Below are positions 1-63,722 of a stretch of DNA of 63,722 nt, piece by piece; the stretch's first letter is position 1; the number at the start of each line of letters is the position of its first letter. The stretch is taken from positions 1 to 63,722 of the forward strand of contig JAPPLF010000099.1 of NCBI GenBank assembly GCA_028874215.1. Reading direction: 5' to 3'. The notes under the pieces are model-generated. The model was not told the origin of the DNA and made no database searches. It was given only the letters and a program-made list of their open reading frames with translations. Position numbers and translations under genes: made by a program. The stretch is from Acidobacteriota bacterium (lineage in GTDB: Bacteria > Acidobacteriota > UBA6911 > RPQK01 > JAJDTT01).

Positions 1-140
1 CGGCTCGGCTCCCGTCTCCCGGCAGCTCAGGAATCGGCGGTTGGGAAACCGCCGCTCCTGGATGGGCGATTTCCTATTCGCCCGGCTCGGCTCCCGTCTC
101 CCGGCAGCTCAGGAGCGGCGGTTGGGAAACTGCCGCTCCT
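1..140. repeat. Tandem copies of palindromic repeat (family A)
   Basis: The 32-base stretch at 1-32 recurs at 82-113, so an approximately 81-base unit is present twice, the first copy cut by the window edge. Each unit ends in a hairpin with arms GGCGGTT and AACCGCC (about 36-56 and 115-135). Between them GGCGATTTCCTATTCGCC (about 63-80) forms a second hairpin. The same two-hairpin design returns at 1834, 14506 and 22521. It lies just upstream of argS. Confidence 0.8.
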
Positions 141-171
141 GCGCCAAGGATGCCGCCCCTCCTGCGTCTGA

Positions 172-177
172 TATCAT
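172..177 (+). promoter_or_regulatory. Predicted -10 box of a leaderless argS mRNA
   Basis: TATCAT ends six bases before the argS ATG, and no Shine-Dalgarno sequence lies between. A start site six to seven bases after a -10 box would fall on the ATG itself. The same hexamer and spacing precede the dipeptidase gene at 56984. No convincing -35 box is visible because repeat sequence occupies that position. Confidence 0.5.
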
Positions 178-183
178 TGGCCC

Positions 184-2214
184 ATGTTGCTGCGCCGGGC
201 CCGCCAGAGCGAGGCGTTGTTCCGGGACTTCGTGCGCGAACGATTTTCCCTGGAACTGGGGTCCGCCGCCGCCAAATCCCCTCCCCGGATCGAGTTCGGG
301 GACCTGGCCTTCGCCTTTCCCTTCGAATTGGCCCGGAGCCTGCGCCGGGCGCCCCGCGACATCGCCTCGGAGATCGCCGCCAACTTCCCGGTGCCCCCCT
401 GGATGGAACGGGTCGAGGCGGCCGGAGGCTACGTCAACGTTTTTCTGAGGCGGGATCGATTCCTGGCCGATCTCCAAGACTCCCTCTCCCCATCGCCGGA
501 ACCGGCGCGCGGCCCGAAGATCATCGTCGAGCACACCAATATCAACCCCAACAAGGCGGCTCACATCGGGCACCTCCGGAACGCGGTCCTGGGGGACACT
601 TTCGGGCGCCTGTTGCGCTCTCGGGGCCATTCGGTGGAGATCCAGAACTACATCGACGACACCGGCGTTCAGGTCGCCGACGTCGTGGTCGGATTCCGGC
701 AGTTGCGGAAGTTGAGCCTGGAGCAGGTCCGGGCGATTCCCGAGCCCTTCGACTACTACTGCTGGGACCTGTACGCCCAGGTCTGCGACTGGTATGGACA
801 GGAGGACTCGCGCCTGGAACACCGGCGCCGCACCCTTCGAGAGATCGAGGAGGGAGAGGGCGAGACCGGCCGGATGGCCGAGCACATTTCCCTCCGGATC
901 GTGAACGCCCACCTGAGAACCATGTGGCGCATCGGCGTCCGCTACGACGTCCTTCCCCGCGAGAGCCAGATCCTGCGGGAGCGATTCTGGGACGAGGCCT
1001 TCGACCAGCTCAAGCAACGCAAGGCCATCACTTTCGTTTCGGACGGACCCAATCGAGGCTGCTGGGTGATGCGGCTTCCAGGCGAGAACGGTCAGCCTGC
1101 CGAGGAGAAGATCATCGTCCGCAGCGACGGGACCGTCACCTACGTGGGCAAGGACATTGCCTATCAACTCTGGAAGTTCGGCCTGCTGGAGAAGAACTTT
1201 CGCTACCGGGTCGTGCACCGTTATCCGGATCGGGACGAAGTCTGGATGACCAGTTCCGACGGAGCCTCCGACGTCGAGAAGGACTTCGGGCGCGGCCGGA
1301 GCGTCTACAACGTCATCGACGTCCGCCAGTCCTACCTGCAGCGGGTAGTGGTCCACGGCCTTCGCAGCCTGGGCCACGATGTCCCCGCCGATCACTCCAC
1401 CCACTTTTCCTATGAAATGGTGGCTCTCTCCCTGAAATGCAGCCAGGAACTTGGGATCGAGCTCTCGGATGCGGATCGCGCCAGACCCTATGTGGAAGTC
1501 TCCGGACGCAGGGGACTGGGAGTCAAGGCCGACGACCTGGTGGACAAGCTGATCGAGAAGTCACTCCTGGAAGTGGCCGACCGGCAGCCGGACCTGACCC
1601 AGGAGGCGCGCCTGCGGATCGCCACCCAGATCGCCATCGGCGCCCTACGTTATTTCCTCCTCAAATATGCCCGCAACTCGGTCATCGCATTCGACTTCGG
1701 CGAGGCTCTGAGCTTCGAGGGAGAAACCGGCCCCTATCTGCAATATTCGGTGGTGCGCGCCAACAACATCTTCCGCAAGCTGCGCTCCCGGCGGGGCGGC
1801 GCAGCGCAACGGAATCAGGAGGGTCTGCAAGAGGAGGGGCAATTTCCAATCGCCCGTTCTTCACGCGCTACCGGAGTTCGGCGGTTGGAAAACCGCCGCT
1901 CCAAGGACCTTGGGGAGCACCCGGAACGATTCGCCGATCTGCTCGGGGACGATCAGATCTGGAAGTTGTTGCTTCAGGCCGGAAGGTCGGAAGGCGCCAT
2001 CGAGCAGTCTCTCAAGACCCTGGAAATGTCCTACTTGGCCAAGCACGCTTTCTCGCTGGCCCAGATGTTCAACATCTTCTACCATAGCCATCACATCCTT
2101 TCGCAAAAGGACTCGCGCAAGCAGACCTGCTACTTGGCTGTTGCGGACACGGCACGCCGGGCCATGACTCGGTCTCTCGCACTCCTGGGCATTGAAGTTC
2201 CGGAAAGAATGTAG
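184..2214 (+). CDS. argS: Arginyl-tRNA synthetase with an in-frame repeat insertion
   Basis: Cytoplasmic class I aminoacyl-tRNA synthetase that charges tRNA-Arg with arginine. The HIGH signature is at residues 127-130 in the context NKAAHIGHLRN, followed by the typical YIDDTG region. The KMSKS-equivalent loop reads GRRGLGVKADD, as in many ArgRS that lack a strict KMSK. The anticodon-binding helical domain is at the C-terminus. At 676 residues it is clearly longer than the usual 550-590. Much of the excess lies between the catalytic core (ending near NNIFRKL) and the anticodon domain, where residues 551-573 are encoded by a palindromic repeat. The gene should still be functional because frame is kept and all core motifs remain. 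ATG 184 is chosen from the leaderless -10 box just upstream. Confidence 0.97.
   Translation: MLLRRARQSEALFRDFVRERFSLELGSAAAKSPPRIEFGDLAFAFPFELARSLRRAPRDIASEIAANFPVPPWMERVEAAGGYVNVFLRRDRFLADLQDSLSPSPEPARGPKIIVEHTNINPNKAAHIGHLRNAVLGDTFGRLLRSRGHSVEIQNYIDDTGVQVADVVVGFRQLRKLSLEQVRAIPEPFDYYCWDLYAQVCDWYGQEDSRLEHRRRTLREIEEGEGETGRMAEHISLRIVNAHLRTMWRIGVRYDVLPRESQILRERFWDEAFDQLKQRKAITFVSDGPNRGCWVMRLPGENGQPAEEKIIVRSDGTVTYVGKDIAYQLWKFGLLEKNFRYRVVHRYPDRDEVWMTSSDGASDVEKDFGRGRSVYNVIDVRQSYLQRVVVHGLRSLGHDVPADHSTHFSYEMVALSLKCSQELGIELSDADRARPYVEVSGRRGLGVKADDLVDKLIEKSLLEVADRQPDLTQEARLRIATQIAIGALRYFLLKYARNSVIAFDFGEALSFEGETGPYLQYSVVRANNIFRKLRSRRGGAAQRNQEGLQEEGQFPIARSSRATGVRRLENRRSKDLGEHPERFADLLGDDQIWKLLLQAGRSEGAIEQSLKTLEMSYLAKHAFSLAQMFNIFYHSHHILSQKDSRKQTCYLAVADTARRAMTRSLALLGIEVPERM
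1834..1902 (+). repeat. Palindromic repeat inserted in-frame inside argS
   Basis: The 69 bases (23 codons exactly) contain both family A hairpins: GGCAATTTCCAATCGCC and GGCGGTTGGAAAACCGCC. They match the intergenic copies at 14506 and 22521 closely. Translation gives residues such as GQFPIAR and VRRLENRRS. The element starts on a codon boundary and leaves the argS frame intact. Confidence 0.85.
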
Positions 2215-2216
2215 GC

Positions 2217-3287
2217 ATGTCCTGCGTTTCCCAGATTCCGCTCCTGGCGTTGCTGGCATCGCTTGCCGGCGGACCGGCCTCCGATACGTTGCCGCGTCTG
2301 GAGGAGGTCTTCAGCGTGTCCGAACTGCGCCTCTATCGGGCGAAGAAGGACTACAAGTCGCACATGAAGCTTTTTCGGAAGGCCCTGGAGCGAAATTCCA
2401 AGCTTTTGTCAGCCTATGCGAAGAAGTCGGACCCCGGGGCCGTCCTGAAGGTGCTGGCGGACATGAAGGCCCTCTCAGAACATGCTCTGCGGGAAACCCC
2501 GGCCCGGGAGAAGGACGGCCGCTCCCGGGAAACGAAGCGTCTGGAAATCAGGGCGAGGCGCATCGTGGAGGCGATGGAGGATCTCAAGCTCGTCCTGCCG
2601 TTTGAATACCGGGAAGATATCGACGACTGCATCCGGTCTCTGGAAAAGCTGCGCAAGCACCTGTTGGGTCACCTGTTTGGCCGGGTTGCCCCGTCCGGCG
2701 CCTTCTCCGCACCCGGTATCGCTCACGGACTGCTGGCTTCCAAACCGGTGTCACGGGCGGTCTCCTTTGCCCAGTCCTCAGACGGTTTCACCGATGAGGA
2801 ATACACCAAGATCCAAAGGGCGCAGAAACTGGACCGGCGAACCCGCGTGTTCCTGAAGATCGCGGAGGATCGTCTGGAGGCGCTGGACGAGCGCTGGACC
2901 CGGCTGACGGGGAAGGAACCGCCGGTAACCGGGAAAAAGCGGAAGAAAAAGAAGAAAAAGAAGAGCCGGAACGGCGAGGACGAGGGTCCGCTGGCGTTCC
3001 ATGCCCACTGGGAACTGCTCCATGCCTATGAGCGGGCCATCGACGGCATCATGATCAACATCGACGAGAAGGCCAATCAACGGCGGCTCTCGGGCGAGGA
3101 GATCCACAAAGTCCTGAAAAGGTTCTGCGAGAACGTCCTCAAGTTCGAACCGCGCATGGAAACCATGGAGAAGCTGGCGGTCCAACTGGACGATGACGAC
3201 TATTGGCTGACCCTGGAAGAGGCCAGGAAGACCACCGAGATCGCCCGCAAGGGATGCCGCCTGGGTCTGGGCGGCGACCTGGAATAG
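2217..3287 (+). CDS. Secreted hypothetical protein with a lysine-rich tract
   Basis: I do not recognise a family. The 356-residue product starts with a probable signal peptide (hydrophobic LLALLASLAGG, about residues 8-20). The body is charged and helix-prone, with recurring Lys, Arg and Glu residues that suggest a helical-bundle or coiled-coil protein outside the cytoplasm. Near residues 240-250 a run of about ten basic residues (KKRKKKKKKK) is encoded by an A-rich stretch. It starts two bases after the argS stop, so it is probably co-transcribed and translationally coupled with argS, but nothing in the sequence links it to tRNA charging. Confidence 0.75.
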   Translation: MSCVSQIPLLALLASLAGGPASDTLPRLEEVFSVSELRLYRAKKDYKSHMKLFRKALERNSKLLSAYAKKSDPGAVLKVLADMKALSEHALRETPAREKDGRSRETKRLEIRARRIVEAMEDLKLVLPFEYREDIDDCIRSLEKLRKHLLGHLFGRVAPSGAFSAPGIAHGLLASKPVSRAVSFAQSSDGFTDEEYTKIQRAQKLDRRTRVFLKIAEDRLEALDERWTRLTGKEPPVTGKKRKKKKKKKSRNGEDEGPLAFHAHWELLHAYERAIDGIMINIDEKANQRRLSGEEIHKVLKRFCENVLKFEPRMETMEKLAVQLDDDDYWLTLEEARKTTEIARKGCRLGLGGDLE

Positions 3288-3332
3288 CCGGCCGGCGCCC
3301 GTCTCGTCCCGCGCAGACCGGTCTCGGATCAA

Positions 3333-3974
3333 TCAGATCTCCGAATTCGCATGCGGTCCCTCGACCGCCCGCATCAGCCACGTGATCCCGGCCAGGCCTG
3401 CGGCCCCGCAGCTCGCGATGCGGTCCAAATCGGACTCCACGACCCCTCCCAGGGCAAATACCGGGATCTCGACGGAGTGCGCGATGCGCTCCAATTCCGG
3501 GAATCCCAGTGCCGGTGCGCGCGCCTCTTTGGAGAGAGGGTTCCGAACCGGGCTCACCAACACGTAGTCGGCTCCCTCCGCCGCGGCCCGCAACACGTCG
3601 TCACGGCTGTGAGCCGACTTGCCCAGGAGAAACGCCCGGGATCCGTACTGCTCACGGAACCGGATGGCGCACGACAGATCCTGCTTCGAAGTCAGGTGGC
3701 TTCCGCCGGCCCCTTCCTGAAGGGCCAGTTCCACGTGAGTGTTGACCAGGAACACCTTTCCGACCCGGCGCGCCAACTCGGCGCCCCGCTTCACCAGGGG
3801 GCGGGCCTCCGCCGGCGAGAGGTCTTTTTCCCGCCACTGCAGGGCGTCGGCCGGGCTGCCGAAAATGCGATCCAGATAGTCTTCAGGCGCCAAACTGGGA
3901 AAGGCGCCGCGATTTGAGATGCCGTAGAGGTAGGGGGGACTATGTCCTTGGAAAATATCGCTGATAATGGACAA
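3333..3974 (-). CDS. thiE: Thiamine-phosphate synthase / TenI family protein
   Basis: A TIM-barrel enzyme that would join the pyrimidine and thiazole moieties to give thiamine phosphate. Recognisable family features are QWREKDL near residue 45 (the QxRxK substrate-binding motif), LVNTHVELA, GGSHL, GKSAHS, YVLVSPVRNP and FALGGV near the phosphate-binding end. The 213-residue length fits ThiE or TenI. TenI-type paralogs share this fold but act as thiazole aromatases, and no other thi gene is here to decide. Its start overlaps the preceding small membrane gene by 35 bases, so the first codons are uncertain. An ATG further in could be used. Confidence 0.85.
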   Translation of the reverse strand: MSIISDIFQGHSPPYLYGISNRGAFPSLAPEDYLDRIFGSPADALQWREKDLSPAEARPLVKRGAELARRVGKVFLVNTHVELALQEGAGGSHLTSKQDLSCAIRFREQYGSRAFLLGKSAHSRDDVLRAAAEGADYVLVSPVRNPLSKEARAPALGFPELERIAHSVEIPVFALGGVVESDLDRIASCGAAGLAGITWLMRAVEGPHANSEI

Positions 3975-4182
3975 TTTCCCACGTCCCCAGGATCAGGTTG
4001 GCCAACCCCAGACCGGAAACCGCACCGCGAACGAAATTGTTGAGCATGATCAGCCGGAGCCAGGGGTAGAGGTCCAGGAGAGAGTTCTGGCTCCATTGTT
4101 CCCACCAGGGAAACAGGAGCAGAAAGATCCCGACCTCGAAGCAGTAGAGCACGTAGAGACCGAACAGGACCTTCTGAATCAT
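3940..4182 (-). CDS. Small membrane protein, unknown function
   Basis: An 80-residue protein with two hydrophobic segments, about residues 5-24 (LFGLYVLYCFEVGIFLLLF) and 42-66, separated by an aromatic-rich stretch (WWEQW). No family is recognised. It runs directly into thiE on the same strand with a 35-base overlap, so the two are probably one transcript. A purine-rich sequence before the ATG (GGCGGTTC) is a weak ribosome site. Confidence 0.55.
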   Translation of the reverse strand: MIQKVLFGLYVLYCFEVGIFLLLFPWWEQWSQNSLLDLYPWLRLIMLNNFVRGAVSGLGLANLILGTWEIVHYQRYFPRT

Positions 4183-4249
4183 GAACCGCCGTCTGACACT
4201 GACTGCGGAATCTCCCCGTGAACTGTCAGCAGTCCGTGTCCAAGGCCTC

Positions 4250-4291
4250 CTTGACAGCCCGTGGCAAAAGTCCCGCGAGCACCGAAACCGT
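4250..4291 (+). repeat. Dispersed repeat family B, copy 1
   Basis: A 42-base sequence starting CTTGACAGCCCGTGG that recurs at 63664-63705 with four differences. Its central CCGTGGCAAAAG core also occurs in the longer repeats flanking selB (8084, 10201). It lies in the 228-base gap between the small membrane gene and the end of rplS. I see no other gene or clear terminator in that gap. Confidence 0.7.
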
Positions 4292-4410
4292 AGATGAGCC
4301 TCCCGGTCCGGGCGCGGCGAGCGATCCCGCCAAGTGAATCGACCGGGAAGGAACGCCGGCCACGGAATCAGCGCGCAGGCGGAAGGGCGAGACGAGCCCG
4401 CGCCGGGCCG

Positions 4411-4752
4411 TCAGCGCTTCTCCCGGATCCTGGCCTTCTTCCCCTTGAGCTCGCGCAGATAGTAGAGCTTGGCCCGCCGGACTCGTCCTCTGCGCAGTAC
4501 CTGCACACCTTCGATCAACGGGGAGTGGAAGGGGAAGATACGCTCCACACCGTAGCCGAACGAGATCCTGCGAACCGTGAAGGTGGAACCCAGCCCCCGC
4601 TTGCGAATGGCGATGACGACTCCCTCGAAGGGCTGTACGCGAGTCTTGTTGCCCTCCCTGATCTTGAAGTTGACCCGGACCGTGTCTCCGGGTCCGAAAT
4701 CGGGGATCCCGTCCCTCAACTGTGACTGTTCAACCAGTTGTATCGAATTCAT
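4411..4752 (-). CDS. rplS: 50S ribosomal protein L19
   Basis: A 113-residue protein with the full L19 pattern: [38 protein letters not shown] and the basic [14 protein letters not shown]-terminal region. L19 sits at the 30S-50S interface of the ribosome. It is the last gene of the ffh-rpsP-khpA-rimM-trmD-rplS series, ten bases after trmD, which is the standard order in many bacteria. Confidence 0.98.
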
Positions 4753-4762
4753 GACTCCACCC

Positions 4763-5467
4763 TCATCCTTTCGCCCTGCCGCAACTCGCGCCCGAAGCGA
4801 GCAAATCGGGCCTGCGATCCCGAGTACGTCTCAGAGCCTGTTCCTCTCGCCAGGAACGGATCTCTTTATGGTTCCCCGACAACAGGACCTCGGGGACCGC
4901 ACGATCCCGGTAGGTGGCCGGCCGGGTGTACTGAGGATAGTCCAACAACCCGGTGGCAAACGACTCCTGCTCCAATGAAGCCGGCTTGCCCACCACGCCC
5001 GGAATCATTCGCACGATCGCGTCCACTATCAGCAGGGCCGGCAGTTCGCCACCCGTGACCACGAAGTCTCCCATGGAGATCTCTTCGTCCACCAGATCAT
5101 CCAACGCCCTCTGGTCCACTCCCTCGTAACGTCCACATATGAAGGTCAGATGGGATTTCCGGGACAATTCCACCGCCTTCTCTTGCGTGAACCGGCTTCC
5201 CTGCGGACTCGGATAGACGACCCAGGGCTTTCGCCGGCCCCGGCGACATCGTTCCACCGCGCGGAACAGGGGTTCGGGCTTGAGCACCATGCCCTCTCCG
5301 CCTCCGTAGGGCCGATCGTCCACGGTTCGGTGCCGATCCGTCGTAAATTCCCGGAGGTCCACCAACTCCAAGCGAAACAAACCCTTTCGGATCGCCTGAT
5401 GCAGGATACCGTAATCGAAAAATCCCTGACACATCCCGGGGAAAATGGTGATGACGTCGACCTGCAT
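4763..5467 (-). CDS. trmD: tRNA (guanine-N1-)-methyltransferase
   Basis: SPOUT-class enzyme that methylates G37 next to the anticodon of tRNAs to prevent frameshifting, using S-adenosylmethionine. The 234-residue product starts [12 protein letters not shown] and contains [20 protein letters not shown] and [12 protein letters not shown], the knot and cofactor motifs of TrmD, then the RPATYR substrate loop. It follows rimM by 59 bases and precedes rplS by ten. Confidence 0.97.
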
Positions 5468-5526
5468 TTCAGAAGCAACTCCTGCAGACCGTCCCGCTGG
5501 TCCGCAGTCAAACGCCCCGCGACGTG

Positions 5527-6042
5527 CTAGCCCGAAGGAGCCAGTCCCGGAGGAAGGTCCACCTGGATGACCCCGCGGTCCAGATCCACATCCCGAATGA
5601 ACGCCCGTGCCAACGGGATCATGAGCTCCCCATCGTTTTGGTCCCGGATCACCAGATTCACGCCTTCGGAACCGGTTCGAAACAATTCGACCACCGTGCC
5701 CAGATCGTGTCCTTTCTGCTCGACGCTCAAACCCAGGAGATCAGACTCGAAGAAGGCCCCTTCCGGGAGCGGCATGCGCTCCTCCAAGGGGATCTGGACC
5801 TCCCCCCCGATCAGTTCCCGGACCTGTTCGGGCCGTTCCCTGCCCCGAAACTTCAGCAGCACGCGGCCCTTGTGAAAACGGGCCGACTCGATGAACTCCT
5901 GGTACTCGGCGCCGGGAAGGGCCACCCGGACGTCGTTCGTAGAGGAGAATCGCTCTGGGAAGTCCGTCAGAAGCTCGGCGGAAACCTCACCACGTATTCC
6001 CCTCGCCTTGACGATGAGAGCTATGGCTATGAATTCAGTCAA
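5527..6042 (-). CDS. rimM: Ribosome maturation factor RimM
   Basis: RimM binds S19 and helps 30S head assembly. The 171-residue protein has the N-terminal signature IVKARGIRGEVS, the linker PEQVRELIGGEVQIP and a C-terminal PRC-barrel ending in GVIQVDLPPGL. The start is a TTG that directly abuts the TAG stop of khpA (TAGTTG, no gap). This start places the conserved N-terminus at the expected distance, so TTG is preferred over any internal ATG. Termination-reinitiation from khpA is likely. Confidence 0.94.
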   Translation of the reverse strand: MTEFIAIALIVKARGIRGEVSAELLTDFPERFSSTNDVRVALPGAEYQEFIESARFHKGRVLLKFRGRERPEQVRELIGGEVQIPLEERMPLPEGAFFESDLLGLSVEQKGHDLGTVVELFRTGSEGVNLVIRDQNDGELMIPLARAFIRDVDLDRGVIQVDLPPGLAPSG

Positions 6043-6273
6043 CTACTCGAGGATTTCCAGGACGAACCTTTTGCGCACCTTCATTCCGGCCGCTCCCAAC
6101 AACGTACGAATGGCACGGGCGGTTCGTCCGTGCCTGCCGATGACCTTGCCAAGATCATGCTGGGCGACCCTCAGTTCGAGCACGGTGGTCTGTTCCCCCG
6201 CCACCTCGGTCACTCGAACTTCTTCCGGATCATCGACCAGCGTCTTCGCTATCATCTCGACAAGCTCTCTCAT
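6043..6273 (-). CDS. khpA: KH-domain RNA-binding protein KhpA
   Basis: A 76-residue single KH domain with the GxxG loop as GRHG in [16 protein letters not shown]. KhpA proteins bind RNA, often with KhpB, and affect cell division and translation in other bacteria. The position between rpsP and rimM is the conserved one. A good ribosome site (GGAGGCAACT) precedes the ATG. Confidence 0.95.
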
Positions 6274-6308
6274 AGTTGCCTCCTGGCAGTGCTGCCGGGA
6301 GCCCGTGA

Positions 6309-6329
6309 CCGGCGCCGTTATGGCGCCGG
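6309..6329. other. Perfect GC hairpin between rpsP and khpA
   Basis: CCGGCGCC, five bases, GGCGCCGG: a perfect 8-bp stem in the 85-base gap of the operon. No run of T follows in either direction, so it is not a standard terminator. It could be an mRNA processing or stability element that separates rpsP from the genes after it. Confidence 0.5.
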
Positions 6330-6358
6330 CACGAAGCTGCTCGTGACCATCAACCGAC

Positions 6359-6607
6359 TCAGGGTTGCTCTTGCCGGCGAACCCTGCTGATCAGTCCGGT
6401 GACCGTTCCCGAAGGCTGAGCCCCCAGATTCATCCAGTGGTCGATTCGCTCCAGGTTCAAGCTGAGACGAACCGGTTTGAGAGCCGGATTGTAATATCCC
6501 AGGATTTCAAGAAATCGCCCGTCCCTGGGACTGCTGCGCTCAGCCACCACAACCCGGTAGTGGGGATCCTTCTTGGCGCCGTGTCGACTTAACCGTATTC
6601 TCAACAA
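6359..6607 (-). CDS. rpsP: 30S ribosomal protein S16
   Basis: An 82-residue S16 protein beginning [21 protein letters not shown], with [13 protein letters not shown] and [13 protein letters not shown]. It binds 16S rRNA in the 30S body. The start codon is TTG, six bases after a strong ribosome site GGAGGT, 43 bases downstream of ffh. It is expected to be co-transcribed with ffh and the downstream khpA-rimM-trmD-rplS genes. Confidence 0.97.
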
Positions 6608-6650
6608 TCGATTACCTCCAACAAAAACAGTATTTTATCAAAAAGAGACT

Positions 6651-7982
6651 CTAGACGGGGAAGCCGATGCGACTCCGGGACCGGCCCAGAAACCCCCGCT
6701 TCATACGTTTCATCATGGTTCGAGCCTGCAGGTACTGCTTCAGGAGGCGGTTGACGTCGGACACCGTCCGGCCGCTGCCGCGGGCGATCCGGCGGCGCCG
6801 GGAGCCCTTGATGATCCGGGGGTTTGCGCGCTCCATGGGAGTCATGGAATTGATCATGGCCTCCATGGCGTCCAGTTGCTTTTCTTCGAGCTGGACCTGT
6901 CCCATCCCCTTGAACATTCCTCCCTGCGGGAGCATGCCCATAACCTGTTCCAGTGGTCCCAGCTTGCGGAGCTGGCGCAATTGGACCCTGAAGTCGTCCA
7001 GGGTGAATTCATCCCTCCGGATCCTCTCCAGAATCTTCCGGCTGTCCTGCGGCGTCACCGCCGCTTCAGCCTTCTCGATGAGGCGGAGGACATCCCCCTG
7101 GCCCAGTATCCGGCCGGCCATCCGCTCCGGATGAAAGGTTTCGAAGGCGCCGTAGTCCTCACCCGTTCCGATGAATTTGATGGGCTGACCCGTGACGGTC
7201 CGGATCGAAAGGGCCGCGCCGCCGCGGGCGTCCCCATCCATCTTGGTGAGGACCACGCCGGACAGATCGAGCCGGTCTCCAAAGCTCTTGGCCGAACGGA
7301 CGGCATCCTGACCCGTCATGGCATCGGCGACCAGAAGAACTTCGTGGGCCCCCACTCCGGCCACGATCTCCTGCAACTCGATCATGAGCTCCTCGTCCAC
7401 GTGGAGGCGCCCCGCCGTGTCGACGAGCAGCGGGTCGAATCCCATGTTTGCGGCCCGCTTCCTGGCCGTCCGGGCCCGGCGAACCGGATCCCGGGCCGGG
7501 GGGTCCTCCACCTCGATCCCGATGGCGGAGCCCACGACCGAGAGTTGATGGATGGCCGCCGGGCGGCGGACATCCGTCGACACCATCAGGGGCCGCCGGC
7601 CCTTGGCTTCGAGCCATCGCGCCAGTTTCCCCGTCGTGGTCGTTTTGCCGCTCCCTTGCAGACCGACCAACACGATAACCGTCGGCCTTCGAACTCCCCT
7701 GGTCAGCTCGGCCGTCTCCGATCCGAGAAGGCGAGTGAGCTCCTCGTTGACGATCTTTACGACCTGTTGACCGGGGGTGAGGCTGCGCATCACTTCCTGT
7801 CCCAAGGCCTTTTCCCGGATTCCGGAGATGAACGACTTGACCACGCCGAAATGGACGTCGGCCTCCAGCAGGGCGATGCGGATCTGGCGCAGCGAGGCAT
7901 TCAGGTGCGCCTTGGAGACGCGCCCCTCCCCCTTGAGGTCCCTCAGAATCTTCTGCAGCCGTGAAGACAGGTTCTCGAACAT
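6651..7982 (-). CDS. ffh: Signal recognition particle protein Ffh
   Basis: GTPase subunit of the signal recognition particle, which takes nascent membrane proteins to FtsY and SecYEG. The 443-residue protein has the N domain (MFENLSSRLQKIL), the P-loop GLQGSGKTTTTGKL near residue 110, DTAGRLH, TKMDGDARGG and the methionine-rich M domain with SRRRRIARGSGR, the SRP-RNA-binding helix. The open frame continues 37 codons upstream, but ATG 7982 gives the family N-terminus and is preceded by GGAGG. First gene of the ribosomal operon. A -10-like TAGAAT lies about 27 bases upstream of the start codon. Confidence 0.97.
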   Translation of the reverse strand: MFENLSSRLQKILRDLKGEGRVSKAHLNASLRQIRIALLEADVHFGVVKSFISGIREKALGQEVMRSLTPGQQVVKIVNEELTRLLGSETAELTRGVRRPTVIVLVGLQGSGKTTTTGKLARWLEAKGRRPLMVSTDVRRPAAIHQLSVVGSAIGIEVEDPPARDPVRRARTARKRAANMGFDPLLVDTAGRLHVDEELMIELQEIVAGVGAHEVLLVADAMTGQDAVRSAKSFGDRLDLSGVVLTKMDGDARGGAALSIRTVTGQPIKFIGTGEDYGAFETFHPERMAGRILGQGDVLRLIEKAEAAVTPQDSRKILERIRRDEFTLDDFRVQLRQLRKLGPLEQVMGMLPQGGMFKGMGQVQLEEKQLDAMEAMINSMTPMERANPRIIKGSRRRRIARGSGRTVSDVNRLLKQYLQARTMMKRMKRGFLGRSRSRIGFPV

Positions 7983-8008
7983 GACGTCAGCCTCGAACAG
8001 TCGCCTCC

Positions 8009-8014
8009 ATTCTA
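8009..8014 (-). promoter_or_regulatory. Candidate -10 box for ffh operon
   Basis: On the minus strand GCGATAGAATGG contains TAGAAT, giving a predicted start 18-20 bases before the ffh ATG with the GGAGG ribosome site inside the leader. No good -35 match at 16-18 bases is seen. Confidence 0.4.
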
Positions 8015-8083
8015 TCGCGCCTGTCAAAACCGGGCCGGTCCCGGCCGAACGCCGCCACGCCGGGCGTTCCGAATTGCGAGCAG

Positions 8084-8143
8084 CCCGTGGCAATAGTCGT
8101 CACGGCATTCGACCGCGTCTGCATCCCGCCGGACGGCGTTGCT
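8084..8143 (+). repeat. 60-bp direct repeat upstream of selB (family B)
   Basis: Begins CCCGTGGCAATAG and ends GCGTTGCT. It aligns without gaps to 10201-10260 at 47 of 60 positions, same orientation. The shared core CACGGCATTCGACCG is identical. The two copies bracket selB. Confidence 0.65.
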
Positions 8144-8271
8144 CCTCGGTCACATATTCCCGATATGCTCCCTCAGAGCGCCTTGTTCGGCGGGCGCAGT
8201 CCCGGTCTCGGTGCTCGCGAGACTTCTGCCACGAACTGCACGTCTGCGGGACGAAATCGGAATTCCCGGGA

Positions 8272-10197
8272 ATGAGAGACTTTCTGGTTGGAACCGCCGG
8301 TCACATCGATCACGGCAAGACCACCCTCCTGAAAGCCTTGACGGGCATCGACGCCGACCGCCTGGAGGAAGAGAAGCGCCGCGGGATCACCATCGACATC
8401 GGCTTCGCCCACCTGTCCCTGGGTCACGTCCGTATCGGGTTCGTCGACGTTCCGGGGCACGAAAGGCTGGTCAAGAACATGCTGGCCGGCATCGGCGGCA
8501 TCGACTTGGCTCTGCTCATCGTCGCCGCCGACGAATCGATCATGCCGCAGACGCTGGAGCATTTTCACATCTGCCGGCTCCTGGACATTCCCGCAGGAAT
8601 CGTCGTCCTCACCAAGTGCGATTCGGTGGAGCCGGAACTTCTGAACCTGGTTCGGGAAGAGATTCGAGCCATGACCCGGGGCAGCTTGCTTGAAAACAGT
8701 CCGGTCATCGCCGTGGACAGCATCTCGGGGAGCGGGCTGGAGCGACTGAAACAGGCCCTGCTCGATCAAGCTCGAGGACCCGGTCGGAATCGTGGCTTCC
8801 GGCAGGAACGATTGATCCGGCTGCCGGTGGACCGGGTCTTCACCAAGCGGGGATTCGGGACGGTGGTGACCGGCACCCTGACCTCGGGAATCATCGAGCA
8901 GGGAGACGCCGTTGCCGTCTATCCTTCCGGAAAGAGGGGCAAGATCCGCCGCGTCGAGATCTTCAACCGCGAGGCTGCCAAGGCGGTGGCGGGCCAGCGG
9001 ACCGCATTGAACCTCTCGGGACTGGGAAAGGACGACCTGAACAGGGGGATGGTCCTTTCGCGGCCCGGAGGTCTTCGGCCGACTCGTTCTCTGGACGCCT
9101 CGATCAGCGTGCTGACGGACGCGCCGCGCCCGCTGAAACGAAAAACTCCAGTCCGATTTCACCACGGAAGTGGACAGTGGCACGGCCATGTGTATCCACT
9201 GGAAGGGAAAGAGGTGGCTCCCGGCCGGCGCGCGATGGTTCAGTTGCGACTCCATCAACCCGCCCTGTGCTGGATTGGAGACCGGTTCATTCTCAGATTG
9301 GACTCTCCGCCCGTCACCGTCGGAGGCGGAGTGGTGTTGGACGACCACCCGCCCCGTCACCGTGCCCGGAATCTCTCCGGAGCGCTGTCGGCATTGAAGG
9401 CGCTTCATTCGGGACTGGAAGCCACCTGCCGCGACACGGACCGGATCCGGCTCGAGTTCCTGGTTCGCTCCAAAGGGGAGCCCGGGATTGACATCGGCGA
9501 GTTGGCCGCCCGGACCGGCGCGCCGCGGAGGCGATTGCTGGAACACCTGCGGGAGCATCGGGATATCGAGCTCGTGCCCCAGGAGCCGTCTCTGGCAGTG
9601 ACGCGGGCAGCCCTGCGAAGTCTGCAGGAATCGATGCTCTCCTACCTGAACGATTTCCACTCTCGAAACCCGCTGGCCGCGGGCGTCTCCAGGGAAGAGC
9701 TTCGAAACCGGTTCCTGAGGTCCTCCAGTATCGACTACTTCCAGTTCCTGCTGCAGCGGCTGGAGCAGCGGGAACTGATCCGCATCGACCGCTCGATCGT
9801 CATGCGGCGAGATTGGGCGCCCCGCCTGAATCCGGCTCAGGAGGGAGTGCGGCGGTCCATTCTGGATGCTCTCCGGAGAAGTTTTCCCCGGCCTCCGAAC
9901 CTGACGGAGCTGAAGCAGCGGCTGCACCACCCGCCGTCCCGGACCGAAGAGGTCTGTTTCTTCCTGATCCAACAAGGTGATCTGGTCCGGGTCGGCGGGG
10001 AATTCGTCTTGACCCCGTTTCAAATCGACCGTCTCAAAAACGAACTCACGATCAAGTTCTCTCCCGGCCAATCGTTTTCGGTCCCCGAGTTCAAGGACTC
10101 CCTGGGGATCAGCCGCAAGTACGCCATCCCGTTTCTCGAGTACCTGGACCGGGAGGGAGTCACCCGGCGCCAGGGAGACGGAAGAGTCGTTCTTTAA
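8272..10197 (+). CDS. selB: Selenocysteine-specific elongation factor SelB
   Basis: Delivers selenocysteyl-tRNA-Sec to UGA codons marked by a SECIS element. The 641-residue protein opens with [19 protein letters not shown] (P-loop at residues 10-17) followed by the effector stretch [19 protein letters not shown], and TKCD as the G4 motif. [14 protein letters not shown] marks domain II, and the C-terminal third has the winged-helix repeats of SelB. The open frame extends nearly 500 bases upstream, but ATG 8272 matches the family start exactly. No selA, selD, tRNA-Sec or in-frame UGA gene is visible in this window, and the glutathione peroxidase at 55472 uses cysteine. It is flanked by the 60-bp direct repeats at 8084 and 10201. 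Confidence 0.95.
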
Positions 10198-10522
10198 CCA
10201 CCCGTGGCAAAAGCCGGCACGGCATTCGACCGTCCCTGCACAGGCGCGGACTGCGTTGCTGCAGGTCTGCGTTAAATCCCTCCTGAACCGGAGCTGAGCC
10301 TCATTTCTCACCCGGCGCAAAAAGTTCATAGACTGAAATTGTGCACAGTGCAACGGTAAGGATGTGGCCGCAGACTTGTCGAACCGGGCGGCACCGAACT
10401 TCCCGCCCGCACAACTCCCAAGACGCACGGACTCGATGTTCCGCCGCGTTACGGGCCAGGTGCGGGTCTGGAGGTCCCGGGCTGCCCATGGTCAAAAGGT
10501 AAAGACGAAAAAGGAGAATCCA
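10198..10522. other. 325-base gene-free stretch after selB
   Basis: It holds the second copy of the 60-bp repeat (10201-10260). Beyond that I see only an A-rich ribosome site (AAGGAG at 10511) for the next gene. I searched both strands for a tRNA-Sec because selC often sits near selB. A GGTTCGAC motif occurs on the minus strand, but its flanks do not form a T stem, so no tRNA is called. Confidence 0.6.
10201..10260 (+). repeat. 60-bp direct repeat downstream of selB (family B)
   Basis: Partner of 8084-8143, starting three bases after the selB stop codon. It begins CCCGTGGCAAAAG and ends TGCGTTGCT. Its beginning resembles the 4250 and 63664 copies, its second half does not. Confidence 0.65.
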
Positions 10523-11221
10523 ATGAAATTCAGGATGAATTCCATTTTCACGGTCTGCATCATTGTGTCTCTCGCCTTGGCCTCCGGCGCCACCGGCCTC
10601 GCTCAGGACACTTTCCAGGTCACAGTCCACAACCTGACCGGGAGTCAACTCATCACCCCGCCTTTGGTCGTGGTGCATGATTCCTCCACCTCCCTCTTCA
10701 CGGTCGGACAGCCCGCAAGCGCCGAATTGGCGACGCTGGCGGAAGAGGGAAACCCCATGCCGCTGATGGAAGCCGCGATGGGAATGGAGGGAGTATTCGA
10801 TACCGGAGTGGCCTTCGGTCCCGGAGACCCGCCGGTCATTCCCCCCGGCGAGTCCGCCAGCGTGATGGTGGAGGCCACGCCCCAGTACAAGTGGCTTTCG
10901 GTCGTGGGCATGCTGGCGACGACCAATGATTCATTCTTTGCAGTCAGCAGAGTGGAGCTTCCGGTGCGAGTGGCTTTCTACTTCCTCGGGCCCCGCTCCT
11001 TGACGGTGAGCGCCCCGGCCTACGATGCAGGAAGCGAGGCAAACTCCGAGTCGTGTGACTTCATTCCCGGCCCTCCCTGTGGAAATCACGTCCACGATCC
11101 GGCCGAGGCCGAAGGCTTCGTTCATATCAGCAACGGGGTTCACGGAGCCGGCGACGTCAATGCCGCCGATGCCGACTGGCGCAATCCCGTAGCCCGAGTG
11201 ACGATCACCCGGGTCGATTGA
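10523..11221 (+). CDS. Secreted spondin-N domain protein
   Basis: A 232-residue exported protein: signal peptide with hydrophobic core FTVCIIVSLALASG and likely cleavage near GLAQD (about residue 28), then a spondin N-terminal-like domain. Family features are FQVTVHNLTG at its start, PLVVVHDSS, LATLAEEGNP, IPPGESASV and a segment on fluctuations in state, LSVVGMLATTND. Such domains in bacteria are extracellular adhesion-like modules of unknown ligand. The start is set by ribosome site AAGGAG seven bases before the ATG. A strong hairpin follows the stop, so it is probably a single-gene transcript. Confidence 0.8.
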   Translation: MKFRMNSIFTVCIIVSLALASGATGLAQDTFQVTVHNLTGSQLITPPLVVVHDSSTSLFTVGQPASAELATLAEEGNPMPLMEAAMGMEGVFDTGVAFGPGDPPVIPPGESASVMVEATPQYKWLSVVGMLATTNDSFFAVSRVELPVRVAFYFLGPRSLTVSAPAYDAGSEANSESCDFIPGPPCGNHVHDPAEAEGFVHISNGVHGAGDVNAADADWRNPVARVTITRVD

Positions 11222-11256
11222 AACGCCTGACGGCGGCGGAATGATTCCGCGCTCAC

Positions 11257-11288
11257 GACAGGGGCCGGCCCATTCGCCGGCCCCTGTC
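11257..11288 (+). terminator. Strong GC hairpin after the spondin-domain gene
   Basis: GACAGGGGCCGGC, six-base loop CCATTC, GCCGGCCCCTGTC: a perfect 13-bp stem 36 bases after the stop codon. Only TTCCC follows, so the U tract is weak. The position and the stem length still favour a terminator. Confidence 0.65.
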
Positions 11289-11382
11289 TTCCCATGAGAA
11301 GAGAATTGAACATGGAAGCCCTCCGGGATAGCCTGGACCGCGAAAGGGGCGGCGAGTCTCCTTCTTCAACGGAGGTTTGGAC

Positions 11383-12864
11383 ATGAGAACAGGCAGGTTG
11401 GCGGCAGCGGCGGTTTCGCTGGGACTTTCAATGGTGGAGGCTTCGCCCGCCGGGCAGGACAAACCGGAAGGGCCCATCGATATCGGTTCCCGCCTGGAAC
11501 TGTTCGTCGACGACTTCCTCATCGAATCCATGGACGGGCTGGAACTTCGACTGCAGCGCCCGCGGTCCGCCGGGAAAATCGTGGTCTTCGACCGGCCCTG
11601 GGAAGGCACCACCAGCGTCTACCACACCGTCTTCAAGGATGGAGACGGCTATCGCCTCTACTACCGGGGCAGCAGCGCTGCGGACTATGCCGACGAGGCC
11701 CAGTTGAGTCCGGAGGAAAAGATCGTCCCCAACCACGAATCGGTGACCTGCATGCTGGAGAGCCGGGATGGGATCGAGTGGACCCGGCCCTCTCTGGGCC
11801 TGGTCGAGTTCCAGGGATCCACCGACAACAACATCGTCTGGAAAGGAATGGCATCCTGCTGCTTCGCTCCGTTCAAGGACGACAATCCCGATGCTCCCCC
11901 CGAGGAACGCTATAAGGCATTGGGCAACGCGGGACCCGGATGGCCCAATCACGTCCTGAAGGCGTTCGTCTCGGCGGATGGAAAGCAGTGGCGTCTCGCC
12001 AGCGAGGAGGCGGCCATCAGCGACGGCAAGTTCGACTCGCTGAACGTCCCGTTCTGGGACCCGGTCCGTCGCCGGTACGGGGCCGTGTACCGCGACTCCG
12101 ACGGAGTCCGCAGCGTCAAGTTCGCCACCTCCAAAGACTTTCTCAATTGGACTCCGGGAACCTGGGCCGACTACGGCGGCACTCCACGCGAGCACCTTTA
12201 CACGAACGGGACACAGCCCTATTTTCGCGCGCCCCACATCCTGATCGCGCTCCCCAAGAGGTTCGTCCCCTGGAGGACGTACCATTCCACCATGCCCACC
12301 GCCGGAGTCTCGGAAGCGGTCTTCATGAGCAGCCGCGACGGCATTCACTGGGACCGGCGTTTCATGGAGGCGTTCATCCGCCCGGGCCGGGATCCCCGGA
12401 ACTGGGTTCACCGGACCAATATGCCCTCCGCCGGCGTGGTTGCCACTTCCGATGACGAGATGTCCCTCTACGTGTCGCGCCACTACACCTTTCCCAGCGC
12501 CCACCTGGAGCGGATGGTGCTGAGGACCGACGGCTACGTCTCCATCCACGCCGGCCATGAGGGGGGAGAATGGGTCAGTCGTCCTCTGATCTTCGAGGGC
12601 GGAAATCTGGTTCTGAACCTTGCCACCTCCGCGGCGGGCAGCATTCGCCTGGAGGTGCAGGATACGAAGGGCCTTCCACTCCCCGGGTTCGCGCTGGAGG
12701 AATCGCCCCTGATCTGGGGGGATGAGATCGAGCACACGGTGAGGTGGAAACGCAAGTATGGCCGGCCGGCCTCGGACCAGCCCCTGAAGAGGATCGCCGG
12801 CAAACCGGTTCGGCTCAGGTTCGTCATGAAGGACGCGGACCTCTACTCCCTCAGGTTCAGGTAG
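11383..12864 (+). CDS. Secreted glycosidase-like protein (beta-propeller fold likely)
   Basis: A 493-residue exported protein with a short signal peptide (LAAAAVSLGLSMVEA). It opens the mature part with RLELFVDDFLIE, a phrase typical of a family of bacterial secreted proteins related to GH32/GH43-like five-bladed propellers. Repeated aromatic and Asp motifs such as DGDGYRLYYRG, SRDGIEWTRP and SSRDGIHWDR suggest blades. A C-terminal beta domain carries LRLEVQD-type strands. Substrate is unknown and no catalytic triad can be assigned with certainty. The start ATG is seven bases after GGAGG. The next gene begins 11 bases downstream, so the two are likely one operon. Confidence 0.65.
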   Translation: MRTGRLAAAAVSLGLSMVEASPAGQDKPEGPIDIGSRLELFVDDFLIESMDGLELRLQRPRSAGKIVVFDRPWEGTTSVYHTVFKDGDGYRLYYRGSSAADYADEAQLSPEEKIVPNHESVTCMLESRDGIEWTRPSLGLVEFQGSTDNNIVWKGMASCCFAPFKDDNPDAPPEERYKALGNAGPGWPNHVLKAFVSADGKQWRLASEEAAISDGKFDSLNVPFWDPVRRRYGAVYRDSDGVRSVKFATSKDFLNWTPGTWADYGGTPREHLYTNGTQPYFRAPHILIALPKRFVPWRTYHSTMPTAGVSEAVFMSSRDGIHWDRRFMEAFIRPGRDPRNWVHRTNMPSAGVVATSDDEMSLYVSRHYTFPSAHLERMVLRTDGYVSIHAGHEGGEWVSRPLIFEGGNLVLNLATSAAGSIRLEVQDTKGLPLPGFALEESPLIWGDEIEHTVRWKRKYGRPASDQPLKRIAGKPVRLRFVMKDADLYSLRFR

Positions 12865-12875
12865 CTGGAGTCCCG

Positions 12876-14195
12876 GTGAGTGTAGAAACCAGGGACAGCC
12901 GCCGCCGCTTCAGCCGGCTGCTGGCGGGCATTCTGGCATTCGGCTGCCTTGGCGCCTCCCCCAACTCCCTGCGCATTGCCCGGCCGGAGGAATCCGCAAA
13001 TCCCGGCTCGGCCGCGGACCAGTTGCGCCGATCCACCGAAACGGTCCTGGCCAGAGTCAGCGCGATTCGCAACCTTCCCGCCACAGGCTCCGTCGACGTC
13101 GGGCTCCGAAGCCGCAACGAGATTCGCCGCTACGTCCTCGCCCGAATGGCTGAAGAGTATCCGCCCGAGGAACTCGATCTCGACCGGCGCCTTCTGGTGA
13201 AGCTGGCCCTGATACCGGAGTCTCTGGACTATCGCAGGACCCTGGTGCGACTGCTCACCGAACAGGTGGCCGGTTACTACGACCCCAAGGCCCGGACCCT
13301 GCATGTCGCCGACTGGGTGCCGGTCCAGGAACAGCTCCCGGTGATGGCCCATGAGTTGGCCCATGCGCTCCAAGATCAGCACTTCGATCTGGACAAGCTG
13401 CTGGAGGGCGTCGAAGGGAACGAAGACACCACCCAAGCCCATGTCGCCGTGGTGGAGGGAGAGGGCCTGGGACTCATGTTGGAATACGTTCTGGAACCCG
13501 CGGGAATGAGCTTCCTGGACATTCCGGACATCGTCCAGATGCAAAAGGACCAGATGGCGAACGCCAGCCAGAGCTATGACGTCTTTCGGACGGTTCCCGC
13601 CTTTTTCCGGGAGGCGCTGCTCTTTCCCTACGTCCAGGGGGCGCGATTCCTTCAACACTACGTCAGGCGCCACGGTTGGCCGGGTGTGGACCGGCTTTAC
13701 GCCGACCTGCCCCGGTCCACGGAACAGATTCTCCATCCGGAAAAGTACGAGTCCCCGAAGGATGAACCGACTCATGTGGAACCCCCGCCGCTTCCCGCCG
13801 GCCTCGGGGGGCGCTGGGAGCGGATCTACCGGAACGTCCTGGGAGAATTCATGTTCCGGCTGATCCTGGACCAGTTCCTGGAAGCGGATCCGGCCCGGGG
13901 CGCCGCCGCCGGCTGGGACGGCGACTCGGTCCAGCTTTTTGAGGGCGCCGAAGGAGAGTTGGCGCTTTGGATCCGTTCGGTCTGGGACACCGAACAGGAC
14001 GCCGCCGAGTTCGTCGAGGCCTACGAAGACCTCATCCGGCTCAAGTACGGTCCGGCCGGTCCGCGGGAGGACCCCGACGGGGCGCCCGCGCGCCGTCTCT
14101 GGAGAACGGAAACCGACGTCCTGATTCTGGAGCGGGCCGGTCTGCGTGTCGACCTGCTGGAAGCCACCTTGCAGGGTCCAAGCGGCCATCCGTGA
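12876..14195 (+). CDS. Secreted zinc metalloprotease-like protein (HExxH)
   Basis: A 439-residue protein with an N-terminal hydrophobic export segment (LLAGILAFGCLGA) after a basic RRRFSR stretch. The key motif is MAHELAHALQDQHFDL near residues 158-172, containing the HExxH zinc-binding helix, followed about 25-35 residues later by acidic residues in VVEGEGLG that could supply the third ligand. The rest is helix-rich and not assigned to a named family. The start is probably GTG at 12876, 11 bases after the preceding stop. Frames further upstream overlap the previous gene. A Cys in FGCLGA could make it a lipoprotein, but the lipobox is imperfect. Confidence 0.7.
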   Translation: MSVETRDSRRRFSRLLAGILAFGCLGASPNSLRIARPEESANPGSAADQLRRSTETVLARVSAIRNLPATGSVDVGLRSRNEIRRYVLARMAEEYPPEELDLDRRLLVKLALIPESLDYRRTLVRLLTEQVAGYYDPKARTLHVADWVPVQEQLPVMAHELAHALQDQHFDLDKLLEGVEGNEDTTQAHVAVVEGEGLGLMLEYVLEPAGMSFLDIPDIVQMQKDQMANASQSYDVFRTVPAFFREALLFPYVQGARFLQHYVRRHGWPGVDRLYADLPRSTEQILHPEKYESPKDEPTHVEPPPLPAGLGGRWERIYRNVLGEFMFRLILDQFLEADPARGAAAGWDGDSVQLFEGAEGELALWIRSVWDTEQDAAEFVEAYEDLIRLKYGPAGPREDPDGAPARRLWRTETDVLILERAGLRVDLLEATLQGPSGHP

Positions 14196-14207
14196 GCGGC
14201 CGGCGAT

Positions 14208-14253
14208 TTGACAGTGTGGGAGCCGGAGGATTAAGATTCGGTCATCGAATCTT
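14208..14253 (+). promoter_or_regulatory. tatA promoter with overlapping palindrome
   Basis: TTGACA (14208-14213), 18 bases, TAAGAT (14232-14237). A perfect inverted repeat AAGATTCG-GTCAT-CGAATCTT (14233-14253) begins inside the -10 box and covers the likely start site, as expected for a repressor operator. The same palindrome followed by GATTTTGG could instead act as a weak terminator for the metalloprotease gene. Confidence 0.55.
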
Positions 14254-14282
14254 GATTTTGGATATCTGAGAGGTCACCGGCA

Positions 14283-14453
14283 ATGGGTGGTTTGGGTGTT
14301 ACGGAACTCGTCATCATTCTCATTATCGTGGTCGTGATCTTCGGCGCCAGCCGCCTTCCCCAACTGGGGAAAGGACTGGGTCAAGGAATCCGGAATTTCA
14401 AGGATTCCATAAGGGCCTCCCAGGAAAAAGGGATCGAGAAGAAAACGGAATAG
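14283..14453 (+). CDS. tatA: Sec-independent translocase protein TatA/E
   Basis: A 56-residue protein: a short N-terminus, one membrane helix (about residues 5-21, [14 protein letters not shown]), the hinge and amphipathic helix [20 protein letters not shown], then a charged tail ending KKTE. This is the standard TatA/TatE layout. TatA multimers form the pore-like unit that moves folded proteins across the inner membrane. No tatB or tatC is adjacent. A candidate Tat substrate (RREMIRTAA signal) is encoded at 52740. Confidence 0.93.
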
Positions 14454-14505
14454 TCCCGGCGCCCGGTTCCGGAGCCGTCCCCCCTTTTGCGACACGCAGC
14501 CATTG

Positions 14506-14590
14506 GGAGGGGCGATTTCCAATCGCCCGTCTTTCTATTGCCGGTCCGCCCACGCTCGAAGATTCGGCGGTTTGGAAACCGCCGCCCCAA
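14506..14590. repeat. Palindromic repeat family A between convergent genes
   Basis: GGCGATTTCCAATCGCC (14511-14527) and GGCGGTTTGGAAACCGCC (about 14566-14583) form two hairpins 38 bases apart. It lies between the stops of tatA and cutA, where a bidirectional terminator would be expected. Confidence 0.85.
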
Positions 14591-14605
14591 GGAGGGACTT
14601 CCGTT

Positions 14606-14923
14606 CTAACCGGTTTCGGCAACGACCCAGTCCAGATAGGGCCTGCTCCCCTCCTGAACCGGCCAACAAAGGATTTCCGGGACATCGTAGGGGTGGAGTT
14701 CCCCGATCCGCTCCATCAATTCCCGCAGCTGGCCGTCCCGGGTCTTGATCACCAGCAGGAGTTCGGCGTCCTCCTCGATCCGGCCCTCCCACTTGTAAAC
14801 CGAGGTCACGTTCTCGATAATATTCACGCAGGCGGCGAGACGGTCCTCAACCAGCCTCCGGGCCAGTCTTCGGGCGGCGTCGGCGCTGTCGATGGTGCAA
14901 AAGACGATTCGGACCGGTGTCAT
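14606..14923 (-). CDS. cutA: Divalent-cation tolerance protein CutA
   Basis: A 105-residue CutA1 protein with the family pattern AACVNII, SVYKWEG-IEEDAELLLVIKT and HPYDVPEIL. CutA forms a PII-like trimer. Its role in copper tolerance was described in E. coli but the general function is unsettled. The start ATG 14923 has a strong ribosome site (GGAGGAACCT). The longer open frame upstream overlaps the divergent ftsB-like gene and is not used. Confidence 0.93.
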   Translation of the reverse strand: MTPVRIVFCTIDSADAARRLARRLVEDRLAACVNIIENVTSVYKWEGRIEEDAELLLVIKTRDGQLRELMERIGELHPYDVPEILCWPVQEGSRPYLDWVVAETG

Positions 14924-14936
14924 AGGTTCCTCCTCT

Positions 14937-15269
14937 ATGGCTATCAGTCGCAAGGCACGACGGGAAACCTTCTGGATCCTGCTCTTGGCGGCCTGCTTCT
15001 TCCTCACCTACATCCTGATCTTCGCCGAAGGGGGCTACCTGGAGTTCCGCAAGGCCCGGGGCGAGTTGCAGCAACTCCTGATGGAAAACCAGGAGCTGCG
15101 CCAGCAGCAGCAACTCTACCGGGAGCAGATCCGGAAGCTGCGCGAAGACCCCGACGAAGTCGAACGCATCGCCCGGGACCGTCACGGCTACGCCAAGCCG
15201 GGCGACATCATCGTCAACCTGCCCGGCCGGACCGATTCGCCTCCAGGCCGCGATCCAGGAAGTCGATAA
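14937..15269 (+). CDS. FtsB/DivIC-like septum initiator protein
   Basis: A 110-residue bitopic protein: basic N-terminus, one membrane helix (about residues 12-31, FWILLLAACFFLTYILIF), then a coiled coil (ELQQLLMENQELRQQQQLYREQIRKL) and the family signature DPDEVERIARDRHGYAKPGDII. This is the DivIC/FtsB family, which joins FtsL and FtsQ/DivIB in the divisome. Its ATG is 13 bases from the divergent cutA start. A TAGGTT eight bases upstream could serve a near-leaderless transcript. Its 3' end overlaps the convergent dsbD by 56 bases. Confidence 0.85.
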   Translation: MAISRKARRETFWILLLAACFFLTYILIFAEGGYLEFRKARGELQQLLMENQELRQQQQLYREQIRKLREDPDEVERIARDRHGYAKPGDIIVNLPGRTDSPPGRDPGSR

Positions 15270-17178
15270 ACTCCTCCGGGTTCCGGGTCAACCCCGGAAA
15301 AGTGGCCACCACCTCGTTTTCCGGCGACAGCACCACGTAGAACGGAAGCGCGATGGTCCCGAAGCGCTCCTGCTCGAGACGCATGTTCTCGGCATGCTCC
15401 GGACCCGTGCCGTCGGTGTACAAACGGACCAGAAGATACTGGCGAAATCTCTCTTGAACCTGGGGCAGGGTAAAGACGTTCGCCTCCATCCAGCGGCAAT
15501 TGGTGCAGGTGTAGCCGGTAAAATCGATGAAGACCGGCTTGCCCGACTCCCGCGCCCCGGCCAGACCGGACTCATAGTCGTCGATCCAATCCAGTTCTTC
15601 GCCGGCGCCTTGCCCAAGGGAACCCACGACGGACGCCGGATTCCCGTAGTCGCGAGGAGGCAGGAACGCGTCCAACTCTCCCAACGGGAACCCGATGAGT
15701 CCCCGGATCAGATGAATCGATATGGCGGCGAAGAAGACCGCGAAGAAAGCCCGCGAAACTCCGATGGATTCGGTCGCCTGTTCGTGGGGAAAGCGAAACC
15801 AGCCCAGGAGATAGAAAAGGATCATCACCGAAATGGCCAGCCAGATGGCGATGAGGCCCGGCCGGGTCAGGAGTTCCCACTGGTAGACCAGATCCACGTT
15901 GCTGAGGAACTTGAAGGCGAAGGCGACCTCCAGGAAACCCATGGTGATCTTGACCGAGTTCAGCCAGTTTCCGCTTCGGGGCAGCGATTTGAGCCAGGAC
16001 GGGAACAACGCCAACAGGAAGAAAGGCGAGGAGAAGACCACCGCAAAGGCAGTCACGCCCAATAGCGACCAGAGCCAGTCCCCCTGAATGGCGGCGACCA
16101 TCAGCGTTCCCACGAAGGGGACGGTGCAGGTGAAGGACACCAGCGAAAACGTCAGAGCCATGAGCAGGATCCCGGCGATCCCCCCCGTGGCCGATGCCTT
16201 CCGGTCCAACGCGGTGGTCCAACTGGCGGGGAGGCGAAGCTCCAGCACTTCGAACAGGCTCAGGGCGAAGGCGATGAAGATCGCGGCGATCAGGAGATTG
16301 ATGCCCGGATTCGCCGCCAGGCGGTTGATGCCGCCCGATCCGAAGAGGAAAGTGAGGCCGAAGCCCAGCAGCGTAAAGGTCAGGATGATCCCCAGGGAAT
16401 AGAGGGAGGCGTCGCGGAGGGCCTGGCCGCGCGTCACGGCCTGACGTTTGGTGAAGTAGGAGACGGTGATGGGGATCATGGGGAAAACGCACGGCGTCAG
16501 GAGCGCCAGCGCTCCCATGCCCATGGCGAAGGCGATGTAGCCCAGCGTCTCCACCGGAATACCGCCCGAGTCTCCGGCGGCTGCCGGGGCACCCGAAGCG
16601 GCGCCGGGAGGCTCTTCCTGGACGGCCGGGGACGGAGCGGGCTCCGCTTCCTGGGTATCAGCCGGCGGACTCCCGGCGGGGGCCCGAGCCTCCGAAACCC
16701 GCACGGCGGCTTCGAAAACCTTGGTCTGGGGCGGCAGGCAGAGGGTATCGCTGCAGACCATGAAGCGAACCTTGACTCCGAGCGTTTCTGCACCCGGCCC
16801 GGTCGAGGAACGCACTCGAACCGGTACGCCAAAGTCCACCTGTTCCTCGAAGTACTCGGTATCGATATCGAAACTGGGATCGTAGGCGACGATGGGGGTC
16901 GGCTGGGTCACGGGACCGGCGGCCTCGAATCCCGACTCCTTCACGACGGTCACTGTGGTCTTGACCGGTGGAGGAGGCTGGTTGAGCGAGTAGATATGCC
17001 ACCCCGGCGCCAACTCGGCGCGCAGCTTTGCCTCGAAGACCTCCCCGGCGGGAACCTCAGCCGAATCCACCAGCAGTTCGAACCGAACCTGGTCTTGAGC
17101 TTGTACCGGCAGAATCAGGAGCATCCAGATCCAGCCGGCCCCACACACCCTCACAATCCGTCGAATCGCAATTTTCAC
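15214..17178 (-). CDS. dsbD: Thiol:disulfide interchange protein DsbD
   Basis: Inner-membrane electron conduit that passes reducing power from cytoplasmic thioredoxin to periplasmic thiol partners. A signal peptide (WIWMLLILPVQAQ) leads the periplasmic alpha domain with its Cys pair in MVCSDTLCLPP. An Ala/Pro/Glu-rich linker follows, then about eight membrane helices bearing LTPCVFPMIPI and SFTCTVPFVG, then a thioredoxin-like gamma domain with YTCTNCRWME near residue 557. Length 654. The start is GTG 17178, overlapping the pyrC stop as GTGA, which sets the start far inside the longer open frame. Coupling to pyrimidine genes is unusual. Confidence 0.94.
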   Translation of the reverse strand: MKIAIRRIVRVCGAGWIWMLLILPVQAQDQVRFELLVDSAEVPAGEVFEAKLRAELAPGWHIYSLNQPPPPVKTTVTVVKESGFEAAGPVTQPTPIVAYDPSFDIDTEYFEEQVDFGVPVRVRSSTGPGAETLGVKVRFMVCSDTLCLPPQTKVFEAAVRVSEARAPAGSPPADTQEAEPAPSPAVQEEPPGAASGAPAAAGDSGGIPVETLGYIAFAMGMGALALLTPCVFPMIPITVSYFTKRQAVTRGQALRDASLYSLGIILTFTLLGFGLTFLFGSGGINRLAANPGINLLIAAIFIAFALSLFEVLELRLPASWTTALDRKASATGGIAGILLMALTFSLVSFTCTVPFVGTLMVAAIQGDWLWSLLGVTAFAVVFSSPFFLLALFPSWLKSLPRSGNWLNSVKITMGFLEVAFAFKFLSNVDLVYQWELLTRPGLIAIWLAISVMILFYLLGWFRFPHEQATESIGVSRAFFAVFFAAISIHLIRGLIGFPLGELDAFLPPRDYGNPASVVGSLGQGAGEELDWIDDYESGLAGARESGKPVFIDFTGYTCTNCRWMEANVFTLPQVQERFRQYLLVRLYTDGTGPEHAENMRLEQERFGTIALPFYVVLSPENEVVATFPGLTRNPEEFIDFLDRGLEANRSGRAG

Positions 17179-18458
17179 GCTGACTCCTGCCGGTGGACGA
17201 CCCGGCCGCCCACCACGGTGAGCACCGGCGCCCCGCGAAGCTCCCAGCCCCGGAACGGACAATTGCGTCCCTTGGACTTGAAGCGCGACGGATCCACCAC
17301 CTGCCGGCGTTCCGGATCGATGACCGTCACGTCGGCGTCCGCACCTTCCGCCAAGGTCCCCTTCCCCAGTTTGAGGATCCGGCTGGGATTGAGACTGAAG
17401 AGCTCCACCAGCCTGGGGACCGGGACCACGCCGGCACAGACCAGGTGCTCCCAGCAGAGCGGGATGGCCGTCTCCATGCCGATGACGCCGCTGGCCGCCG
17501 CCTCGAACGGCTCCTCCTTGTCCAACCGGGTGTGAGGCGCATGGTCGGTGGCCAGACAGTCGATGCTCCCGTCCGCCAGACCCTCCAACATGGCCTCGAC
17601 ATCGGCTCTTTCCCGCAGCGGAGGCATCATCTTGAAGTCGGTGTCGAAATCCCGGATGTCGTCGTCGGTCAGGCTGAAGTGATGGGGCAATACCTCGCAG
17701 GTGACCCGGATTCCCTGCGCTTTGGCGGTCCTCACCTGGTCCAGGGACTCCCGCGTGGAAATGTGGAGAATGTGGACCCGGCCGCCCGTGATCCGGCTCA
17801 GGATGATGTCGCGGACCACATGGAGCTCCTCGGCGGCGCGGCTCATCCCCCTCAGCCCCAGCCGGGTCGACGCCTTCCCCTCGTTCATGCATCCGTCGGC
17901 GGCCAGGAACAGATCCTCGCAGTGGTCCATCACCGGGATGTCGAAGATCCTGGCGTATTCCAGCGCCCGGCGCATGACCTGGCTGTTCTGCACCGGGCGT
18001 CCGTCGTCGGTGATGGCGACGATCCCCGCCGAGTGCATCTCCCCGATCTCCGCCAGTTGTTCGCCCCGGGAACCCAGGGTGATGGCGCCGGTGGGATAGA
18101 CGTTCACCAGGCCCGCTTCGGCGGCCCGTTCCAGAATGAACCGGGTGATGGCGGCGTTGTCGTTGACGGGAGTCGTATTGGGCATGCAGACGATGCTGGT
18201 GAAGCCTCCCGCCGCCGCCGCCCGGGACCCGGTGAGAATGGTCTCCTTGTCCTCCCGGCCCGGTTCCCGAAGGTGGACGTGCATGTCGACGAAACCGGGA
18301 GTGACCACACAGCCGTCGACGTCGATGGTCTCGCCGCTCCTGCGAGTGGCTACGTTCCCCACGCCCGCCACTTTCCCATCCTCGATGAGAACGTCCGTCC
18401 GCCGATCCAGATCCTGGGACGGGTCCACGACCCGGCCTCCGCGCAGCAACAGGCTCAC
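17175..18458 (-). CDS. pyrC: Dihydroorotase
   Basis: Cyclises N-carbamoyl-aspartate to dihydroorotate, the third step of pyrimidine synthesis. A 427-residue class I dihydroorotase of the amidohydrolase superfamily: metal ligands in [10 protein letters not shown], the MPNTTP motif, [17 protein letters not shown] and the catalytic Asp in LATDHAPH. The GTG start overlaps the pyrB TGA stop as GTGA. The stop overlaps the dsbD start the same way. Confidence 0.96.
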
Positions 18459-19390
18459 GACTCCTCCTCGCCGGCTCCCAAAAGGAGATACAGGACCGCC
18501 ATTCTCACCGCCAGCCCGTTGGTCACCTGATTCAGTATGACCGAATGGTCGCCGTCGGCGACGTCCGGATCGATCTCGACGCCGCGATTGATGGGTCCCG
18601 GATGCATGATGATGGCGTCCTTGCGGGCGGACCGCATCCTCTCGAGGCTCAGTCCGAAGAGACGGAAATATTCCCGGACCGAAGGAAAGAAGACTTCATG
18701 CTGCCTCTCCCTCTGGGTCCTGAGCATCATCACCACGTCCGCATCCGCCAGGGCCTCCTCCAGATGGAAGGTGACGGTGGCTCCCAACTGTCCGAACTCC
18801 AGCGGTATCAGCGTTGGAGGGCCGCAGATCCAGACTCGGGCCCCCATCTTGTTCAACAGGTAGGTGTTGGAACGGGCGACCCGGCTGTGAGAGATGTCCC
18901 CGACAATGGCGACCTTCAGGTCCCGGATGGAACCCTTGCGCTCCAGGATGGTGTAGGCGTCCAAAAGCGCCTGCGTCGGATGCTCGTGCATTCCGTCCCC
19001 CGCGTTGACGATGGAGCACTCGCGGCAGGTTTCGGCCAGCAACCAGGGCGCTCCGGCCGCCTGGTGACGCAGGACGATGATCTCGGGACTCATGGATTCC
19101 AGGTTGCGGGCCGTGTCGACGAGGGTCTCCCCCTTTCCCACGCTGCTGGTGGAAACGCTGAAGTTCAGGATGTCGGCGCTCAGGCGCTTGGCGGCGATCT
19201 CGAACGATGAGCGGGTGCGGGTCGACGCCTCGTAGAAGAGGTTGATGATGGATCTTCCTCGAAGCGTCGGCACCTTCTTGATTGGACGGGTGGCGATCTC
19301 GCCGAAGCCCCGCGCCGTGTTCAGAATCAGCTCGATGTCGCCGACCGGCATCCCTTCGATGCCCAGAAGATGCCTGCTGCTGAGCGGCAT
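18455..19390 (-). CDS. pyrB: Aspartate carbamoyltransferase catalytic chain
   Basis: Transfers the carbamoyl group to aspartate, the committed step of UMP synthesis. The 311-residue protein has the carbamoyl-phosphate motif STRTRSSFE near residue 56, [20 protein letters not shown] and [12 protein letters not shown]. No regulatory pyrI is present, in keeping with control by PyrR. It starts three bases after the pyrR stop codon. Confidence 0.97.
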
Positions 19391-19393
19391 GGG

Positions 19394-19927
19394 TTACGCG
19401 CCCTTCCGGGTGAGAAACACCCCCTCGTCCCGGTCCACAGGGGCGATGTGCACGTCGACCGTCTGGTCTTCCCGGGTCGCAACCCGGCGGCCCACGAAGT
19501 CCGCCTGGATGGGAAGCTCGCGGTGTCCCCGGTCGATGAGCACCACCAGCTCCACCCGCTTGGGCCGGCCGTAGTCCAGAAGGCTCTCCAGGGCCGCCCG
19601 CACGGTACGGCCAGTGTAGAGCACGTCGTCCACCAGCAGCAGGGTCCGGCCGGTGACGGGAAAATCCAACTGGGACGCTCCGACGATGGGCTGCGGCCCG
19701 ACCAGGGACAAGTCGTCCCGATAGAAGTTGATGTCCAGGATCCCCAGCGGCAGGCGGTGCCCCGTCAGGTCTTCGATATTCCGCTTCAGACGCCGCGCCA
19801 GGGGAACTCCGCGGCGGCGGATCCCCACCAGAGCCGCCTCCTGGATGTCCGGATGGGATTCGACCAGGTCCCTGGAGATCTTCAGGAGCGTGCGCTCCAT
19901 CTCACGATTCGTCATCAACAGTTGCAA
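19394..19927 (-). CDS. pyrR: Bifunctional PyrR regulator / uracil phosphoribosyltransferase
   Basis: A 177-residue protein of the PRTase type I fold with the PRPP-binding loop LLLVDDVLYTGRTVRAA and the family N-terminus REMERTLLKISRDL. In Bacillus PyrR binds pyr mRNA and promotes attenuation when UMP is high. It heads pyrR-pyrB-pyrC here, so autoregulation of this operon is likely, but I could not draw a convincing attenuator in the short leader. The start is TTG 19927 after GGAGGAG. ATG 19915 is the alternative. Confidence 0.94.
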   Translation of the reverse strand: MQLLMTNREMERTLLKISRDLVESHPDIQEAALVGIRRRGVPLARRLKRNIEDLTGHRLPLGILDINFYRDDLSLVGPQPIVGASQLDFPVTGRTLLLVDDVLYTGRTVRAALESLLDYGRPKRVELVVLIDRGHRELPIQADFVGRRVATREDQTVDVHIAPVDRDEGVFLTRKGA

Positions 19928-19968
19928 CGGACTCCTCCGGCACTAACTGAGGGCGGCCTGAGATTTTG

Positions 19969-19977
19969 AGGTTAGCA
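19969..19977 (-). promoter_or_regulatory. pyrRBC-dsbD extended -10 promoter
   Basis: Minus strand TGC-TAACCT. The predicted start is near 19962, giving a leader of about 35 bases with the GGAGGAG ribosome site. It is too short for a classical antiterminator/terminator pair before pyrR. Confidence 0.45.
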
Positions 19978-20098
19978 CAGGGATGGCCCGGCGAGAATGA
20001 GTTCCGGCGAATTCGAAAGAGAGAAGGCCGGCGGGCGAACCCGGGGCTCAGCCGGAGACCTCCCCTTCCCCCACTCCTCTCACACTTTCACTGCCCTG

Positions 20099-20107
20099 TG
20101 CTATCGT
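20099..20107 (+). promoter_or_regulatory. Predicted leaderless promoter of pyrK-pyrD
   Basis: TGC-TATCGT, with TATCGT ending six bases before GTG 20114. This predicts transcription starting at the GTG and rules out the ATG at 19997 as the translational start. Confidence 0.55.
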
Positions 20108-20113
20108 GAAGTG

Positions 20114-20941
20114 GTGATTCACGTGGTCCAGGCGCCGGTCGTCGGGAGCGTCGGCTATCCCGGTTTCAACCACCTCTTGGCGCTTCGTTCCCGTGAGATT
20201 GCCGACAGCGCCAAACCCGGCCAGTTCGTCATGGCCGGTCTGGTGGACTGCTCTTCCGACCCCCTTCTCAAGCGCGCTCTGGCCGTCTACTCGATCCCTC
20301 GCATGTCCGGCGACGGCGATCTCCTCACGCTGCTGATCAAGGTGGTGGGGCCGGGGACCCGTCAGTTGGCGGCGCTCCGGAAAGACGACCGGGTCAGCCT
20401 GATCGGCCCGCTGGGAAACGGATTCGACACCTCCCGGGCCAAGGGCCGGGTCAGCGTTCTGGTCGCGGGGGGAGTGGGCATCGCCTCCGTCTTCCTGTTG
20501 GCCAAGGAACTCAGCGAGGCCGGGGAGGAAGTCCATCTTCTGTACGGCGCCCGCAGGGCCCGGGACCTGGTGGGACTCGAGGACTTTCAGGACCTGGGGA
20601 TCCAGGTCCAGGTCGCGACGGAAGACGGCAGCCGAGGTTTCCGGGGACTGGTCACCCAGATTCTGGAGCCTTACTTCCGCTCCTATCCGGCTCGGAGACT
20701 GGCCGTTTACACCTGCGGACCCAATCCCATGATGCAGGCCGTCTCCAGGCTGGCCTCCGCTCACGAAGCCGGTTGCCAGGTATCGGTGGAGACCCCCATG
20801 GCCTGCGGTTTCGGCGTCTGCCTGGGGTGCAGCGTAAGAACCGTCCGCTCCTATCGCCTGGCCTGCACCCACGGCCCCGTGTTCGATGCCCGGGAGGTGG
20901 TCTGGGACACGGCAACGGAAGGGGAAGGGGTCCATGCCTGA
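20114..20941 (+). CDS. pyrK: Dihydroorotate dehydrogenase B electron-transfer subunit
   Basis: Iron-sulfur flavoprotein that passes electrons from PyrD to NAD. A 275-residue ferredoxin-reductase-like protein: FAD-binding region AKPGQFVM and RALAVYSIP, NAD-binding VLVAGGVGIA and YTCGPNPMM, and a C-terminal 2Fe-2S cluster with cysteines in ACGFGVCLGCSV and a fourth in LACTHGPVF. The open frame extends 39 codons upstream to ATG 19997, but those residues are unlike the family. GTG 20114 gives the normal N-terminus (IHVVQAPVV) and fits the upstream -10 box. It overlaps pyrD by eight bases. Confidence 0.93.
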   Translation: MIHVVQAPVVGSVGYPGFNHLLALRSREIADSAKPGQFVMAGLVDCSSDPLLKRALAVYSIPRMSGDGDLLTLLIKVVGPGTRQLAALRKDDRVSLIGPLGNGFDTSRAKGRVSVLVAGGVGIASVFLLAKELSEAGEEVHLLYGARRARDLVGLEDFQDLGIQVQVATEDGSRGFRGLVTQILEPYFRSYPARRLAVYTCGPNPMMQAVSRLASAHEAGCQVSVETPMACGFGVCLGCSVRTVRSYRLACTHGPVFDAREVVWDTATEGEGVHA

Positions 20942-21896
20942 GCCGGTCAACCTTGCCGTGGAGATCTCCGGCATCCGTTTCAAGAACCCGGTGCTGACGG
21001 CCTCGGGCACCTTCGGCTACGGACTGGAGTTCACCCGCTTCTTCGACATCTCCCGGCTGGGCGGCTTCTGCACCAAGGGACTCTCCCTCCTTCCCCGACC
21101 GGGTAACGCGCCCGGCCGGATCTTCGAGACTCCGTCGGGGATGCTCAATGCCATAGGATTGGAAAACGTCGGTGTGGAGGCATTCGTCCAGGACAAGCTT
21201 CCACGGCTGGAACCCTACGAGACCCACGTCATCGCCAACATCTTCGGCAAGAGCATCGGCGAATTCACCGCCCTCACCGACCGGCTCAACCCCTGTCCCA
21301 AGGTGAGCGCCCTGGAGCTGAACATCTCCTGTCCCAACATCTCCGAGGGAGGAATCGAATTCGGACACGATCCGGACCTGACCTTCCAAGTGGTCCAGGC
21401 CGTGACCCGGGTGTCGGCCAAACCGGTCTGGGTGAAGCTGTCGCCCAATGTCACCGACATCGGCATCTTTGCCCGAGCCTGCCAGGAGGCGGGCGCCGAC
21501 GCCGTCACTCTGGTCAACACCTTCGTGGGTATGAGCGTGGACGTTCACCGGCGCCGGCCCATGATCTCCAATGTGACTGCCGGCCTCTCGGGGCCTGCCA
21601 TCCGGCCCTTGGCCGTTCGGCTGGTCCATCAGGTCGCCGAGAGCGTGGAGATTCCCGTCATCGGCATCGGCGGCATCGCCACCACCCGGGACGCCCTGGA
21701 GTTTCTCATTGCCGGAGCCCGGGCGGTCCAACTCGGGACCGCCAACTTCTCGGATCCGTTGGCTGCCCCGAAGGTGATCCAGGGCCTGGAGGACTATTGC
21801 CGGAGTCACGGAATTCGGGACATCAACCAGATCTCCGGCTCGTTGCGAACCCGGGAACGGCCGATCCCATCCGGTGCGGCCGGCGGAGGCGCGTAA
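20934..21896 (+). CDS. pyrD: Dihydroorotate dehydrogenase (NAD, class 1B)
   Basis: Oxidises dihydroorotate to orotate in the cytoplasm with FMN. The 320-residue TIM barrel has NPVLTASGTFGYG near the N-terminus, LNISCPN, the active-site Cys in that ISCPNIS segment, VKLSPNVTDI, GLSGPAIRPLA and GIGGIATTRDALEFL. Pairing with pyrK identifies the NAD-linked class 1B enzyme. ATG 20934 follows GGGGAAGGGG and overlaps the pyrK stop (ATGCCTGA). Confidence 0.96.
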   Translation: MPEPVNLAVEISGIRFKNPVLTASGTFGYGLEFTRFFDISRLGGFCTKGLSLLPRPGNAPGRIFETPSGMLNAIGLENVGVEAFVQDKLPRLEPYETHVIANIFGKSIGEFTALTDRLNPCPKVSALELNISCPNISEGGIEFGHDPDLTFQVVQAVTRVSAKPVWVKLSPNVTDIGIFARACQEAGADAVTLVNTFVGMSVDVHRRRPMISNVTAGLSGPAIRPLAVRLVHQVAESVEIPVIGIGGIATTRDALEFLIAGARAVQLGTANFSDPLAAPKVIQGLEDYCRSHGIRDINQISGSLRTRERPIPSGAAGGGA

Positions 21897-21899
21897 GAC

Positions 21900-22517
21900 A
21901 TGGGAGTCCACCAGCGCGGACTGAGGCATGGTTTGAGCGTGCTCCTGGCCGGCCTCCACCTGGCCCTGGCGGCTCCGGCGGCCGCCGGACAGTTGTCGCC
22001 GACGGATACGGCCGAACCGGCGGAGGCCTCGGCCTGCCATGCCTTCGTCGACTACGAGAACATCTGGACCATCGAGCTGATCCGATCGCTGGACGAGAAC
22101 ATCACTCCCATCCTGAACATCGTCACGTTCACCAAGGGAGAGTGGGACCTGAGACCCGATCAGATCCACATTTTCAACCGCAAGGGAAAGGAAGCGCGGA
22201 TCAGACGCTTCGCCATGGATACGGGCGTTCCCGGCGACGCCTACAAGAGCAACTACCTGAAGGTCCTGGGAAACAGCTTCGTCGGAGTCGACCTGGAGGG
22301 CAAGCTCAAGGACTTCCCGACTTCACCCCGTGTCACCATCGACCTGGCCCATTATCGCTTCGAACTCCAGCCTCTGGACTGCGAAGCCTTCGACAACCTG
22401 GCCCACCGGATCAACAAGATCAATTTCAACAGCCCCGACATCCGGGAAGACTTCGACCTGATCAAGATCCCCCACATGGGACGCAGGCTGCCCCGGCCCA
22501 AGCCTCACGAATGGTAA
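21900..22517 (+). CDS. Secreted hypothetical protein after pyrD
   Basis: No family recognised. The 205-residue product has a signal peptide (LSVLLAGLHLALAAPAAAG) with likely cleavage near residue 30. The mature part is mixed alpha/beta and contains two Cys (ASACHAF and PLDCEAF) that could form a disulfide. Repeated phrases with Asp/Lys such as GEWDLRPDQIHIFNRKG look like a compact extracellular domain. It begins three bases after the pyrD stop, so it is probably in the same transcript, although it has no evident pyrimidine role. Confidence 0.65.
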   Translation: MGVHQRGLRHGLSVLLAGLHLALAAPAAAGQLSPTDTAEPAEASACHAFVDYENIWTIELIRSLDENITPILNIVTFTKGEWDLRPDQIHIFNRKGKEARIRRFAMDTGVPGDAYKSNYLKVLGNSFVGVDLEGKLKDFPTSPRVTIDLAHYRFELQPLDCEAFDNLAHRINKINFNSPDIREDFDLIKIPHMGRRLPRPKPHEW

Positions 22518-22520
22518 AAG

Positions 22521-22594
22521 GAGGCAATTTCCAATCGCCCGTGCGCCGGGTTCCCTGACGTTCCAAGAATCGGCGGTTGGGAAACCGCCGCTCC
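22521..22594. repeat. Palindromic repeat family A between convergent genes
   Basis: Two hairpins, GGCAATTTCCAATCGCC and GGCGGTTGGGAAACCGCC, 38 bases apart. It begins a few bases after the stop at 22517 and lies before the stop of the convergent M14 gene. The gap to 22654 holds nothing else. Confidence 0.85.
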
Positions 22595-22654
22595 GCTCCC
22601 GCTCCGTTTGGCCGGGCATGGCCCGACGGGGGAGCCTTCCTCTTTCCCGGCGTT

Positions 22655-24298
22655 TTACCTCCTTCCGAGCCGGTCCAGCACCTCACGCGGCGGCGTCCAG
22701 CCGTAGCTTCGGGTTACGTCGGGCCGGTAGGCGACGGTCAGGACGAAGATGCGAAGGTCCCGCGCTTTCTCGGGTGGAACGTTGACCTGAACCTGGGTGA
22801 AACCGTTTCCGAACCAGCTCTGGTAGCCGTCGTCCGGACTCTCGGTGAGGGCGTGTCCGTTCAGACGGACGTCCACCAGTTGAGGCCGGCGGTACGGGAT
22901 CCGGAACCGGAAGCCGATTCCATGCAGGATCCGGGAGGAACCGGGCGCGTCGGACTGGTTTCCCCTGTCCAGCACGACCAGGACTTCGGGGCCCGCCCGG
23001 ACGAAGGTCTCCACGGACTGGGCATCGATTCCCGGCCGACCCCGGAGGTTGGATAGGAAGACCTCCGGATCCGAGTCCAGAACCCGGGACGCGTCCCTGT
23101 CCACTGCGACCAAGTAGCTGTCGCGGCCCGCGGTCTGGGGATAGAGGATGCCCTGAAGGAATCGCTCCTGCTTCTCCCAGAGCTCGACGCGGCTTCTGCG
23201 GCGCTCGGCGGCGGTCCGGCCCCAGGCCGTGACGTAGTGCCCGGTGAACGACTTCACCCGGTTTACGGGGTAGCCGGAGATGGGCTGGTCCTGCCAGAAT
23301 CCGTTTCCGATCAGCAGAAGCCCCTTCAGCCGGGCGACCCCGGCTTCCTCCCAGCCCACCTCCAGGACGGTCTGAAGGGTATGGTAGCGGGCGTATCCAA
23401 TTTGGGCCGTGTAGAAGCGGGTCCGGCCCCGCCACAAGCGGCCGGACAACGCGTCCAGGGCCGGAGCCCAGAACCCCCGCTGGGCATCGGCCTCGGCCCG
23501 GTCCGATCCATACCCCGCTTCGACCCCCGCCTGAATCATGGCGTCGGTGATCCGCGGATCCCAGGGACGCAGCAGGAAGTTGGAATATGCGGATCCGGTG
23601 GACTCGAACATGGTCTGTCCGCGATAGGACCGCCGGTCCCCCAGCTTGTCCACCGGATACTCCTGAAGTCCGGTGCCATGGATGTCGGCGTGGACCTCCG
23701 GACGGTAACGGTCCATCACGGAAAGGACCGCCCGGATCTCCGGGACCTTGTCCGGTTGCTTGAAGGAGAGGTTCTCCAGATCCCAATTTTCGTCGCCCCC
23801 TCCGTAGGGATTCATGCCTTGAGACGTGCCGAAGCGATCGGTCACGAAGAAGGCGTATGGATTCACGATGGGCATCAGAAGCAGGACCTGCTTGCGCCGG
23901 GTCTCGGCGGCCTCGTCACTGCCGCCCAGGAGCCATTCGGCCAAATGCAAAATGGTGGTGGTGCCGGAACGCTCGGGACCGCCGTGCAGCGCGGTGACGA
24001 GGCAGACCTGCTTGTCTTCGTCCGGTACGGTCGAATCGGTGATCTTGAGAAGAAAGATGGGCATCTTCTCCGCCGACTCGGCCACACGTTCGACCTGGAG
24101 GATCTTCCCGTGCCGCTCGGACCAGTATTCCAACGTCGCTTCGTACTCCTGGAGCGTGATGCGATGCATCTTCTGCTTCCAGGGTTGGGGCAGTCCGGCC
24201 AGCAACCGGTCGAGATTCGTGCCGGGTTCCTGGCTCGCGGACAGCGCGCCGGCGAACAATGGAAGTGACGTCAACAGGATCAAAGAAATCTTCTTCAT
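22655..24298 (-). CDS. Secreted M14-like zinc carboxypeptidase family protein
   Basis: A 547-residue exported peptidase-like protein. Signal peptide LILLTSLPLFAGALSA. The catalytic fold is suggested by ALHGGPERSGTTT, where His and Glu would be zinc ligands but are spaced H-x-x-x-E rather than the usual H-x-x-E, by NPYAFF and GMNP, and by EVHADIHGTGLQE with the third His. A C-terminal beta domain (about residues 440-547) may bind substrate or cell wall. ATG 24298 is set by GGAGGTGGATCGGT. The open frame extends far upstream across the divergent esterase gene and is spurious there. Confidence 0.72.
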   Translation of the reverse strand: MKKISLILLTSLPLFAGALSASQEPGTNLDRLLAGLPQPWKQKMHRITLQEYEATLEYWSERHGKILQVERVAESAEKMPIFLLKITDSTVPDEDKQVCLVTALHGGPERSGTTTILHLAEWLLGGSDEAAETRRKQVLLLMPIVNPYAFFVTDRFGTSQGMNPYGGGDENWDLENLSFKQPDKVPEIRAVLSVMDRYRPEVHADIHGTGLQEYPVDKLGDRRSYRGQTMFESTGSAYSNFLLRPWDPRITDAMIQAGVEAGYGSDRAEADAQRGFWAPALDALSGRLWRGRTRFYTAQIGYARYHTLQTVLEVGWEEAGVARLKGLLLIGNGFWQDQPISGYPVNRVKSFTGHYVTAWGRTAAERRRSRVELWEKQERFLQGILYPQTAGRDSYLVAVDRDASRVLDSDPEVFLSNLRGRPGIDAQSVETFVRAGPEVLVVLDRGNQSDAPGSSRILHGIGFRFRIPYRRPQLVDVRLNGHALTESPDDGYQSWFGNGFTQVQVNVPPEKARDLRIFVLTVAYRPDVTRSYGWTPPREVLDRLGRR

Positions 24299-24379
24299 AC
24301 CGATCCACCTCCTGACACGGCACCGGACTGGCCGCGCGTCCCCGCTTCCCAATAAACTGGCGCGCACGACTGGGAGAAA

Positions 24380-26503
24380 ATGAAGCCCTTGCCCAAATTT
24401 CTGAAATCGATCTGGATACTGGTCATGTGCTCCACCATTCCGTCCGAGGCCTCCCCAACTTTGAGGGTTCTCCCCGAAAGGATCAACCGGGTGGAGACCA
24501 GGAAAATGGTTCGCCAGTATCTCCTGGACCAGGCCGAGAAGGCGTTCCTGCGCCGCGAGGCGGCGTTCGAAGAACTCAGGACGCCCGGGCAGATGCGGGA
24601 GCACCAGCGGCGCATGCGGGAATTCCTGCGGGCCCAACTCGGGGGCTTTCCCGAAAGGACGCCGCTTCAGGCTCGCGTCGTGGGCCACCACCGGCGCGAC
24701 GGCTACAGCGTGGAGCGCGTCCTGTACCAGAGCCGTCCCGGGCATTACGTCACGGCGCTCCTCTACCTCCCCGACGGTCCGCCCCCCTATCCCGGGGTCC
24801 TGATCGCCTGCGGGCACGCGCCCAGCGCCAAATCGTCGGAAATGTACCAGCGGGCCGGCGTCCTTCTGGCCAAAGGGGGAATGGCCGCGTTGTGCTACGA
24901 CCCCATCGGGCAAGGGGAGCGCCACCAGATTCTCCATCCCGACGGACGGCCCCGCTTCGAGAACGGAATCGAGCACATGCTGGTGGCGGTGAGTTCCATT
25001 CCCCTGGGCCTCAGCGCCGCCACCTACCGGATCTGGGACGGGATCCGGAGTATCGACTACCTGACGAGCCGGGAGGAGATCGATCCGGACCGGATCGGAC
25101 TCACGGGCAACTCGGGGGGCGGATTGGTGACCACTCTGCTCATGGCGCTGGACGAGCGCATTGCCTGCGCTGCTCCCTCCTGCTACATCACTCACGTGAA
25201 GGAGCTGCTGCACACGCAGGGGCCGGGAGACTCGGAACAACAGGTCTACGGCGAAATCGCCCAGGGTCTCGGACATGCCGACTACCTCATGATCCGGGCG
25301 CCGAAACCGACTCTCATCTGCGCCGCCACCCGCGACGACATGTTCGACATCTCCGGATCTTGGCGGTCGCTGCGGGAGGCCAAACGTTTCTACGGACGCC
25401 TGGGATACCCGGAAAGAGTCGACCTGGTGGAAGCCGACGTGGTCCACGGTTTCTATCGGCCCCTGCGGGAGGGCATGGCCCGCTGGATGCGCCGCTGGCT
25501 CCTGGGAATCGACGACGCCCTCCGCGAGGACGACTCCCCTCTCCTGAGCGAGGAGGAAGGGTCCATGCAGGAGTTCATCACGGCCTCGGGACCGGACTAC
25601 AGCGAGTTCCGCCCGGTTCGGCTGCCGGTGCTCCGTGCCAGTCCCGAAGGCCAGGTTCAGCTCATCCCCGGCGCCCGAACCGTCTTCCAATTCAATCGGG
25701 AGCGGGAAAAGGAGTTCGCCGCTGTCAGGCGCGCCTGGTGGCGGCAGACTCCCAGAGACGAAGCGCTGGCGGAGGTCCGGCGCCTGGCGGGAATCCGCCG
25801 TCTGGACGAACTGCCCCTCTTGACGGTGGAAGATGCGGGAACCCTGCCCCGGCCCGGGTATACGATTCACAAGCAGGTCCTTCACCCGGAGCCGGGCATC
25901 CGGCTCCCCGCCCTGCGCTTCGTGCCCGATGCCGGCGGCCGGGACATGGTCCTGTACCTTCATGGCGAAGGCAAGCAGGTGGATGCCGAACCCGAGGGCC
26001 CCATCGAGAAGCTGGTGCTGGACGGGCGCGAAGTCCTGGCCGTCGATCTGCGAGGCGTGGGCGAGACTCAGCCGGCCAAGGGAAAGTGGGGCTACGGTCC
26101 GTTGTTCGGAGCGGACTGGGAAGAGTTCTACATGGCCTACATGCTGGGCCGATCGTACCTGGGGATGCGGGCCGAGGAGATTCTCGTCATCGCCCGCCAC
26201 CTGGCCGGGAGCACGGGGTCCGAAGCCGCACGCAGGGTTCACCTGGTGGGGATCGGCGAGGCCGGACCCGCCGCCCTCCATGCCGCGGCCCTGGAGCCGG
26301 CGCTGTTCGCTTCACTGGAACTGCGCCGTTCGCTGGTCTCCTGGTCCAACGTGATTCAGACCGAGGTGCCCGTGAACCAGTTGGTGAACACGGTCCACGG
26401 GTCATTGCGGAAGTACGATCTCCCGGATCTCCTGAAGAGCCTCTCTGCAATGAAGGTCGGAGTCATCAACCCGGCCGACGCCGCCGGTCAGCCCCTGCCC
26501 TGA
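24380..26503 (+). CDS. Secreted alpha/beta hydrolase (acetyl-xylan-esterase-like)
   Basis: A 707-residue protein with a short signal-like N-terminus and two hydrolase-like halves. The first half has the nucleophile elbow GNSGGG (about residue 247), the acid in CAATRDDMFDISG and a His in DVVHGFYRP, which together make a full Ser-Asp-His triad. The second half (from about residue 495) begins RFVPDAGGRDMVLYLHG and has a strand pattern like a second alpha/beta domain. There the elbow reads GIGEAG without Ser, so it is probably non-catalytic. Members near carbohydrate genes often deacetylate glycans. It diverges from the M14 gene and shares an 81-base intergenic region. Confidence 0.72.
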   Translation: MKPLPKFLKSIWILVMCSTIPSEASPTLRVLPERINRVETRKMVRQYLLDQAEKAFLRREAAFEELRTPGQMREHQRRMREFLRAQLGGFPERTPLQARVVGHHRRDGYSVERVLYQSRPGHYVTALLYLPDGPPPYPGVLIACGHAPSAKSSEMYQRAGVLLAKGGMAALCYDPIGQGERHQILHPDGRPRFENGIEHMLVAVSSIPLGLSAATYRIWDGIRSIDYLTSREEIDPDRIGLTGNSGGGLVTTLLMALDERIACAAPSCYITHVKELLHTQGPGDSEQQVYGEIAQGLGHADYLMIRAPKPTLICAATRDDMFDISGSWRSLREAKRFYGRLGYPERVDLVEADVVHGFYRPLREGMARWMRRWLLGIDDALREDDSPLLSEEEGSMQEFITASGPDYSEFRPVRLPVLRASPEGQVQLIPGARTVFQFNREREKEFAAVRRAWWRQTPRDEALAEVRRLAGIRRLDELPLLTVEDAGTLPRPGYTIHKQVLHPEPGIRLPALRFVPDAGGRDMVLYLHGEGKQVDAEPEGPIEKLVLDGREVLAVDLRGVGETQPAKGKWGYGPLFGADWEEFYMAYMLGRSYLGMRAEEILVIARHLAGSTGSEAARRVHLVGIGEAGPAALHAAALEPALFASLELRRSLVSWSNVIQTEVPVNQLVNTVHGSLRKYDLPDLLKSLSAMKVGVINPADAAGQPLP

Positions 26504-26516
26504 CTCGATCTGCGGC

Positions 26517-27845
26517 TTATCCGGTCTTGGCCTTGCGGGTGAAATACTCGGCCGTGGCGGGAAATGAACTCAGACGCTGCAACAGGTCGTTTCTGACGCC
26601 CCGAAAGGCGTCCAGATGCTGCGGAGCCACCGGTTTTTCGGGCGGGAATTTGAGCTTGGAGGGATTCCGGTACCGGCCGGTTTGATCCTGGATCCGATAG
26701 TCCAGATGGGGCCCCGTGGAAAGGCCGGTGGATCCGACTCTCCCGATGACGTCCCCCTGCTCCACGCGCTGGCCCCGGCGAACCTGGATCCGGGACAGGT
26801 GCGCGTAGCTGGTGGAATACTGTCCATGGCGGATCTTCACCATCTTCCCGTAGCCCCCTTTGCGGCCGGCGAACGAGACGGTCCCGGAAGCGACCGAGAT
26901 CACCTCGGTGCCGGTGGGGGCGCCGTAATCGACTCCCAGGTGCGGACGGCGGCGCTTCAATATGGGATGGAAACGGGAATAGGAGAAGCCGGAAGTGATG
27001 CGGGGATCGAACCTGAAAGGCACCCGGAGGAACGCTTTCCGCAAGGAGTTCCCCTTCTCGTCGAAGTAGTCCTGCTTGCCCGTCTCCGGATCAGTGAACA
27101 GGCAACCGAACAGACTCCTGTCCATCTGGTCGAACCGGACGGCCAGCACATCGCCGTACTTGACGAACCGGCCGGCCCGATACTTCTTCTCCACCAGCAG
27201 GGTAAGCGAATCTTGAGGTTGCAACTGGGTGAAGTCGAGATCCCAGCCGAGAATATCCAGCACCTTGGAGACGAGGGCGTACTTCTCGCCCTGGGAGATC
27301 AAGGCTTCCGTCAGACTGGTCCGGATCTCCCCGAAGACCCGTTTCTCCTCCAACTGGAAATCGTATTTATGACGAGTCGCCACGTACCGGTCGCGCTCCT
27401 GACGGACGACCAGGTATTCCTCGTCGTCGATGTCGTAGCGGACGCTTCGAAACGATCCGTCGAGTTCCAGCTCCAGAACCAGGCGATTCCCCGGCCGGAC
27501 CCGGTCCAGGTTGTAGACGTCCCGCGTATCCTCCACCAGCCGGTGGATCTCCGAACCCGAAACGTCGAATCCGCGGAGTACGGTCGCCAAAGTGGCGCCG
27601 CGAGGGATGCCGGCCTTTCGAACCGTCACGGGCTCGGGCTCGGGAACCTGGGGTCCGGCGTCGGACACCGTCTCCGGAACCGTCCCGGAAAGCGATCGGC
27701 CCCGCTCGAGGCCGATCCAGTGCCTCTGAAACAGCACCACCACGACCAGCGAAACCGATACCACGGCCAGAAGGCCAAGACCGTACCTGCTCTTTATCGG
27801 ACCCACAGGACTATCCCCTTCGTTGCGAGACCCGGACTCTTCCAC
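26517..27845 (-). CDS. M23 family metallopeptidase (murein hydrolase-like)
   Basis: A 442-residue inner-membrane-anchored protein. One helix at about residues 24-42 (LGLLAVVSVSLVVVVLF) is followed by a periplasmic part with an OapA/LysM-like segment (GATLATVLRGFDVSGSEI) and a C-terminal LytM/M23 domain. Zinc motifs are HLGVDYGAP and GPHLDYRI. The second has Asp where the classical HLH has its second His, so metal binding may be altered. YSTSYAHLSRI is also conserved. Such proteins cleave peptidoglycan cross-bridges or activate amidases. It follows coaD by ten bases. Confidence 0.88.
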   Translation of the reverse strand: MEESGSRNEGDSPVGPIKSRYGLGLLAVVSVSLVVVVLFQRHWIGLERGRSLSGTVPETVSDAGPQVPEPEPVTVRKAGIPRGATLATVLRGFDVSGSEIHRLVEDTRDVYNLDRVRPGNRLVLELELDGSFRSVRYDIDDEEYLVVRQERDRYVATRHKYDFQLEEKRVFGEIRTSLTEALISQGEKYALVSKVLDILGWDLDFTQLQPQDSLTLLVEKKYRAGRFVKYGDVLAVRFDQMDRSLFGCLFTDPETGKQDYFDEKGNSLRKAFLRVPFRFDPRITSGFSYSRFHPILKRRRPHLGVDYGAPTGTEVISVASGTVSFAGRKGGYGKMVKIRHGQYSTSYAHLSRIQVRRGQRVEQGDVIGRVGSTGLSTGPHLDYRIQDQTGRYRNPSKLKFPPEKPVAPQHLDAFRGVRNDLLQRLSSFPATAEYFTRKAKTG

Positions 27846-27855
27846 AGAGATCCCG

Positions 27856-28341
27856 TTATCCGTCCAAAGCGCGCAGACTCGACTCTACGACCTCAGGCAC
27901 CAGGCCGGTGATCTCCCCTCCCAAGGTGTAGACCTCCTTGACCAGGCTGGAACTCAGGTACGAGTACTCGGAGGAAGGCAGCATGAATATGGTTTCGATG
28001 CAAGACTCCATCCTCCGGTTCATCAGGGCCATCTGGAATTCGTATTCGTAATCGGTGACGGCCCGGATGCCGCGGACGATGACCCGGGCACCCTTCTCCA
28101 CTGCGTAACTCACCAAAAGGCCATCGAAAGAATCCACCTTAACATTTGGCCATGACCTGGTGACTTGCCGCAGCATGGCGAGCCTCTTCTCGGCGCTGAA
28201 AAGTGGTTTCTTTTCCAGGTTTTGCAGCACCGCGACGATCACCGTGTCAAAGACGTTCCGGCTTCGGCGGATGATGTCGAGATGACCGTTGGTCACGGGA
28301 TCGAAAGACCCGGGATAGATTGCGATGACCGGCTCAGCCAT
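27856..28341 (-). CDS. coaD: Pantetheine-phosphate adenylyltransferase
   Basis: Fourth step of coenzyme A synthesis, joining AMP from ATP to 4'-phosphopantetheine. The 161-residue protein has YPGSFDPVTNGHLDI with the nucleotidyltransferase T/HxGH-type motif, VIVRGIRAVTDYEYE and SYLSSSLVKEV. In many bacteria coaD directly follows rsmD. Here a sigma-factor gene on the other strand separates them. Confidence 0.96.
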   Translation of the reverse strand: MAEPVIAIYPGSFDPVTNGHLDIIRRSRNVFDTVIVAVLQNLEKKPLFSAEKRLAMLRQVTRSWPNVKVDSFDGLLVSYAVEKGARVIVRGIRAVTDYEYEFQMALMNRRMESCIETIFMLPSSEYSYLSSSLVKEVYTLGGEITGLVPEVVESSLRALDG

Positions 28342-28498
28342 GAGATCCGCATCATGTTACGCAGGCCATGATTGAATGACAACCGCGGCGGGGACAGGCA
28401 GAGCGTCCCGCAGACCGAGGGGAACGGCGCGGCAAGTGCCGCAACAACGGCGCCTTTGCCGCCCATCCGCATGCCCCGGCCAGGTTGCGAAATCGTCG

Positions 28499-28528
28499 TT
28501 GACACCGGCGGAACCGAATCCCTACAAT
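28499..28528 (+). promoter_or_regulatory. Strong sigma-70-type promoter for the sigma factor gene
   Basis: TTGACA (28499-28504), 18-base spacer, TACAAT (28523-28528). It matches the housekeeping consensus at 11 of 12 positions. Predicted start near 28535 leaves an 86-base leader before ATG 28621. It is the closest consensus match I found in the window. Confidence 0.7.
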
Positions 28529-28620
28529 AGCCGACCTGTTTCGCTGCAGGTTTTTCCCACCCCCTGATCGGCCTGCAGCGGCTTGCTAATTTCCGTTTCT
28601 GCGAAGCGGGTGTAGACCGC

Positions 28621-29187
28621 ATGCTGGAACGGGTTTGGCAAAAAAAGTACACCGCTCTTCGCTCCATTGTTCGTAGCTTCCTGTTCGACGACGCACGCGT
28701 CGAGGACATCCTCCAGGACGCTCTTTCCCAGGTGTTAGCCTCGGGGCGGAGCTTTCCTGACGAGTTGGAGACCTACCGCTACCTGCGCCGGTCCGTCTTC
28801 AACGCCAGCATCGACCACTACCGCGCTTCCCGGCGCCGTATCTATCTGCCTCTTCCGGAGGAACCGGGTGAGTTCACGCTTCCGATCCACAACGCTCCCG
28901 CCGACCCCCTCACTCTCCTGCTCCAACGAGAGAGGAAGACTATCCGAGGTGACGTTCTCCGGGAGATCACGCATGCCATGTCCGAGCTTCCGGGCGTTCA
29001 GCAGGAGGCGATCCGGATGATCATGGGCCCGCGGGAAATGAAGCTGAAGGATCTCTGCCGGATCAAGGGAATTCCCTACAGCACGCTACGCAGCCGCATG
29101 CTGGCCGGCGTCGAACGATTGCGCCGCCGGCTCAAGGCCAGGAGCCTCTATCGCGAGTACGTGAACCTGGGTCGAAGGAGGAGGTGA
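28621..29187 (+). CDS. ECF-like RNA polymerase sigma factor
   Basis: A 188-residue sigma-70-family protein. Region 2 is at about residues 15-75 (DDARVEDILQDALSQVL with the acidic-aromatic core-binding pattern, and YLRRSVFNASIDHYRASRRR). Region 4 is at about residues 117-175 (AMSELPGVQQEAIRMI and KLKDLCRIKGIPYSTLRSRMLAGVERLRRRL, the helix-turn-helix). No anti-sigma gene is adjacent on its strand. The end overlaps the convergent rsmD by 56 bases. Expression would start from the near-consensus promoter upstream, which suggests constitutive transcription rather than self-activation. Confidence 0.88.
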   Translation: MLERVWQKKYTALRSIVRSFLFDDARVEDILQDALSQVLASGRSFPDELETYRYLRRSVFNASIDHYRASRRRIYLPLPEEPGEFTLPIHNAPADPLTLLLQRERKTIRGDVLREITHAMSELPGVQQEAIRMIMGPREMKLKDLCRIKGIPYSTLRSRMLAGVERLRRRLKARSLYREYVNLGRRRR

Positions 29188-29794
29188 CAACTTCAGGATC
29201 GACCGCGGACCCGGTTTCATCCGGCCGTCCGCTGCCCGGATCCCGCGGTTCTTCCGGAATCGCGTAGAAGAGAAGCTTGTTGTCGCCGACCCGCACCGTG
29301 CGGGTCCAAGTGATCCGGGGGGACGTTTCCGGACGCGGAGTCTTCTTGAACACCTCCAGGACGATGGTGCTCTCCGGGCGCATCCAGGGCATGGCCGAGA
29401 GCCTCTCCAGAAGCTTGGCGTGGCGTTTGAACTTGTAGGGCGGATCCAGAAAGACGAAGTCGACGGCGGGAGGCCGGAGATTCCTCAGCAGGGTGAAGGA
29501 ATCCTTTTGGTGAATCTCGAATCCCTCCTCCACGCGGCAAAGGGCCAGATTCTTCCGGACCAGCGCCGTGGATTCCCGGAACCGGTCGTTGAAGATCACG
29601 TATCGGGCGCCCCGGCTGATGGCCTCGATTCCCACGGCTCCCGACCCCGTGAACAGGTCGAGCCAGACGGAACCCGGGACCCGGTCGCGAACGACGTTGA
29701 AGAGTGTCTCCCGGGCCCGGTCGGTGGTGGGCCGGATATCGGCCCTGAAACCGGCTAGCCTCTTGCCGCGGAATCTACCGGCGATGATCCTCAT
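29132..29794 (-). CDS. rsmD: 16S rRNA (guanine966-N2)-methyltransferase
   Basis: Rossmann methyltransferase that modifies G966 of 16S rRNA with S-adenosylmethionine. Recognised by MRIIAGRFRGKRL, RPTTDRARETLFN, WLDLFTGSGAVGIEA (cofactor loop) and FVFLDPPYK (catalytic DPPY). At 220 residues it carries about 35 extra C-terminal residues rich in Pro, Asp and Arg that overlap the sigma-factor gene. These are not part of the family core. It follows recG by 16 bases. Confidence 0.95.
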   Translation of the reverse strand: MRIIAGRFRGKRLAGFRADIRPTTDRARETLFNVVRDRVPGSVWLDLFTGSGAVGIEAISRGARYVIFNDRFRESTALVRKNLALCRVEEGFEIHQKDSFTLLRNLRPPAVDFVFLDPPYKFKRHAKLLERLSAMPWMRPESTIVLEVFKKTPRPETSPRITWTRTVRVGDNKLLFYAIPEEPRDPGSGRPDETGSAVDPEVVTSSFDPGSRTRDRGSWP

Positions 29795-29810
29795 GCCCGT
29801 TCCAGCGGAA

Positions 29811-31934
29811 TCAACCGACGTCGAAGAGACCGAACCGGCTCCGCCACTGGTCCGCCAACCGGACCAGTTGGCCCTTGCCCTCTCCCTTGGCGTCTTCGGT
29901 CAGGACGCTGAAATGATCCCGTGCCTCCCGGGCCGCCAACTCCAGCAGGCGGCGGTCCCGGACGATGTTGCCGAACCGGAACTGGGGAATCCCCGACTGC
30001 CGGGTCCCCACGAACTCCCCGGGCCCCCGAATCTCCAGGTCCTTCTCGGCAATGCGGAAGCCGTCGGAAGTCCGGCACATGATATCCAAGCGGCGGAAGG
30101 CATTCTCGGATCGAGCCCCGCCGGTTAAGAGAACGCAGGTCCCCCGGTGGCCACCGCGCCCGATCCGGCCCCGCAACTGATGGAGTTGGGAGAGGCCGAA
30201 ACGTTCGGCATGCTCCACCACCATGACCGTTGCATTGGGAACGTCCAGACCCACCTCCACGACCGTCGTCGCCACCAGAATCTGTATCTTGCCGTCGCGC
30301 AGGGCCTGCATCTGCGCATCTTTCTCCTCACTCTTGAGGCGGCCGTGGATCAGGCCCAGCCCGTAGCCCGGGAACACTTCCCGGAGTTGACCGGCCATCT
30401 CCTCGGCGGCCCGCAGTTCCAGCTTGTCCGATTCCTCGATCAACGGATACACCACGTACGCTTGACGGCCCTGGGCCAGTTCCCGCTTCAGGAGGCCGTA
30501 GACCCGGTCCCGGTCCGGTTCAGAGTAGAGGACCGTCTCGACCGGCCGGCGCCCCGGAGGCAACTCGTCCAGCACCGAGAGGTCCAGGTCGCCGTACACC
30601 GTCAGGGCGAGGCTTCTGGGAATCGGAGTGGCCGTCATGATCAACACGTCGGGTTGATCCCCCTTGCCCATGAGCCGCGACCGTTGCAGCACCCCGAAAC
30701 GGTGTTGCTCGTCGATCACCGCCAGACCCAGGTCCCGAAACCGGACCGGCGCCTCGATCAGGGCGTGAGTCCCGATGACCAGTTGGACGGCGCCCGAACG
30801 GATCTGCTCCAGGATGCCCTGGCGCCGCTTGCCCCGGACCCGTCCCGTGAGCAGCGCCAACCTGTAACCGGTGTCCCGCAGGTATCGCGAAAGCGTCTGG
30901 AAGTGCTGCTCGGCCAGGATCTCCGTCGGCGCCATGAGAGCGGCCTGGAATCCGTTCTCCAGCACCACCACCATGGCCTGGAGGGCGACGATGGTCTTGC
31001 CCGAGCCCACGTCCCCATGGAGCAGCCGTCTCATGACGTTGCCGCTGAGCAGATCGTCGACGATCTCGCCCACCACTCTCTTCTGGGCGGACGTGGGATG
31101 GAAGGGAAGGATCCCCTTCACCACCTCCCGAACCCCATCGTTGATCTCGATCCGACGGGTCTTGGGCAGGGACTCCCGGTCCCGGCGCACCACCTGGAGA
31201 CCCAGGTGAAACAGGAAGAACTCCTCGAAGACGAATCTGCGCTGCGCCGGAGTCGCGCTCGACTCCAGATCCTCCAGGAAAGCCTCCCGCTTCCGGTCTT
31301 CCGGCAGGACGGGGAAATGGAGTTCGCGCCACGCCCGGCGGCGGTCCGGCAGGCCGTGCTTCTCCAGCAACCGGCCGGGAATCGGGTCCTGCGTGTCCCG
31401 CTGCAATTCGGTCACGGCGCGATGGACGATGGTGCGCAGCGACCGGGTCGTCAGTTTTCCCACCCGCCGGTAGATGGGCACGATCCGCCCGGAATGGATG
31501 GCCGAGTCCGACGAGGAAATCACGAGCTCCCATTCCGGGTTCAGGAGCACCGGGCGGAGAGTGTAGTCGTCGCGGCGAACCTGGCCATAGAGAATCAGCC
31601 GCTGTCCGTTGCGGAGGACGTGTTGGAGGTAGGGTTGGTTGAAGAACTTGACCGCAAGCGCTCCCGAACGGTCCTCCACCACCATTTCGAAGATCCGGAC
31701 CTTCTTCATCGGGGTGGAGTAGTTCCCGCAAACGGCGATCTCGCCCTCCACCAGGGCGTCCTCACCGACCCGTAGCTGGTTCACGAGCCGGAAGCTGGAC
31801 CGGTCCTCGTAGCGAAACGGCTTGTAGTTGAGGAGATCCTCGACGGTGCCGATCCGGGCTTTCTGCAGCATGGCGGCCCGGGCCGGCCCCACTCCCTTCA
31901 CGTACTGAACCGGCACATCCAACCGCAGCGGCAT
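29811..31934 (-). CDS. recG: ATP-dependent DNA helicase RecG
   Basis: Branch-migrating helicase that reverses stalled replication forks and processes Holliday junctions. A 707-residue protein: N-terminal wedge/OB domain (VGPARAAMLQKARI, VKFFNQPYL), Walker A GDVGSGKTIVA near residue 308, the DEQH box in VIDEQHRFGVLQR near 406, TATPIPR and QLRGRIGRGGHRG in the C-terminal helicase half. The ATG lies six bases after TAGATT, so the mRNA is probably leaderless. It heads the recG-rsmD pair. Confidence 0.97.
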   Translation of the reverse strand: MPLRLDVPVQYVKGVGPARAAMLQKARIGTVEDLLNYKPFRYEDRSSFRLVNQLRVGEDALVEGEIAVCGNYSTPMKKVRIFEMVVEDRSGALAVKFFNQPYLQHVLRNGQRLILYGQVRRDDYTLRPVLLNPEWELVISSSDSAIHSGRIVPIYRRVGKLTTRSLRTIVHRAVTELQRDTQDPIPGRLLEKHGLPDRRRAWRELHFPVLPEDRKREAFLEDLESSATPAQRRFVFEEFFLFHLGLQVVRRDRESLPKTRRIEINDGVREVVKGILPFHPTSAQKRVVGEIVDDLLSGNVMRRLLHGDVGSGKTIVALQAMVVVLENGFQAALMAPTEILAEQHFQTLSRYLRDTGYRLALLTGRVRGKRRQGILEQIRSGAVQLVIGTHALIEAPVRFRDLGLAVIDEQHRFGVLQRSRLMGKGDQPDVLIMTATPIPRSLALTVYGDLDLSVLDELPPGRRPVETVLYSEPDRDRVYGLLKRELAQGRQAYVVYPLIEESDKLELRAAEEMAGQLREVFPGYGLGLIHGRLKSEEKDAQMQALRDGKIQILVATTVVEVGLDVPNATVMVVEHAERFGLSQLHQLRGRIGRGGHRGTCVLLTGGARSENAFRRLDIMCRTSDGFRIAEKDLEIRGPGEFVGTRQSGIPQFRFGNIVRDRRLLELAAREARDHFSVLTEDAKGEGKGQLVRLADQWRSRFGLFDVG

Positions 31935-31940
31935 CCGGTC

Positions 31941-31946
31941 AATCTA
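31941..31946 (-). promoter_or_regulatory. Predicted -10 of leaderless recG mRNA
   Basis: TAGATT on the minus strand, then six bases (GACCGG) and the ATG. There is no Shine-Dalgarno sequence. Confidence 0.5.
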
Positions 31947-32004
31947 CCACTCCGGTACGGCAGGCACGCCGGGTGCATAGCGAGAGTCGCGGCGCGCTGC
32001 TAAC

Positions 32005-32574
32005 ATGAAGAATGTGAAGCGGATACTCATGGCAGTGCTCTTTCTGCCTCTCCTGGCTTGCGGCAAGAGTCTGGAGCGGCAGATCGTGGACGACCTGAGC
32101 AACATGGACCAGGCCCGGCTCGGCAAGGGGCAGGTCCGCATCGACAAGCTGAGACGGACCGGGAACCACGCCGTCGCCGAGGTGACTCTCAAGACCGCCG
32201 TCAAGCTCATTCGAAAAGACCGCGCGTGGGTCGTCGAAGAGATCCGGCTGGGCGACCGGCGATGGGAAAAGGTGGAGAACATTCTGGCGGCGTTGGCCGA
32301 GGAAAGGTCGCTGCGCACGCGCTCCGACCTGAAGCTGATCGACTCTGCCATCAGCCGTTACCGGCTGGAACGCGGGGAGCTGCCGCCGGCCGGGAGCTAC
32401 CGTGAACTCATGGACCACCTGGCCCCGGAGTACATGCAGCCCACCACCGAGCTGGATGGATGGTTCAACCAGTACGTTTATCGGACCCTGTCGGCCAAGG
32501 ACTACGATCTCCGTTCGGCGGGACCCGACGGGATCGCCCGAACCTCGGATGACGTGACATTGGAGCAACCCTGA
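32005..32574 (+). CDS. Lipoprotein with a GspG-like C-terminal domain
   Basis: A 189-residue lipoprotein with lipobox LLAC (Cys at about residue 19). The N-terminal part after the Cys is charged and unassigned. The C-terminal 75 residues resemble the globular end of type II secretion pseudopilin GspG: DSAISRYRLERGELPP, YRELMDHLAPEY, DGWFNQYVYR and the closing DLRSAGPDGIARTSDDV. No pilin-type N-terminal helix is present, so it would not polymerise like GspG. The -10 candidate TGC-TAACAT overlaps ATG 32005. A leaderless start at GTG 32014 would remove three residues. It is coupled to the next gene by TGATG. Confidence 0.7.
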   Translation: MKNVKRILMAVLFLPLLACGKSLERQIVDDLSNMDQARLGKGQVRIDKLRRTGNHAVAEVTLKTAVKLIRKDRAWVVEEIRLGDRRWEKVENILAALAEERSLRTRSDLKLIDSAISRYRLERGELPPAGSYRELMDHLAPEYMQPTTELDGWFNQYVYRTLSAKDYDLRSAGPDGIARTSDDVTLEQP

Positions 32575-33443
32575 TGCGAAAAGACACCAGTGTTCTGCTC
32601 GCGACTCTGGGACTTTGCCTGGTGCTGCTGGTGGGGTTCTCCCTCTACCGGTCCCTGCCCGGCCGGCTCCCCTGGATTCAGAGCTATCAACAGGCCCTGA
32701 AGCAGGCGCAGCAGGAAGGCAAGCTCGTCCTGGCGTACCTCTATACGGATTGGTGCGGATACTGCAAGAAGATGGAGGCGGAGACCTTCACCGACCAGGC
32801 GGTCATCGACGAGATGTCCGACAGCTACGTCTGGCTCAAGCTCAACGCCGAAACGGACCGTGAGGGCCAGCAACTCCAGGAGAGGTTCAACATCACCGGC
32901 TATCCGGGTCTGATTCTGCTCGACGGCGACGGGCAGGAGATGGAGCGGATCTCGGGTTTCGTCCCGGCGGAAGCATTTCGGCAGCGCGTGGCGGCCGCGG
33001 CAGGCGGCCCGGGGTCCTTCGCCAGCCTCTTGCGAACGGCGAGCCGGGAACCCGATTCCATCGATGTCCAATATCGCCTGGCCGAGGAATACATCGAACG
33101 CCAGGATTTCTCCGCCGCCATCGAACGGCTGCGCCGGGTCATCGAGCTGGATCCTGAGAACAGCTCGGGGAAGGCCGACTTGAGCTACTACTACCTGGCT
33201 CTGAGCCTGGCCTCCCAGGGGAACGAGGAACTGGCGCTCGTGGAACTCGATTCCCTGCAATCCAACTTCCCCGGGAGCGACTACATCGCCGACAGCACTT
33301 TCCTGAGGGGCCAGATCTACTACCACTCAGGGAACCGGGATCAAGCCGAGAAGGTCCTCGCGGCCTACGTGCAGGATTTTCCGGAGCACATCCACGTTTC
33401 CAAGGCCCGCGACATTCTGGCGGAAAGAGAAGAAGCGGAGTAG
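32574..33443 (+). CDS. Thioredoxin-fold protein with TPR repeats
   Basis: A 289-residue exported or membrane-anchored protein. Helix at about residues 8-26, then a thioredoxin-like domain with the active site TDWCGYCKKME (about residue 62) and the cis-Pro in ITGYPGLILLD. From about residue 160 there are two to three tetratricopeptide repeats (VQYRLAEEYIERQDFSAAIERL, YYYLALSLASQGNEELALVEL, FLRGQIYYHSGNRDQAEKVL). It probably acts in the periplasm as a disulfide reductant or chaperone bound through the TPRs. The pair with the upstream lipoprotein overlaps by one base. Confidence 0.85.
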   Translation: MRKDTSVLLATLGLCLVLLVGFSLYRSLPGRLPWIQSYQQALKQAQQEGKLVLAYLYTDWCGYCKKMEAETFTDQAVIDEMSDSYVWLKLNAETDREGQQLQERFNITGYPGLILLDGDGQEMERISGFVPAEAFRQRVAAAAGGPGSFASLLRTASREPDSIDVQYRLAEEYIERQDFSAAIERLRRVIELDPENSSGKADLSYYYLALSLASQGNEELALVELDSLQSNFPGSDYIADSTFLRGQIYYHSGNRDQAEKVLAAYVQDFPEHIHVSKARDILAEREEAE

Positions 33444-33497
33444 GAAACCGGAAGGCGGCGCCGGGACCCCGATCGCCGCGCCCGAGACGATCTCCCT

Positions 33498-34097
33498 CTA
33501 CAACAGGTGCCCGAGCTTTTCCTTCTTGGTCTTCAGGTACTCCTGCGAGACCGGTGAGGGCTCCACGACCAGGGGAACCCGTTCCACCACCTGGAGCCCT
33601 TCGGCCTCCAGGCCGCGAATCTTGGCGGGGTTGTTGGACATGAGGCGAATCCGGGAGATTCCCAATCGGAGGAGCACCACCGCGCAAAAGCGATAGGAGC
33701 GCAGGTCCGCCTCGAAACCCAGCCGGGCGTTGGCCTCCACCGTATCGGCCCCCTGATCCTGGAACTGATACGCGTGAAGTTTGTTGATGAGGCCGATTCC
33801 CCGGCCTTCTTGAAACTGATAGAGCAGGACGCCGCTGCCGGCCTCGGCGATCATCTGAAGGGCCCGTTCCAACTGTTCCCCGCAATCGCAGCGGAGCGAG
33901 TGAAAGATGTCGCCGGTGACGCACTGCGAGTGGATCCGCACCAGGGTGGGCCTCTGGTCACTCAGAGGCTGGCGGACCAGCGCCACCAACTGTTCGTCGT
34001 CTTCCTCGCTTTCGAACCCGTAGATCCGGAACGGTCCGAAACGAGTCGGCAGCGCCGCATTGGGCACCGTATCGAGACTCGCCAGGACCTCACTCAT
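33498..34097 (-). CDS. ribA: GTP cyclohydrolase II
   Basis: First committed step of riboflavin synthesis: opens GTP and releases formate and pyrophosphate. A stand-alone 199-residue enzyme without a fused RibB. Zinc cysteines are in [22 protein letters not shown] and the catalytic stretch is [22 protein letters not shown] is read here as [11 protein letters not shown]. It has its own leaderless-type -10 box (34104-34109) even though only 12 bases separate it from ubiX. Confidence 0.95.
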
Positions 34098-34103
34098 GGG
34101 CTG

Positions 34104-34109
34104 ATAGTA
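34104..34109 (-). promoter_or_regulatory. Predicted -10 of leaderless ribA mRNA
   Basis: TACTAT on the minus strand, six bases (CAGCCC), ATG. It lies right after the ubiX stop codon. Confidence 0.5.
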
Positions 34110-34706
34110 TCACTCCCCGCGGCGAGCGAGTGAACCCGACGGCGTGGCCCAGCGCTTCATTCCCTTGACGGAGATGTCGAAGACATCCAGGGCCCGTCCC
34201 AGGCTGTGGTCCACCAGATCCTGGAGACTTTCGGGATGATGGTAGAAGGAGGGGATGGGCGGGGCGACGATCGCTCCCAGCTCCGCCACTTCCACCAGCC
34301 GCCGGAGATGGCCCAGGTGCAAAGGAGACTCGCGCACCAGCAGCACCAGCGGCCTTCTCTCTTTCAGGGTCACGTCCGCCGCCCGGGTCAGGAGGTCCTT
34401 GGTAATGGAATTGGCCAGGCAGGAGACGGTATGGATCGAGCAGGGGGCGACGATCATGCCCCGGGTCTTGAAGGAACCGCTGGAAATCGCGGCCGCCATG
34501 TCGCCCGGTTCATGGACCACGTCAGCCAGATTCCGCACCTGGTCCAGTTCGTAGCCGGTTTCCAGCTCGACGGTCCTGGGCACGGTCCGGGTGTAGACCA
34601 GGTGAGTCTCCACCTCCGGGACGGCGCGCAGAAGTTCCAGCAGCCGGATCCCGTAGATGGGCGCCGACGCGCCTGACAACCCAACCACCAGTGGACGAGA
34701 ACTCAT
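34110..34706 (-). CDS. ubiX: Flavin prenyltransferase UbiX
   Basis: Attaches a dimethylallyl group to FMN, making the cofactor that UbiD decarboxylases need. A 198-residue flavoprotein with VVGLSGASAPIYGIRLLE at the N-terminus, GSFKTRGMIVAPCSIHTVSCLANSI and RRPLVLLVRESPLHL as family motifs. No ubiD-type gene is in the window. It is followed by ribA (FMN supply), a functional link consistent with a shared cofactor route, and preceded by a radical SAM gene. SD GGAGG is very near its ATG. Confidence 0.94.
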   Translation of the reverse strand: MSSRPLVVGLSGASAPIYGIRLLELLRAVPEVETHLVYTRTVPRTVELETGYELDQVRNLADVVHEPGDMAAAISSGSFKTRGMIVAPCSIHTVSCLANSITKDLLTRAADVTLKERRPLVLLVRESPLHLGHLRRLVEVAELGAIVAPPIPSFYHHPESLQDLVDHSLGRALDVFDISVKGMKRWATPSGSLARRGE

Positions 34707-34778
34707 GCCTCCGCCTTTCGGGTGCGGCGGGTCATGGGAAGGCGTTCACCGTCGGCTCCCCGCCTTTCCAAACGCAAC

Positions 34779-35759
34779 CTACGCCCCCGATTCCGGGAGG
34801 ATTTCGAGCCCCTGGGGAGCCCGCCACTCGTCGACCAGGGAGGCTTGGTGGACACAGGAAACGGTGCAGTACGGAGCGCAACTTTTTGGGGTCCGGTGCT
34901 CCCGCCGGATATCCGCCAGAGTGTATTCCGCCAGAGGAATTCCCGGGTGGCCGCGTTGCTGGGAACAGTAGTGCACGAGCCCGTCTTCGCAGACATACAG
35001 GTACCGGGACCCCGCCCGGCAGCGCCAGTCGTTGGGCCGGCCGGCAGCCAGGTTCTCCTGAAAGACCCGGTTCAGACGGGAATAGCCCCTCTTCGCCATG
35101 CTCTTGACCTGGTGGAAGATGTGCACTTCCTCGGAGCTGAGGGGCTTGAGCCCGCCATGCCCGTCATGGATGACGCCAACGGTGCAAGTGAACCCCAACG
35201 CAACGGCCCGGCGCGCGATGACCAGGGCATCTTGGGGATGATTCACGCCGGAACCCAGAACCGTATTGATGTTGACCTGGAACTCCGCCAATTCCGACAG
35301 GTAGAGGAGCTTCTTGTCCAGCACCTTCAGGCTCTTCATGGAGTTCTTGTCGGGCTTCACGTTGTCGATGCTGATCTGCAGATGCTCCAGCCCGGCCCGA
35401 TTCAGGGACCGGATCCTCTTGCGCGCCAGGAGGTATCCGTTGGTGATGAGACCGGCGATCATGTTGCGGTCCCGGATCCGCGTGATGACGGCCTCCAACT
35501 CCCGATGCATCAAAGGCTCACCGCCGCTGATGGTGACAATGGAGGTCCCCAGGCGGGCCAGTTGATCGATCCGGTCCAGCATCACTTCGGTGGGGATGGG
35601 CGGGGAGAAGTCATCGTACTCGTTGCAGTAGGAACAGGAGAGATTGCAACGCCGCATGGGGATGATGTGCGCCAGAATCGGGTGACTCTGCGAGAGCAGG
35701 GCGCGACCCACCATCTTCAACTCACGCACGCGGATCTTGACGGATTGGAGTCTGCGCAT
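34779..35759 (-). CDS. Radical SAM protein with SPASM-like C-terminus
   Basis: A 326-residue S-adenosylmethionine radical enzyme. The 4Fe-4S site is CNLSCSYC near residue 37, followed by VTISGGEPLMH, GLITNGYL and ISIDNV. The C-terminus has extra cysteines (WRCRAGSRYLYVCEDGLVHYC and SCAPYCTVSC) like SPASM-type auxiliary clusters. Substrate unknown. The open frame reaches TTG 35822, but that codon is part of a -35 box. Transcription should begin near 35787, so ATG 35759 (MRRLQSVK) is the first usable start. It lies between SPFH and ubiX. Confidence 0.85.
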   Translation of the reverse strand: MRRLQSVKIRVRELKMVGRALLSQSHPILAHIIPMRRCNLSCSYCNEYDDFSPPIPTEVMLDRIDQLARLGTSIVTISGGEPLMHRELEAVITRIRDRNMIAGLITNGYLLARKRIRSLNRAGLEHLQISIDNVKPDKNSMKSLKVLDKKLLYLSELAEFQVNINTVLGSGVNHPQDALVIARRAVALGFTCTVGVIHDGHGGLKPLSSEEVHIFHQVKSMAKRGYSRLNRVFQENLAAGRPNDWRCRAGSRYLYVCEDGLVHYCSQQRGHPGIPLAEYTLADIRREHRTPKSCAPYCTVSCVHQASLVDEWRAPQGLEILPESGA

Positions 35760-35793
35760 GGGCCTGTGGCGGGCGCCGTTGGAACGGGTGCGG

Positions 35794-35822
35794 ATCATAG
35801 CAGCCTGGTCCGGGGCCGTCAA
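35794..35822 (-). promoter_or_regulatory. Sigma-70-type promoter of the radical SAM gene
   Basis: Minus strand TTGACG (35822-35817), 17-base spacer ending TGC, TATGAT (35799-35794). Nearly consensus, with an extended -10. It overlaps the last codons of the SPFH gene and sets the start of the radical SAM gene. Confidence 0.65.
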
Positions 35823-36775
35823 CGGCCGGCCGGACCGGACCCGTCGTCCTTGCGAGCCTTCTGAACCACCGTCATGGCCGAGGCGATCATGCCGGCCATG
35901 TCGGACAGGTTGGAGGGAATGATCAGGGAATTGTTGGTCCGCGCCAGATTGCCGAACTGCTTGATGTACTGCTCCGCGACCCGCAGGTTGACGGCATCCT
36001 GACCGCCCTGCTCATTGATGGCGGAGGCGATTTCCCGGATTCCCTTGGCCGTGGCCTCGGCCACCTTCTCGATCTCCGTCGCTTGCCCCACGGCTTCGTT
36101 GATCCGGCGCTGTTTCTCCCCCTCCGAGCGCTTGATCAACTCCTGCTTTTCCCCCTCGGCAACGTTGATCTTCGCCTGCTTCTCACCTTCCGACTGCGCC
36201 ACCAAGGCCCGCTTCTCCCGCTCGGCCCGCATCTGCTTCTCCATGGCGCTCTTGATGCTCTGCGGAGGAATGATGTTCTTGACCTCGTAGCGGGTCACCT
36301 TCACGCCCCAGGGATCGGACGCCTTGTCCACCGCGTCGACGATCTCCGAGTTGATGGTCTCCCGCTCCTCGAAGGTGCGGTCCAGCTCCAACCGGCCGAT
36401 AACGCTTCGCATGGTGGTCTGGGCCAACTGCGTGGACGCGAACTGGTAGTTGTTGATTCCGTAGGAGGCCTTGCCGGCGTCGATCACCTGCAGATAGAGA
36501 ATGCCGTCCACCTCCACCGAGATGTTGTCCTGCGTGATGCAGGTCTGAGGCGGAACGTCCACCGCCTGCTCCTTGAGCGTATGCCGGTAGGCGACCTTGT
36601 CCACGAACGGCGTCAGGACATGGAACCCGGCCTTCAACGTGGCCCGGTACTTGCCCAGGCGCTCCACGATGAAGGCGGACCTCTGTGGAACGATCCGGAT
36701 GGTCTTGAAAAACGCGATCAGCGCCAACAAGATCAGGCCGATCAGAACAACCGTGCTCATGTCCACCATGGTCAC
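35819..36775 (-). CDS. SPFH/stomatin-like membrane protein
   Basis: A 318-residue stomatin/prohibitin-family protein (QmcA-like). N-terminal membrane helix at about residues 8-23 (VVLIGLILLALIAFF), SPFH domain with RIVPQRSAFIVERLGKY, ISVEVDGILYLQV and DPWGVKVTRYEVKNI, and a long coiled coil of EGEKQ repeats (QSEGEKQAKINVAEGEKQELIKRSEGEKQ broken across about residues 193-222). These proteins form large membrane-microdomain oligomers. The upstream nfeD gene is the usual partner. SD GGGAGG precedes the ATG. Confidence 0.94.
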   Translation of the reverse strand: MTMVDMSTVVLIGLILLALIAFFKTIRIVPQRSAFIVERLGKYRATLKAGFHVLTPFVDKVAYRHTLKEQAVDVPPQTCITQDNISVEVDGILYLQVIDAGKASYGINNYQFASTQLAQTTMRSVIGRLELDRTFEERETINSEIVDAVDKASDPWGVKVTRYEVKNIIPPQSIKSAMEKQMRAEREKRALVAQSEGEKQAKINVAEGEKQELIKRSEGEKQRRINEAVGQATEIEKVAEATAKGIREIASAINEQGGQDAVNLRVAEQYIKQFGNLARTNNSLIIPSNLSDMAGMIASAMTVVQKARKDDGSGPAGR

Positions 36776-36802
36776 CTCCCGGCATTTCCGATGCCGATGA
36801 AA

Positions 36803-37255
36803 TCAGATCTTCTTCACTGTCAGCGTCAGATTTTCCTTGTCCAGGATCTCGACCGCCGCGCCTTCGCGAATCCTCTCCCCGGACTCGGCTTCCCACGTGG
36901 TGCCCCGGTAATCGACGCGGCCGGTGCGGTCGGACCGGATCTCACGGGTCACCAGCGCGCGCCCGCCCACGAATTCGTCGGAGTCGACGCCGCCGGCCGC
37001 CGGCCGAGGGCGGTTGATCCTCCCCTTGATCCGGTTTCGGAAGACCAGCAGCAGCACGACGGACGAAACCACGAACACTCCCAACTGCAGGTTCAGGGAG
37101 ATCTCCGACGTCATGCAGAGGAGGGCCACCAGCCAGGCGCCCAAAGCGAAGAAGATGAGGACCACTCCGGGATTGGCGAACTCCATGAGCAGCAGGACGA
37201 CTCCCAGCCCGAACCAGAGGAATTGGGGTCTGAGCCATTCCTGAAGAGAATCCAT
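36803..37255 (-). CDS. NfeD-family membrane protein
   Basis: A 150-residue short NfeD: three to four membrane helices (about residues 10-70, FLWFGLGVVLLLMEF, VVLIFFALGAWLVALL, LGVFVVSSVVLLLVF) and a C-terminal OB fold (VGGRALVTREIRSDRTGRVDYRGTTWEAES). The long ClpP-like protease part of other NfeDs is absent. It pairs with the stomatin gene 27 bases downstream, a conserved arrangement. SD GGAGGTGG. Confidence 0.92.
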   Translation of the reverse strand: MDSLQEWLRPQFLWFGLGVVLLLMEFANPGVVLIFFALGAWLVALLCMTSEISLNLQLGVFVVSSVVLLLVFRNRIKGRINRPRPAAGGVDSDEFVGGRALVTREIRSDRTGRVDYRGTTWEAESGERIREGAAVEILDKENLTLTVKKI

Positions 37256-37467
37256 CCATCCACCTCCGTTTCGCCTCTTGCCGGTCCTACTAGCCTATCA
37301 GTCCGCAGCCATGGCCGTGGGGGCCTGCCCCCGGTGGCAAGGCGCCTCTGTCCTCCCTCGCCGCCGGCTGTATCATGTGGACGCCCACGCCGAACTGCGG
37401 GAGAGCGGATCTTGCGGCGTCAGGGCCCATGGTCACGCCGCGCCGGGCGGACCGGAAGGATCTTCAG

Positions 37468-38397
37468 ATGGCCGGTTCCAAACTCGACCGGGACGCCCCC
37501 GAACCCTCCGCATCGAGTGGACTTCGCCTGGGTCTGGTCCAGAGCCGCTGCACTCCCGATCCGGAGGAGAACCTGCAGCGGGCGCTGGACGGAGCGCGGG
37601 AAGCGGCCTCCGGAGGAGCCCATGTCGTCTGCCTCCAGGAACTCTTCCAGTTCCCCTACTTCTGCCAGCGGGAGGACCCGGCGTTCTTCGACTGGGCGGA
37701 GTCGATCCCGGGACCGGCGTCCCGGCGGCTGTCGCTGCTGGCCCGGGAACTCGGCGTGGTTCTCGTCGCTCCCCTCTTCGAGCGGCGCGCTCCCGGCCTC
37801 TACCACAACACGGCCCTGATCCTGGACGCCGGCGGCCGGTCCCTGGGGCTGTACCGCAAGATGCACATTCCCGACGACCCCTTCTACTACGAGAAGTTCT
37901 ACTTCACCCCGGGGGACCTGGGCTTCCAGGCTCATGTCACTCCCCACGGATCCGTCGGCGTGCTCATCTGCTGGGACCAGTGGTTCCCCGAAGCCGCCCG
38001 GGCGACAGCCTTGGCCGGCGCCCGGTTGCTCCTCTACCCCAGCGCCATCGGCTGGTTCCGGGACGACTCGCCCCGGGAGCGGCGGGAGCAACAGGACGCC
38101 TGGGAGACCGTTCAACGCGCGCACGCCATCACCAACGGGGTCTTCGTGGCGGCGGTCAACCGGGTGGGCAACGAGGGCGCCATCGGGTTCTGGGGACGCT
38201 CCTTCGTCTGCGACCCCTGGGGAAGGGTCCTGGCCCGCGCATCGGATGACCGCGGCCAGGTCCTGGTGGTGGAATGCCGGTTGCCGGAGGTGGAGGCCAC
38301 CCGCAGGACCTGGCCGTTTCTCCGGGATCGCCGGATCGAGAGCTATGACGGCCTCCTGTCGCGGTGGGGTTCCAAGCCGGATTTGCCGGACCTATGA
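37468..38397 (+). CDS. aguB: N-carbamoylputrescine amidase
   Basis: Nitrilase-superfamily hydrolase that converts N-carbamoylputrescine to putrescine, CO2 and ammonia. The 309-residue enzyme has the Glu-Lys-Cys triad in VCLQELFQFPYF (about residue 57), YRKMHIPDD and VLICWDQWFPE. The KFYFTPGD and RSFVCDPWG phrases fit the AguB group. The start ATG follows GGAAGGA by eight bases. The aguA gene begins two bases after its stop codon. Confidence 0.93.
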   Translation: MAGSKLDRDAPEPSASSGLRLGLVQSRCTPDPEENLQRALDGAREAASGGAHVVCLQELFQFPYFCQREDPAFFDWAESIPGPASRRLSLLARELGVVLVAPLFERRAPGLYHNTALILDAGGRSLGLYRKMHIPDDPFYYEKFYFTPGDLGFQAHVTPHGSVGVLICWDQWFPEAARATALAGARLLLYPSAIGWFRDDSPRERREQQDAWETVQRAHAITNGVFVAAVNRVGNEGAIGFWGRSFVCDPWGRVLARASDDRGQVLVVECRLPEVEATRRTWPFLRDRRIESYDGLLSRWGSKPDLPDL

Positions 38398-38398
38398 G

Positions 38399-39463
38399 AT
38401 GGCGTCCGGAACCGGCGCGCCGACTCCTCGAAGACTCGGCTACTTCATGCCTCCCGAGTGGCATCCCCACGAATCCACCTGGCTGGCCTGGCCCACGAAC
38501 CGGGAGACGTGGCCCGGACGCGTGAGGCGAATCCAGTCGCTCTTCCTGGAGATGATGCGGCTCCTGGCGTCGGGAGAGAGAATCGACCTGCTGGTGGACC
38601 ACCGGGAGCAGGAGGAGGAAGTCCGCGGCCGCTTGGACCCGGCCGCGCGGCGGCGGATTCGATTCCACCGGATCGCTACGGGCGACGCGTGGATCCGGGA
38701 CTACGGTCCCAACTTTCTGATTCGATCCGGCGGCGAACAGGCCGCCGCCGGCTTCAACCAGTGGCGCTTCAACGCCTGGGGAGGCCGGTACCCGGAATTG
38801 GCGGTGGACGGAGACGTCCCGAGCCGGCTGGCCCCGTTGTTGGACATGCCTCGTTTCCGGCCCGGGCTGGTGCTGGAGGGAGGCGCCATCGACGTGGACG
38901 GACGGGGCGTCGTCCTGGCCTCGGAAACCTGCCTGCTCAATCCCAACCGAAACCCGGGACGAAGCCGGAAGGTCGTGGAGGACCGCCTGAGGAGCCATCT
39001 GGGCGCGTGCCGGACGATCTGGCTGGGAGACGGGTTGCCGGGTGACGACACCGACGGCCATGTGGACAACCTGGCGCGGTTCGTGCGCCCGGACACCATC
39101 GTCTGCGCGGTGGAGGAGGACTCCGATCGACCCCATCACCGAATCCTCGAGGACAACCGGCGGCGCCTGACGCTGGCCCGGCGGTCGGATGGCCGCCGGT
39201 ACCGGATCCTGACCCTGCCACTGCCCTCCCCGCGGGAGACCGGACTTGATGGACTCCCGGCTTCCTACTTGAACTTCTACATCGCCAACCGGAGGATAAT
39301 GGTCCCGGCGTTCGGATGCCGGCAGGACGAACTGGCCCGCAAGGCCGTGCAGGAGCTGTTCCCGCGGCGGCGGGCGGTCAGCCTGAATTGCCGGGACCTG
39401 ATCCGGGGACTGGGAGGCATCCATTGCATCACGTTGCAACAGCCCCGGGCCGTCAGGGGTTGA
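38399..39463 (+). CDS. aguA: Agmatine deiminase
   Basis: Hydrolyses agmatine to N-carbamoylputrescine and ammonia. A 354-residue member of the guanidine-modifying penteins: MPPEWHPHESTWLAWP at the N-terminus, DAWIRDYGPNFL, LEGGAIDVDGRG, DDTDGHVDNLARF and the nucleophile Cys in GGIHCITLQQP near the C-terminus. With aguB it forms an arginine-decarboxylase-dependent route to putrescine. No arginine decarboxylase is here. The large open frame that starts at 37934 is only the antecedent in another gene, so ATG 38399 is used. Confidence 0.94.
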   Translation: MASGTGAPTPRRLGYFMPPEWHPHESTWLAWPTNRETWPGRVRRIQSLFLEMMRLLASGERIDLLVDHREQEEEVRGRLDPAARRRIRFHRIATGDAWIRDYGPNFLIRSGGEQAAAGFNQWRFNAWGGRYPELAVDGDVPSRLAPLLDMPRFRPGLVLEGGAIDVDGRGVVLASETCLLNPNRNPGRSRKVVEDRLRSHLGACRTIWLGDGLPGDDTDGHVDNLARFVRPDTIVCAVEEDSDRPHHRILEDNRRRLTLARRSDGRRYRILTLPLPSPRETGLDGLPASYLNFYIANRRIMVPAFGCRQDELARKAVQELFPRRRAVSLNCRDLIRGLGGIHCITLQQPRAVRG

Positions 39464-39506
39464 GGAAGCGTTTGCCGGACGCGGTGGTCACGCTCCTGAG
39501 GGATCA

Positions 39507-40412
39507 ATGATGCGACAATTTTTGTGGTTCCTGCTGGTCTTGGCATCCGGATTCTTTGCCGGCTCATACGACGGCGGCCTCGCCGGCGAAAGCCGCACGC
39601 GGCAGCAGCGACAGGTCGAGGAAAACCCTCCTGTTCTCAGGCCGGGGGAAGCAGCAGGCGTGAGGATCGTGCCCGGGATGTGGCGGCCGCACTATCCCTA
39701 CGAGCAGATCGTCTGGATCAGCCCTCCCTGGCCCAGCGCCGATTACATCTGGTTGGATTTCCCGGAGGCCATCTTCTCCGATCAGGGGCTCCTCTACCTG
39801 AGTCATGTCAATTCGGACTATCCCCCGCTGTTTCCCGATCTGCCACGGACCCCATGGCGGGAGATCCCGAATGGGGTGGCCTTCGAACGGCAATTGCCGA
39901 ATGGAGTTCGTTTCGGAGGAAGAGTGGTCAAAACGGACGACACGACCGTCGCACTGGAACTCCACATCGAAAACGGCAGTCCCCGTCCTCTGACCAATAT
40001 CCGACTGCAAACCTGCGGCTATCTGCGGGCCATCCGCGAGTTCGCCGATTTCACCAATGACAACAAGTTCGTTCATCTGCCGGGCCAGGGCTGGCAATCT
40101 CTTCGGAAGTCAATCGAAACCAGGGCTTCGGCGGGGAGATATGCCATTGGATTTCGGGGGATCGGCCTGCCGGGAGCCGACCTGCCGGTCATCGCCGCAC
40201 TCTCCAGCCTCGGTCAACGTTTCGTGACCATGACCTGGTTCGATGACACGTTGTCCCTGACCGGGAATTACAGGCACCCCTGCTTCCACGCGGATCCCGG
40301 TTTTGCGGACCTCGCACCCGGAGAATTCGCTTCCATCAAGGGTACGATCATTTTCTTCGAGGGTACTCTCGACCAGCTCGAAGCACGGATGAAGGCGAGC
40401 CGATCGCCTTAG
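39507..40412 (+). CDS. Secreted hypothetical protein
   Basis: A 301-residue exported protein with signal peptide LWFLLVLASGFFAG. The mature part is rich in beta-strand patterns and Trp/Pro motifs (YEQIVWISPPWPSADYIWLDFPEA). The order resembles DUF-type carbohydrate-active accessory proteins but I cannot name the family. Two Cys (QTCGYLR and HPCFHAD) could pair. It is 43 bases downstream of aguA and may share a transcript. A weak SD GAGGGA precedes the ATG. Confidence 0.65.
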   Translation: MMRQFLWFLLVLASGFFAGSYDGGLAGESRTRQQRQVEENPPVLRPGEAAGVRIVPGMWRPHYPYEQIVWISPPWPSADYIWLDFPEAIFSDQGLLYLSHVNSDYPPLFPDLPRTPWREIPNGVAFERQLPNGVRFGGRVVKTDDTTVALELHIENGSPRPLTNIRLQTCGYLRAIREFADFTNDNKFVHLPGQGWQSLRKSIETRASAGRYAIGFRGIGLPGADLPVIAALSSLGQRFVTMTWFDDTLSLTGNYRHPCFHADPGFADLAPGEFASIKGTIIFFEGTLDQLEARMKASRSP

Positions 40413-40456
40413 ACTCATTCTGTGGGACCGTTGTGCCCCCGGCGAGCAATGCGGGC

Positions 40457-40906
40457 CTACGGGTGCGCGTCCGTCCATGGATTCACCGTAACGACGCCGG
40501 TGTTGCGAAAATCCCGCTGGTTTCGGGTGACGACGGTCAGGCCGTGGCGGTTCGCCGTGCCCGCCAACATGGCATCGGGAAGATGCCCGTCGAGCGGCTC
40601 GCCCAGCCGCCGTTTGGCTTCCACGATGCGGGCGCAGACCCGGGCATCGGCGGCCGTCCAATCGAACACTCGATCCTGAAAAAGGCGATCCAGAACGCCT
40701 TCAAACCGGTGGGCAACGTCCTCCCGGCGCCGGCCGGGCTCGATTCGTCCGATTCCGTTGAAAATCTCCCAGACGGTGATGGACGCAAGTCCGATCCCCT
40801 GCCCGGCGATTCGGTCGAGAAACCTTTCGACGCGCCGCTCCGGACGAGGCCGCATCATTTCGGAAACGACGTTCGTGTCGAGGAGCCAGGCTATGGGAGC
40901 CCTCAC
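40457..40906 (-). CDS. PIN-domain toxin (VapC/FitB-like)
   Basis: A 149-residue PIN-domain ribonuclease. Acidic active-site residues lie in LLDTNVVSEMMRP (about residue 10), VWEIFNGI, LPDAMLAGTA and TRNQRDFRNTG. The opening LLDTNVVSE is typical of FitB. Targets are probably RNAs. The GTG start overlaps the antitoxin TGA stop as GTGA, so toxin translation depends on antitoxin translation. Confidence 0.9.
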   Translation of the reverse strand: MRAPIAWLLDTNVVSEMMRPRPERRVERFLDRIAGQGIGLASITVWEIFNGIGRIEPGRRREDVAHRFEGVLDRLFQDRVFDWTAADARVCARIVEAKRRLGEPLDGHLPDAMLAGTANRHGLTVVTRNQRDFRNTGVVTVNPWTDAHP

Positions 40907-41160
40907 ACGCCGTCCTCGTCTGCGAATTCCACTGGCTTGTAGCCATAGCGGTCCGGCGGCGGCAGATCGATTCCGTCCTCCGGCCCGAAGTACCGCTTGA
41001 ACACCTCGGACGGCTTGGTGCGCCGTTCGGCCCTCTCCCGTCCTTCACGAATGAGCCGGCGGACGAGTTCTTCCATGGAGACGCCGGCATCCCGCGCTGC
41101 CCTTTTCAGCCAGGACTTGTCCCCGGGTTCGATTCCACGGACGGTGATAACGGTACTCAT
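40903..41160 (-). CDS. Ribbon-helix-helix antitoxin (FitA-like)
   Basis: An 85-residue antitoxin: N-terminal ribbon-helix-helix DNA-binding part STVITVRGIEPGDKSWLKRAARDAG followed by VSMEELVRRLIREG, and a C-terminal tail with RYFGPEDGIDLPPPDR that would wrap the PIN toxin. ATG 41160 is preceded by GAGGGA at eight bases. An extended -10 box TGC-TAGCAT is 48 bases upstream (41208-41213 with TGC). It probably represses its own promoter. Confidence 0.85.
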   Translation of the reverse strand: MSTVITVRGIEPGDKSWLKRAARDAGVSMEELVRRLIREGRERAERRTKPSEVFKRYFGPEDGIDLPPPDRYGYKPVEFADEDGV

Positions 41161-41207
41161 CGTGGTGATTCCCTCGGACTGCATTTTTCACACCTGAGGC
41201 GGACCCT

Positions 41208-41216
41208 ATGCTAGCA
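41208..41216 (-). promoter_or_regulatory. Extended -10 promoter of the PIN toxin-antitoxin pair
   Basis: Minus strand TGC-TAGCAT. The predicted start near 41201 gives a leader of about 40 bases with a GAGGGA ribosome site. The -35 box is not evident. Confidence 0.4.
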
Positions 41217-41236
41217 CAAAATGCTGTCACCACTGG

Positions 41237-41291
41237 GACGAGTCCTGCCGTTGTTCGTACGAACGGCGAGATGGAGGTTACTGTGAAGAAA
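41237..41291 (+). repeat. 55-bp direct repeat, copy 1
   Basis: Aligns ungapped to 41682-41736 at 42 of 55 positions, including the shared GAACGGCG and ACTG-GAAGAAA blocks. The two copies lie just beyond the stop codons of the two small minus-strand genes at 41336 and 41742. Confidence 0.6.
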
Positions 41292-41335
41292 ACGGACGTA
41301 GACTCGAAGCGCGGCGTAATCCCATGCCGCCTCGA

Positions 41336-41602
41336 CTAGGGTCCGAGCGTTCCTTCGGGGAGATAGCGATCCAGGAAATAGGCCACGGCAATTGCGGTGC
41401 CGACCAGGCCGACAAGCGAACCCACGAACCCTCCGACCTGGACCCAGAGTGCCCGGTAGAGTCTGGTTTCCAGCCGCGCGATGTCCTGCTTCGTGGCCAA
41501 ATGCTCACCAATTGGAACGGCTGCCGCTGCCGCTCTCGCCTTGGCCTCTTCCACACCTGCGTCAATAAACGCGTCGTAAATCTCGCTGACCATAACTCCC
41601 AT
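41336..41602 (-). CDS. Small coiled-coil membrane protein (DUF1640-like)
   Basis: An 88-residue protein. A helix beginning SEIYDAFIDAGVEEAKARAAA and coiled-coil EHLATKQDIARLETRLY are followed by one membrane helix (FVGSLVGLVGTAIAVAYFL). The layout resembles DUF1640/CCDC90-type proteins found near toxin-antitoxin and phage genes. Function unknown. It sits between the copies of the 55-bp direct repeat. Confidence 0.65.
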   Translation of the reverse strand: MGVMVSEIYDAFIDAGVEEAKARAAAAAVPIGEHLATKQDIARLETRLYRALWVQVGGFVGSLVGLVGTAIAVAYFLDRYLPEGTLGP

Positions 41603-41681
41603 GAGCGCCCCTACTTCAGTCCAGTCTACCTTCTTGCTGATGAATCAGACAGCTTCCGCGGCAAATGCCCAGCACTGCTGC

Positions 41682-41736
41682 GACGAGTCTGATCCCTGTT
41701 TGTAGGAACGGCGGGACGGAGGAAACTGCGAAGAAA
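41682..41736 (+). repeat. 55-bp direct repeat, copy 2
   Basis: Partner of 41237-41291. It starts GACGAGTCTGATC and ends GCGAAGAAA, five bases before the stop of the small coiled-coil gene at 41742. Confidence 0.6.
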
Positions 41737-41741
41737 TTGAG

Positions 41742-42035
41742 CTACTCGCCGCGGATTTTGCGAATTTCCCGCTCCATCTGGCGATTCAGGCGGGACTTGT
41801 CCCGGGAAAGCTGCTGGTTCAGTTCCTGGATCTTGTCCGCGGCCCCCGTCTCGGCGGCCACAGCGATCTGAGCCTGCTTGTGGATCTCCACCTCGGCGAT
41901 GCGGGCCTGGTACTTGTTTCGGACCCGGGCAATGGCATCCCGCTGCTCGTCGTTCAGGCTTACGACCGAATATTCTTCCTGAGCCTCCAGCTTCTCGAGA
42001 GCCAGTTCCCAAGCGGACTTCAACTCGCCAGGCAT
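41742..42035 (-). CDS. Small coiled-coil protein, unknown function
   Basis: A 97-residue charged, helical protein. It has a heptad-like pattern in LEKLEAQEEYSVV, LNDEQRDAIARVRNKYQARIAEVEIHKQ (split here by position, about residues 27-55) and QQLSRDKSRLNRQMEREI. It has no signal or membrane helix. It begins 24 bases after ilvB and is preceded by AAGGA, so it may be co-transcribed with it. No family assigned. Confidence 0.6.
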   Translation of the reverse strand: MPGELKSAWELALEKLEAQEEYSVVSLNDEQRDAIARVRNKYQARIAEVEIHKQAQIAVAAETGAADKIQELNQQLSRDKSRLNRQMEREIRKIRGE

Positions 42036-42059
42036 CGGCAGATCCTTTCCAGCTCGGCC

Positions 42060-43817
42060 CTACGCCTCGTCGTAGATGGTATCGGCGAAGGTGTGTCCCG
42101 ACGGAATCATGGGCAGGACGTGCTCCGTATAGGGGATCACGACGTCCAGAACGTAGGCGGTCTTGCTGTCCAACATCTCGTCCAGGGCGTCGGAAACTTC
42201 CTCCCGCCGGGTGATTCGGCGCGCCGGGAGTCCGAACCCCTGGGCCAGAGAGACGAAGTCGGGATAGATGTTCTTCGGATCCCGGGGATCGCCGATGAAG
42301 GTGTGAGCCCGATTGCTGGAGTAGAAGCGATCCTCCCACTGGACCACCATGCCCAGGTGCTGGTTGTTCAGGATCAGCGCCTTGACCGGGATTTCCTCCG
42401 CATAGGCGGTCGCCAGCTCCTGGATGTTCATGACGAAGCTTCCGTCTCCGTCCACGTCGATGACCTCCCAGTCAGGGCAGCCCAGCTTGGCGCCCAGCGC
42501 CGCCGGATAGCCGAACCCCATGGCCCCCAGACCCGCCGAAGTCAGAAGCGTGCGAGGATAGACGAACTTGAAGTACTGCGCGGCCCACATCTGGTGCTGA
42601 CCCACCCCGGTGGTGAGAATGGCCTTGCCCCGGGTTTTCCGGGAGAGGAGGTCCAGAACGTACTGCGGCATGATCCGGTCTCCCTCCTGGCGGTAGTGGA
42701 AGGGCTTGGAACGCTTCACCTCCATCAAGTTCCACAACCAACCGGAGTAGTCCGTCTTGCCCAAGTCCATCCGGTTGAGACGCCGCAAGAGGTCGTGGAC
42801 GTCACCGGTCACCGGAATCTGGGCCGGCTTGATCTTGTTGATCTCGGAAGAATCGATGTCCACGTGGACGATGGTGCCGTGCTTGGCGAATTCCTCGGCC
42901 TTTCCGGTGACGCGGTCATCGAAGCGAACTCCGAAGGCCAGCAGCAGATCGGCGTTGTTGACCGCGTAGTTGGCGTAGACGGCGCCATGCATGCCCAGCA
43001 TGTCGAAGCAGAGAGGATGGCCGGCCGGGAAACTGCCCAGGCCCAGGACCGTCATCACCGTGGGAATGCCCGTCTTCTCGACGAAGCGCCGCAACTCTCC
43101 GGAGGCATTGGAGCAGATGATGCCGTTGCCGGCGTAGATGATGGGGCGCCTGGACTTGCGAATCGCCCGTGCGATCTGACCCAGTTCCCGGTCCCTGGCC
43201 TTGATTTTCGAGCGATAGCTCCGGAGGTCCACGCGGGACGGCCACTTGGGCTTGGCGCTGGACTGTTGGACGTCCTTGGGAATGTCGATCAGAACCGGAC
43301 CGGGCCGCCCGCTGGACGCCACGTGGAAGGCCTCCTTGACGATGTGGGGCAGGTCCGAGACTTTCTGGACCAGGTAGTTGTGCTTGGTGATGGGACGGGT
43401 GATCCCGACAATGTCGGTCTCCTGAAAGGCGTCCTTCCCGATCATGGTCTGGGGCACCTGTCCGGTGACGGCCACGATGGGGACCGAGTCCATCTTGGCG
43501 TCGGCGATTCCCGTCACCAGGTTGGTCGCCCCGGGACCGGACGTCGCCAGGGCAACGCCCACCTTTCCCGTGGCCTTGGCATACCCTTCCGCCATGAAGA
43601 TGCCGCCTTGCTCATGACGGGGAAGGATGACCCGGATCTTGTCCTGGACTCCCAGCCGGGTCAGAGCCTGATGAATCTCCATCGAGGCTCCGCCGGGATA
43701 CCCGAAAATCACCTCTACGTTCTCCCGCACCAGAGCCTCGGCCAGAATGTCCGAGCCCTGGAGTCTTTGCACTCGGGAGGGGGCGCTGGGGGAGACACTT
43801 GAGGAAGCCATGACCAT
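42060..43817 (-). CDS. ilvB: Acetolactate synthase, catalytic subunit
   Basis: Thiamine-diphosphate enzyme that condenses pyruvate molecules in branched-chain amino acid synthesis. A 585-residue protein with the three domains: GSDILAEALVRENVEVIFGYPGG and the catalytic Glu in VILPRHEQGG, the FAD-binding middle with RRPIIYAGNG, and the cofactor motif GDGSFVMNIQELATA near residue 460. QVPQTMIGKDAFQETD is diagnostic for AHAS. No ilvN regulatory gene follows it. ATG 43817 is used, and ATG 43811 is equally possible. The -10 candidate TACAAT is at 43854-43859. Confidence 0.96.
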   Translation of the reverse strand: MVMASSSVSPSAPSRVQRLQGSDILAEALVRENVEVIFGYPGGASMEIHQALTRLGVQDKIRVILPRHEQGGIFMAEGYAKATGKVGVALATSGPGATNLVTGIADAKMDSVPIVAVTGQVPQTMIGKDAFQETDIVGITRPITKHNYLVQKVSDLPHIVKEAFHVASSGRPGPVLIDIPKDVQQSSAKPKWPSRVDLRSYRSKIKARDRELGQIARAIRKSRRPIIYAGNGIICSNASGELRRFVEKTGIPTVMTVLGLGSFPAGHPLCFDMLGMHGAVYANYAVNNADLLLAFGVRFDDRVTGKAEEFAKHGTIVHVDIDSSEINKIKPAQIPVTGDVHDLLRRLNRMDLGKTDYSGWLWNLMEVKRSKPFHYRQEGDRIMPQYVLDLLSRKTRGKAILTTGVGQHQMWAAQYFKFVYPRTLLTSAGLGAMGFGYPAALGAKLGCPDWEVIDVDGDGSFVMNIQELATAYAEEIPVKALILNNQHLGMVVQWEDRFYSSNRAHTFIGDPRDPKNIYPDFVSLAQGFGLPARRITRREEVSDALDEMLDSKTAYVLDVVIPYTEHVLPMIPSGHTFADTIYDEA

Positions 43818-43853
43818 GTAACCTGTCAGTTGTTCCGATTTCAGGGAATTCCT

Positions 43854-43859
43854 ATTGTA
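43854..43859 (-). promoter_or_regulatory. Candidate -10 box of ilvB
   Basis: Minus strand TACAAT, with the predicted start near 43847 and a leader of about 30 bases. A short inverted repeat GAATC-TCG-GATTC (43867-43879) is just upstream and resembles half of the tatA palindrome. The -35 is weak. Confidence 0.35.
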
Positions 43860-44026
43860 ACCAGACGAATCTCGGATTCTATCACCAAATTTCAGCGGCG
43901 GCGCAAATGGGCGGGATTCGCGGATCGGCAACCAGGGACTGTGCTTAGGAGAATTTTGTTTGGAATTCAGGTGAGGCCGGACAGCTTGCGAAGCTTCGGA
44001 ACCGGGTGATAAAACTGGCCTTCGAC

Positions 44027-44785
44027 ATGCGCCTCAAGGACAAGGTCGCCATCATCACGGGAGCCGCAGCCGGCATCGGAGAGGCCTCCTCCCGCCTGTT
44101 CGCCGCCGAAGGAGCCACGGTCGTGGCGCTGGACCTCGACCCGGCGGGTCTGGAGCGGTTGGTGGACGATATTCGGGACCAGGGATTCGCCTGCCACGGC
44201 CTCTGCGTCGACGTGACCTCCTCCTCCCGGTGCCGGGAAGCCATGGAGTGGACGGCCCGGGAACTGGGCCGGATCGACGTATTGTTCAACAACGCCGGCT
44301 TCGTGCACCAAGGGACGCTGCTGGAGGCTACGGAGGAGGACTGGGACCAGGCCCTGGACCTCAATGTCAAGAGCATGTTCCGAACCTGCCGCCATGCGCT
44401 TCCCGTCATGCTGCGCCAGGGCTCGGGAAACATCATCAACACCGCGTCCGTCGCCGGCCTCTCCGGAGTCGTGAAACGGGGCGTCTACTCGGTCTCCAAA
44501 GCGGCGGTCGTGGGCCTGACCAAGAGCCTGGCCATCGATTACGTCAACAACGGGATTCGCGCCAACTGCATCTGTCCGGGGACGGTGGACACGCCCTCGC
44601 TTCAGTCCCGGATCAACACTGCGGCGGATCCCGTGCAGGCCAGGAAGGACTTCATCGCCCGCCAGCCCCTGGGCCGCCTCTGCCAAGCCGAGGAGATCGC
44701 GGCGCTGGCCCTCTACCTGGCCTCCGACGATTCCGTTTTCATGACCGGCCAGGCGGTGATCATCGATGGAGCCATGACCCTCTAA
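44027..44785 (+). CDS. SDR-family oxidoreductase
   Basis: A 252-residue classical short-chain dehydrogenase: MRLKDKVAIITGAAAGIG with the cofactor loop, DVLFNNAG, the Ser/Tyr/Lys triad (TASVAG and GVYSVSKAAVVGL), and RANCICPGTVDTP. An acidic residue after the second strand (VVALDLDP) favours NAD. The open frame begins at GTG 44006, but ATG 44027 fits the family. It is coupled with the downstream sugar dehydrogenase gene (13-base gap), which suggests a common sugar or sugar-acid pathway. Confidence 0.9.
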   Translation: MRLKDKVAIITGAAAGIGEASSRLFAAEGATVVALDLDPAGLERLVDDIRDQGFACHGLCVDVTSSSRCREAMEWTARELGRIDVLFNNAGFVHQGTLLEATEEDWDQALDLNVKSMFRTCRHALPVMLRQGSGNIINTASVAGLSGVVKRGVYSVSKAAVVGLTKSLAIDYVNNGIRANCICPGTVDTPSLQSRINTAADPVQARKDFIARQPLGRLCQAEEIAALALYLASDDSVFMTGQAVIIDGAMTL

Positions 44786-44798
44786 AGGAGAGTTCGGC

Positions 44799-47075
44799 AT
44801 GGGCAGAAAAACTCTGCTGGTTGCAATCTTGGCCGCGGTTCTGGCGGGAATCATCCTCTGGTTGCCGCTGTCGGATCCGGCTCCCGTCGGCATCGAGCAC
44901 CGGGAAGCGTGGACCACCTCGCGGGTCCACGGCACACCGGATCCGCCCGATCCCTACACCACGGAAGTCGCGTTTCCGGAGATTCGCTTCGACCAGCCTC
45001 TGGAGGTGACGACCGTTCCCGGCACCAACCTCATCGCCGTGGTCGAGCGTTTCGGTAAGATCTACGTCTTCGAGAATCGTCCCGGAGTCACCGAGACGCA
45101 CCTGTTCATGGACGTCGGGAAGCCGGTCTACGGACTGGAGTTCCACCCCGACTTCCAGGAAAACCGGTACTTCTACGTGAGCCAGGTGGACCATCACACG
45201 AAGGAACTGCCGGAAGGCAGCCAACTCTCCCGCTACCGGGCGAATCCGGGGCACCCCCCCACCGGCGACCGGGACTCGGAAACGGTCCTCCTCGTCTGGC
45301 CTTCGGGCGGCCACAACGGAGGCTGCATCCGGTTCGGTCCGGACGGATACCTTTATCTGGGCACCGGCGACGCGAGCGGCATCGCCGACAGCCTGGTGAC
45401 CGGCCAGAACCCCGACGACTTCCCGGGATCGATCCTCCGAATCGACGTGAACCGTCCCGATCCCGGGAAAAACTACGGCATCCCGCCCGACAATCCCTAT
45501 GTGGGGAGAGAAGGATTTCGGCCGGAGGTCTGGGCCTACGGACTCCGTCAGCCCTGGAAGTTCAGCTTCGGTCCGGCCCGCCGCCTGTGGGTCGGCGAGA
45601 TCGGCCAGGACCTCTGGGAGATGATCCACATCATCGAGAAGGGAGGAAACTACGGCTGGAGCGTGATGGAGGCGACCCATCCCTTCCGGCCCGAGCGCCC
45701 CCTGGGTCCCACGCCCATCCTGCCTCCGTTGGTGGAACACTCCCACACCGACTTCCGTTCCATCACCGGCGGCTACGTCTACCGGGGAACGCGCCTGGAG
45801 TCGCTGGCGGACAGCTACGTCTACGGAGACCACGACACCGGGAAGATCTGGTCCCTCGATTACGACGGCACGCGGGTTGAGAATCTCCGCCAACTGGCCG
45901 ACACGCTGCTGCGAATCGTCGCCATCGGTCAGGACCAGAACCACGAGCTCCTGTTTTTGGACTTCGTCGGCGGCCAGTTCCACCGATTGGTTCCACGCCC
46001 CGAATCCCCCGGTCAAACGGCGGATTTTCCCCGGTTGCTGAGCGAGACCGGGCTGTTCACCTCCACCGGGGAAATGACCCCCGCCCCGGGCCTGATCCCC
46101 TATTCGGTCAACGCCGCCCTCTGGTCGGACCACGCCGCCAAGGAACGCTACATCGCGTTGCCGGACCTGTCGCAGATCGAGTACGACTCGGTGATCTACC
46201 CGCAGCCGGCGCCGGGCGTCCCCCCGGGTTGGAAATTCCCCGACGGAACCGTCCTGGTCAAGACCTTCTCGCTGGAAATGGAGAGGGGAAACCCCGACAG
46301 CCTCAGGCGATTGGAGACGCGGCTTCTTCACCACGAGCGCATTCCCGGAACCGATGAAGTGGGAGCGCAGGTCTGGAAGGGATATGTCTACCTCTGGAAC
46401 GAGGAGCAGACCGACGCCGAGCTGTTGGAAAGCGAGGGCCTGGACCGGGCGTTCACCATTCGGGAGGCGGACGGCGGCACCAGCGAGCAGATCTGGCGGT
46501 TCCCCAGCCGCGCCGAGTGCACCCTCTGCCACACAACGGCTGCGAAATACATCCTCGGCATCAATACCCTGCAGATGAACAAGGACCACGACTACGGGGG
46601 AGTGGTGGCCAACCAGCTTCGGACCTTGGACCATCTGGGCGTCTTCACCAACCCGCTGCCGGCTCCGCCGGAAAAGCTGGGCCGGCTGGTCGACTACGGG
46701 AATCCCGATCTGGAAACCGATCTGCGGGCGCGTTCCTACCTTCACGCCAACTGCTCCCACTGTCACGTGAAGTGGGGGGGCGGCAACGCCGACTTTCAAT
46801 TGATCGGCTCCATGCCGCTGGAGCAGACCGGCATCGTCGACACCGTCGCCGCTCATGGCGTATTCGAACTGGATCAGCCGCGGCTGGTGGTCCCGGGACA
46901 CCCGGACCGGTCCATCATCCCCCATCGCATGGCCATGGTGGGCCTGGGCCGCATGCCCCACATCGCCTCCAACGTGGTGGATGAAGAGGGAGTGCGCCTG
47001 GTTCGGGAGTGGATCCGGAGTCTGCCGGTCCAACAGACGCGGAACCGTTCCAAGGATGGCAACGGACCCGGTTAA
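44799..47075 (+). CDS. Sugar dehydrogenase-cytochrome c fusion
   Basis: A 758-residue exported or membrane-anchored protein. An N-terminal helix (ILAAVLAGIILWLPL) leads a glucose/sorbosone dehydrogenase-type six-bladed propeller (about residues 60-410) with VYGLEFHPDF, GGHNGGCIRFGPDGYLYLGTGD and EVWAYGLRQPWKFSF, features of PQQ-dependent soluble dehydrogenases. The C-terminal part (about residues 420-740) has two heme c motifs, CTLCH near residue 576 and CSHCH near 651, with HGVFE and PHRMAM supplying possible axial ligands. Electrons from sugar oxidation would pass within one chain to c-hemes. SD AAAGGAGAG. It is paired with the SDR. Confidence 0.88.
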   Translation: MGRKTLLVAILAAVLAGIILWLPLSDPAPVGIEHREAWTTSRVHGTPDPPDPYTTEVAFPEIRFDQPLEVTTVPGTNLIAVVERFGKIYVFENRPGVTETHLFMDVGKPVYGLEFHPDFQENRYFYVSQVDHHTKELPEGSQLSRYRANPGHPPTGDRDSETVLLVWPSGGHNGGCIRFGPDGYLYLGTGDASGIADSLVTGQNPDDFPGSILRIDVNRPDPGKNYGIPPDNPYVGREGFRPEVWAYGLRQPWKFSFGPARRLWVGEIGQDLWEMIHIIEKGGNYGWSVMEATHPFRPERPLGPTPILPPLVEHSHTDFRSITGGYVYRGTRLESLADSYVYGDHDTGKIWSLDYDGTRVENLRQLADTLLRIVAIGQDQNHELLFLDFVGGQFHRLVPRPESPGQTADFPRLLSETGLFTSTGEMTPAPGLIPYSVNAALWSDHAAKERYIALPDLSQIEYDSVIYPQPAPGVPPGWKFPDGTVLVKTFSLEMERGNPDSLRRLETRLLHHERIPGTDEVGAQVWKGYVYLWNEEQTDAELLESEGLDRAFTIREADGGTSEQIWRFPSRAECTLCHTTAAKYILGINTLQMNKDHDYGGVVANQLRTLDHLGVFTNPLPAPPEKLGRLVDYGNPDLETDLRARSYLHANCSHCHVKWGGGNADFQLIGSMPLEQTGIVDTVAAHGVFELDQPRLVVPGHPDRSIIPHRMAMVGLGRMPHIASNVVDEEGVRLVREWIRSLPVQQTRNRSKDGNGPG

Positions 47076-47761
47076 CCCGCAGTTCTCAAGTACGTGAGCA
47101 ACTCCACCATCAATCCATTGACGGCCCCGTAGTTCCCGGGCGCGGCGTGGAGCAGCTCGTCCTCCGACTGTACGTACCTGGAAGGGACGAGTTCCGCCCG
47201 GCAGTTGACGACCAGTTTCTTTGCCGCGTCCGGCGTCGTCTCCAGGTGGAACTGCATGCCGACGGCCGATCTCCCGATCTGGAAGGCCTGATTCTCGCAG
47301 CCGTCGCTTCGCGCCAGATGGACCGCGCCGGGAGGCAGATCGAAGGTCTCCCCGTGCCAGTGAAATGCCTGGATGACCTCGGGAAACCGGAAGCAGTCCG
47401 GTCCTCCGTCGATTCCACGCAGCGGAAGCCAGCCGATCTCCTTCAGCTCGTTGGGGTAGACCCGGGCGCCCAGGGCGCTGGCGATGAGCTGTGCACCGAG
47501 GCAGATCCCCAAGACCGGCTTCCCGGCCTCGATGGCCCGGCGGATGAACCGCTTCTCGGAGACCAGCCAGGGAAGCTCCTCCTCGTCGTTGACGCTCATG
47601 GGGCCGCCCATGGCGATGAGGAAGTCGACGTCGTCCAGCTCGGGCACCTCTGCCGATTCAAAGAATCTCGTGCAGGTCACCTCGTAGCCGGCGTCGACCA
47701 GCCAGGGCCGGATGCATCCGAGGCCTTCGAAGGGAACGTGCTGGAAATAGTGAGCGCGCAT
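47072..47761 (-). CDS. Class I glutamine amidotransferase-like protein
   Basis: A 229-residue GATase1 protein similar to GuaA-type stand-alone domains: GYEVTCTRFFES, FLIAMGGPMSVNDEEELPWL, the nucleophile Cys in LGICLGAQLIASALGA and the His/Glu partner in GMQFHLETTP. The partner enzyme is unknown. Some relatives act on gamma-glutamyl compounds. ATG 47761 gives the normal N-terminus (MRAHYFQHV), and the 30 residues upstream are ignored. Its end overlaps that of the preceding gene by four bases. Confidence 0.85.
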   Translation of the reverse strand: MRAHYFQHVPFEGLGCIRPWLVDAGYEVTCTRFFESAEVPELDDVDFLIAMGGPMSVNDEEELPWLVSEKRFIRRAIEAGKPVLGICLGAQLIASALGARVYPNELKEIGWLPLRGIDGGPDCFRFPEVIQAFHWHGETFDLPPGAVHLARSDGCENQAFQIGRSAVGMQFHLETTPDAAKKLVVNCRAELVPSRYVQSEDELLHAAPGNYGAVNGLMVELLTYLRTAG

Positions 47762-47861
47762 GGGATTGTCAATTGACGGTCCGTGCTGAAATTCGCGACG
47801 GGCTGTGGAGTTTGTATCTGCAACGGATAAAGAAGGCAAGCCGGGGGTCACGGACGACGAC

Positions 47862-49112
47862 TCAACCGCGGCGGACGGCCAGCGCCAGCACGACCCACAA
47901 TCCTGCCAGTACGATGATCGCCATGCTGATCCAGTTGACGGAAAAGTGCAGGAAAGAGGTGAGGACCAGCAGCAATCCCCCGGCCAGACCTCTCGACCAT
48001 CGATCCACGAAGAGGTCGATGAACACCTTGGCCCGCTTCTTGACCTCGAGGGGCACCGGCAGGAAGAGCAGTTCCCTGCCCGTCTTGTCGACGGAGGGAC
48101 GGAGGCTGCCGTCGATACCCCGCAATATGACGGCGCCCCAGAGCGTGGGGACTGCCAACATGCCCACTGAAGTAAACAGCAGCCCCAGCGGGAGCAACAG
48201 GATAGCCCCGGACACGCCCCAGAACCGGATCAGCCGGTAGGTCAGAAAGGTCTGTAGAAGCAAGGATACGATGTTGAGTCGCCCGTAGAACTTTCCCAGG
48301 AAGGCTGCCAGCGCCTGCTGGTCCGGATACGCCTGGACGGCGACGGTCTTGAACTGGAAAACCACCAACGTGGCCACCACCGCGCTGAGGAAAAGCAGGC
48401 CCCCGATGCCGGCGAGATGGCGGTGGTCCCGGAGCATAGAACGCGCTTCCCGCAAAGAGTTTCGCACCGGTTCCTGGAGAGGGGCCGCCGTTGCGGGAGT
48501 CCGGCCGGGCGGCCGAGCGAGGCTTCCGGCGCGGTTCAGGAGTATTGTTGAGAGCGCCAGGAAACCGGCGCAGAACAGCAGCAGGTCCCGGGTCGGGATC
48601 TCCACGACTCCGACCAGAAAGCCGGCCGACTCGCCTCCGATGATGGCTCCCAGTATGCCGCCGAGATTCACGACTGCGAAAATCCGCTTGGCCTGGGCCG
48701 AGTTCAGGACCGAATTGGCGAAGAGCCAGAATTGCGACGTGGTCAGGATTCCGTAGATGTCGACCCAGACGTAGAAGGCGTAGTAAATCCACCAGATCTC
48801 CAACGCCAGAAGCCAACGAAGAAGCAGCAGGCAACCGATCAGAACGGCACTGGTCAACTGGATCAGCCGGTTCAGGTCAAGAATCCGGGCCAATCTTCCG
48901 TAGACGAGCGTGACGGGCAAAGCCACGAGGGCAATCAGGACAAAAACCGCGGGAAGGTTACTGGGACCGGGGCCAACCAGAAACAAGCTGTCTCTGGCCG
49001 GCTTGAGGAAGAAATAGGTCAGGAGGATGAGGCCGTAACCGGAGAACAGGACCGCGGCGAGTCGGACTTCCTCCTTGCGGACCCCGAAGAGGAAGTCCAC
49101 CAGCCGTATCAT
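47862..49112 (-). CDS. NTP/NDP-exchange-like membrane transporter
   Basis: A 416-residue integral membrane protein with about 12 helices. It resembles the ADP/ATP-translocase-like branch of the MFS (Npt/Tlc relatives of free-living bacteria): FFLKPARDSLFLV near the N-terminus, TTSQFWLFANSVLNSAQAKRIF, NLGGILGAIIGG and LRGIDGSLRPSVDKTGRELLFLPV. Free-living homologs often carry HEAT repeats after the channel. This one ends soon after the last helix. Substrate is not known. It is 18 bases downstream of the aminotransferase and likely in its transcript. Confidence 0.78.
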   Translation of the reverse strand: MIRLVDFLFGVRKEEVRLAAVLFSGYGLILLTYFFLKPARDSLFLVGPGPSNLPAVFVLIALVALPVTLVYGRLARILDLNRLIQLTSAVLIGCLLLLRWLLALEIWWIYYAFYVWVDIYGILTTSQFWLFANSVLNSAQAKRIFAVVNLGGILGAIIGGESAGFLVGVVEIPTRDLLLFCAGFLALSTILLNRAGSLARPPGRTPATAAPLQEPVRNSLREARSMLRDHRHLAGIGGLLFLSAVVATLVVFQFKTVAVQAYPDQQALAAFLGKFYGRLNIVSLLLQTFLTYRLIRFWGVSGAILLLPLGLLFTSVGMLAVPTLWGAVILRGIDGSLRPSVDKTGRELLFLPVPLEVKKRAKVFIDLFVDRWSRGLAGGLLLVLTSFLHFSVNWISMAIIVLAGLWVVLALAVRRG

Positions 49113-49130
49113 GGATCAGCCCGCCTTCAA

Positions 49131-50501
49131 TTACCGGGCTGCAGTCTCCGCGGCTGCGACTCCGGAGACCGGCCAACCCTCCCGAATCAGGGCGCGGAGC
49201 GCTCTCTCATAAGCTTCTACGGTGAAGTCCACGTCCTCGTCGGTGTGGGCCGCGGTCATCCGCCAACTCACCCCTCCCTGGGTGTCCACCCCCTCATTCA
49301 GGAGGGCCTTCCGGAGAACGCCGGCCCGGGTCGGATCGTTGGCGGCTTTGAGCTGTTCATGGGGAACGGTGCACCCGTTCGCTTCATCCCACTCTCCCTC
49401 GACCCCCAGCGCCACGAACAGGCCCGAGGCAAGACCGTAAGCGAGGCCGGGGATTCCCAGCCGGTCCAGGACTCCTTGCAGACCCGACCGGAGCTGTTCG
49501 TTCACGGCCTCGACCCGTTCGTTGACCGGTTCCCGGTCCAGGATCTCGAGACACGCGGCTCCCGCTACGGCGGACAGCGGATTGGCATTGAAAGTGCCGG
49601 GATGGGCGACCCGGCGCCGGGCATCCCATTCGGGGTCGCCACGGTGCTGGATCATGTCCAGGATCTCCGCCTTGCCCACGACGGCCGCCCCGGGAAGGCC
49701 TCCGGCCAGGATCTTGGCGTGGGTGCTCAGATCCGGCGTGATTCCGTAGCGTTGCTGGACTCCTCCCAGCGAGGCTCGAAATCCGGTGATGACCTCGTCG
49801 AAGATCAGCAGCACCCCTTTATCCCGGGTGACCTCCCTCAACCGGCGAAGGAACCCCGGTGTTATGGGCAGAAGACCGCCGATGGCCCCCGTGGGCTCTA
49901 CGATCACCGCCGCAATGTCGCGGTCATTCTCCAGGGCCCGCTCCACCTCGCCGATTTCCGGCGCCACCTGAACCACGGTTCCTGCCGTTCCCTGGGGAAC
50001 TCCGGCGGCCTCCCCCTTGGGACTCAGGACGACGTAGTCGCTCCAGCCGTGGAAATGGTGGTGAAACTTGAGGATTTTGTTCCGTCCCGTGTAGGCCCGG
50101 ACCAGGCGGAAGGCCATCAGGTCCGCCTCGGTCCCCGACGAGTGAAAACGGACCTTCTCGGAACAGGGGACCAGCTTGTTCACGATCTCGGCCCACCGGA
50201 TCTCCTGCTCGGTGGCGCCTCCCACGTGGGTGCCCCGCCCCATCTGCTCCCTGACCGCCTCAACGATGGCGGGGTAGGAGTGTCCCAGGACAATCGCCCC
50301 GTGCCCGACTACGTAGTCGATGTACCGGTTCCCGTCCACGTCCCATTTGTAGGCCCCCTCGGAATGAGTCATGTAGAGGGGAAAGGGAGTGATCCAACGC
50401 GAGTCGTGGGTGGCGCCGTCGGGAAAGGCGCGGCGTCCTCCGCCGGCCAGGCGGAAGGACCCGGGATGGTCGTCGTAGTATCGCTCGTCCACGGACTTCA
50501 T
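49131..50501 (-). CDS. Class III aminotransferase (HemL-like)
   Basis: A 456-residue PLP-dependent protein of the glutamate-1-semialdehyde 2,1-aminomutase group: SRWITPFPLYMTHSEGAYKWDVDGNRYIDYV, HVGGATEQEIRWAEIV, RFHSSGTEADLMAFRL, FDEVITGFR, and the PLP-binding Lys in HAKILAGGLPG. HemL-like proteins outside the heme pathway act on other amino acids or polyamines, so the heme role is not certain, and no other hem gene is nearby. AGGAGC lies eight bases before the ATG. A TAGACT -10-like box is about 30 bases further upstream. Confidence 0.88.
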   Translation of the reverse strand: MKSVDERYYDDHPGSFRLAGGGRRAFPDGATHDSRWITPFPLYMTHSEGAYKWDVDGNRYIDYVVGHGAIVLGHSYPAIVEAVREQMGRGTHVGGATEQEIRWAEIVNKLVPCSEKVRFHSSGTEADLMAFRLVRAYTGRNKILKFHHHFHGWSDYVVLSPKGEAAGVPQGTAGTVVQVAPEIGEVERALENDRDIAAVIVEPTGAIGGLLPITPGFLRRLREVTRDKGVLLIFDEVITGFRASLGGVQQRYGITPDLSTHAKILAGGLPGAAVVGKAEILDMIQHRGDPEWDARRRVAHPGTFNANPLSAVAGAACLEILDREPVNERVEAVNEQLRSGLQGVLDRLGIPGLAYGLASGLFVALGVEGEWDEANGCTVPHEQLKAANDPTRAGVLRKALLNEGVDTQGGVSWRMTAAHTDEDVDFTVEAYERALRALIREGWPVSGVAAAETAAR

Positions 50502-50609
50502 AAATGTGCTCCTGTTTTACTGATGCAGGCCAAGTCTACTGAGAGGCCGCGGCAAAAGTCACCACCGGCAGCGGGAGGCTTCGTCCGGCTGAAGCGCGAT
50601 CTTCACCGG

Positions 50610-51791
50610 TCACGAGATCCCTTCCAGGCTCTGCTCAAAATCTTCCAACAGATCTCCGGGGTCCTCGATGCCCACCGAGACCCGCACCAGCGAGTCGGAG
50701 ATTCCCATCCGAATCCGCTCTGAAGCCGGCACTCCGGCATGTGAGGTCGTGGCCGGACGGGTGACCAGGGTCTCCACTCCTCCCAGGCTGGGAGCCGACC
50801 GGGGAATTCGAAGACGACTCAGCAACGATTCGGCCGCCGCGACCCCTCCCCGCGCCTCGAAGCTCAGCATCCCGCCGAAGCCGGAGAAGAGCTTCCGGGC
50901 CCGCCCATGCTGGGGATGGGTCTCCAGACCGGGGTAGTTGACCTCTTCGACCGCCGGGTGCGCCTCCAGAAAACGGGCCAATGCCAAGGCGTTCTCGTTG
51001 TGCCGGCCCACCCGCAGGACCAGGGTCTTGATCCCCCGATGCAGCAGGAAGCAGGCATGAGGATCCAGGACGCCTCCCAGGTGATTCAACCGGTGGGTCA
51101 CCCGGCGCACCAGCTCCCGGGGCCCGATGACGACCCCCGCCGCCAGGTCCGAATGGCCGTTGAGGTACTTGGTGCCGCTGTGGACGACGAGATCGAAGCC
51201 CGATTCCACGGGCCGATAGTTGACGGGCGTGGCGAAGGTGCTGTCGATGATGGAGACCAGGCCATGTTTCCGGGCGAATCGAACCAACCGCTCCAGGTCC
51301 GGAACCTGCATCAGGGGATTGGTGATGGTCTCCACGTAGATGGCGCGCGTGGACGGTTTCAGGAGAGCGGACCAGGTCTCGGGGCGGTTGCCGTCCATGA
51401 GGTCGTGACCGATCCCGAAGTCCGCCAGGTCACGGGTAACGAAGGTGTGAGTCCCGCCGTAGAGCCCTTCCAACGCCAACAGGTGGTCTCCATTTGAGAG
51501 CAGCGCCAACAGTGTGGTGGTGATGGCGGCCATTCCGCTGGAGGCGACGACCGCCGCCTCGCCCCCCTCCAGCGAAGCCAGCTTGGCGTGGAGGGCCTGG
51601 TGATTGGGGGTGTTGTTGAGGCGGACATAGCGAACCGCGTCGTAGCTCTCCTCGCCCGCGGTCTCGAAGGTGGCCGACTGGAAAACGGGGATGCTCACCG
51701 CGCCCTCGATTCGAGGTTCGGGCTCGCCGGCGTGGACGGCGCGCGTTGCCAACCGCGGGTTCAGCTCTGAATGGTCACTGGCATCTGACAT
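50610..51791 (-). CDS. Cystathionine gamma-synthase/lyase family protein
   Basis: A 393-residue trans-sulfuration-type PLP enzyme (Cys/Met metabolism group). Motifs: TRAVHAGEPEP, SSGMAAIT, GGTHTF, ETITNPLMQVPDL, STFATP, the PLP Lys in VVHSGTKYLNGHSD and VRVSVGIEDPGDL at the C-terminus. Sequence alone does not separate gamma-synthase, gamma-lyase or methionine gamma-lyase. ATG 51791 follows GGAGGTGGA, and the 19 residues before it are ignored. The gap to the aminotransferase has only weak family B-like sequence (GCCGCGGCAAAAG). Confidence 0.88.
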   Translation of the reverse strand: MSDASDHSELNPRLATRAVHAGEPEPRIEGAVSIPVFQSATFETAGEESYDAVRYVRLNNTPNHQALHAKLASLEGGEAAVVASSGMAAITTTLLALLSNGDHLLALEGLYGGTHTFVTRDLADFGIGHDLMDGNRPETWSALLKPSTRAIYVETITNPLMQVPDLERLVRFARKHGLVSIIDSTFATPVNYRPVESGFDLVVHSGTKYLNGHSDLAAGVVIGPRELVRRVTHRLNHLGGVLDPHACFLLHRGIKTLVLRVGRHNENALALARFLEAHPAVEEVNYPGLETHPQHGRARKLFSGFGGMLSFEARGGVAAAESLLSRLRIPRSAPSLGGVETLVTRPATTSHAGVPASERIRMGISDSLVRVSVGIEDPGDLLEDFEQSLEGIS

Positions 51792-51981
51792 TCCACCTCC
51801 TGCGCGCGGCTCCGATTCGGCAAGGAGCCGGCGGCCTGGACCGGACACTTCACGTCCTAACGACGCTCGTTCCCCCGGCGTCTTGGCATCTCACGACATC
51901 CATGCCGGCCGTCCCTCGGCTGCCTGACCGTCTCACCTGGACTGGACGGGCACAACTCTACCGGAGCCACCCGGAGTGGGG

Positions 51982-51987
51982 TATCAT
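51982..51987 (+). promoter_or_regulatory. Candidate -10 box before the DUF2335 islet
   Basis: TATCAT, with the predicted start near 51994. It would drive the A+T-richer segment that follows. The -35 is not clear. Confidence 0.35.
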
Positions 51988-52046
51988 ACGTGAGTCTGGC
52001 GTGGACGAGGAACCGGACTCTTTGGCACGGCAGGCAGGATGAGACA

Positions 52047-52325
52047 ATGATGCTGGGGAAATATCGCTTGGCCAAGAACGGCTTCATATTTGGCTTTTTT
52101 TCTGGCATGACTTCAACTGGGTTGCTGTATCCCTCCAAATTCAAGCCTGAGCGATACACACGCTCCTACAGTGGCGACCTGTTTACCATCGGCGCAGACA
52201 TGTGGAGAGCTTTTGAAATAGTGCAAAATGAAAAAGAAACCCAAACCCCGGAATTCCGACACTCCCGCGAAGATCGAACCGAGTTTGAAGAGCTTGCCCC
52301 AGCGGATTCCTCCGGAAATCCTTGA
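52047..52325 (+). CDS. Possible small protein in A+T-richer islet
   Basis: A 92-residue frame starting ATGATG after an AGGATGAG ribosome-like site. Early residues (YRLAKNGFIFGFFSGMTSTGLLYPSKF) are aromatic and hydrophobic. Its last third overlaps the DUF2335 frame and looks non-coding in style. The base composition is poorer in G+C than the surrounding genes. No family recognised. It may be a leader or remnant, so confidence is low. Confidence 0.3.
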   Translation: MMLGKYRLAKNGFIFGFFSGMTSTGLLYPSKFKPERYTRSYSGDLFTIGADMWRAFEIVQNEKETQTPEFRHSREDRTEFEELAPADSSGNP

Positions 52326-52686
52326 AAAACTTCCGGAAGAGACCCGGATTGCTTTTGTGGAAGCGGTGTCATTTAGAGGCCCCCTCCCACCACCTGCTCT
52401 AAATCGTCAATATGAGGAGGTCTTATAGGGCTCGGCCAACCGCATCATGAGGCTTGCAGAGAACGAGCAGATGCATCGCCAGACATGGGAAAACAAGGCC
52501 TTGGATTTTCAGGGCAAAGAAATCGAGCGTGGCCAGTGGCTGGGTTTCGTCTTGGCGGCATTGGCGATCGGTGGAGGCGTCGGGTGCGCGTATCTTGACC
52601 AACCTTGGGTCGCCGCTGTCCTGGTTGGCACGGCTTTGACTGGAATCTTGACTGCGTTCATCAAGGATCGATCGGACAAAGAGTAA
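52228..52686 (+). pseudogene. DUF2335 membrane protein split by an in-frame TAG
   Basis: The frame from ATG 52228 to TAA 52686 encodes one DUF2335-family protein interrupted by TAG at 52426-52428. The part before has PPEILEKLPEETRIAFVEA and FRGPLPPPALNRQYEEVL. The part after continues GSANRIMRLAENEQMHRQTWENKAL and two membrane helices (WLGFVLAALAIGGGVGCAY, VAAVLVGTALTGILTAFI). In the family the interrupted position is normally Pro (YEEVLPGSA). TAG differs from a Pro codon by two bases. A restart at ATG 52447 could yield the 79-residue C-terminal half. DUF2335 genes are common in mobile regions. A pseudogene or a tolerated stop are both possible. Confidence 0.8.
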
Positions 52687-52739
52687 CTGTCCACGAGGAC
52701 TCGCTTGGGCGAGAATCGCGTCCGTCTTCGATGATCCCC

Positions 52740-53897
52740 ATGAAATTGAATCGGCGAGAGATGATCCGAACCGCCGCCGCCGTCACTTCCGTTACTACGT
52801 TCTCCAGCAGCCGCAGGGTCCGCGCGGGCGCCATCAGGGAGACTTCGGTGGTCAGCCTCCGTCCCCACCTCTATCACGGGTGGCCCACCGTCGCCCGGCG
52901 CTCCGGCGGCGAGTTGCTCGTGGTCTGCTCCGGAGGACGGGAAGGCCATGTCTGCCCCTTCGGGTGGGTGGAACTGATGCGCTCCCACGACGAAGGCCGG
53001 ACCTGGACCTGGCCCCGGATATTGATGGACGGTCCCCTCGATGATCGGGACGCCGGAGTCGTGGAGACCCAAAAGGGCAGCCTGCTGGTCACCACCTTCA
53101 CCTCGGTGGCCTACCAGAAGCTCCTGGCCGGGGCCCAGGACAAGAGTCCGGGAAGTGACGGAGCCTGGCCGCAAGAGAAGCTGGCTCGCTGGCAAGCCGC
53201 CCACGCCCGGATCCCGGTTCACCGGCGCGAGGCGCTGCTGGGAGGGTGGATGCTGCGTTCCACCGACGGCGGCGACACCTGGTCGGCCCCTTACCGGGTC
53301 CCCGTCAACAGCCCCCACGGACCCATTCCGCTCTCCGACGGACGATTGCTCTACCCGGGAAAGCAGTTCGGCCACGGCGAGGGCCGGATCGGGGCGTGCG
53401 AATCCACCGACGACGGCATGAGCTGGCGCTGGGCCGGAGGGATTCCCGTCCGTCCGGGCGACAGCCAGCACAACTATCACGAGTTGCATGGCGTCGAGGC
53501 CGCCGACGGCACCCTCATCATCCAGATCCGGAACCACAACGAAGTCAACGAACGGGAGACCCTCCAATCCGAATCGAGTGACGGTGGCCGGACCTGGTCG
53601 ATGCCCCGGCCCATCGGCGTTTGGGGGCTTCCCTCCCACCTGCTCCGCCTCCGGGACGGCCGGCTGGTCATGACCTACGGGTACCGGCGCCGGCCCTACG
53701 GCAACCAGGCCCGGCTGAGCACCGACCACGGCCGGTCCTGGTCCGAACCGGTCACGCTCTCGGCGGACGGCCACTCGGGAGACCTGGGCTATCCGTCCAC
53801 GGTCGAACTGAACGACGGAACCCTGTTGAGCATCTGGTACGAGAAGCTGGCCAGTTCGCCCCGGGCGGTGCTTCGCCAGGCCCGCTGGTCGCTGTAG
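52740..53897 (+). CDS. Exported BNR-repeat sialidase-like protein
   Basis: A 385-residue protein with a twin-arginine-like N-terminus (NRREMIRTAAAV) followed by a six-bladed sialidase-fold propeller. Asp-boxes are seen at least five times (SHDEGRTW, STDGGDTW, STDDGMSW, SSDGGRTW, STDHGRSW). Conserved arginine and acidic residues may form the sugar site (RPHLYHGWPT, GVVETQKG, YGYRRRPYG), but the full sialidase catalytic set cannot be assigned, so glycan specificity is open. The tatA gene at 14283 would serve its export. It ends three bases from the convergent symporter. Confidence 0.78.
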   Translation: MKLNRREMIRTAAAVTSVTTFSSSRRVRAGAIRETSVVSLRPHLYHGWPTVARRSGGELLVVCSGGREGHVCPFGWVELMRSHDEGRTWTWPRILMDGPLDDRDAGVVETQKGSLLVTTFTSVAYQKLLAGAQDKSPGSDGAWPQEKLARWQAAHARIPVHRREALLGGWMLRSTDGGDTWSAPYRVPVNSPHGPIPLSDGRLLYPGKQFGHGEGRIGACESTDDGMSWRWAGGIPVRPGDSQHNYHELHGVEAADGTLIIQIRNHNEVNERETLQSESSDGGRTWSMPRPIGVWGLPSHLLRLRDGRLVMTYGYRRRPYGNQARLSTDHGRSWSEPVTLSADGHSGDLGYPSTVELNDGTLLSIWYEKLASSPRAVLRQARWSL

Positions 53898-53900
53898 CTG

Positions 53901-55418
53901 CTACCGCGCCACCCTCCTCCGGCTCCGCCGGTGCTGCCAGTAGCTGATGAGCGTCCCGGCGGAGAGGTCCACGGCCAGGGCGGAGGGCGCCACCCACATG
54001 AAGCTGACCGGGTCCTTTCCCGTCACCGGATCCATGCCGAAGAGGGGCCCGGAGAAGGCCGTCAACGCGCCGGCCACGATCCCCAGGCCGGTGCCCACAG
54101 CCACTCCCAGAGGCTTGGCAAAGGGAACGAAAAAAGCGAAGAAGAAGAGCCCGAAGACGGGCGCCGCCAGGAGCGAGGAGGTCTTGTTGCTCACCGCCCA
54201 GATGTTCCCGGGCACATGCTGCAGGAAGGAACCGCCCACCACGACGCCCCCCCCGATGGCGAAAGCCAGGATCTTGGCGATGCGGGTTCGCTTTCGCTCG
54301 CTGGCCGGAAGCCTGCCGAAGCGGGCCAGGAAATCCCGGGTGACGACCGCCGTTATGGAGTTGACCCCCGAATCGATGCTGGACATGGCCGCGGCGAACA
54401 TGGCGGAGACCACCAGTCCCGAAACGCCGGGCGGCAGCATGTAGGCGATGTAGTAGGGGAAGACGTCGTCCCCGTCCCGGACCAGCTCAATCCCTCCGGG
54501 CAGCTTCCCGGGGAATTCCTGAAAGTATCCCAAGAGGGCGAATCCCACCGTCCAGAGGGAGACGATGATGACGACGCTCACGATCAGGTGGGTCAGGTAG
54601 GCCCGGCGGGCCGCGCGGACGTCCCGGGTCGCCATGAAGCGCTGGACCATGGTCTGGTCGCCTCCGGCGACGCAGATGGTGAGGACGAAGACGTAAAAAA
54701 TGGATCCCAGGATGCTGATCCGGACTCCGGGATCGAAGCTGAAGAGGGGTTGAACGTCCCAGTGCGGCTGCCAGCCGGTGGGAATCCAGCTCAGTCCCCC
54801 CAGTTCCCAGGTCACCAGGCCGATGGCCAGGCAGGCGCCGCCGAACATGAGAAGGGCCTGGACGGTGTCGGTGATCACCACCGCCCGAAGACCTCCCAGC
54901 GACGTGTAGAGGACCGCCACCAGTCCGGTGAGGAGGGTGACCAGCGGGATCCAGGCCTCGTCCACCCCTAACATGACGGTCACGGCCTTGGCGGACAGGA
55001 AGACCAGCAGCGACATCCAGGTGAGTCGGAGCAGGACGAAGAGGACCGCCCCCAACAGCCGGACCCGCACCCCCAATCGTTCTTCCAGGAGCTCGTAGGC
55101 GCTGGTCACCCGGCTCCTCATGTAGACGGGGATGATGGCGTACACGACGATCAGGAAGGCGAAGGGATAGGCCAGGAAGTTGAGCAGCCCTCCCGGCCCT
55201 TTGGAGATGGCCTCTCCGGGGACGGCCAGATAGGAAATGGTGCTCAGGAGCGTGGCGAACATGGAGAACCCGATGAGCATCGGGTTCATCCGGCCGCTGC
55301 CGGTAAAGTACTCCCGGGTCGTCTTCTGCCGGCGGCCGCAGGTGTAGCCCAGGACGACGGTTCCCAGGGCGTAGAGGAGGAGGATGGCCCAGTCGACCGC
55401 CGTCAGTCCGCCCGGCAA
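53901..55418 (-). CDS. Sodium:solute symporter (SSS family)
   Basis: A 505-residue transporter with about 13 membrane helices. SSSF signatures include TREYFTGSGRMNPMLIGFSMFATLLS, LTSAYELLEERLG-type sequence (TSAYELLEERLG), SLGGLRAVVITDTVQ, and GGDQTMVQRFMATRD. The substrate class (sugar, sialic acid, amino acid or organic acid) cannot be read from the sequence. Its neighbour, the sialidase-like gene, suggests a released sugar. The start is TTG 55418, the only start codon giving the normal N-terminus (TAVDWAILLLYALG). It follows the glutathione peroxidase by 53 bases. Confidence 0.9.
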   Translation of the reverse strand: MPGGLTAVDWAILLLYALGTVVLGYTCGRRQKTTREYFTGSGRMNPMLIGFSMFATLLSTISYLAVPGEAISKGPGGLLNFLAYPFAFLIVVYAIIPVYMRSRVTSAYELLEERLGVRVRLLGAVLFVLLRLTWMSLLVFLSAKAVTVMLGVDEAWIPLVTLLTGLVAVLYTSLGGLRAVVITDTVQALLMFGGACLAIGLVTWELGGLSWIPTGWQPHWDVQPLFSFDPGVRISILGSIFYVFVLTICVAGGDQTMVQRFMATRDVRAARRAYLTHLIVSVVIIVSLWTVGFALLGYFQEFPGKLPGGIELVRDGDDVFPYYIAYMLPPGVSGLVVSAMFAAAMSSIDSGVNSITAVVTRDFLARFGRLPASERKRTRIAKILAFAIGGGVVVGGSFLQHVPGNIWAVSNKTSSLLAAPVFGLFFFAFFVPFAKPLGVAVGTGLGIVAGALTAFSGPLFGMDPVTGKDPVSFMWVAPSALAVDLSAGTLISYWQHRRSRRRVAR

Positions 55419-55471
55419 GCGTCTACCCTATCCCGCCGGACCTCGCGAGGAGCCTCCCGCGGCGCTGGACT

Positions 55472-56059
55472 CTACTGCTCGGAGAGCTTGCTTTCGATCA
55501 GGCTGACGACCGCGGGGTCGTCGGGGCGAGTCCTGGGCTGGAACCGGGCCACGACGTTTCCGGACCGGTCCAGAACGAACTTCTCGAAGTTCCAACTGAT
55601 CTCGCCGGTCCCCTTGGGCGAGGTCGGGACCGACTTGAGGTACTTGTAGAGTCCGGCCGCGCCGTCGCCGTTGACCTCGATCTTGGAGAACATGTCGAAC
55701 TCGACGCCGTAGTTGGCGGTGCAGAACTTGCGAATCTCCGCGTCGGTTCCCGGTTCCTGGCCCTTGAACTGGTTGCAGGGGAATCCCAGGATCGCCAGGC
55801 CCTGTCCCGAGTACTTCTCGTGAAGGTCCTGAAGCTGTTCGTATTGCGGCGTCAGCCCGCACTTGCTGGCCACGTTCACGATCATCACAACCTTGCCCTT
55901 GTACGCGCTCAGATCCACGTCCTTGCCGTCCAGGGACTTCAGGGTGAAGTCGAGAGCGGGGGCGGATTTTTCGCCCGCCTCGACGCTGACGGTTCCCGCC
56001 AGCAGGACAGCCACAACCAGACAAACAGCAAATGGGAACAGATCAGAGAAACTGGACAT
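55472..56059 (-). CDS. Exported glutathione peroxidase (Cys type)
   Basis: A 195-residue thioredoxin-fold peroxidase with a signal peptide (FAVCLVVAVLLAGTVSVEA). The peroxidatic residue is Cys in NVASKCGLTPQYEQL (about residue 70), with ILGFPCNQF and WNFEKFVLDRSGNVV as the Gln/Trp partners. It uses thioredoxin or glutathione to reduce peroxides in the periplasm. It has Cys, not selenocysteine, although selB is in the same window. SD AGGAGG. It is upstream of and on the same strand as the symporter. Confidence 0.93.
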   Translation of the reverse strand: MSSFSDLFPFAVCLVVAVLLAGTVSVEAGEKSAPALDFTLKSLDGKDVDLSAYKGKVVMIVNVASKCGLTPQYEQLQDLHEKYSGQGLAILGFPCNQFKGQEPGTDAEIRKFCTANYGVEFDMFSKIEVNGDGAAGLYKYLKSVPTSPKGTGEISWNFEKFVLDRSGNVVARFQPRTRPDDPAVVSLIESKLSEQ

Positions 56060-56178
56060 GCGAAATCCTCCTCACAGCAACCCGGCGTCCACCGGCAACA
56101 CAAATCTGAGCCTCAGTTTACGCTGTCCCGGCGCGAGAAATCCACAGCGATTTCCGAGGGCAGGCACACCATCCGCAT

Positions 56179-56472
56179 TCACGCGGACGCCTCCACCAAC
56201 GGCTGGATCCCGCTGGTGTCTACAGAAGAGCGGGCCAAGTCGAGATCGTACATCCGCTGAAGATTCAGCCAAAACTCGGGGGTCATCCCCAATGCCTTAC
56301 CGATCCGTAGCGCCGTGTCCGCCGTAATGGACCTGCGGCAGTGGACGATGTCGTTGATGCGTATCGGCGGGACGCCCATCGCCTTCGCCAGACGATACTG
56401 GCTGATGCCGAGCTCTCCCAAAATTTCCGCCAGATGTTCTCCCGGATGGACCGGTGAGGCATTGGTGGTCAT
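56179..56472 (-). CDS. higA: HigA-family antitoxin
   Basis: A 97-residue helix-turn-helix protein: VHPGEHLAEILGELGISQYRLAKAMGVPPIRINDIVHCRRSIT, the N-terminal HTH of HigA (toxin-first type), followed by a helical tail. It neutralises HigB and represses the operon. It begins 12 bases after higB. Confidence 0.92.
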   Translation of the reverse strand: MTTNASPVHPGEHLAEILGELGISQYRLAKAMGVPPIRINDIVHCRRSITADTALRIGKALGMTPEFWLNLQRMYDLDLARSSVDTSGIQPLVEASA

Positions 56473-56483
56473 CTCTCTTCTCC

Positions 56484-56762
56484 TCAGTGATAGTCAACTA
56501 TTTCGATTTCCATGGCTCCATGGTCCGTCCAGCGAAAGCACACTCGCCACTGGTCGTTGATCCGAATGCTGTACTGTCCGGTGCGGTCGCCACGCAATGA
56601 TTCGAGCCGATGTGAAGGTGGGACTCGAAGGTCAGTCAACGCCGTCGCGGCAACCACCCTCTGCAACCTCATTCGCGCCCGGCGCTGAATGTCTGGGGAC
56701 AGACGGCGGATTGGCCGACCGCGGAGAAGGTGCTCTGCGCCACGACTCCTGAATCGCTTCAC
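56484..56762 (-). CDS. higB: HigB-family mRNA interferase toxin
   Basis: A 92-residue RelE/HigB-type toxin: KRFRSRGAEHLLRG, LESLRGDRTGQYSIRINDQWRVCFRW and EIEIVDYH match the family end to end. It cleaves translated mRNAs. GTG 56762 gives the full family start. The promoter region contains the palindrome TAACGAG-T-CTCGTTA. Confidence 0.93.
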   Translation of the reverse strand: MKRFRSRGAEHLLRGRPIRRLSPDIQRRARMRLQRVVAATALTDLRVPPSHRLESLRGDRTGQYSIRINDQWRVCFRWTDHGAMEIEIVDYH

Positions 56763-56775
56763 CAGCCATTAATAA

Positions 56776-56790
56776 TAACGAGTCTCGTTA
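56776..56790. promoter_or_regulatory. Probable HigA operator palindrome
   Basis: TAACGAG, one base, CTCGTTA: a perfect 7-bp inverted repeat 13 bases before the higB GTG. A TAGTAT/TATTAA -10-like box is next to it on the minus strand (56785-56800). The spacing suits a HigA dimer that blocks transcription. Confidence 0.65.
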
Positions 56791-56971
56791 ATACTATCAC
56801 AGGACCGCACCACAAACCCATCTCATGCGCATTGTCTCCCTCCTACATGGTCCCTAATACGTCTTCGGTCGCGAGAACTACCTGAAGGCATAAGTTTGGC
56901 CGATCACCGCACCGCCCTGAAGAGAAATCCGGGTTGACCACTGGCCCCTGTTATCAAAACGTTGACCCGGC

Positions 56972-56977
56972 TATCAT
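56972..56977 (+). promoter_or_regulatory. Predicted -10 of leaderless dipeptidase mRNA
   Basis: TATCAT, six bases, ATG 56984. Identical to the argS arrangement. There is no Shine-Dalgarno sequence before the gene. Confidence 0.5.
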
Positions 56978-56983
56978 CTGCGA

Positions 56984-58087
56984 ATGAGCAAGCCACTGAT
57001 CGTCGACCTGCATCTGGACCTGGCCTGGGACGCGCTCTACTGGAATCGGGACCTGACTCTGACGGCGGAACAGGTCCGGGAGCAGGAACGGCGGGAACCG
57101 CCTCAAGTCGCTCCCGGTCACACCTGCGGCACCTGCACCACCACCTTCCCCGAACTCCGCCGGGGTAGCGTCGGCGTCATCCTCAGCACCATCATGTCGC
57201 GGACCCAGACCCGATCGGGGCGCATGAAGGACGGCCTGCGGACCCAGGAGCAGTGCATCGGCATGGGACGGGGACACCTGGCGTACTACCAGGCCATGGC
57301 CCGCCGGGGCCAGCTCAAGCCGGTGCACGGCTGGGCCGACCTGGAAGAGGCCGTCGAGGTTTGGGAGGATCCGAAGCCGGACACCCCCATCTACCATGTC
57401 CTGTCCATGGAGAGCGCGGATCCCATCGCCGACCCCGACGACGTCCAGTTCTGGTGGAATGCCGGACTGCGCGTGGTGGGACCCGCTCACTTCGGCGACA
57501 ACACCTATATCCACGGCACCGGCACCGAGGGAGGGATCAAGGCTCCCGCCCCGGCTCTCTACCGGGCCATGCGCGAGGCCGGGATCATCCTGGACATCAC
57601 CCACATGGCCGACCAGGCGGTCTGGGAGTCCCTGGAGATCTGGGACGGTCCCATCTGTGCCACCCATTGCTCCGCCCGGGCCCTGATCAAGGGCCAGCGC
57701 CATCTGACCGACGACATGATCCGAGAAGTGATCCGGCGGGACGGCGTCATCGGCATGGTCTTCTGCCAGAGCTTCATCGATCCGGCCATCGAATGGGGAA
57801 ACCGGCCGGCCATCGACGGCAGCGGCGGCAAGTACGGCATGGACGGGTTCATTCCCATCATCGAGCACATCGGCGATCTGGCCGGCGGCACGCTGGAGCA
57901 CGTCGGCGTCGGGACCGACATGGACGGCGGTTTCGGAGCCGAGATGACTCCCAAGGACGTGGACACCATGGCGGACGTGGCCAATTTCGCAAACGTCCTG
58001 TCCGACGCCGGGTATCGCGCCGACGAGGTCGAAGGGATTCTGAGCGGCAATGCGCTCAGGCTGTTCGAACGGGTCTGGAATTCCTGA
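56984..58087 (+). CDS. Membrane dipeptidase family protein (M19)
   Basis: A 367-residue zinc dipeptidase-like protein. First metal pair in VDLHLDLAWD (HxD near residue 10), VLSMESADPI with the bridging Glu, DITHMADQAVWE, CATHCSARAL, and GVGTDMDGGFG with the later Asp. Active-site order matches family M19, whose members cut dipeptides including D-amino acid ones. No signal peptide is evident, so it is probably cytoplasmic. A lipoprotein gene converges from the right with a three-base gap. Confidence 0.88.
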   Translation: MSKPLIVDLHLDLAWDALYWNRDLTLTAEQVREQERREPPQVAPGHTCGTCTTTFPELRRGSVGVILSTIMSRTQTRSGRMKDGLRTQEQCIGMGRGHLAYYQAMARRGQLKPVHGWADLEEAVEVWEDPKPDTPIYHVLSMESADPIADPDDVQFWWNAGLRVVGPAHFGDNTYIHGTGTEGGIKAPAPALYRAMREAGIILDITHMADQAVWESLEIWDGPICATHCSARALIKGQRHLTDDMIREVIRRDGVIGMVFCQSFIDPAIEWGNRPAIDGSGGKYGMDGFIPIIEHIGDLAGGTLEHVGVGTDMDGGFGAEMTPKDVDTMADVANFANVLSDAGYRADEVEGILSGNALRLFERVWNS

Positions 58088-58090
58088 TCT

Positions 58091-58852
58091 TCAGTATTCG
58101 ATCTTCACCCAGTCGAACATGATCAGACCCTTGGGCAGGCGATCCTGGTCCACGGGGTAATCCATGCCCGCCCGGGTCGCGTGAAGGTCCGTCACCTCGT
58201 CCGAGAGGGGGACGATCTCCAACGGGAACAGGACGAAGATGAGGTCGATGTTCACGTCCTCCAGCACCGTCCCGATCTCGTCGCAGCCGTAGAGCCCGGT
58301 CCGGTCGTGTCGCGAACCCAGGCAGGTCCACTGGCCGGGGTCGGGGGCCAGAGTCACGGTCTGCTCGCTCCACTCCTTCGTGACCCGGATGGGTTGTCCG
58401 GTCAGGACCATGTTGGCCGTGGTCTTGTCGGTCTCGGATTGGGCCAGCAGCAGAAGCTCGGCTCCCCGGGCCTGCAACTCTCCCCGCAGGCGGACCGTCA
58501 TTCGGGCGTTGGCCAAGCGCGTGGAGTAGCCCTGCTCCACGAACGAGTTGTTGGTGTAAGGCAGGCGCGAGGCCGCCGTGGGATGCTCGTACCATCTCCC
58601 GTCGGTGTACAGCCACATCACCAGGTGGAGATATCCGGCTCCGGGCGGGGCGTGGTTGGAGTCCAGAAACCAGGGGCCGTGGCAATAGGCCACACCGTCC
58701 CAAACGGGGAGCGCGTAGTGGCGGTCAGCGTACCAGCCGCCGTTGCCCTGATTGAAGTCTTCGAAATAGACCCGGGGGTTTCCAACCTGGCCGGGGTCGC
58801 AACCGGTCAGGACTGCCACACAACCCATCAGCAAGAGTCGTCTCATTCTCAT
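58091..58852 (-). CDS. Secreted lipoprotein, unknown function
   Basis: A 253-residue lipoprotein with lipobox LTGC (Cys about residue 18). The mature part is beta-rich with conserved Trp/Tyr motifs (FEDFNQGNGGWYADRHYALPVW, HGPWFLDSNHAPPGAGYLHLV), like a carbohydrate-binding or concanavalin-type jelly roll. No family name is certain. The start is ATG 58852 after GAGGT at about six bases. The ATG at 58864 is the alternative. Confidence 0.7.
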   Translation of the reverse strand: MRMRRLLLMGCVAVLTGCDPGQVGNPRVYFEDFNQGNGGWYADRHYALPVWDGVAYCHGPWFLDSNHAPPGAGYLHLVMWLYTDGRWYEHPTAASRLPYTNNSFVEQGYSTRLANARMTVRLRGELQARGAELLLLAQSETDKTTANMVLTGQPIRVTKEWSEQTVTLAPDPGQWTCLGSRHDRTGLYGCDEIGTVLEDVNIDLIFVLFPLEIVPLSDEVTDLHATRAGMDYPVDQDRLPKGLIMFDWVKIEY

Positions 58853-58918
58853 TGGGAACCTCATATTTGTGGGGCGAATATCGTTTACGCCGGTTCCGAA
58901 GGCCACGTCCAAGTGTAA

Positions 58919-58998
58919 AGGGGGGACTGCCGTCCCCCCTAACCCCCATCGGCGGTTGGAAACCGCCGCTCCCGGCGGCAAGGATGCCGCCGCTCCTT
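58919..58998. repeat. Palindromic repeat cluster (family A and relatives)
   Basis: Three hairpins in a row: AGGGGGGAC-TGCC-GTCCCCCCT (58919-58940), GGCGGTTGGAAACCGCC (about 58951-58967) and GGCGGCAAGGATGCCGCC (about 58974-58991). The middle one is the family A hairpin. The third resembles the AAGGATGCCGCC block next to the repeats at the left end (about 145-160). It lies after the kinase stop and before the lipoprotein on the minus strand. Confidence 0.75.
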
Positions 58999-59009
58999 TG
59001 GCCGCTCCC

Positions 59010-61841
59010 TCAGCGGCGGCGGTAGGGGTACAGGTCGATAATCCGCTCCTCCTCGGGCCTCCAGGGCGGCCGGGCGAATCGTTCTTCCTCCACGGGAAGA
59101 TGCGCTATCCAGATGTCTCCCCTCCGCTCTCTCAGAGTGAAAACGAGCTTGTCGCGCGCGACGTTGGTCCGCAGTGAGCTGAGCGAGACGCCGGCCAGCG
59201 ACAGACGGGTCTCGCGAAAATGCCAGACCATCCTGGGATCTCCCACCGGCCTCCTGTCTGCCGGGTTCAACTCCTGCACCCAGATGCCGCGAGCTCCCCC
59301 GCGGTTGGAGACGAAGTACAGGAGATTTCCGTTCGGGGACCAGCCGGTCATCCCGTCCCTGTCCTGTCCGTCCGTGACGGCCACCCATCGCTCCGGCGGG
59401 ATGCCGCCGCTCTCATGAAGTTCTTCCTGGCGGAAGGGCGCAACGTAGATTCTGGCCTGAAGCGGACCCTCGGAAACCGTGAACGCGACCCATTTGTCGG
59501 CAGGATCGAGCCTGGCCTGGACCACGCTGTACTGGGGATGCTCCAGCAGCTTGAGCTGTCTTCCGCTGGTCACGTCGAGAAGATCGACTCTTGACCTTCT
59601 TCCTCCACCTGCCCGGCGCACCACCAGGATGTCGTCTCCCTGGGAAGACCAGTCCAGGGGATGCCCGCAATCCTGACAAACCGTTGTCCTGGGAGTCTGT
59701 CTCCGGGCCTCCACTCGATAGATGCCCCGGCTCTCCGAGTCGGACTCGCCGGCGCTGTACGCCACCTGGCTTCCATCGATCCGGATCCTGGGACGGCGCT
59801 CGTCTCCCGGACTCTCGGTGAGGTTGGTCTTCGCACCCGATCCCAGGTCCATGAGCCAGATATCCCGATTCCCGGAGCGGGTGGACTCGAAGGCCATCCG
59901 GCCTCCGTCCTCGGAAAGGGACGGATGGGAATCTTCTCCCGCATGTTGCGTGAGCCTCTCCAGACGCGCCCCGTCCGGCACACGTCCCCGGTCTGTGTCG
60001 ATGGCCAGACTCCAGAGATCCAGGTTCTCGATCTGCGAGGAAAAGGCGATCCGGCCGGGCCGGACCGAGAAAGGCTCCAGCTCGGGGCCGACACCTGAAG
60101 TGATCTGCCGGGGTTCGCCCGAGAGGGTCAGGGTTCGGGGCGAGACCGCGATACGCCATAAGTTGACGCTGTCCCCGCGGCGGGCGGAGAAGACGATGAA
60201 GTTGTCGAGAGGCACCCAGACACCAGGGATCACCAGACCGGAAATCCCGGCCTGGGGCAACATGGCCGCCAGACCAAGCTTTCGAATCTCACCGTCCTCC
60301 AGCCGAAGAATCCACCAGTCGAAATCTTCGTCGCGTCTGGAGGATTCCCAGCCCAGGAATACGATGTGATCCCCGCGGGGAGACCAGATGGGATGACTCG
60401 CGACCGCGAAACTCTCCGCCAGTTGAGTCTGGGGCCGGCCGGAACTCCAGCCGGTGGTAAAGAGAGAGCCCCGCTTGAGATCGGCGCCGATCCGCCCCCT
60501 CCAATAGGCGATCCGGTCGCCTCGGGGCGAGACTCTGGGACGCCGGCCCCCATCGACGATGAACCGGGCGCCGGCCTCGTCTCCCAGGGTCGTGGTCCAG
60601 TAGAAACCCCCTCCGCGCCGCTCCGATCGGAATACCATCCTGGTCCCGTCGGGATGAAAGGATGGCTGGTGGTCGTCGGCCGGGTCCCGAGTCCGGCGGG
60701 AACCGCCTCCGCCCAGTTGCTGAACCCAGATGTCCAGGTTTCCCCCGCCGCTCCGGTCCGACGCATACCCCAGCAGCCGTCCCCGGCGGGAGATGGCCGG
60801 ATCGACCGTGAGCCCGGAAACCGACGTCACCCGGGTCAACATGGGTGGCGGAACCAGCCTGGAAGGATCCCCGGCGGTTCCCCACCACAACCCCCCGAAC
60901 AGAATCGCCGCCAGCGCCAGACCCGCGACGGCGATCTCCCGGATGGTCAATGACGTGACCCGGCGTCCCCACCGGCGGGGGCTTTGCAACTCCTGGAGCA
61001 CGTCTTCCAGAGCGAGACGCAGGTCCCGCATGTGCTGGAATCGCCGCTCGGGATCCTTGCGAAGGCAACGATCCACGACCCATTCCAATTGCCGGGGGAC
61101 GCCGCGCACCCGGTTTCCCAAGGGCCTGGGCTCCTTCTCCAGAATCCCCGCCAGCACCCTCGCCTGAGTCTTTCCCGGAAAGGCCTTGCGGCCGGTGACC
61201 ATCTCGTAGATCAGCGACCCGAAGGAAAAAATATCCGTCCGCGGGTCCGGGGGGATCCCTTCCACCTGTTCGGGGCTCATGTAGGGAGCCGTCCCCAGGA
61301 TCACGCCCTCTCTCGTCTTCTCGTCCATCAGGGTGGGAGAATGAGTCAGGTCCGAGGGTTCGGAACTCTCGGCGATCGCCTTGGCCAGACCGAAGTCCAG
61401 AACCTTGACCCGATCGTCGGGCGTAATCATCACGTTGGCCGGCTTCAGGTCCCGGTGGATGACCCCTTTTTCGTGGGCGGCCTCCACGCCTCGCGCAATT
61501 TCCACCGCGTAACCCACGGCTTTCTTCAAGGGCAGAGCACCTTCTGCCAGGAGCTCCGCCAACGTCTGCCCATCCACCAGCTCCAGAATGAAGAACTTCC
61601 GGTCGTTCGCCTCCTCGAATCCGTAGATGGCGGCGATATTGGAGTGGTTGAGCGATGCCAGAACCCGCGCTTCCCGCTGGAATCGGGACAGGCGATCCGA
61701 GTGCTCGGCGTAGCCCGGAGGGAGGACTTTGATGGCGACTTGCCGGTTCAGGCGCGTATCCCGGGCGCGGTAGACCTCGCCCATTCCCCCTGCCCCGAGA
61801 GGTCCGATGATCTCGTAACTGCCGAGCAGATCGTCAGGCAT
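59010..61841 (-). CDS. Ser/Thr protein kinase with PD40/TolB-like sensor domain
   Basis: A 943-residue membrane-spanning kinase. The N-terminal kinase has the Gly loop GPLGAGGMGEVYRA, the Lys in VAIKVLPP, HRDLKPANVMI near residue 128, the DFG motif in VLDFGLAKA and GTAPYMSPEQ. One membrane helix (IAVAGLALAAILFGGLWWG, about residues 300-320) is followed by a periplasmic six-bladed-like propeller with PD40 repeats such as SPRGDRIAYWRG, DSHPSLSEDGGRMAFES, SPNGNLLYFVSNRGG. This layout is a hallmark of Acidobacteria-type sensor kinases. It overlaps the PP2C gene by eight bases (ATGCCTGA), so the two are coupled. The start is ATG 61841, the longer frame upstream being the phosphatase shadow. Confidence 0.93.
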   Translation of the reverse strand: MPDDLLGSYEIIGPLGAGGMGEVYRARDTRLNRQVAIKVLPPGYAEHSDRLSRFQREARVLASLNHSNIAAIYGFEEANDRKFFILELVDGQTLAELLAEGALPLKKAVGYAVEIARGVEAAHEKGVIHRDLKPANVMITPDDRVKVLDFGLAKAIAESSEPSDLTHSPTLMDEKTREGVILGTAPYMSPEQVEGIPPDPRTDIFSFGSLIYEMVTGRKAFPGKTQARVLAGILEKEPRPLGNRVRGVPRQLEWVVDRCLRKDPERRFQHMRDLRLALEDVLQELQSPRRWGRRVTSLTIREIAVAGLALAAILFGGLWWGTAGDPSRLVPPPMLTRVTSVSGLTVDPAISRRGRLLGYASDRSGGGNLDIWVQQLGGGGSRRTRDPADDHQPSFHPDGTRMVFRSERRGGGFYWTTTLGDEAGARFIVDGGRRPRVSPRGDRIAYWRGRIGADLKRGSLFTTGWSSGRPQTQLAESFAVASHPIWSPRGDHIVFLGWESSRRDEDFDWWILRLEDGEIRKLGLAAMLPQAGISGLVIPGVWVPLDNFIVFSARRGDSVNLWRIAVSPRTLTLSGEPRQITSGVGPELEPFSVRPGRIAFSSQIENLDLWSLAIDTDRGRVPDGARLERLTQHAGEDSHPSLSEDGGRMAFESTRSGNRDIWLMDLGSGAKTNLTESPGDERRPRIRIDGSQVAYSAGESDSESRGIYRVEARRQTPRTTVCQDCGHPLDWSSQGDDILVVRRAGGGRRSRVDLLDVTSGRQLKLLEHPQYSVVQARLDPADKWVAFTVSEGPLQARIYVAPFRQEELHESGGIPPERWVAVTDGQDRDGMTGWSPNGNLLYFVSNRGGARGIWVQELNPADRRPVGDPRMVWHFRETRLSLAGVSLSSLRTNVARDKLVFTLRERRGDIWIAHLPVEEERFARPPWRPEEERIIDLYPYRRR

Positions 61842-63480
61842 TTCCGGCGTCCAGCCTCTCCACCACCAGAACCGTGAGATCGTCGTAGGCCGAGGCGTTA
61901 CCCATGAAACCCTGGACGGCTGCCAGGATGGCCTCCTGGACCGCGGCCCCGCCGGACGCCGCCGATTCTCGGACAACGTCCTTCAGACGCGCTTCGCCGA
62001 ACATCTCCCCATTCGGATCCATGGCCTCGGTCACCCCATCCGAATATACGACGAGAATGTCTCCGGCGTTCAGGCGAAAGGCAACAGACTCGTAGGTGAC
62101 GTTTTCGAAGGCGCCCAGAATCATGCCGCACGGATTGAGCTCCTCGATCCCGCCCGTCGACGCCCGGCAGACGTATGCGGGATTGTGACCGGCGCTCACG
62201 TACTCCCCCTCGCCCGACGGATTGACCCGGAAGAGAAACAGGGTGACGAAACGGTTGCTCGGAGTCTTCCGGAAGAGGTGGTCGTTGGCTCTGCTGACAG
62301 CCTCCCCCAAGGACAAACTGGCGCCGAATCCAACCTCCAGAACCCCTTGGAGAAAAGAGCTCAACAGCGCCGCGGGGACGCCCTTGCCCGACACGTCCGC
62401 CAGGACGCCGGTCAGGTCATCGCTTTCGGAATCGAGAAAGTCATAGTAGTCGCCCCCCACGTAACGCGTCGGAGTGCTGGAGGCATGGACGCTGAAGGAC
62501 GGGGAATGGGGAAGGTCCTGCGGCAGAAGAGCGCGTTGCGTCGCCTGGGCCAGGGACAGTTCCTGTTGGACCCGCTTCCGCTCCTCCAGGCTCTGGATCA
62601 GTTCCAGCTTTTCGAAGACGTTCGAGGCCTCCAGGGCCAGCCGGCTCAGGATCTTCTGATCCAGGCCGCTGAGCATGTGCATGGCCTTCCGGCTGTCCAG
62701 GTAGAGGATGCCCCGGACCGCCGGCCGGTCGCCGTCGCCGGAGATCCACTTAAGGGGCATGCAGGCCACGGCTCGAAGCCGCATGTTGACGATGCTCTCC
62801 TGGGCGGCGAACTGCTGGTCGATGCCCTCGGTCATCAGCAGCGGCTCCCCTTGTTTAGCCACCTGCTCGACCACCGTATGGCTGGTTTTGAACTCGTTCT
62901 CGGAAAGGTGATCGCCCCCGTGGTCCATCCCCACCACGTATTCGAAGTTCTGCCCCGAGAAGGTCAGCAGAAATCCCCGCTCCGCGCCGCTCACCCGCAA
63001 CGCCGACTCCAGCAGTTGACCCAACATCCGGTCCGCCGAGAACGTCTGGCCCCATTGATATTGGAAATCCAGGATGTGGGAGATCTTCTCCAACTCCGAG
63101 GCAACCGACGCAACGGGGGGAAGGACCGACGAAAGCTGCAGGACGGACTCCTCCAGGTTCAGGGTCCGGTTCCCGGCCTGTTCCACCAGTCCCGTGTAAT
63201 GGAACTCGCTGTGACCGGGTCCCATCCGGATCTTGTCACCGGCCTCCAGGAGCCGTTCCCGGACACGGTTCCCATTGACGAAGGTCCCGTGGGTGCTGTC
63301 CAGATCGATGACCTTGTAGACCCGGTCCTGCTGCTGCAACCGGGCGTGGCGCCGCGAGACGTAGGGATCGGTCAGAACGATGTCCGAATCGGATCTGCGG
63401 CCGATGAACAGCTCCTTCTTCCGCAACTCCATCCGGCAGGGCCGGCCGCCCTGCCGCCATTCCAGGTAATGAGCGTCCAT
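61834..63480 (-). CDS. FHA-GAF-PP2C phosphatase (RsbU/SpoIIE type)
   Basis: A 548-residue soluble phosphatase. FHA domain (about residues 1-100: ELFIGRRSDSDIVLTDPYVSRRHARL, STHGTFVNGNRV) binds phospho-threonine. A GAF-like domain (about 150-310, LLESALRVSGAERGFLLTF) may sense a ligand. The C-terminal SpoIIE/PP2C domain (about 345-548) has metal-binding GGDYYDFL, DVSGKGVPAALL, YVSAGHNPAYVC and YSDGVTEAMDPNGEMFG. It would dephosphorylate a Ser/Thr substrate, possibly the kinase or an anti-sigma antagonist. ATG 63480 follows AGAGAAGAA and starts exactly at the FHA domain. ATG 63624 is possible but adds an unrelated tail. It is the first gene of the operon. Confidence 0.93.
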   Translation of the reverse strand: MDAHYLEWRQGGRPCRMELRKKELFIGRRSDSDIVLTDPYVSRRHARLQQQDRVYKVIDLDSTHGTFVNGNRVRERLLEAGDKIRMGPGHSEFHYTGLVEQAGNRTLNLEESVLQLSSVLPPVASVASELEKISHILDFQYQWGQTFSADRMLGQLLESALRVSGAERGFLLTFSGQNFEYVVGMDHGGDHLSENEFKTSHTVVEQVAKQGEPLLMTEGIDQQFAAQESIVNMRLRAVACMPLKWISGDGDRPAVRGILYLDSRKAMHMLSGLDQKILSRLALEASNVFEKLELIQSLEERKRVQQELSLAQATQRALLPQDLPHSPSFSVHASSTPTRYVGGDYYDFLDSESDDLTGVLADVSGKGVPAALLSSFLQGVLEVGFGASLSLGEAVSRANDHLFRKTPSNRFVTLFLFRVNPSGEGEYVSAGHNPAYVCRASTGGIEELNPCGMILGAFENVTYESVAFRLNAGDILVVYSDGVTEAMDPNGEMFGEARLKDVVRESAASGGAAVQEAILAAVQGFMGNASAYDDLTVLVVERLDAGNA

Positions 63481-63650
63481 TTCTTCTCTCACGGCCACCG
63501 GCGGCAAGAATCCCCTCTCGGAATTCAACCGGTGCTCCCATCTTGGCGGACCGCGCCGGTCATCGTTCGGATACGGGTTCGTATGGCCGATGTTTCGCCT
63601 GGCCGGGCGGCCGCCCTCCGGCATCGTTGCCCGGCGGAAGTCCCGTGCGC

Positions 63651-63656
63651 ATTATA
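63651..63656 (-). promoter_or_regulatory. Consensus -10 box of the phosphatase-kinase operon
   Basis: Minus strand TATAAT in TGTCTATAATGCG. The predicted start near 63644 lies 164 bases before ATG 63480. The upstream region is repeat family B (63664-63705), and no good -35 box at 17 bases is seen. Confidence 0.5.
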
Positions 63657-63663
63657 GACACGC

Positions 63664-63705
63664 CTTGACAGTCCGTGGTGAAAGTCCCGCGAGCACCGAG
63701 ACCGT
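63664..63705 (+). repeat. Dispersed repeat family B, copy 2
   Basis: CTTGACAGTCCGTGGTG..., 38 of 42 identical to 4250-4291. It runs up to the -10 box of the phosphatase-kinase operon and close to the window edge. Confidence 0.7.
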
Positions 63706-63722
63706 TCCTGCGCCCGCCGGAC

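Follow-up and report, generated by a model that had tools for sequence, protein, structure and literature searches.

The window analysed here is the whole of contig C99 (63,722 bases) of a 5.7-Mb acidobacterial genome assembled in 113 contigs, and two overlapping genes lie on its minus strand, a phosphatase gene first and then a kinase gene. The phosphatase (61834..63480, minus strand, 548 aa) is of the FHA-GAF-SpoIIE type (PP2C/PPM, RsbU branch) and the second product (59010..61841, minus strand, 943 aa) is a PknB-like Ser/Thr kinase with a C-terminal PD40 beta-propeller. Since the window is all of the contig, the phosphatase start lies only 242 bases from the window end. The phosphatase stop and the kinase start share the 8 bases ATGCCTGA (61834..61841, minus strand), because the kinase start reads ATGCCTGACGAT and the phosphatase end reads GGAAATGCCTGA. 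Comparison of the ORFs in the sister-species loci L006, L007 and L008 gave the same overlap, identical in all four species. A first-pass annotation had described this phosphatase-first order with eight shared bases, and it was correct: both ORFs are present and ATGCCTGA is common to both. The gene calls are longest-ORF calls, but for these two genes the shorter forms are more likely than ORFs beginning at 63624 and 61976, since the alignments with relatives begin at the first residue of the shorter proteins. The overlap suggests that the phosphatase and the kinase are translationally coupled.

The domain content read at first pass (FHA, GAF, PP2C, kinase and PD40) was supported by Pfam matches. 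In the phosphatase the SpoIIE profile matched at 3.1e-44 (151.6 bits) and the FHA profile at 1.2e-20; the GAF domain is weak in the window copy (GAF_2, 8.9e-4, below the Pfam cut-off) and above the cut-off in three distant homologs. An AlphaFold2 model (mean pLDDT 80.7, pTM 0.53) comprises an FHA sandwich (residues ~16-99), a low-confidence linker (101-146), a mixed strand and helix region at the GAF-like segment (~149-265), a single long helix (272-318) and the PP2C phosphatase domain (~329-542). Its top Foldseek matches were RssB, SpoIIE, SiaA and the RsbU part of Rv1364c, followed by FHA domains, for example GarA. Five aspartates (D344, D362, D481, D533 and D534), some of which are presumably metal-binding, are kept in 93/93 aligned relatives. 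To judge by the SpoIIE profile and the conserved aspartates, both of which are present, the phosphatase is a member of the SpoIIE/RsbU branch of PP2C rather than of the PrpC/PstP type usual for Hanks kinases; one PrpC/PstP-like trait is present, as its gene adjoins a kinase gene. The sole match of the genome to PF13672-type PP2C at E <= 0.001 is on contig C69, with none on contig C99.

The FHA domain (63184..63435, minus strand) has the phospho-threonine pocket residues R28, S42, R43, H45, H64 and N69, among them the Arg of the GR motif (R28), the Ser of SRRH (S42) and the His of the S-x-N/H-G-T loop (H64). R28 and S42 are invariant in the 93 aligned relatives, the alignment leaving out L125 and L130, which have no intact FHA-SpoIIE ORF. 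Residue 64 is usually Asn; it is His in the genus (3/3 counted) and in the taxonomic order (10/10), Asn in the kinase-linked loci of families f29 and f83 described below (22/22), and mixed in other relatives. Damage to the domain by His64 was considered and rejected on a precedent, since in the kanadaptin FHA domain the backbone contact of the Asn is described as being made by a His at the equivalent place (His240; PMC4157861). Given that precedent, the loss of phospho-Thr-binding residues, named in the first-pass annotation as the finding that would speak against FHA docking, is not what is seen, and on its residues the pocket is taken to be intact. Threonine 108 of the linker was rejected as an intramolecular FHA ligand because L008 has Pro at that site. 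The nearest solved relatives of the domain include GarA, FhaA and OdhI, the GarA entry 6i2p being a PknB-GarA complex. KAPP, a plant protein opposing receptor kinases, is an FHA domain fused to PP2C and is not known to have a GAF domain. Its FHA domain (1mzk) matches that of the phosphatase at 8.8e-4; the FHA-PP2C fusion is shared and the PP2C branch differs, so that KAPP is an analogy and not a matter of membership.

The kinase matched Pkinase at 1.6e-49 (residues ~8-285) and, C-terminal to a hydrophobic helix (~297-321), PD40 at 9.4e-25 in three stretches. The catalytic motifs are complete in one open domain (glycine loop 16, Lys 36, HRDLKPxN 129, DFG 149, (A/S)PE 189), the Hanks-type motif set of the PknB group is complete, and its nearest solved relatives are PknB structures. 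The single hydrophobic helix would place the PD40 propeller in the periplasm. A structure model of the kinase was unusable because of its mean pLDDT of 38. In the activation segment, from DFG (149) to SPEQ (192) (61266..61397, minus strand), three threonines do not vary among the four species and are candidate autophosphorylation sites: T166, T170 (in T-x-x-D) and T176. Their invariance is only a pointer, because most of the kinase is equally invariant across these species. A place of the kinase in an anti-phage system was rejected, the PADLOC matches (PD-T4-6 and others) spanning the generic kinase domain only.

The pair occurs in 4/4 sampled species of the genus, and purifying selection acts on each of the two genes (dN/dS 0.16-0.27 for the kinase and 0.19-0.22 for the phosphatase; the phosphatase alignment and phosphatase dN/dS exclude L007, where there is an assembly gap). 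Identity among the four species is 87-96%, and co-conservation in such close relatives is weak evidence. In the taxonomic order a phosphatase ortholog (>=48% identity over most of the length, partial in G009) is present in 15/18 genomes and the kinase, at E <= 1e-100, in 4/18, all within the genus. A kinase as next gene was found in 0/11 other genomes of the order, where the neighbours of the ortholog are varied, and conservation of the pair across the order was therefore rejected; a same-strand kinase 886 bases upstream of the phosphatase in G002, with another ORF between, was treated as chance. Conservation of the pair, to which the first pass had tied its proposal, thus stands within the genus and fails in the other 11 orthologs of the order. 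The nearest full-length kinases in the class outside the genus are 36-39% identical; the ORF lists of three of their loci (L150, L179 and L180) contain no SpoIIE gene, and in a fourth (L181) an FHA-SpoIIE gene lies ~3 kb downstream of the kinase with a large gene between. The simplest reading of this distribution is that the kinase joined an older phosphatase in the lineage of the genus.

It could be argued that the kinase gene came to lie after an older phosphatase gene by accident in the ancestor of the genus and is only co-expressed with it, as the confinement of the pair to one genus and the varied neighbours elsewhere in the order would suggest. We consider such an accident very improbable: the 8-base overlap has been kept while dS reaches 0.41, and a link to a kinase recurs independently in the distant acidobacterial family f29. 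Moreover, a Pfam profile search gave 5 Pkinase matches in the 5.7-Mb genome, and because kinases are here ~1 gene in 1000 (an estimate assuming ~1 gene per kb), a kinase as the next gene of the phosphatase is unlikely by chance. As a separate observation, the genus genomes G000, G011, G012 and G013 have only 3-4 Pkinase matches each at E <= 1e-10, against 1-71 (median ~20) in the remaining 14 genomes of the order, 11 of which have 15-71.

Relatives of the phosphatase are widespread, with matches at E <= 1e-52 in 193/396 genomes of the phylum, most of them near full length among the matches listed. From these, 60 loci at phylum and class level were picked by hand and not at random, and a kinase lies within 1.5 kb of the phosphatase relative on the same strand in 3/60 and on the opposite strand in 2/60. 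A STAS gene lies within 1.5 kb of the FHA-SpoIIE phosphatase, on the same strand, in 8/60 (L184, L185, L186, L191, L208, L212, L214 and L223); such counts of STAS and RsbW-like genes are lower bounds, because the profiles were grown from single sequences. Enzymes of the SpoIIE branch are described as known mainly as STAS phosphatases (PMC6213207). The main alternative is that the phosphatase works in partner switching, as RsbU and SpoIIE do, and acts on a STAS anti-anti-sigma factor encoded elsewhere. The kinase would then be no substrate but an input by way of the FHA arm, either by recruiting the phosphatase or by phosphorylating it. The catalytic domain and its top structural matches agree with a partner-switching role, as do the STAS genes near relatives, the 8 STAS matches in the genome and the FHA-GAF-SpoIIE gene of L181, which adjoins a HATPase_c_2 (RsbW-like) gene. 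This alternative is nevertheless rather unlikely: the STAS profile search gave 0 matches on contig C99, both the genus pair and the f29 clusters tie the phosphatase to a Hanks kinase, and the FHA arm, unneeded for a pure RsbU function, is retained throughout. The earlier word "self-contained" is unsupported, given the classical action of the branch on STAS proteins and the STAS genes beside the 8 relatives.

The three same-strand kinases all carry FHA, and in L229 and L234 (both of family f29) Pfam gives a zinc ribbon, a kinase and FHA. One gene lies between kinase and phosphatase; Pfam identifies it as RDD in L229, and the intervening ORF of L233 looks different. A further 19 f29 loci (L242-L260) were chosen by family once the three kinase-linked loci were known, kinase content being no criterion, and were scored by custom profiles and ORF-start similarity, not individually by Pfam. 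In 19/19 of them the order is zinc-ribbon-FHA, kinase-FHA, an RDD-like gene and the FHA-GAF-SpoIIE gene. Altogether the FHA-GAF-SpoIIE gene follows zinc-ribbon/kinase/FHA and RDD-like genes on the same strand in 21/21 f29 loci, and with the one locus of family f83 (L233, 1/1) a same-strand kinase-FHA gene is upstream of the phosphatase in 22/22 loci. It can tentatively be suggested that the FHA-armed SpoIIE-branch phosphatases of Acidobacteriota form a class of their own that is dedicated to Hanks kinases, the bacterial equivalent of plant KAPP, and that they paired independently at least twice with different kinases, namely the PD40 sensor kinase in the genus and, in f29, a zinc-ribbon/kinase/FHA protein with an RDD membrane protein. 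Phosphatase-first pairs were also seen in two further Acidobacteriota loci, L072 (4803-9200) and L077 (5587-8910), where a response regulator-SpoIIE gene is followed directly by a Hanks kinase gene, after 202 and 19 bases respectively; the kinases have an FGE-sulfatase or TPR C-terminal part.

For the pair in the window we favour, at about even confidence, a coupled and mutually opposing kinase-phosphatase module with PD40 sensing, FHA docking on the kinase and GAF gating; the two proteins probably act as an on/off pair. By analogy it would be a KAPP-like or PknB/GarA-like module in which, within the genus, a PD40 kinase was added to an FHA-GAF-SpoIIE phosphatase that had existed before. The propeller outside the membrane would sense a ligand or the state of the envelope and control how active the PknB-like kinase is on the inner side; the kinase would autophosphorylate on threonines, with T166, T170 and T176 as candidates. 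The FHA arm of the phosphatase would bind a phospho-threonine that the kinase has made, with the kinase's own residues as the likeliest place, and this binding would bring the SpoIIE-type catalytic domain up to the kinase. The GAF domain would gate the phosphatase via the long helix 272-318, probably by the dimeric coiled-coil route known for RsbU. We infer the sensing side, the docking, the direction of dephosphorylation and the gating; what is observed is the order of the genes and their overlap, catalytic and FHA residues that are intact, the purifying selection on both genes, and the fact that in f29 the phosphatase is again linked to a kinase, though not to the same one. In favour of this module is also the fit of the model helix to the coiled-coil linker mechanism described for RsbU (PMC12143880), and PknB/GarA is a precedent for the docking, together with PknQ/MupFHA, where an FHA protein is described as bound through the kinase activation loop (PMC4238996). 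Counted against it are the absence of the pair outside the genus despite the phosphatase in 11 other genomes of the order, the mainly STAS-directed activity ascribed to the SpoIIE branch (PMC6213207) together with the STAS genes near 8/60 relatives, and the GAF match below the cut-off. The name "phosphorelay", used at first pass, is the wrong term, because no His-Asp chemistry is involved.

Alternatively, the FHA arm could follow a GarA- or OdhI-like logic and carry the phosphatase to third proteins that the kinase has phosphorylated on Thr; kinase and phosphatase would then set and remove one mark on those proteins, and the kinase would not be a target. GarA, FhaA and OdhI are indeed nearest to the FHA domain among solved structures, and the genes of kinase and eraser overlap. 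Nevertheless no candidate substrate is conserved beside the pair, the downstream gene differing among the sister species, and this possibility is judged quite improbable.

Among known systems, the actinobacterial PknB-GarA (complex 6i2p) contains the nearest solved relatives of both partners; GarA, unlike the phosphatase of the window, is a small regulator of metabolism that lacks a phosphatase domain, and in that system the phosphatase PstP is separate. Kinases of the PrkC/Stk1 type carry PASTA repeats where the window kinase carries PD40. In PrpC-PrkC and Stp1-Stk1 a Ser/Thr phosphatase and a Hanks kinase are likewise encoded together, such pairs in one operon being described as frequent, but their phosphatase is placed in the second PP2C subfamily (PMC6213207), whereas that of the window is a SpoIIE-branch enzyme with FHA and GAF. 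RsbU, RsbP, SpoIIE, SiaA and Rv1364c share the catalytic branch and the described layout of sensor, helix and phosphatase (PMC12143880); in contrast to them the window phosphatase has an FHA arm and overlaps a Hanks kinase gene, with no STAS match on the contig. The KKP kinase-kinase-phosphatase module also begins with the phosphatase gene, with kinases after it and FHA within the module, but is described as found in prophages, with a phosphatase of PF13672 and two kinases that are short, FHA being carried by a kinase (PMC11341870). A fusion of FHA to a SpoIIE-like phosphatase has already been reported as sce0876 of Sorangium cellulosum, for which the account given in PMC2887360 describes no coupled kinase. 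Literature searches found neither the pair of FHA-GAF-SpoIIE phosphatase and PD40 kinase nor the f29 cluster. As far as these sources go, kinase-phosphatase operons (PMC6213207) and FHA-SpoIIE fusions (PMC2887360) are already known, and what is new is that the two are combined, and that this recurs in two lineages whose kinases differ. PMC2887360 calls it unclear whether SpoIIE-branch phosphatases act against Hanks kinases as well, and a minimal two-gene pair with the FHA arm within the phosphatase would allow a direct two-protein test of such opposition.

Just downstream of the kinase is a lipoprotein-like ORF (58091-58906) with no Pfam match, which is found downstream in all three sister species at 89-92% identity and directly after the kinase in L006. 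In L007 (8123-9921) and L008 (10813-12611) the kinase is separated from the lipoprotein gene by an AAA_21 ATPase and DUF4276 pair, which is absent from that place in the window and in L006; the L007 copies are PADLOC matches to HEC-01A and HEC-01B. Further along the window (56179-56762, minus strand), ORFs for an HTH_3 protein and a HigB-like toxin form a toxin-antitoxin module of the HigBA type.
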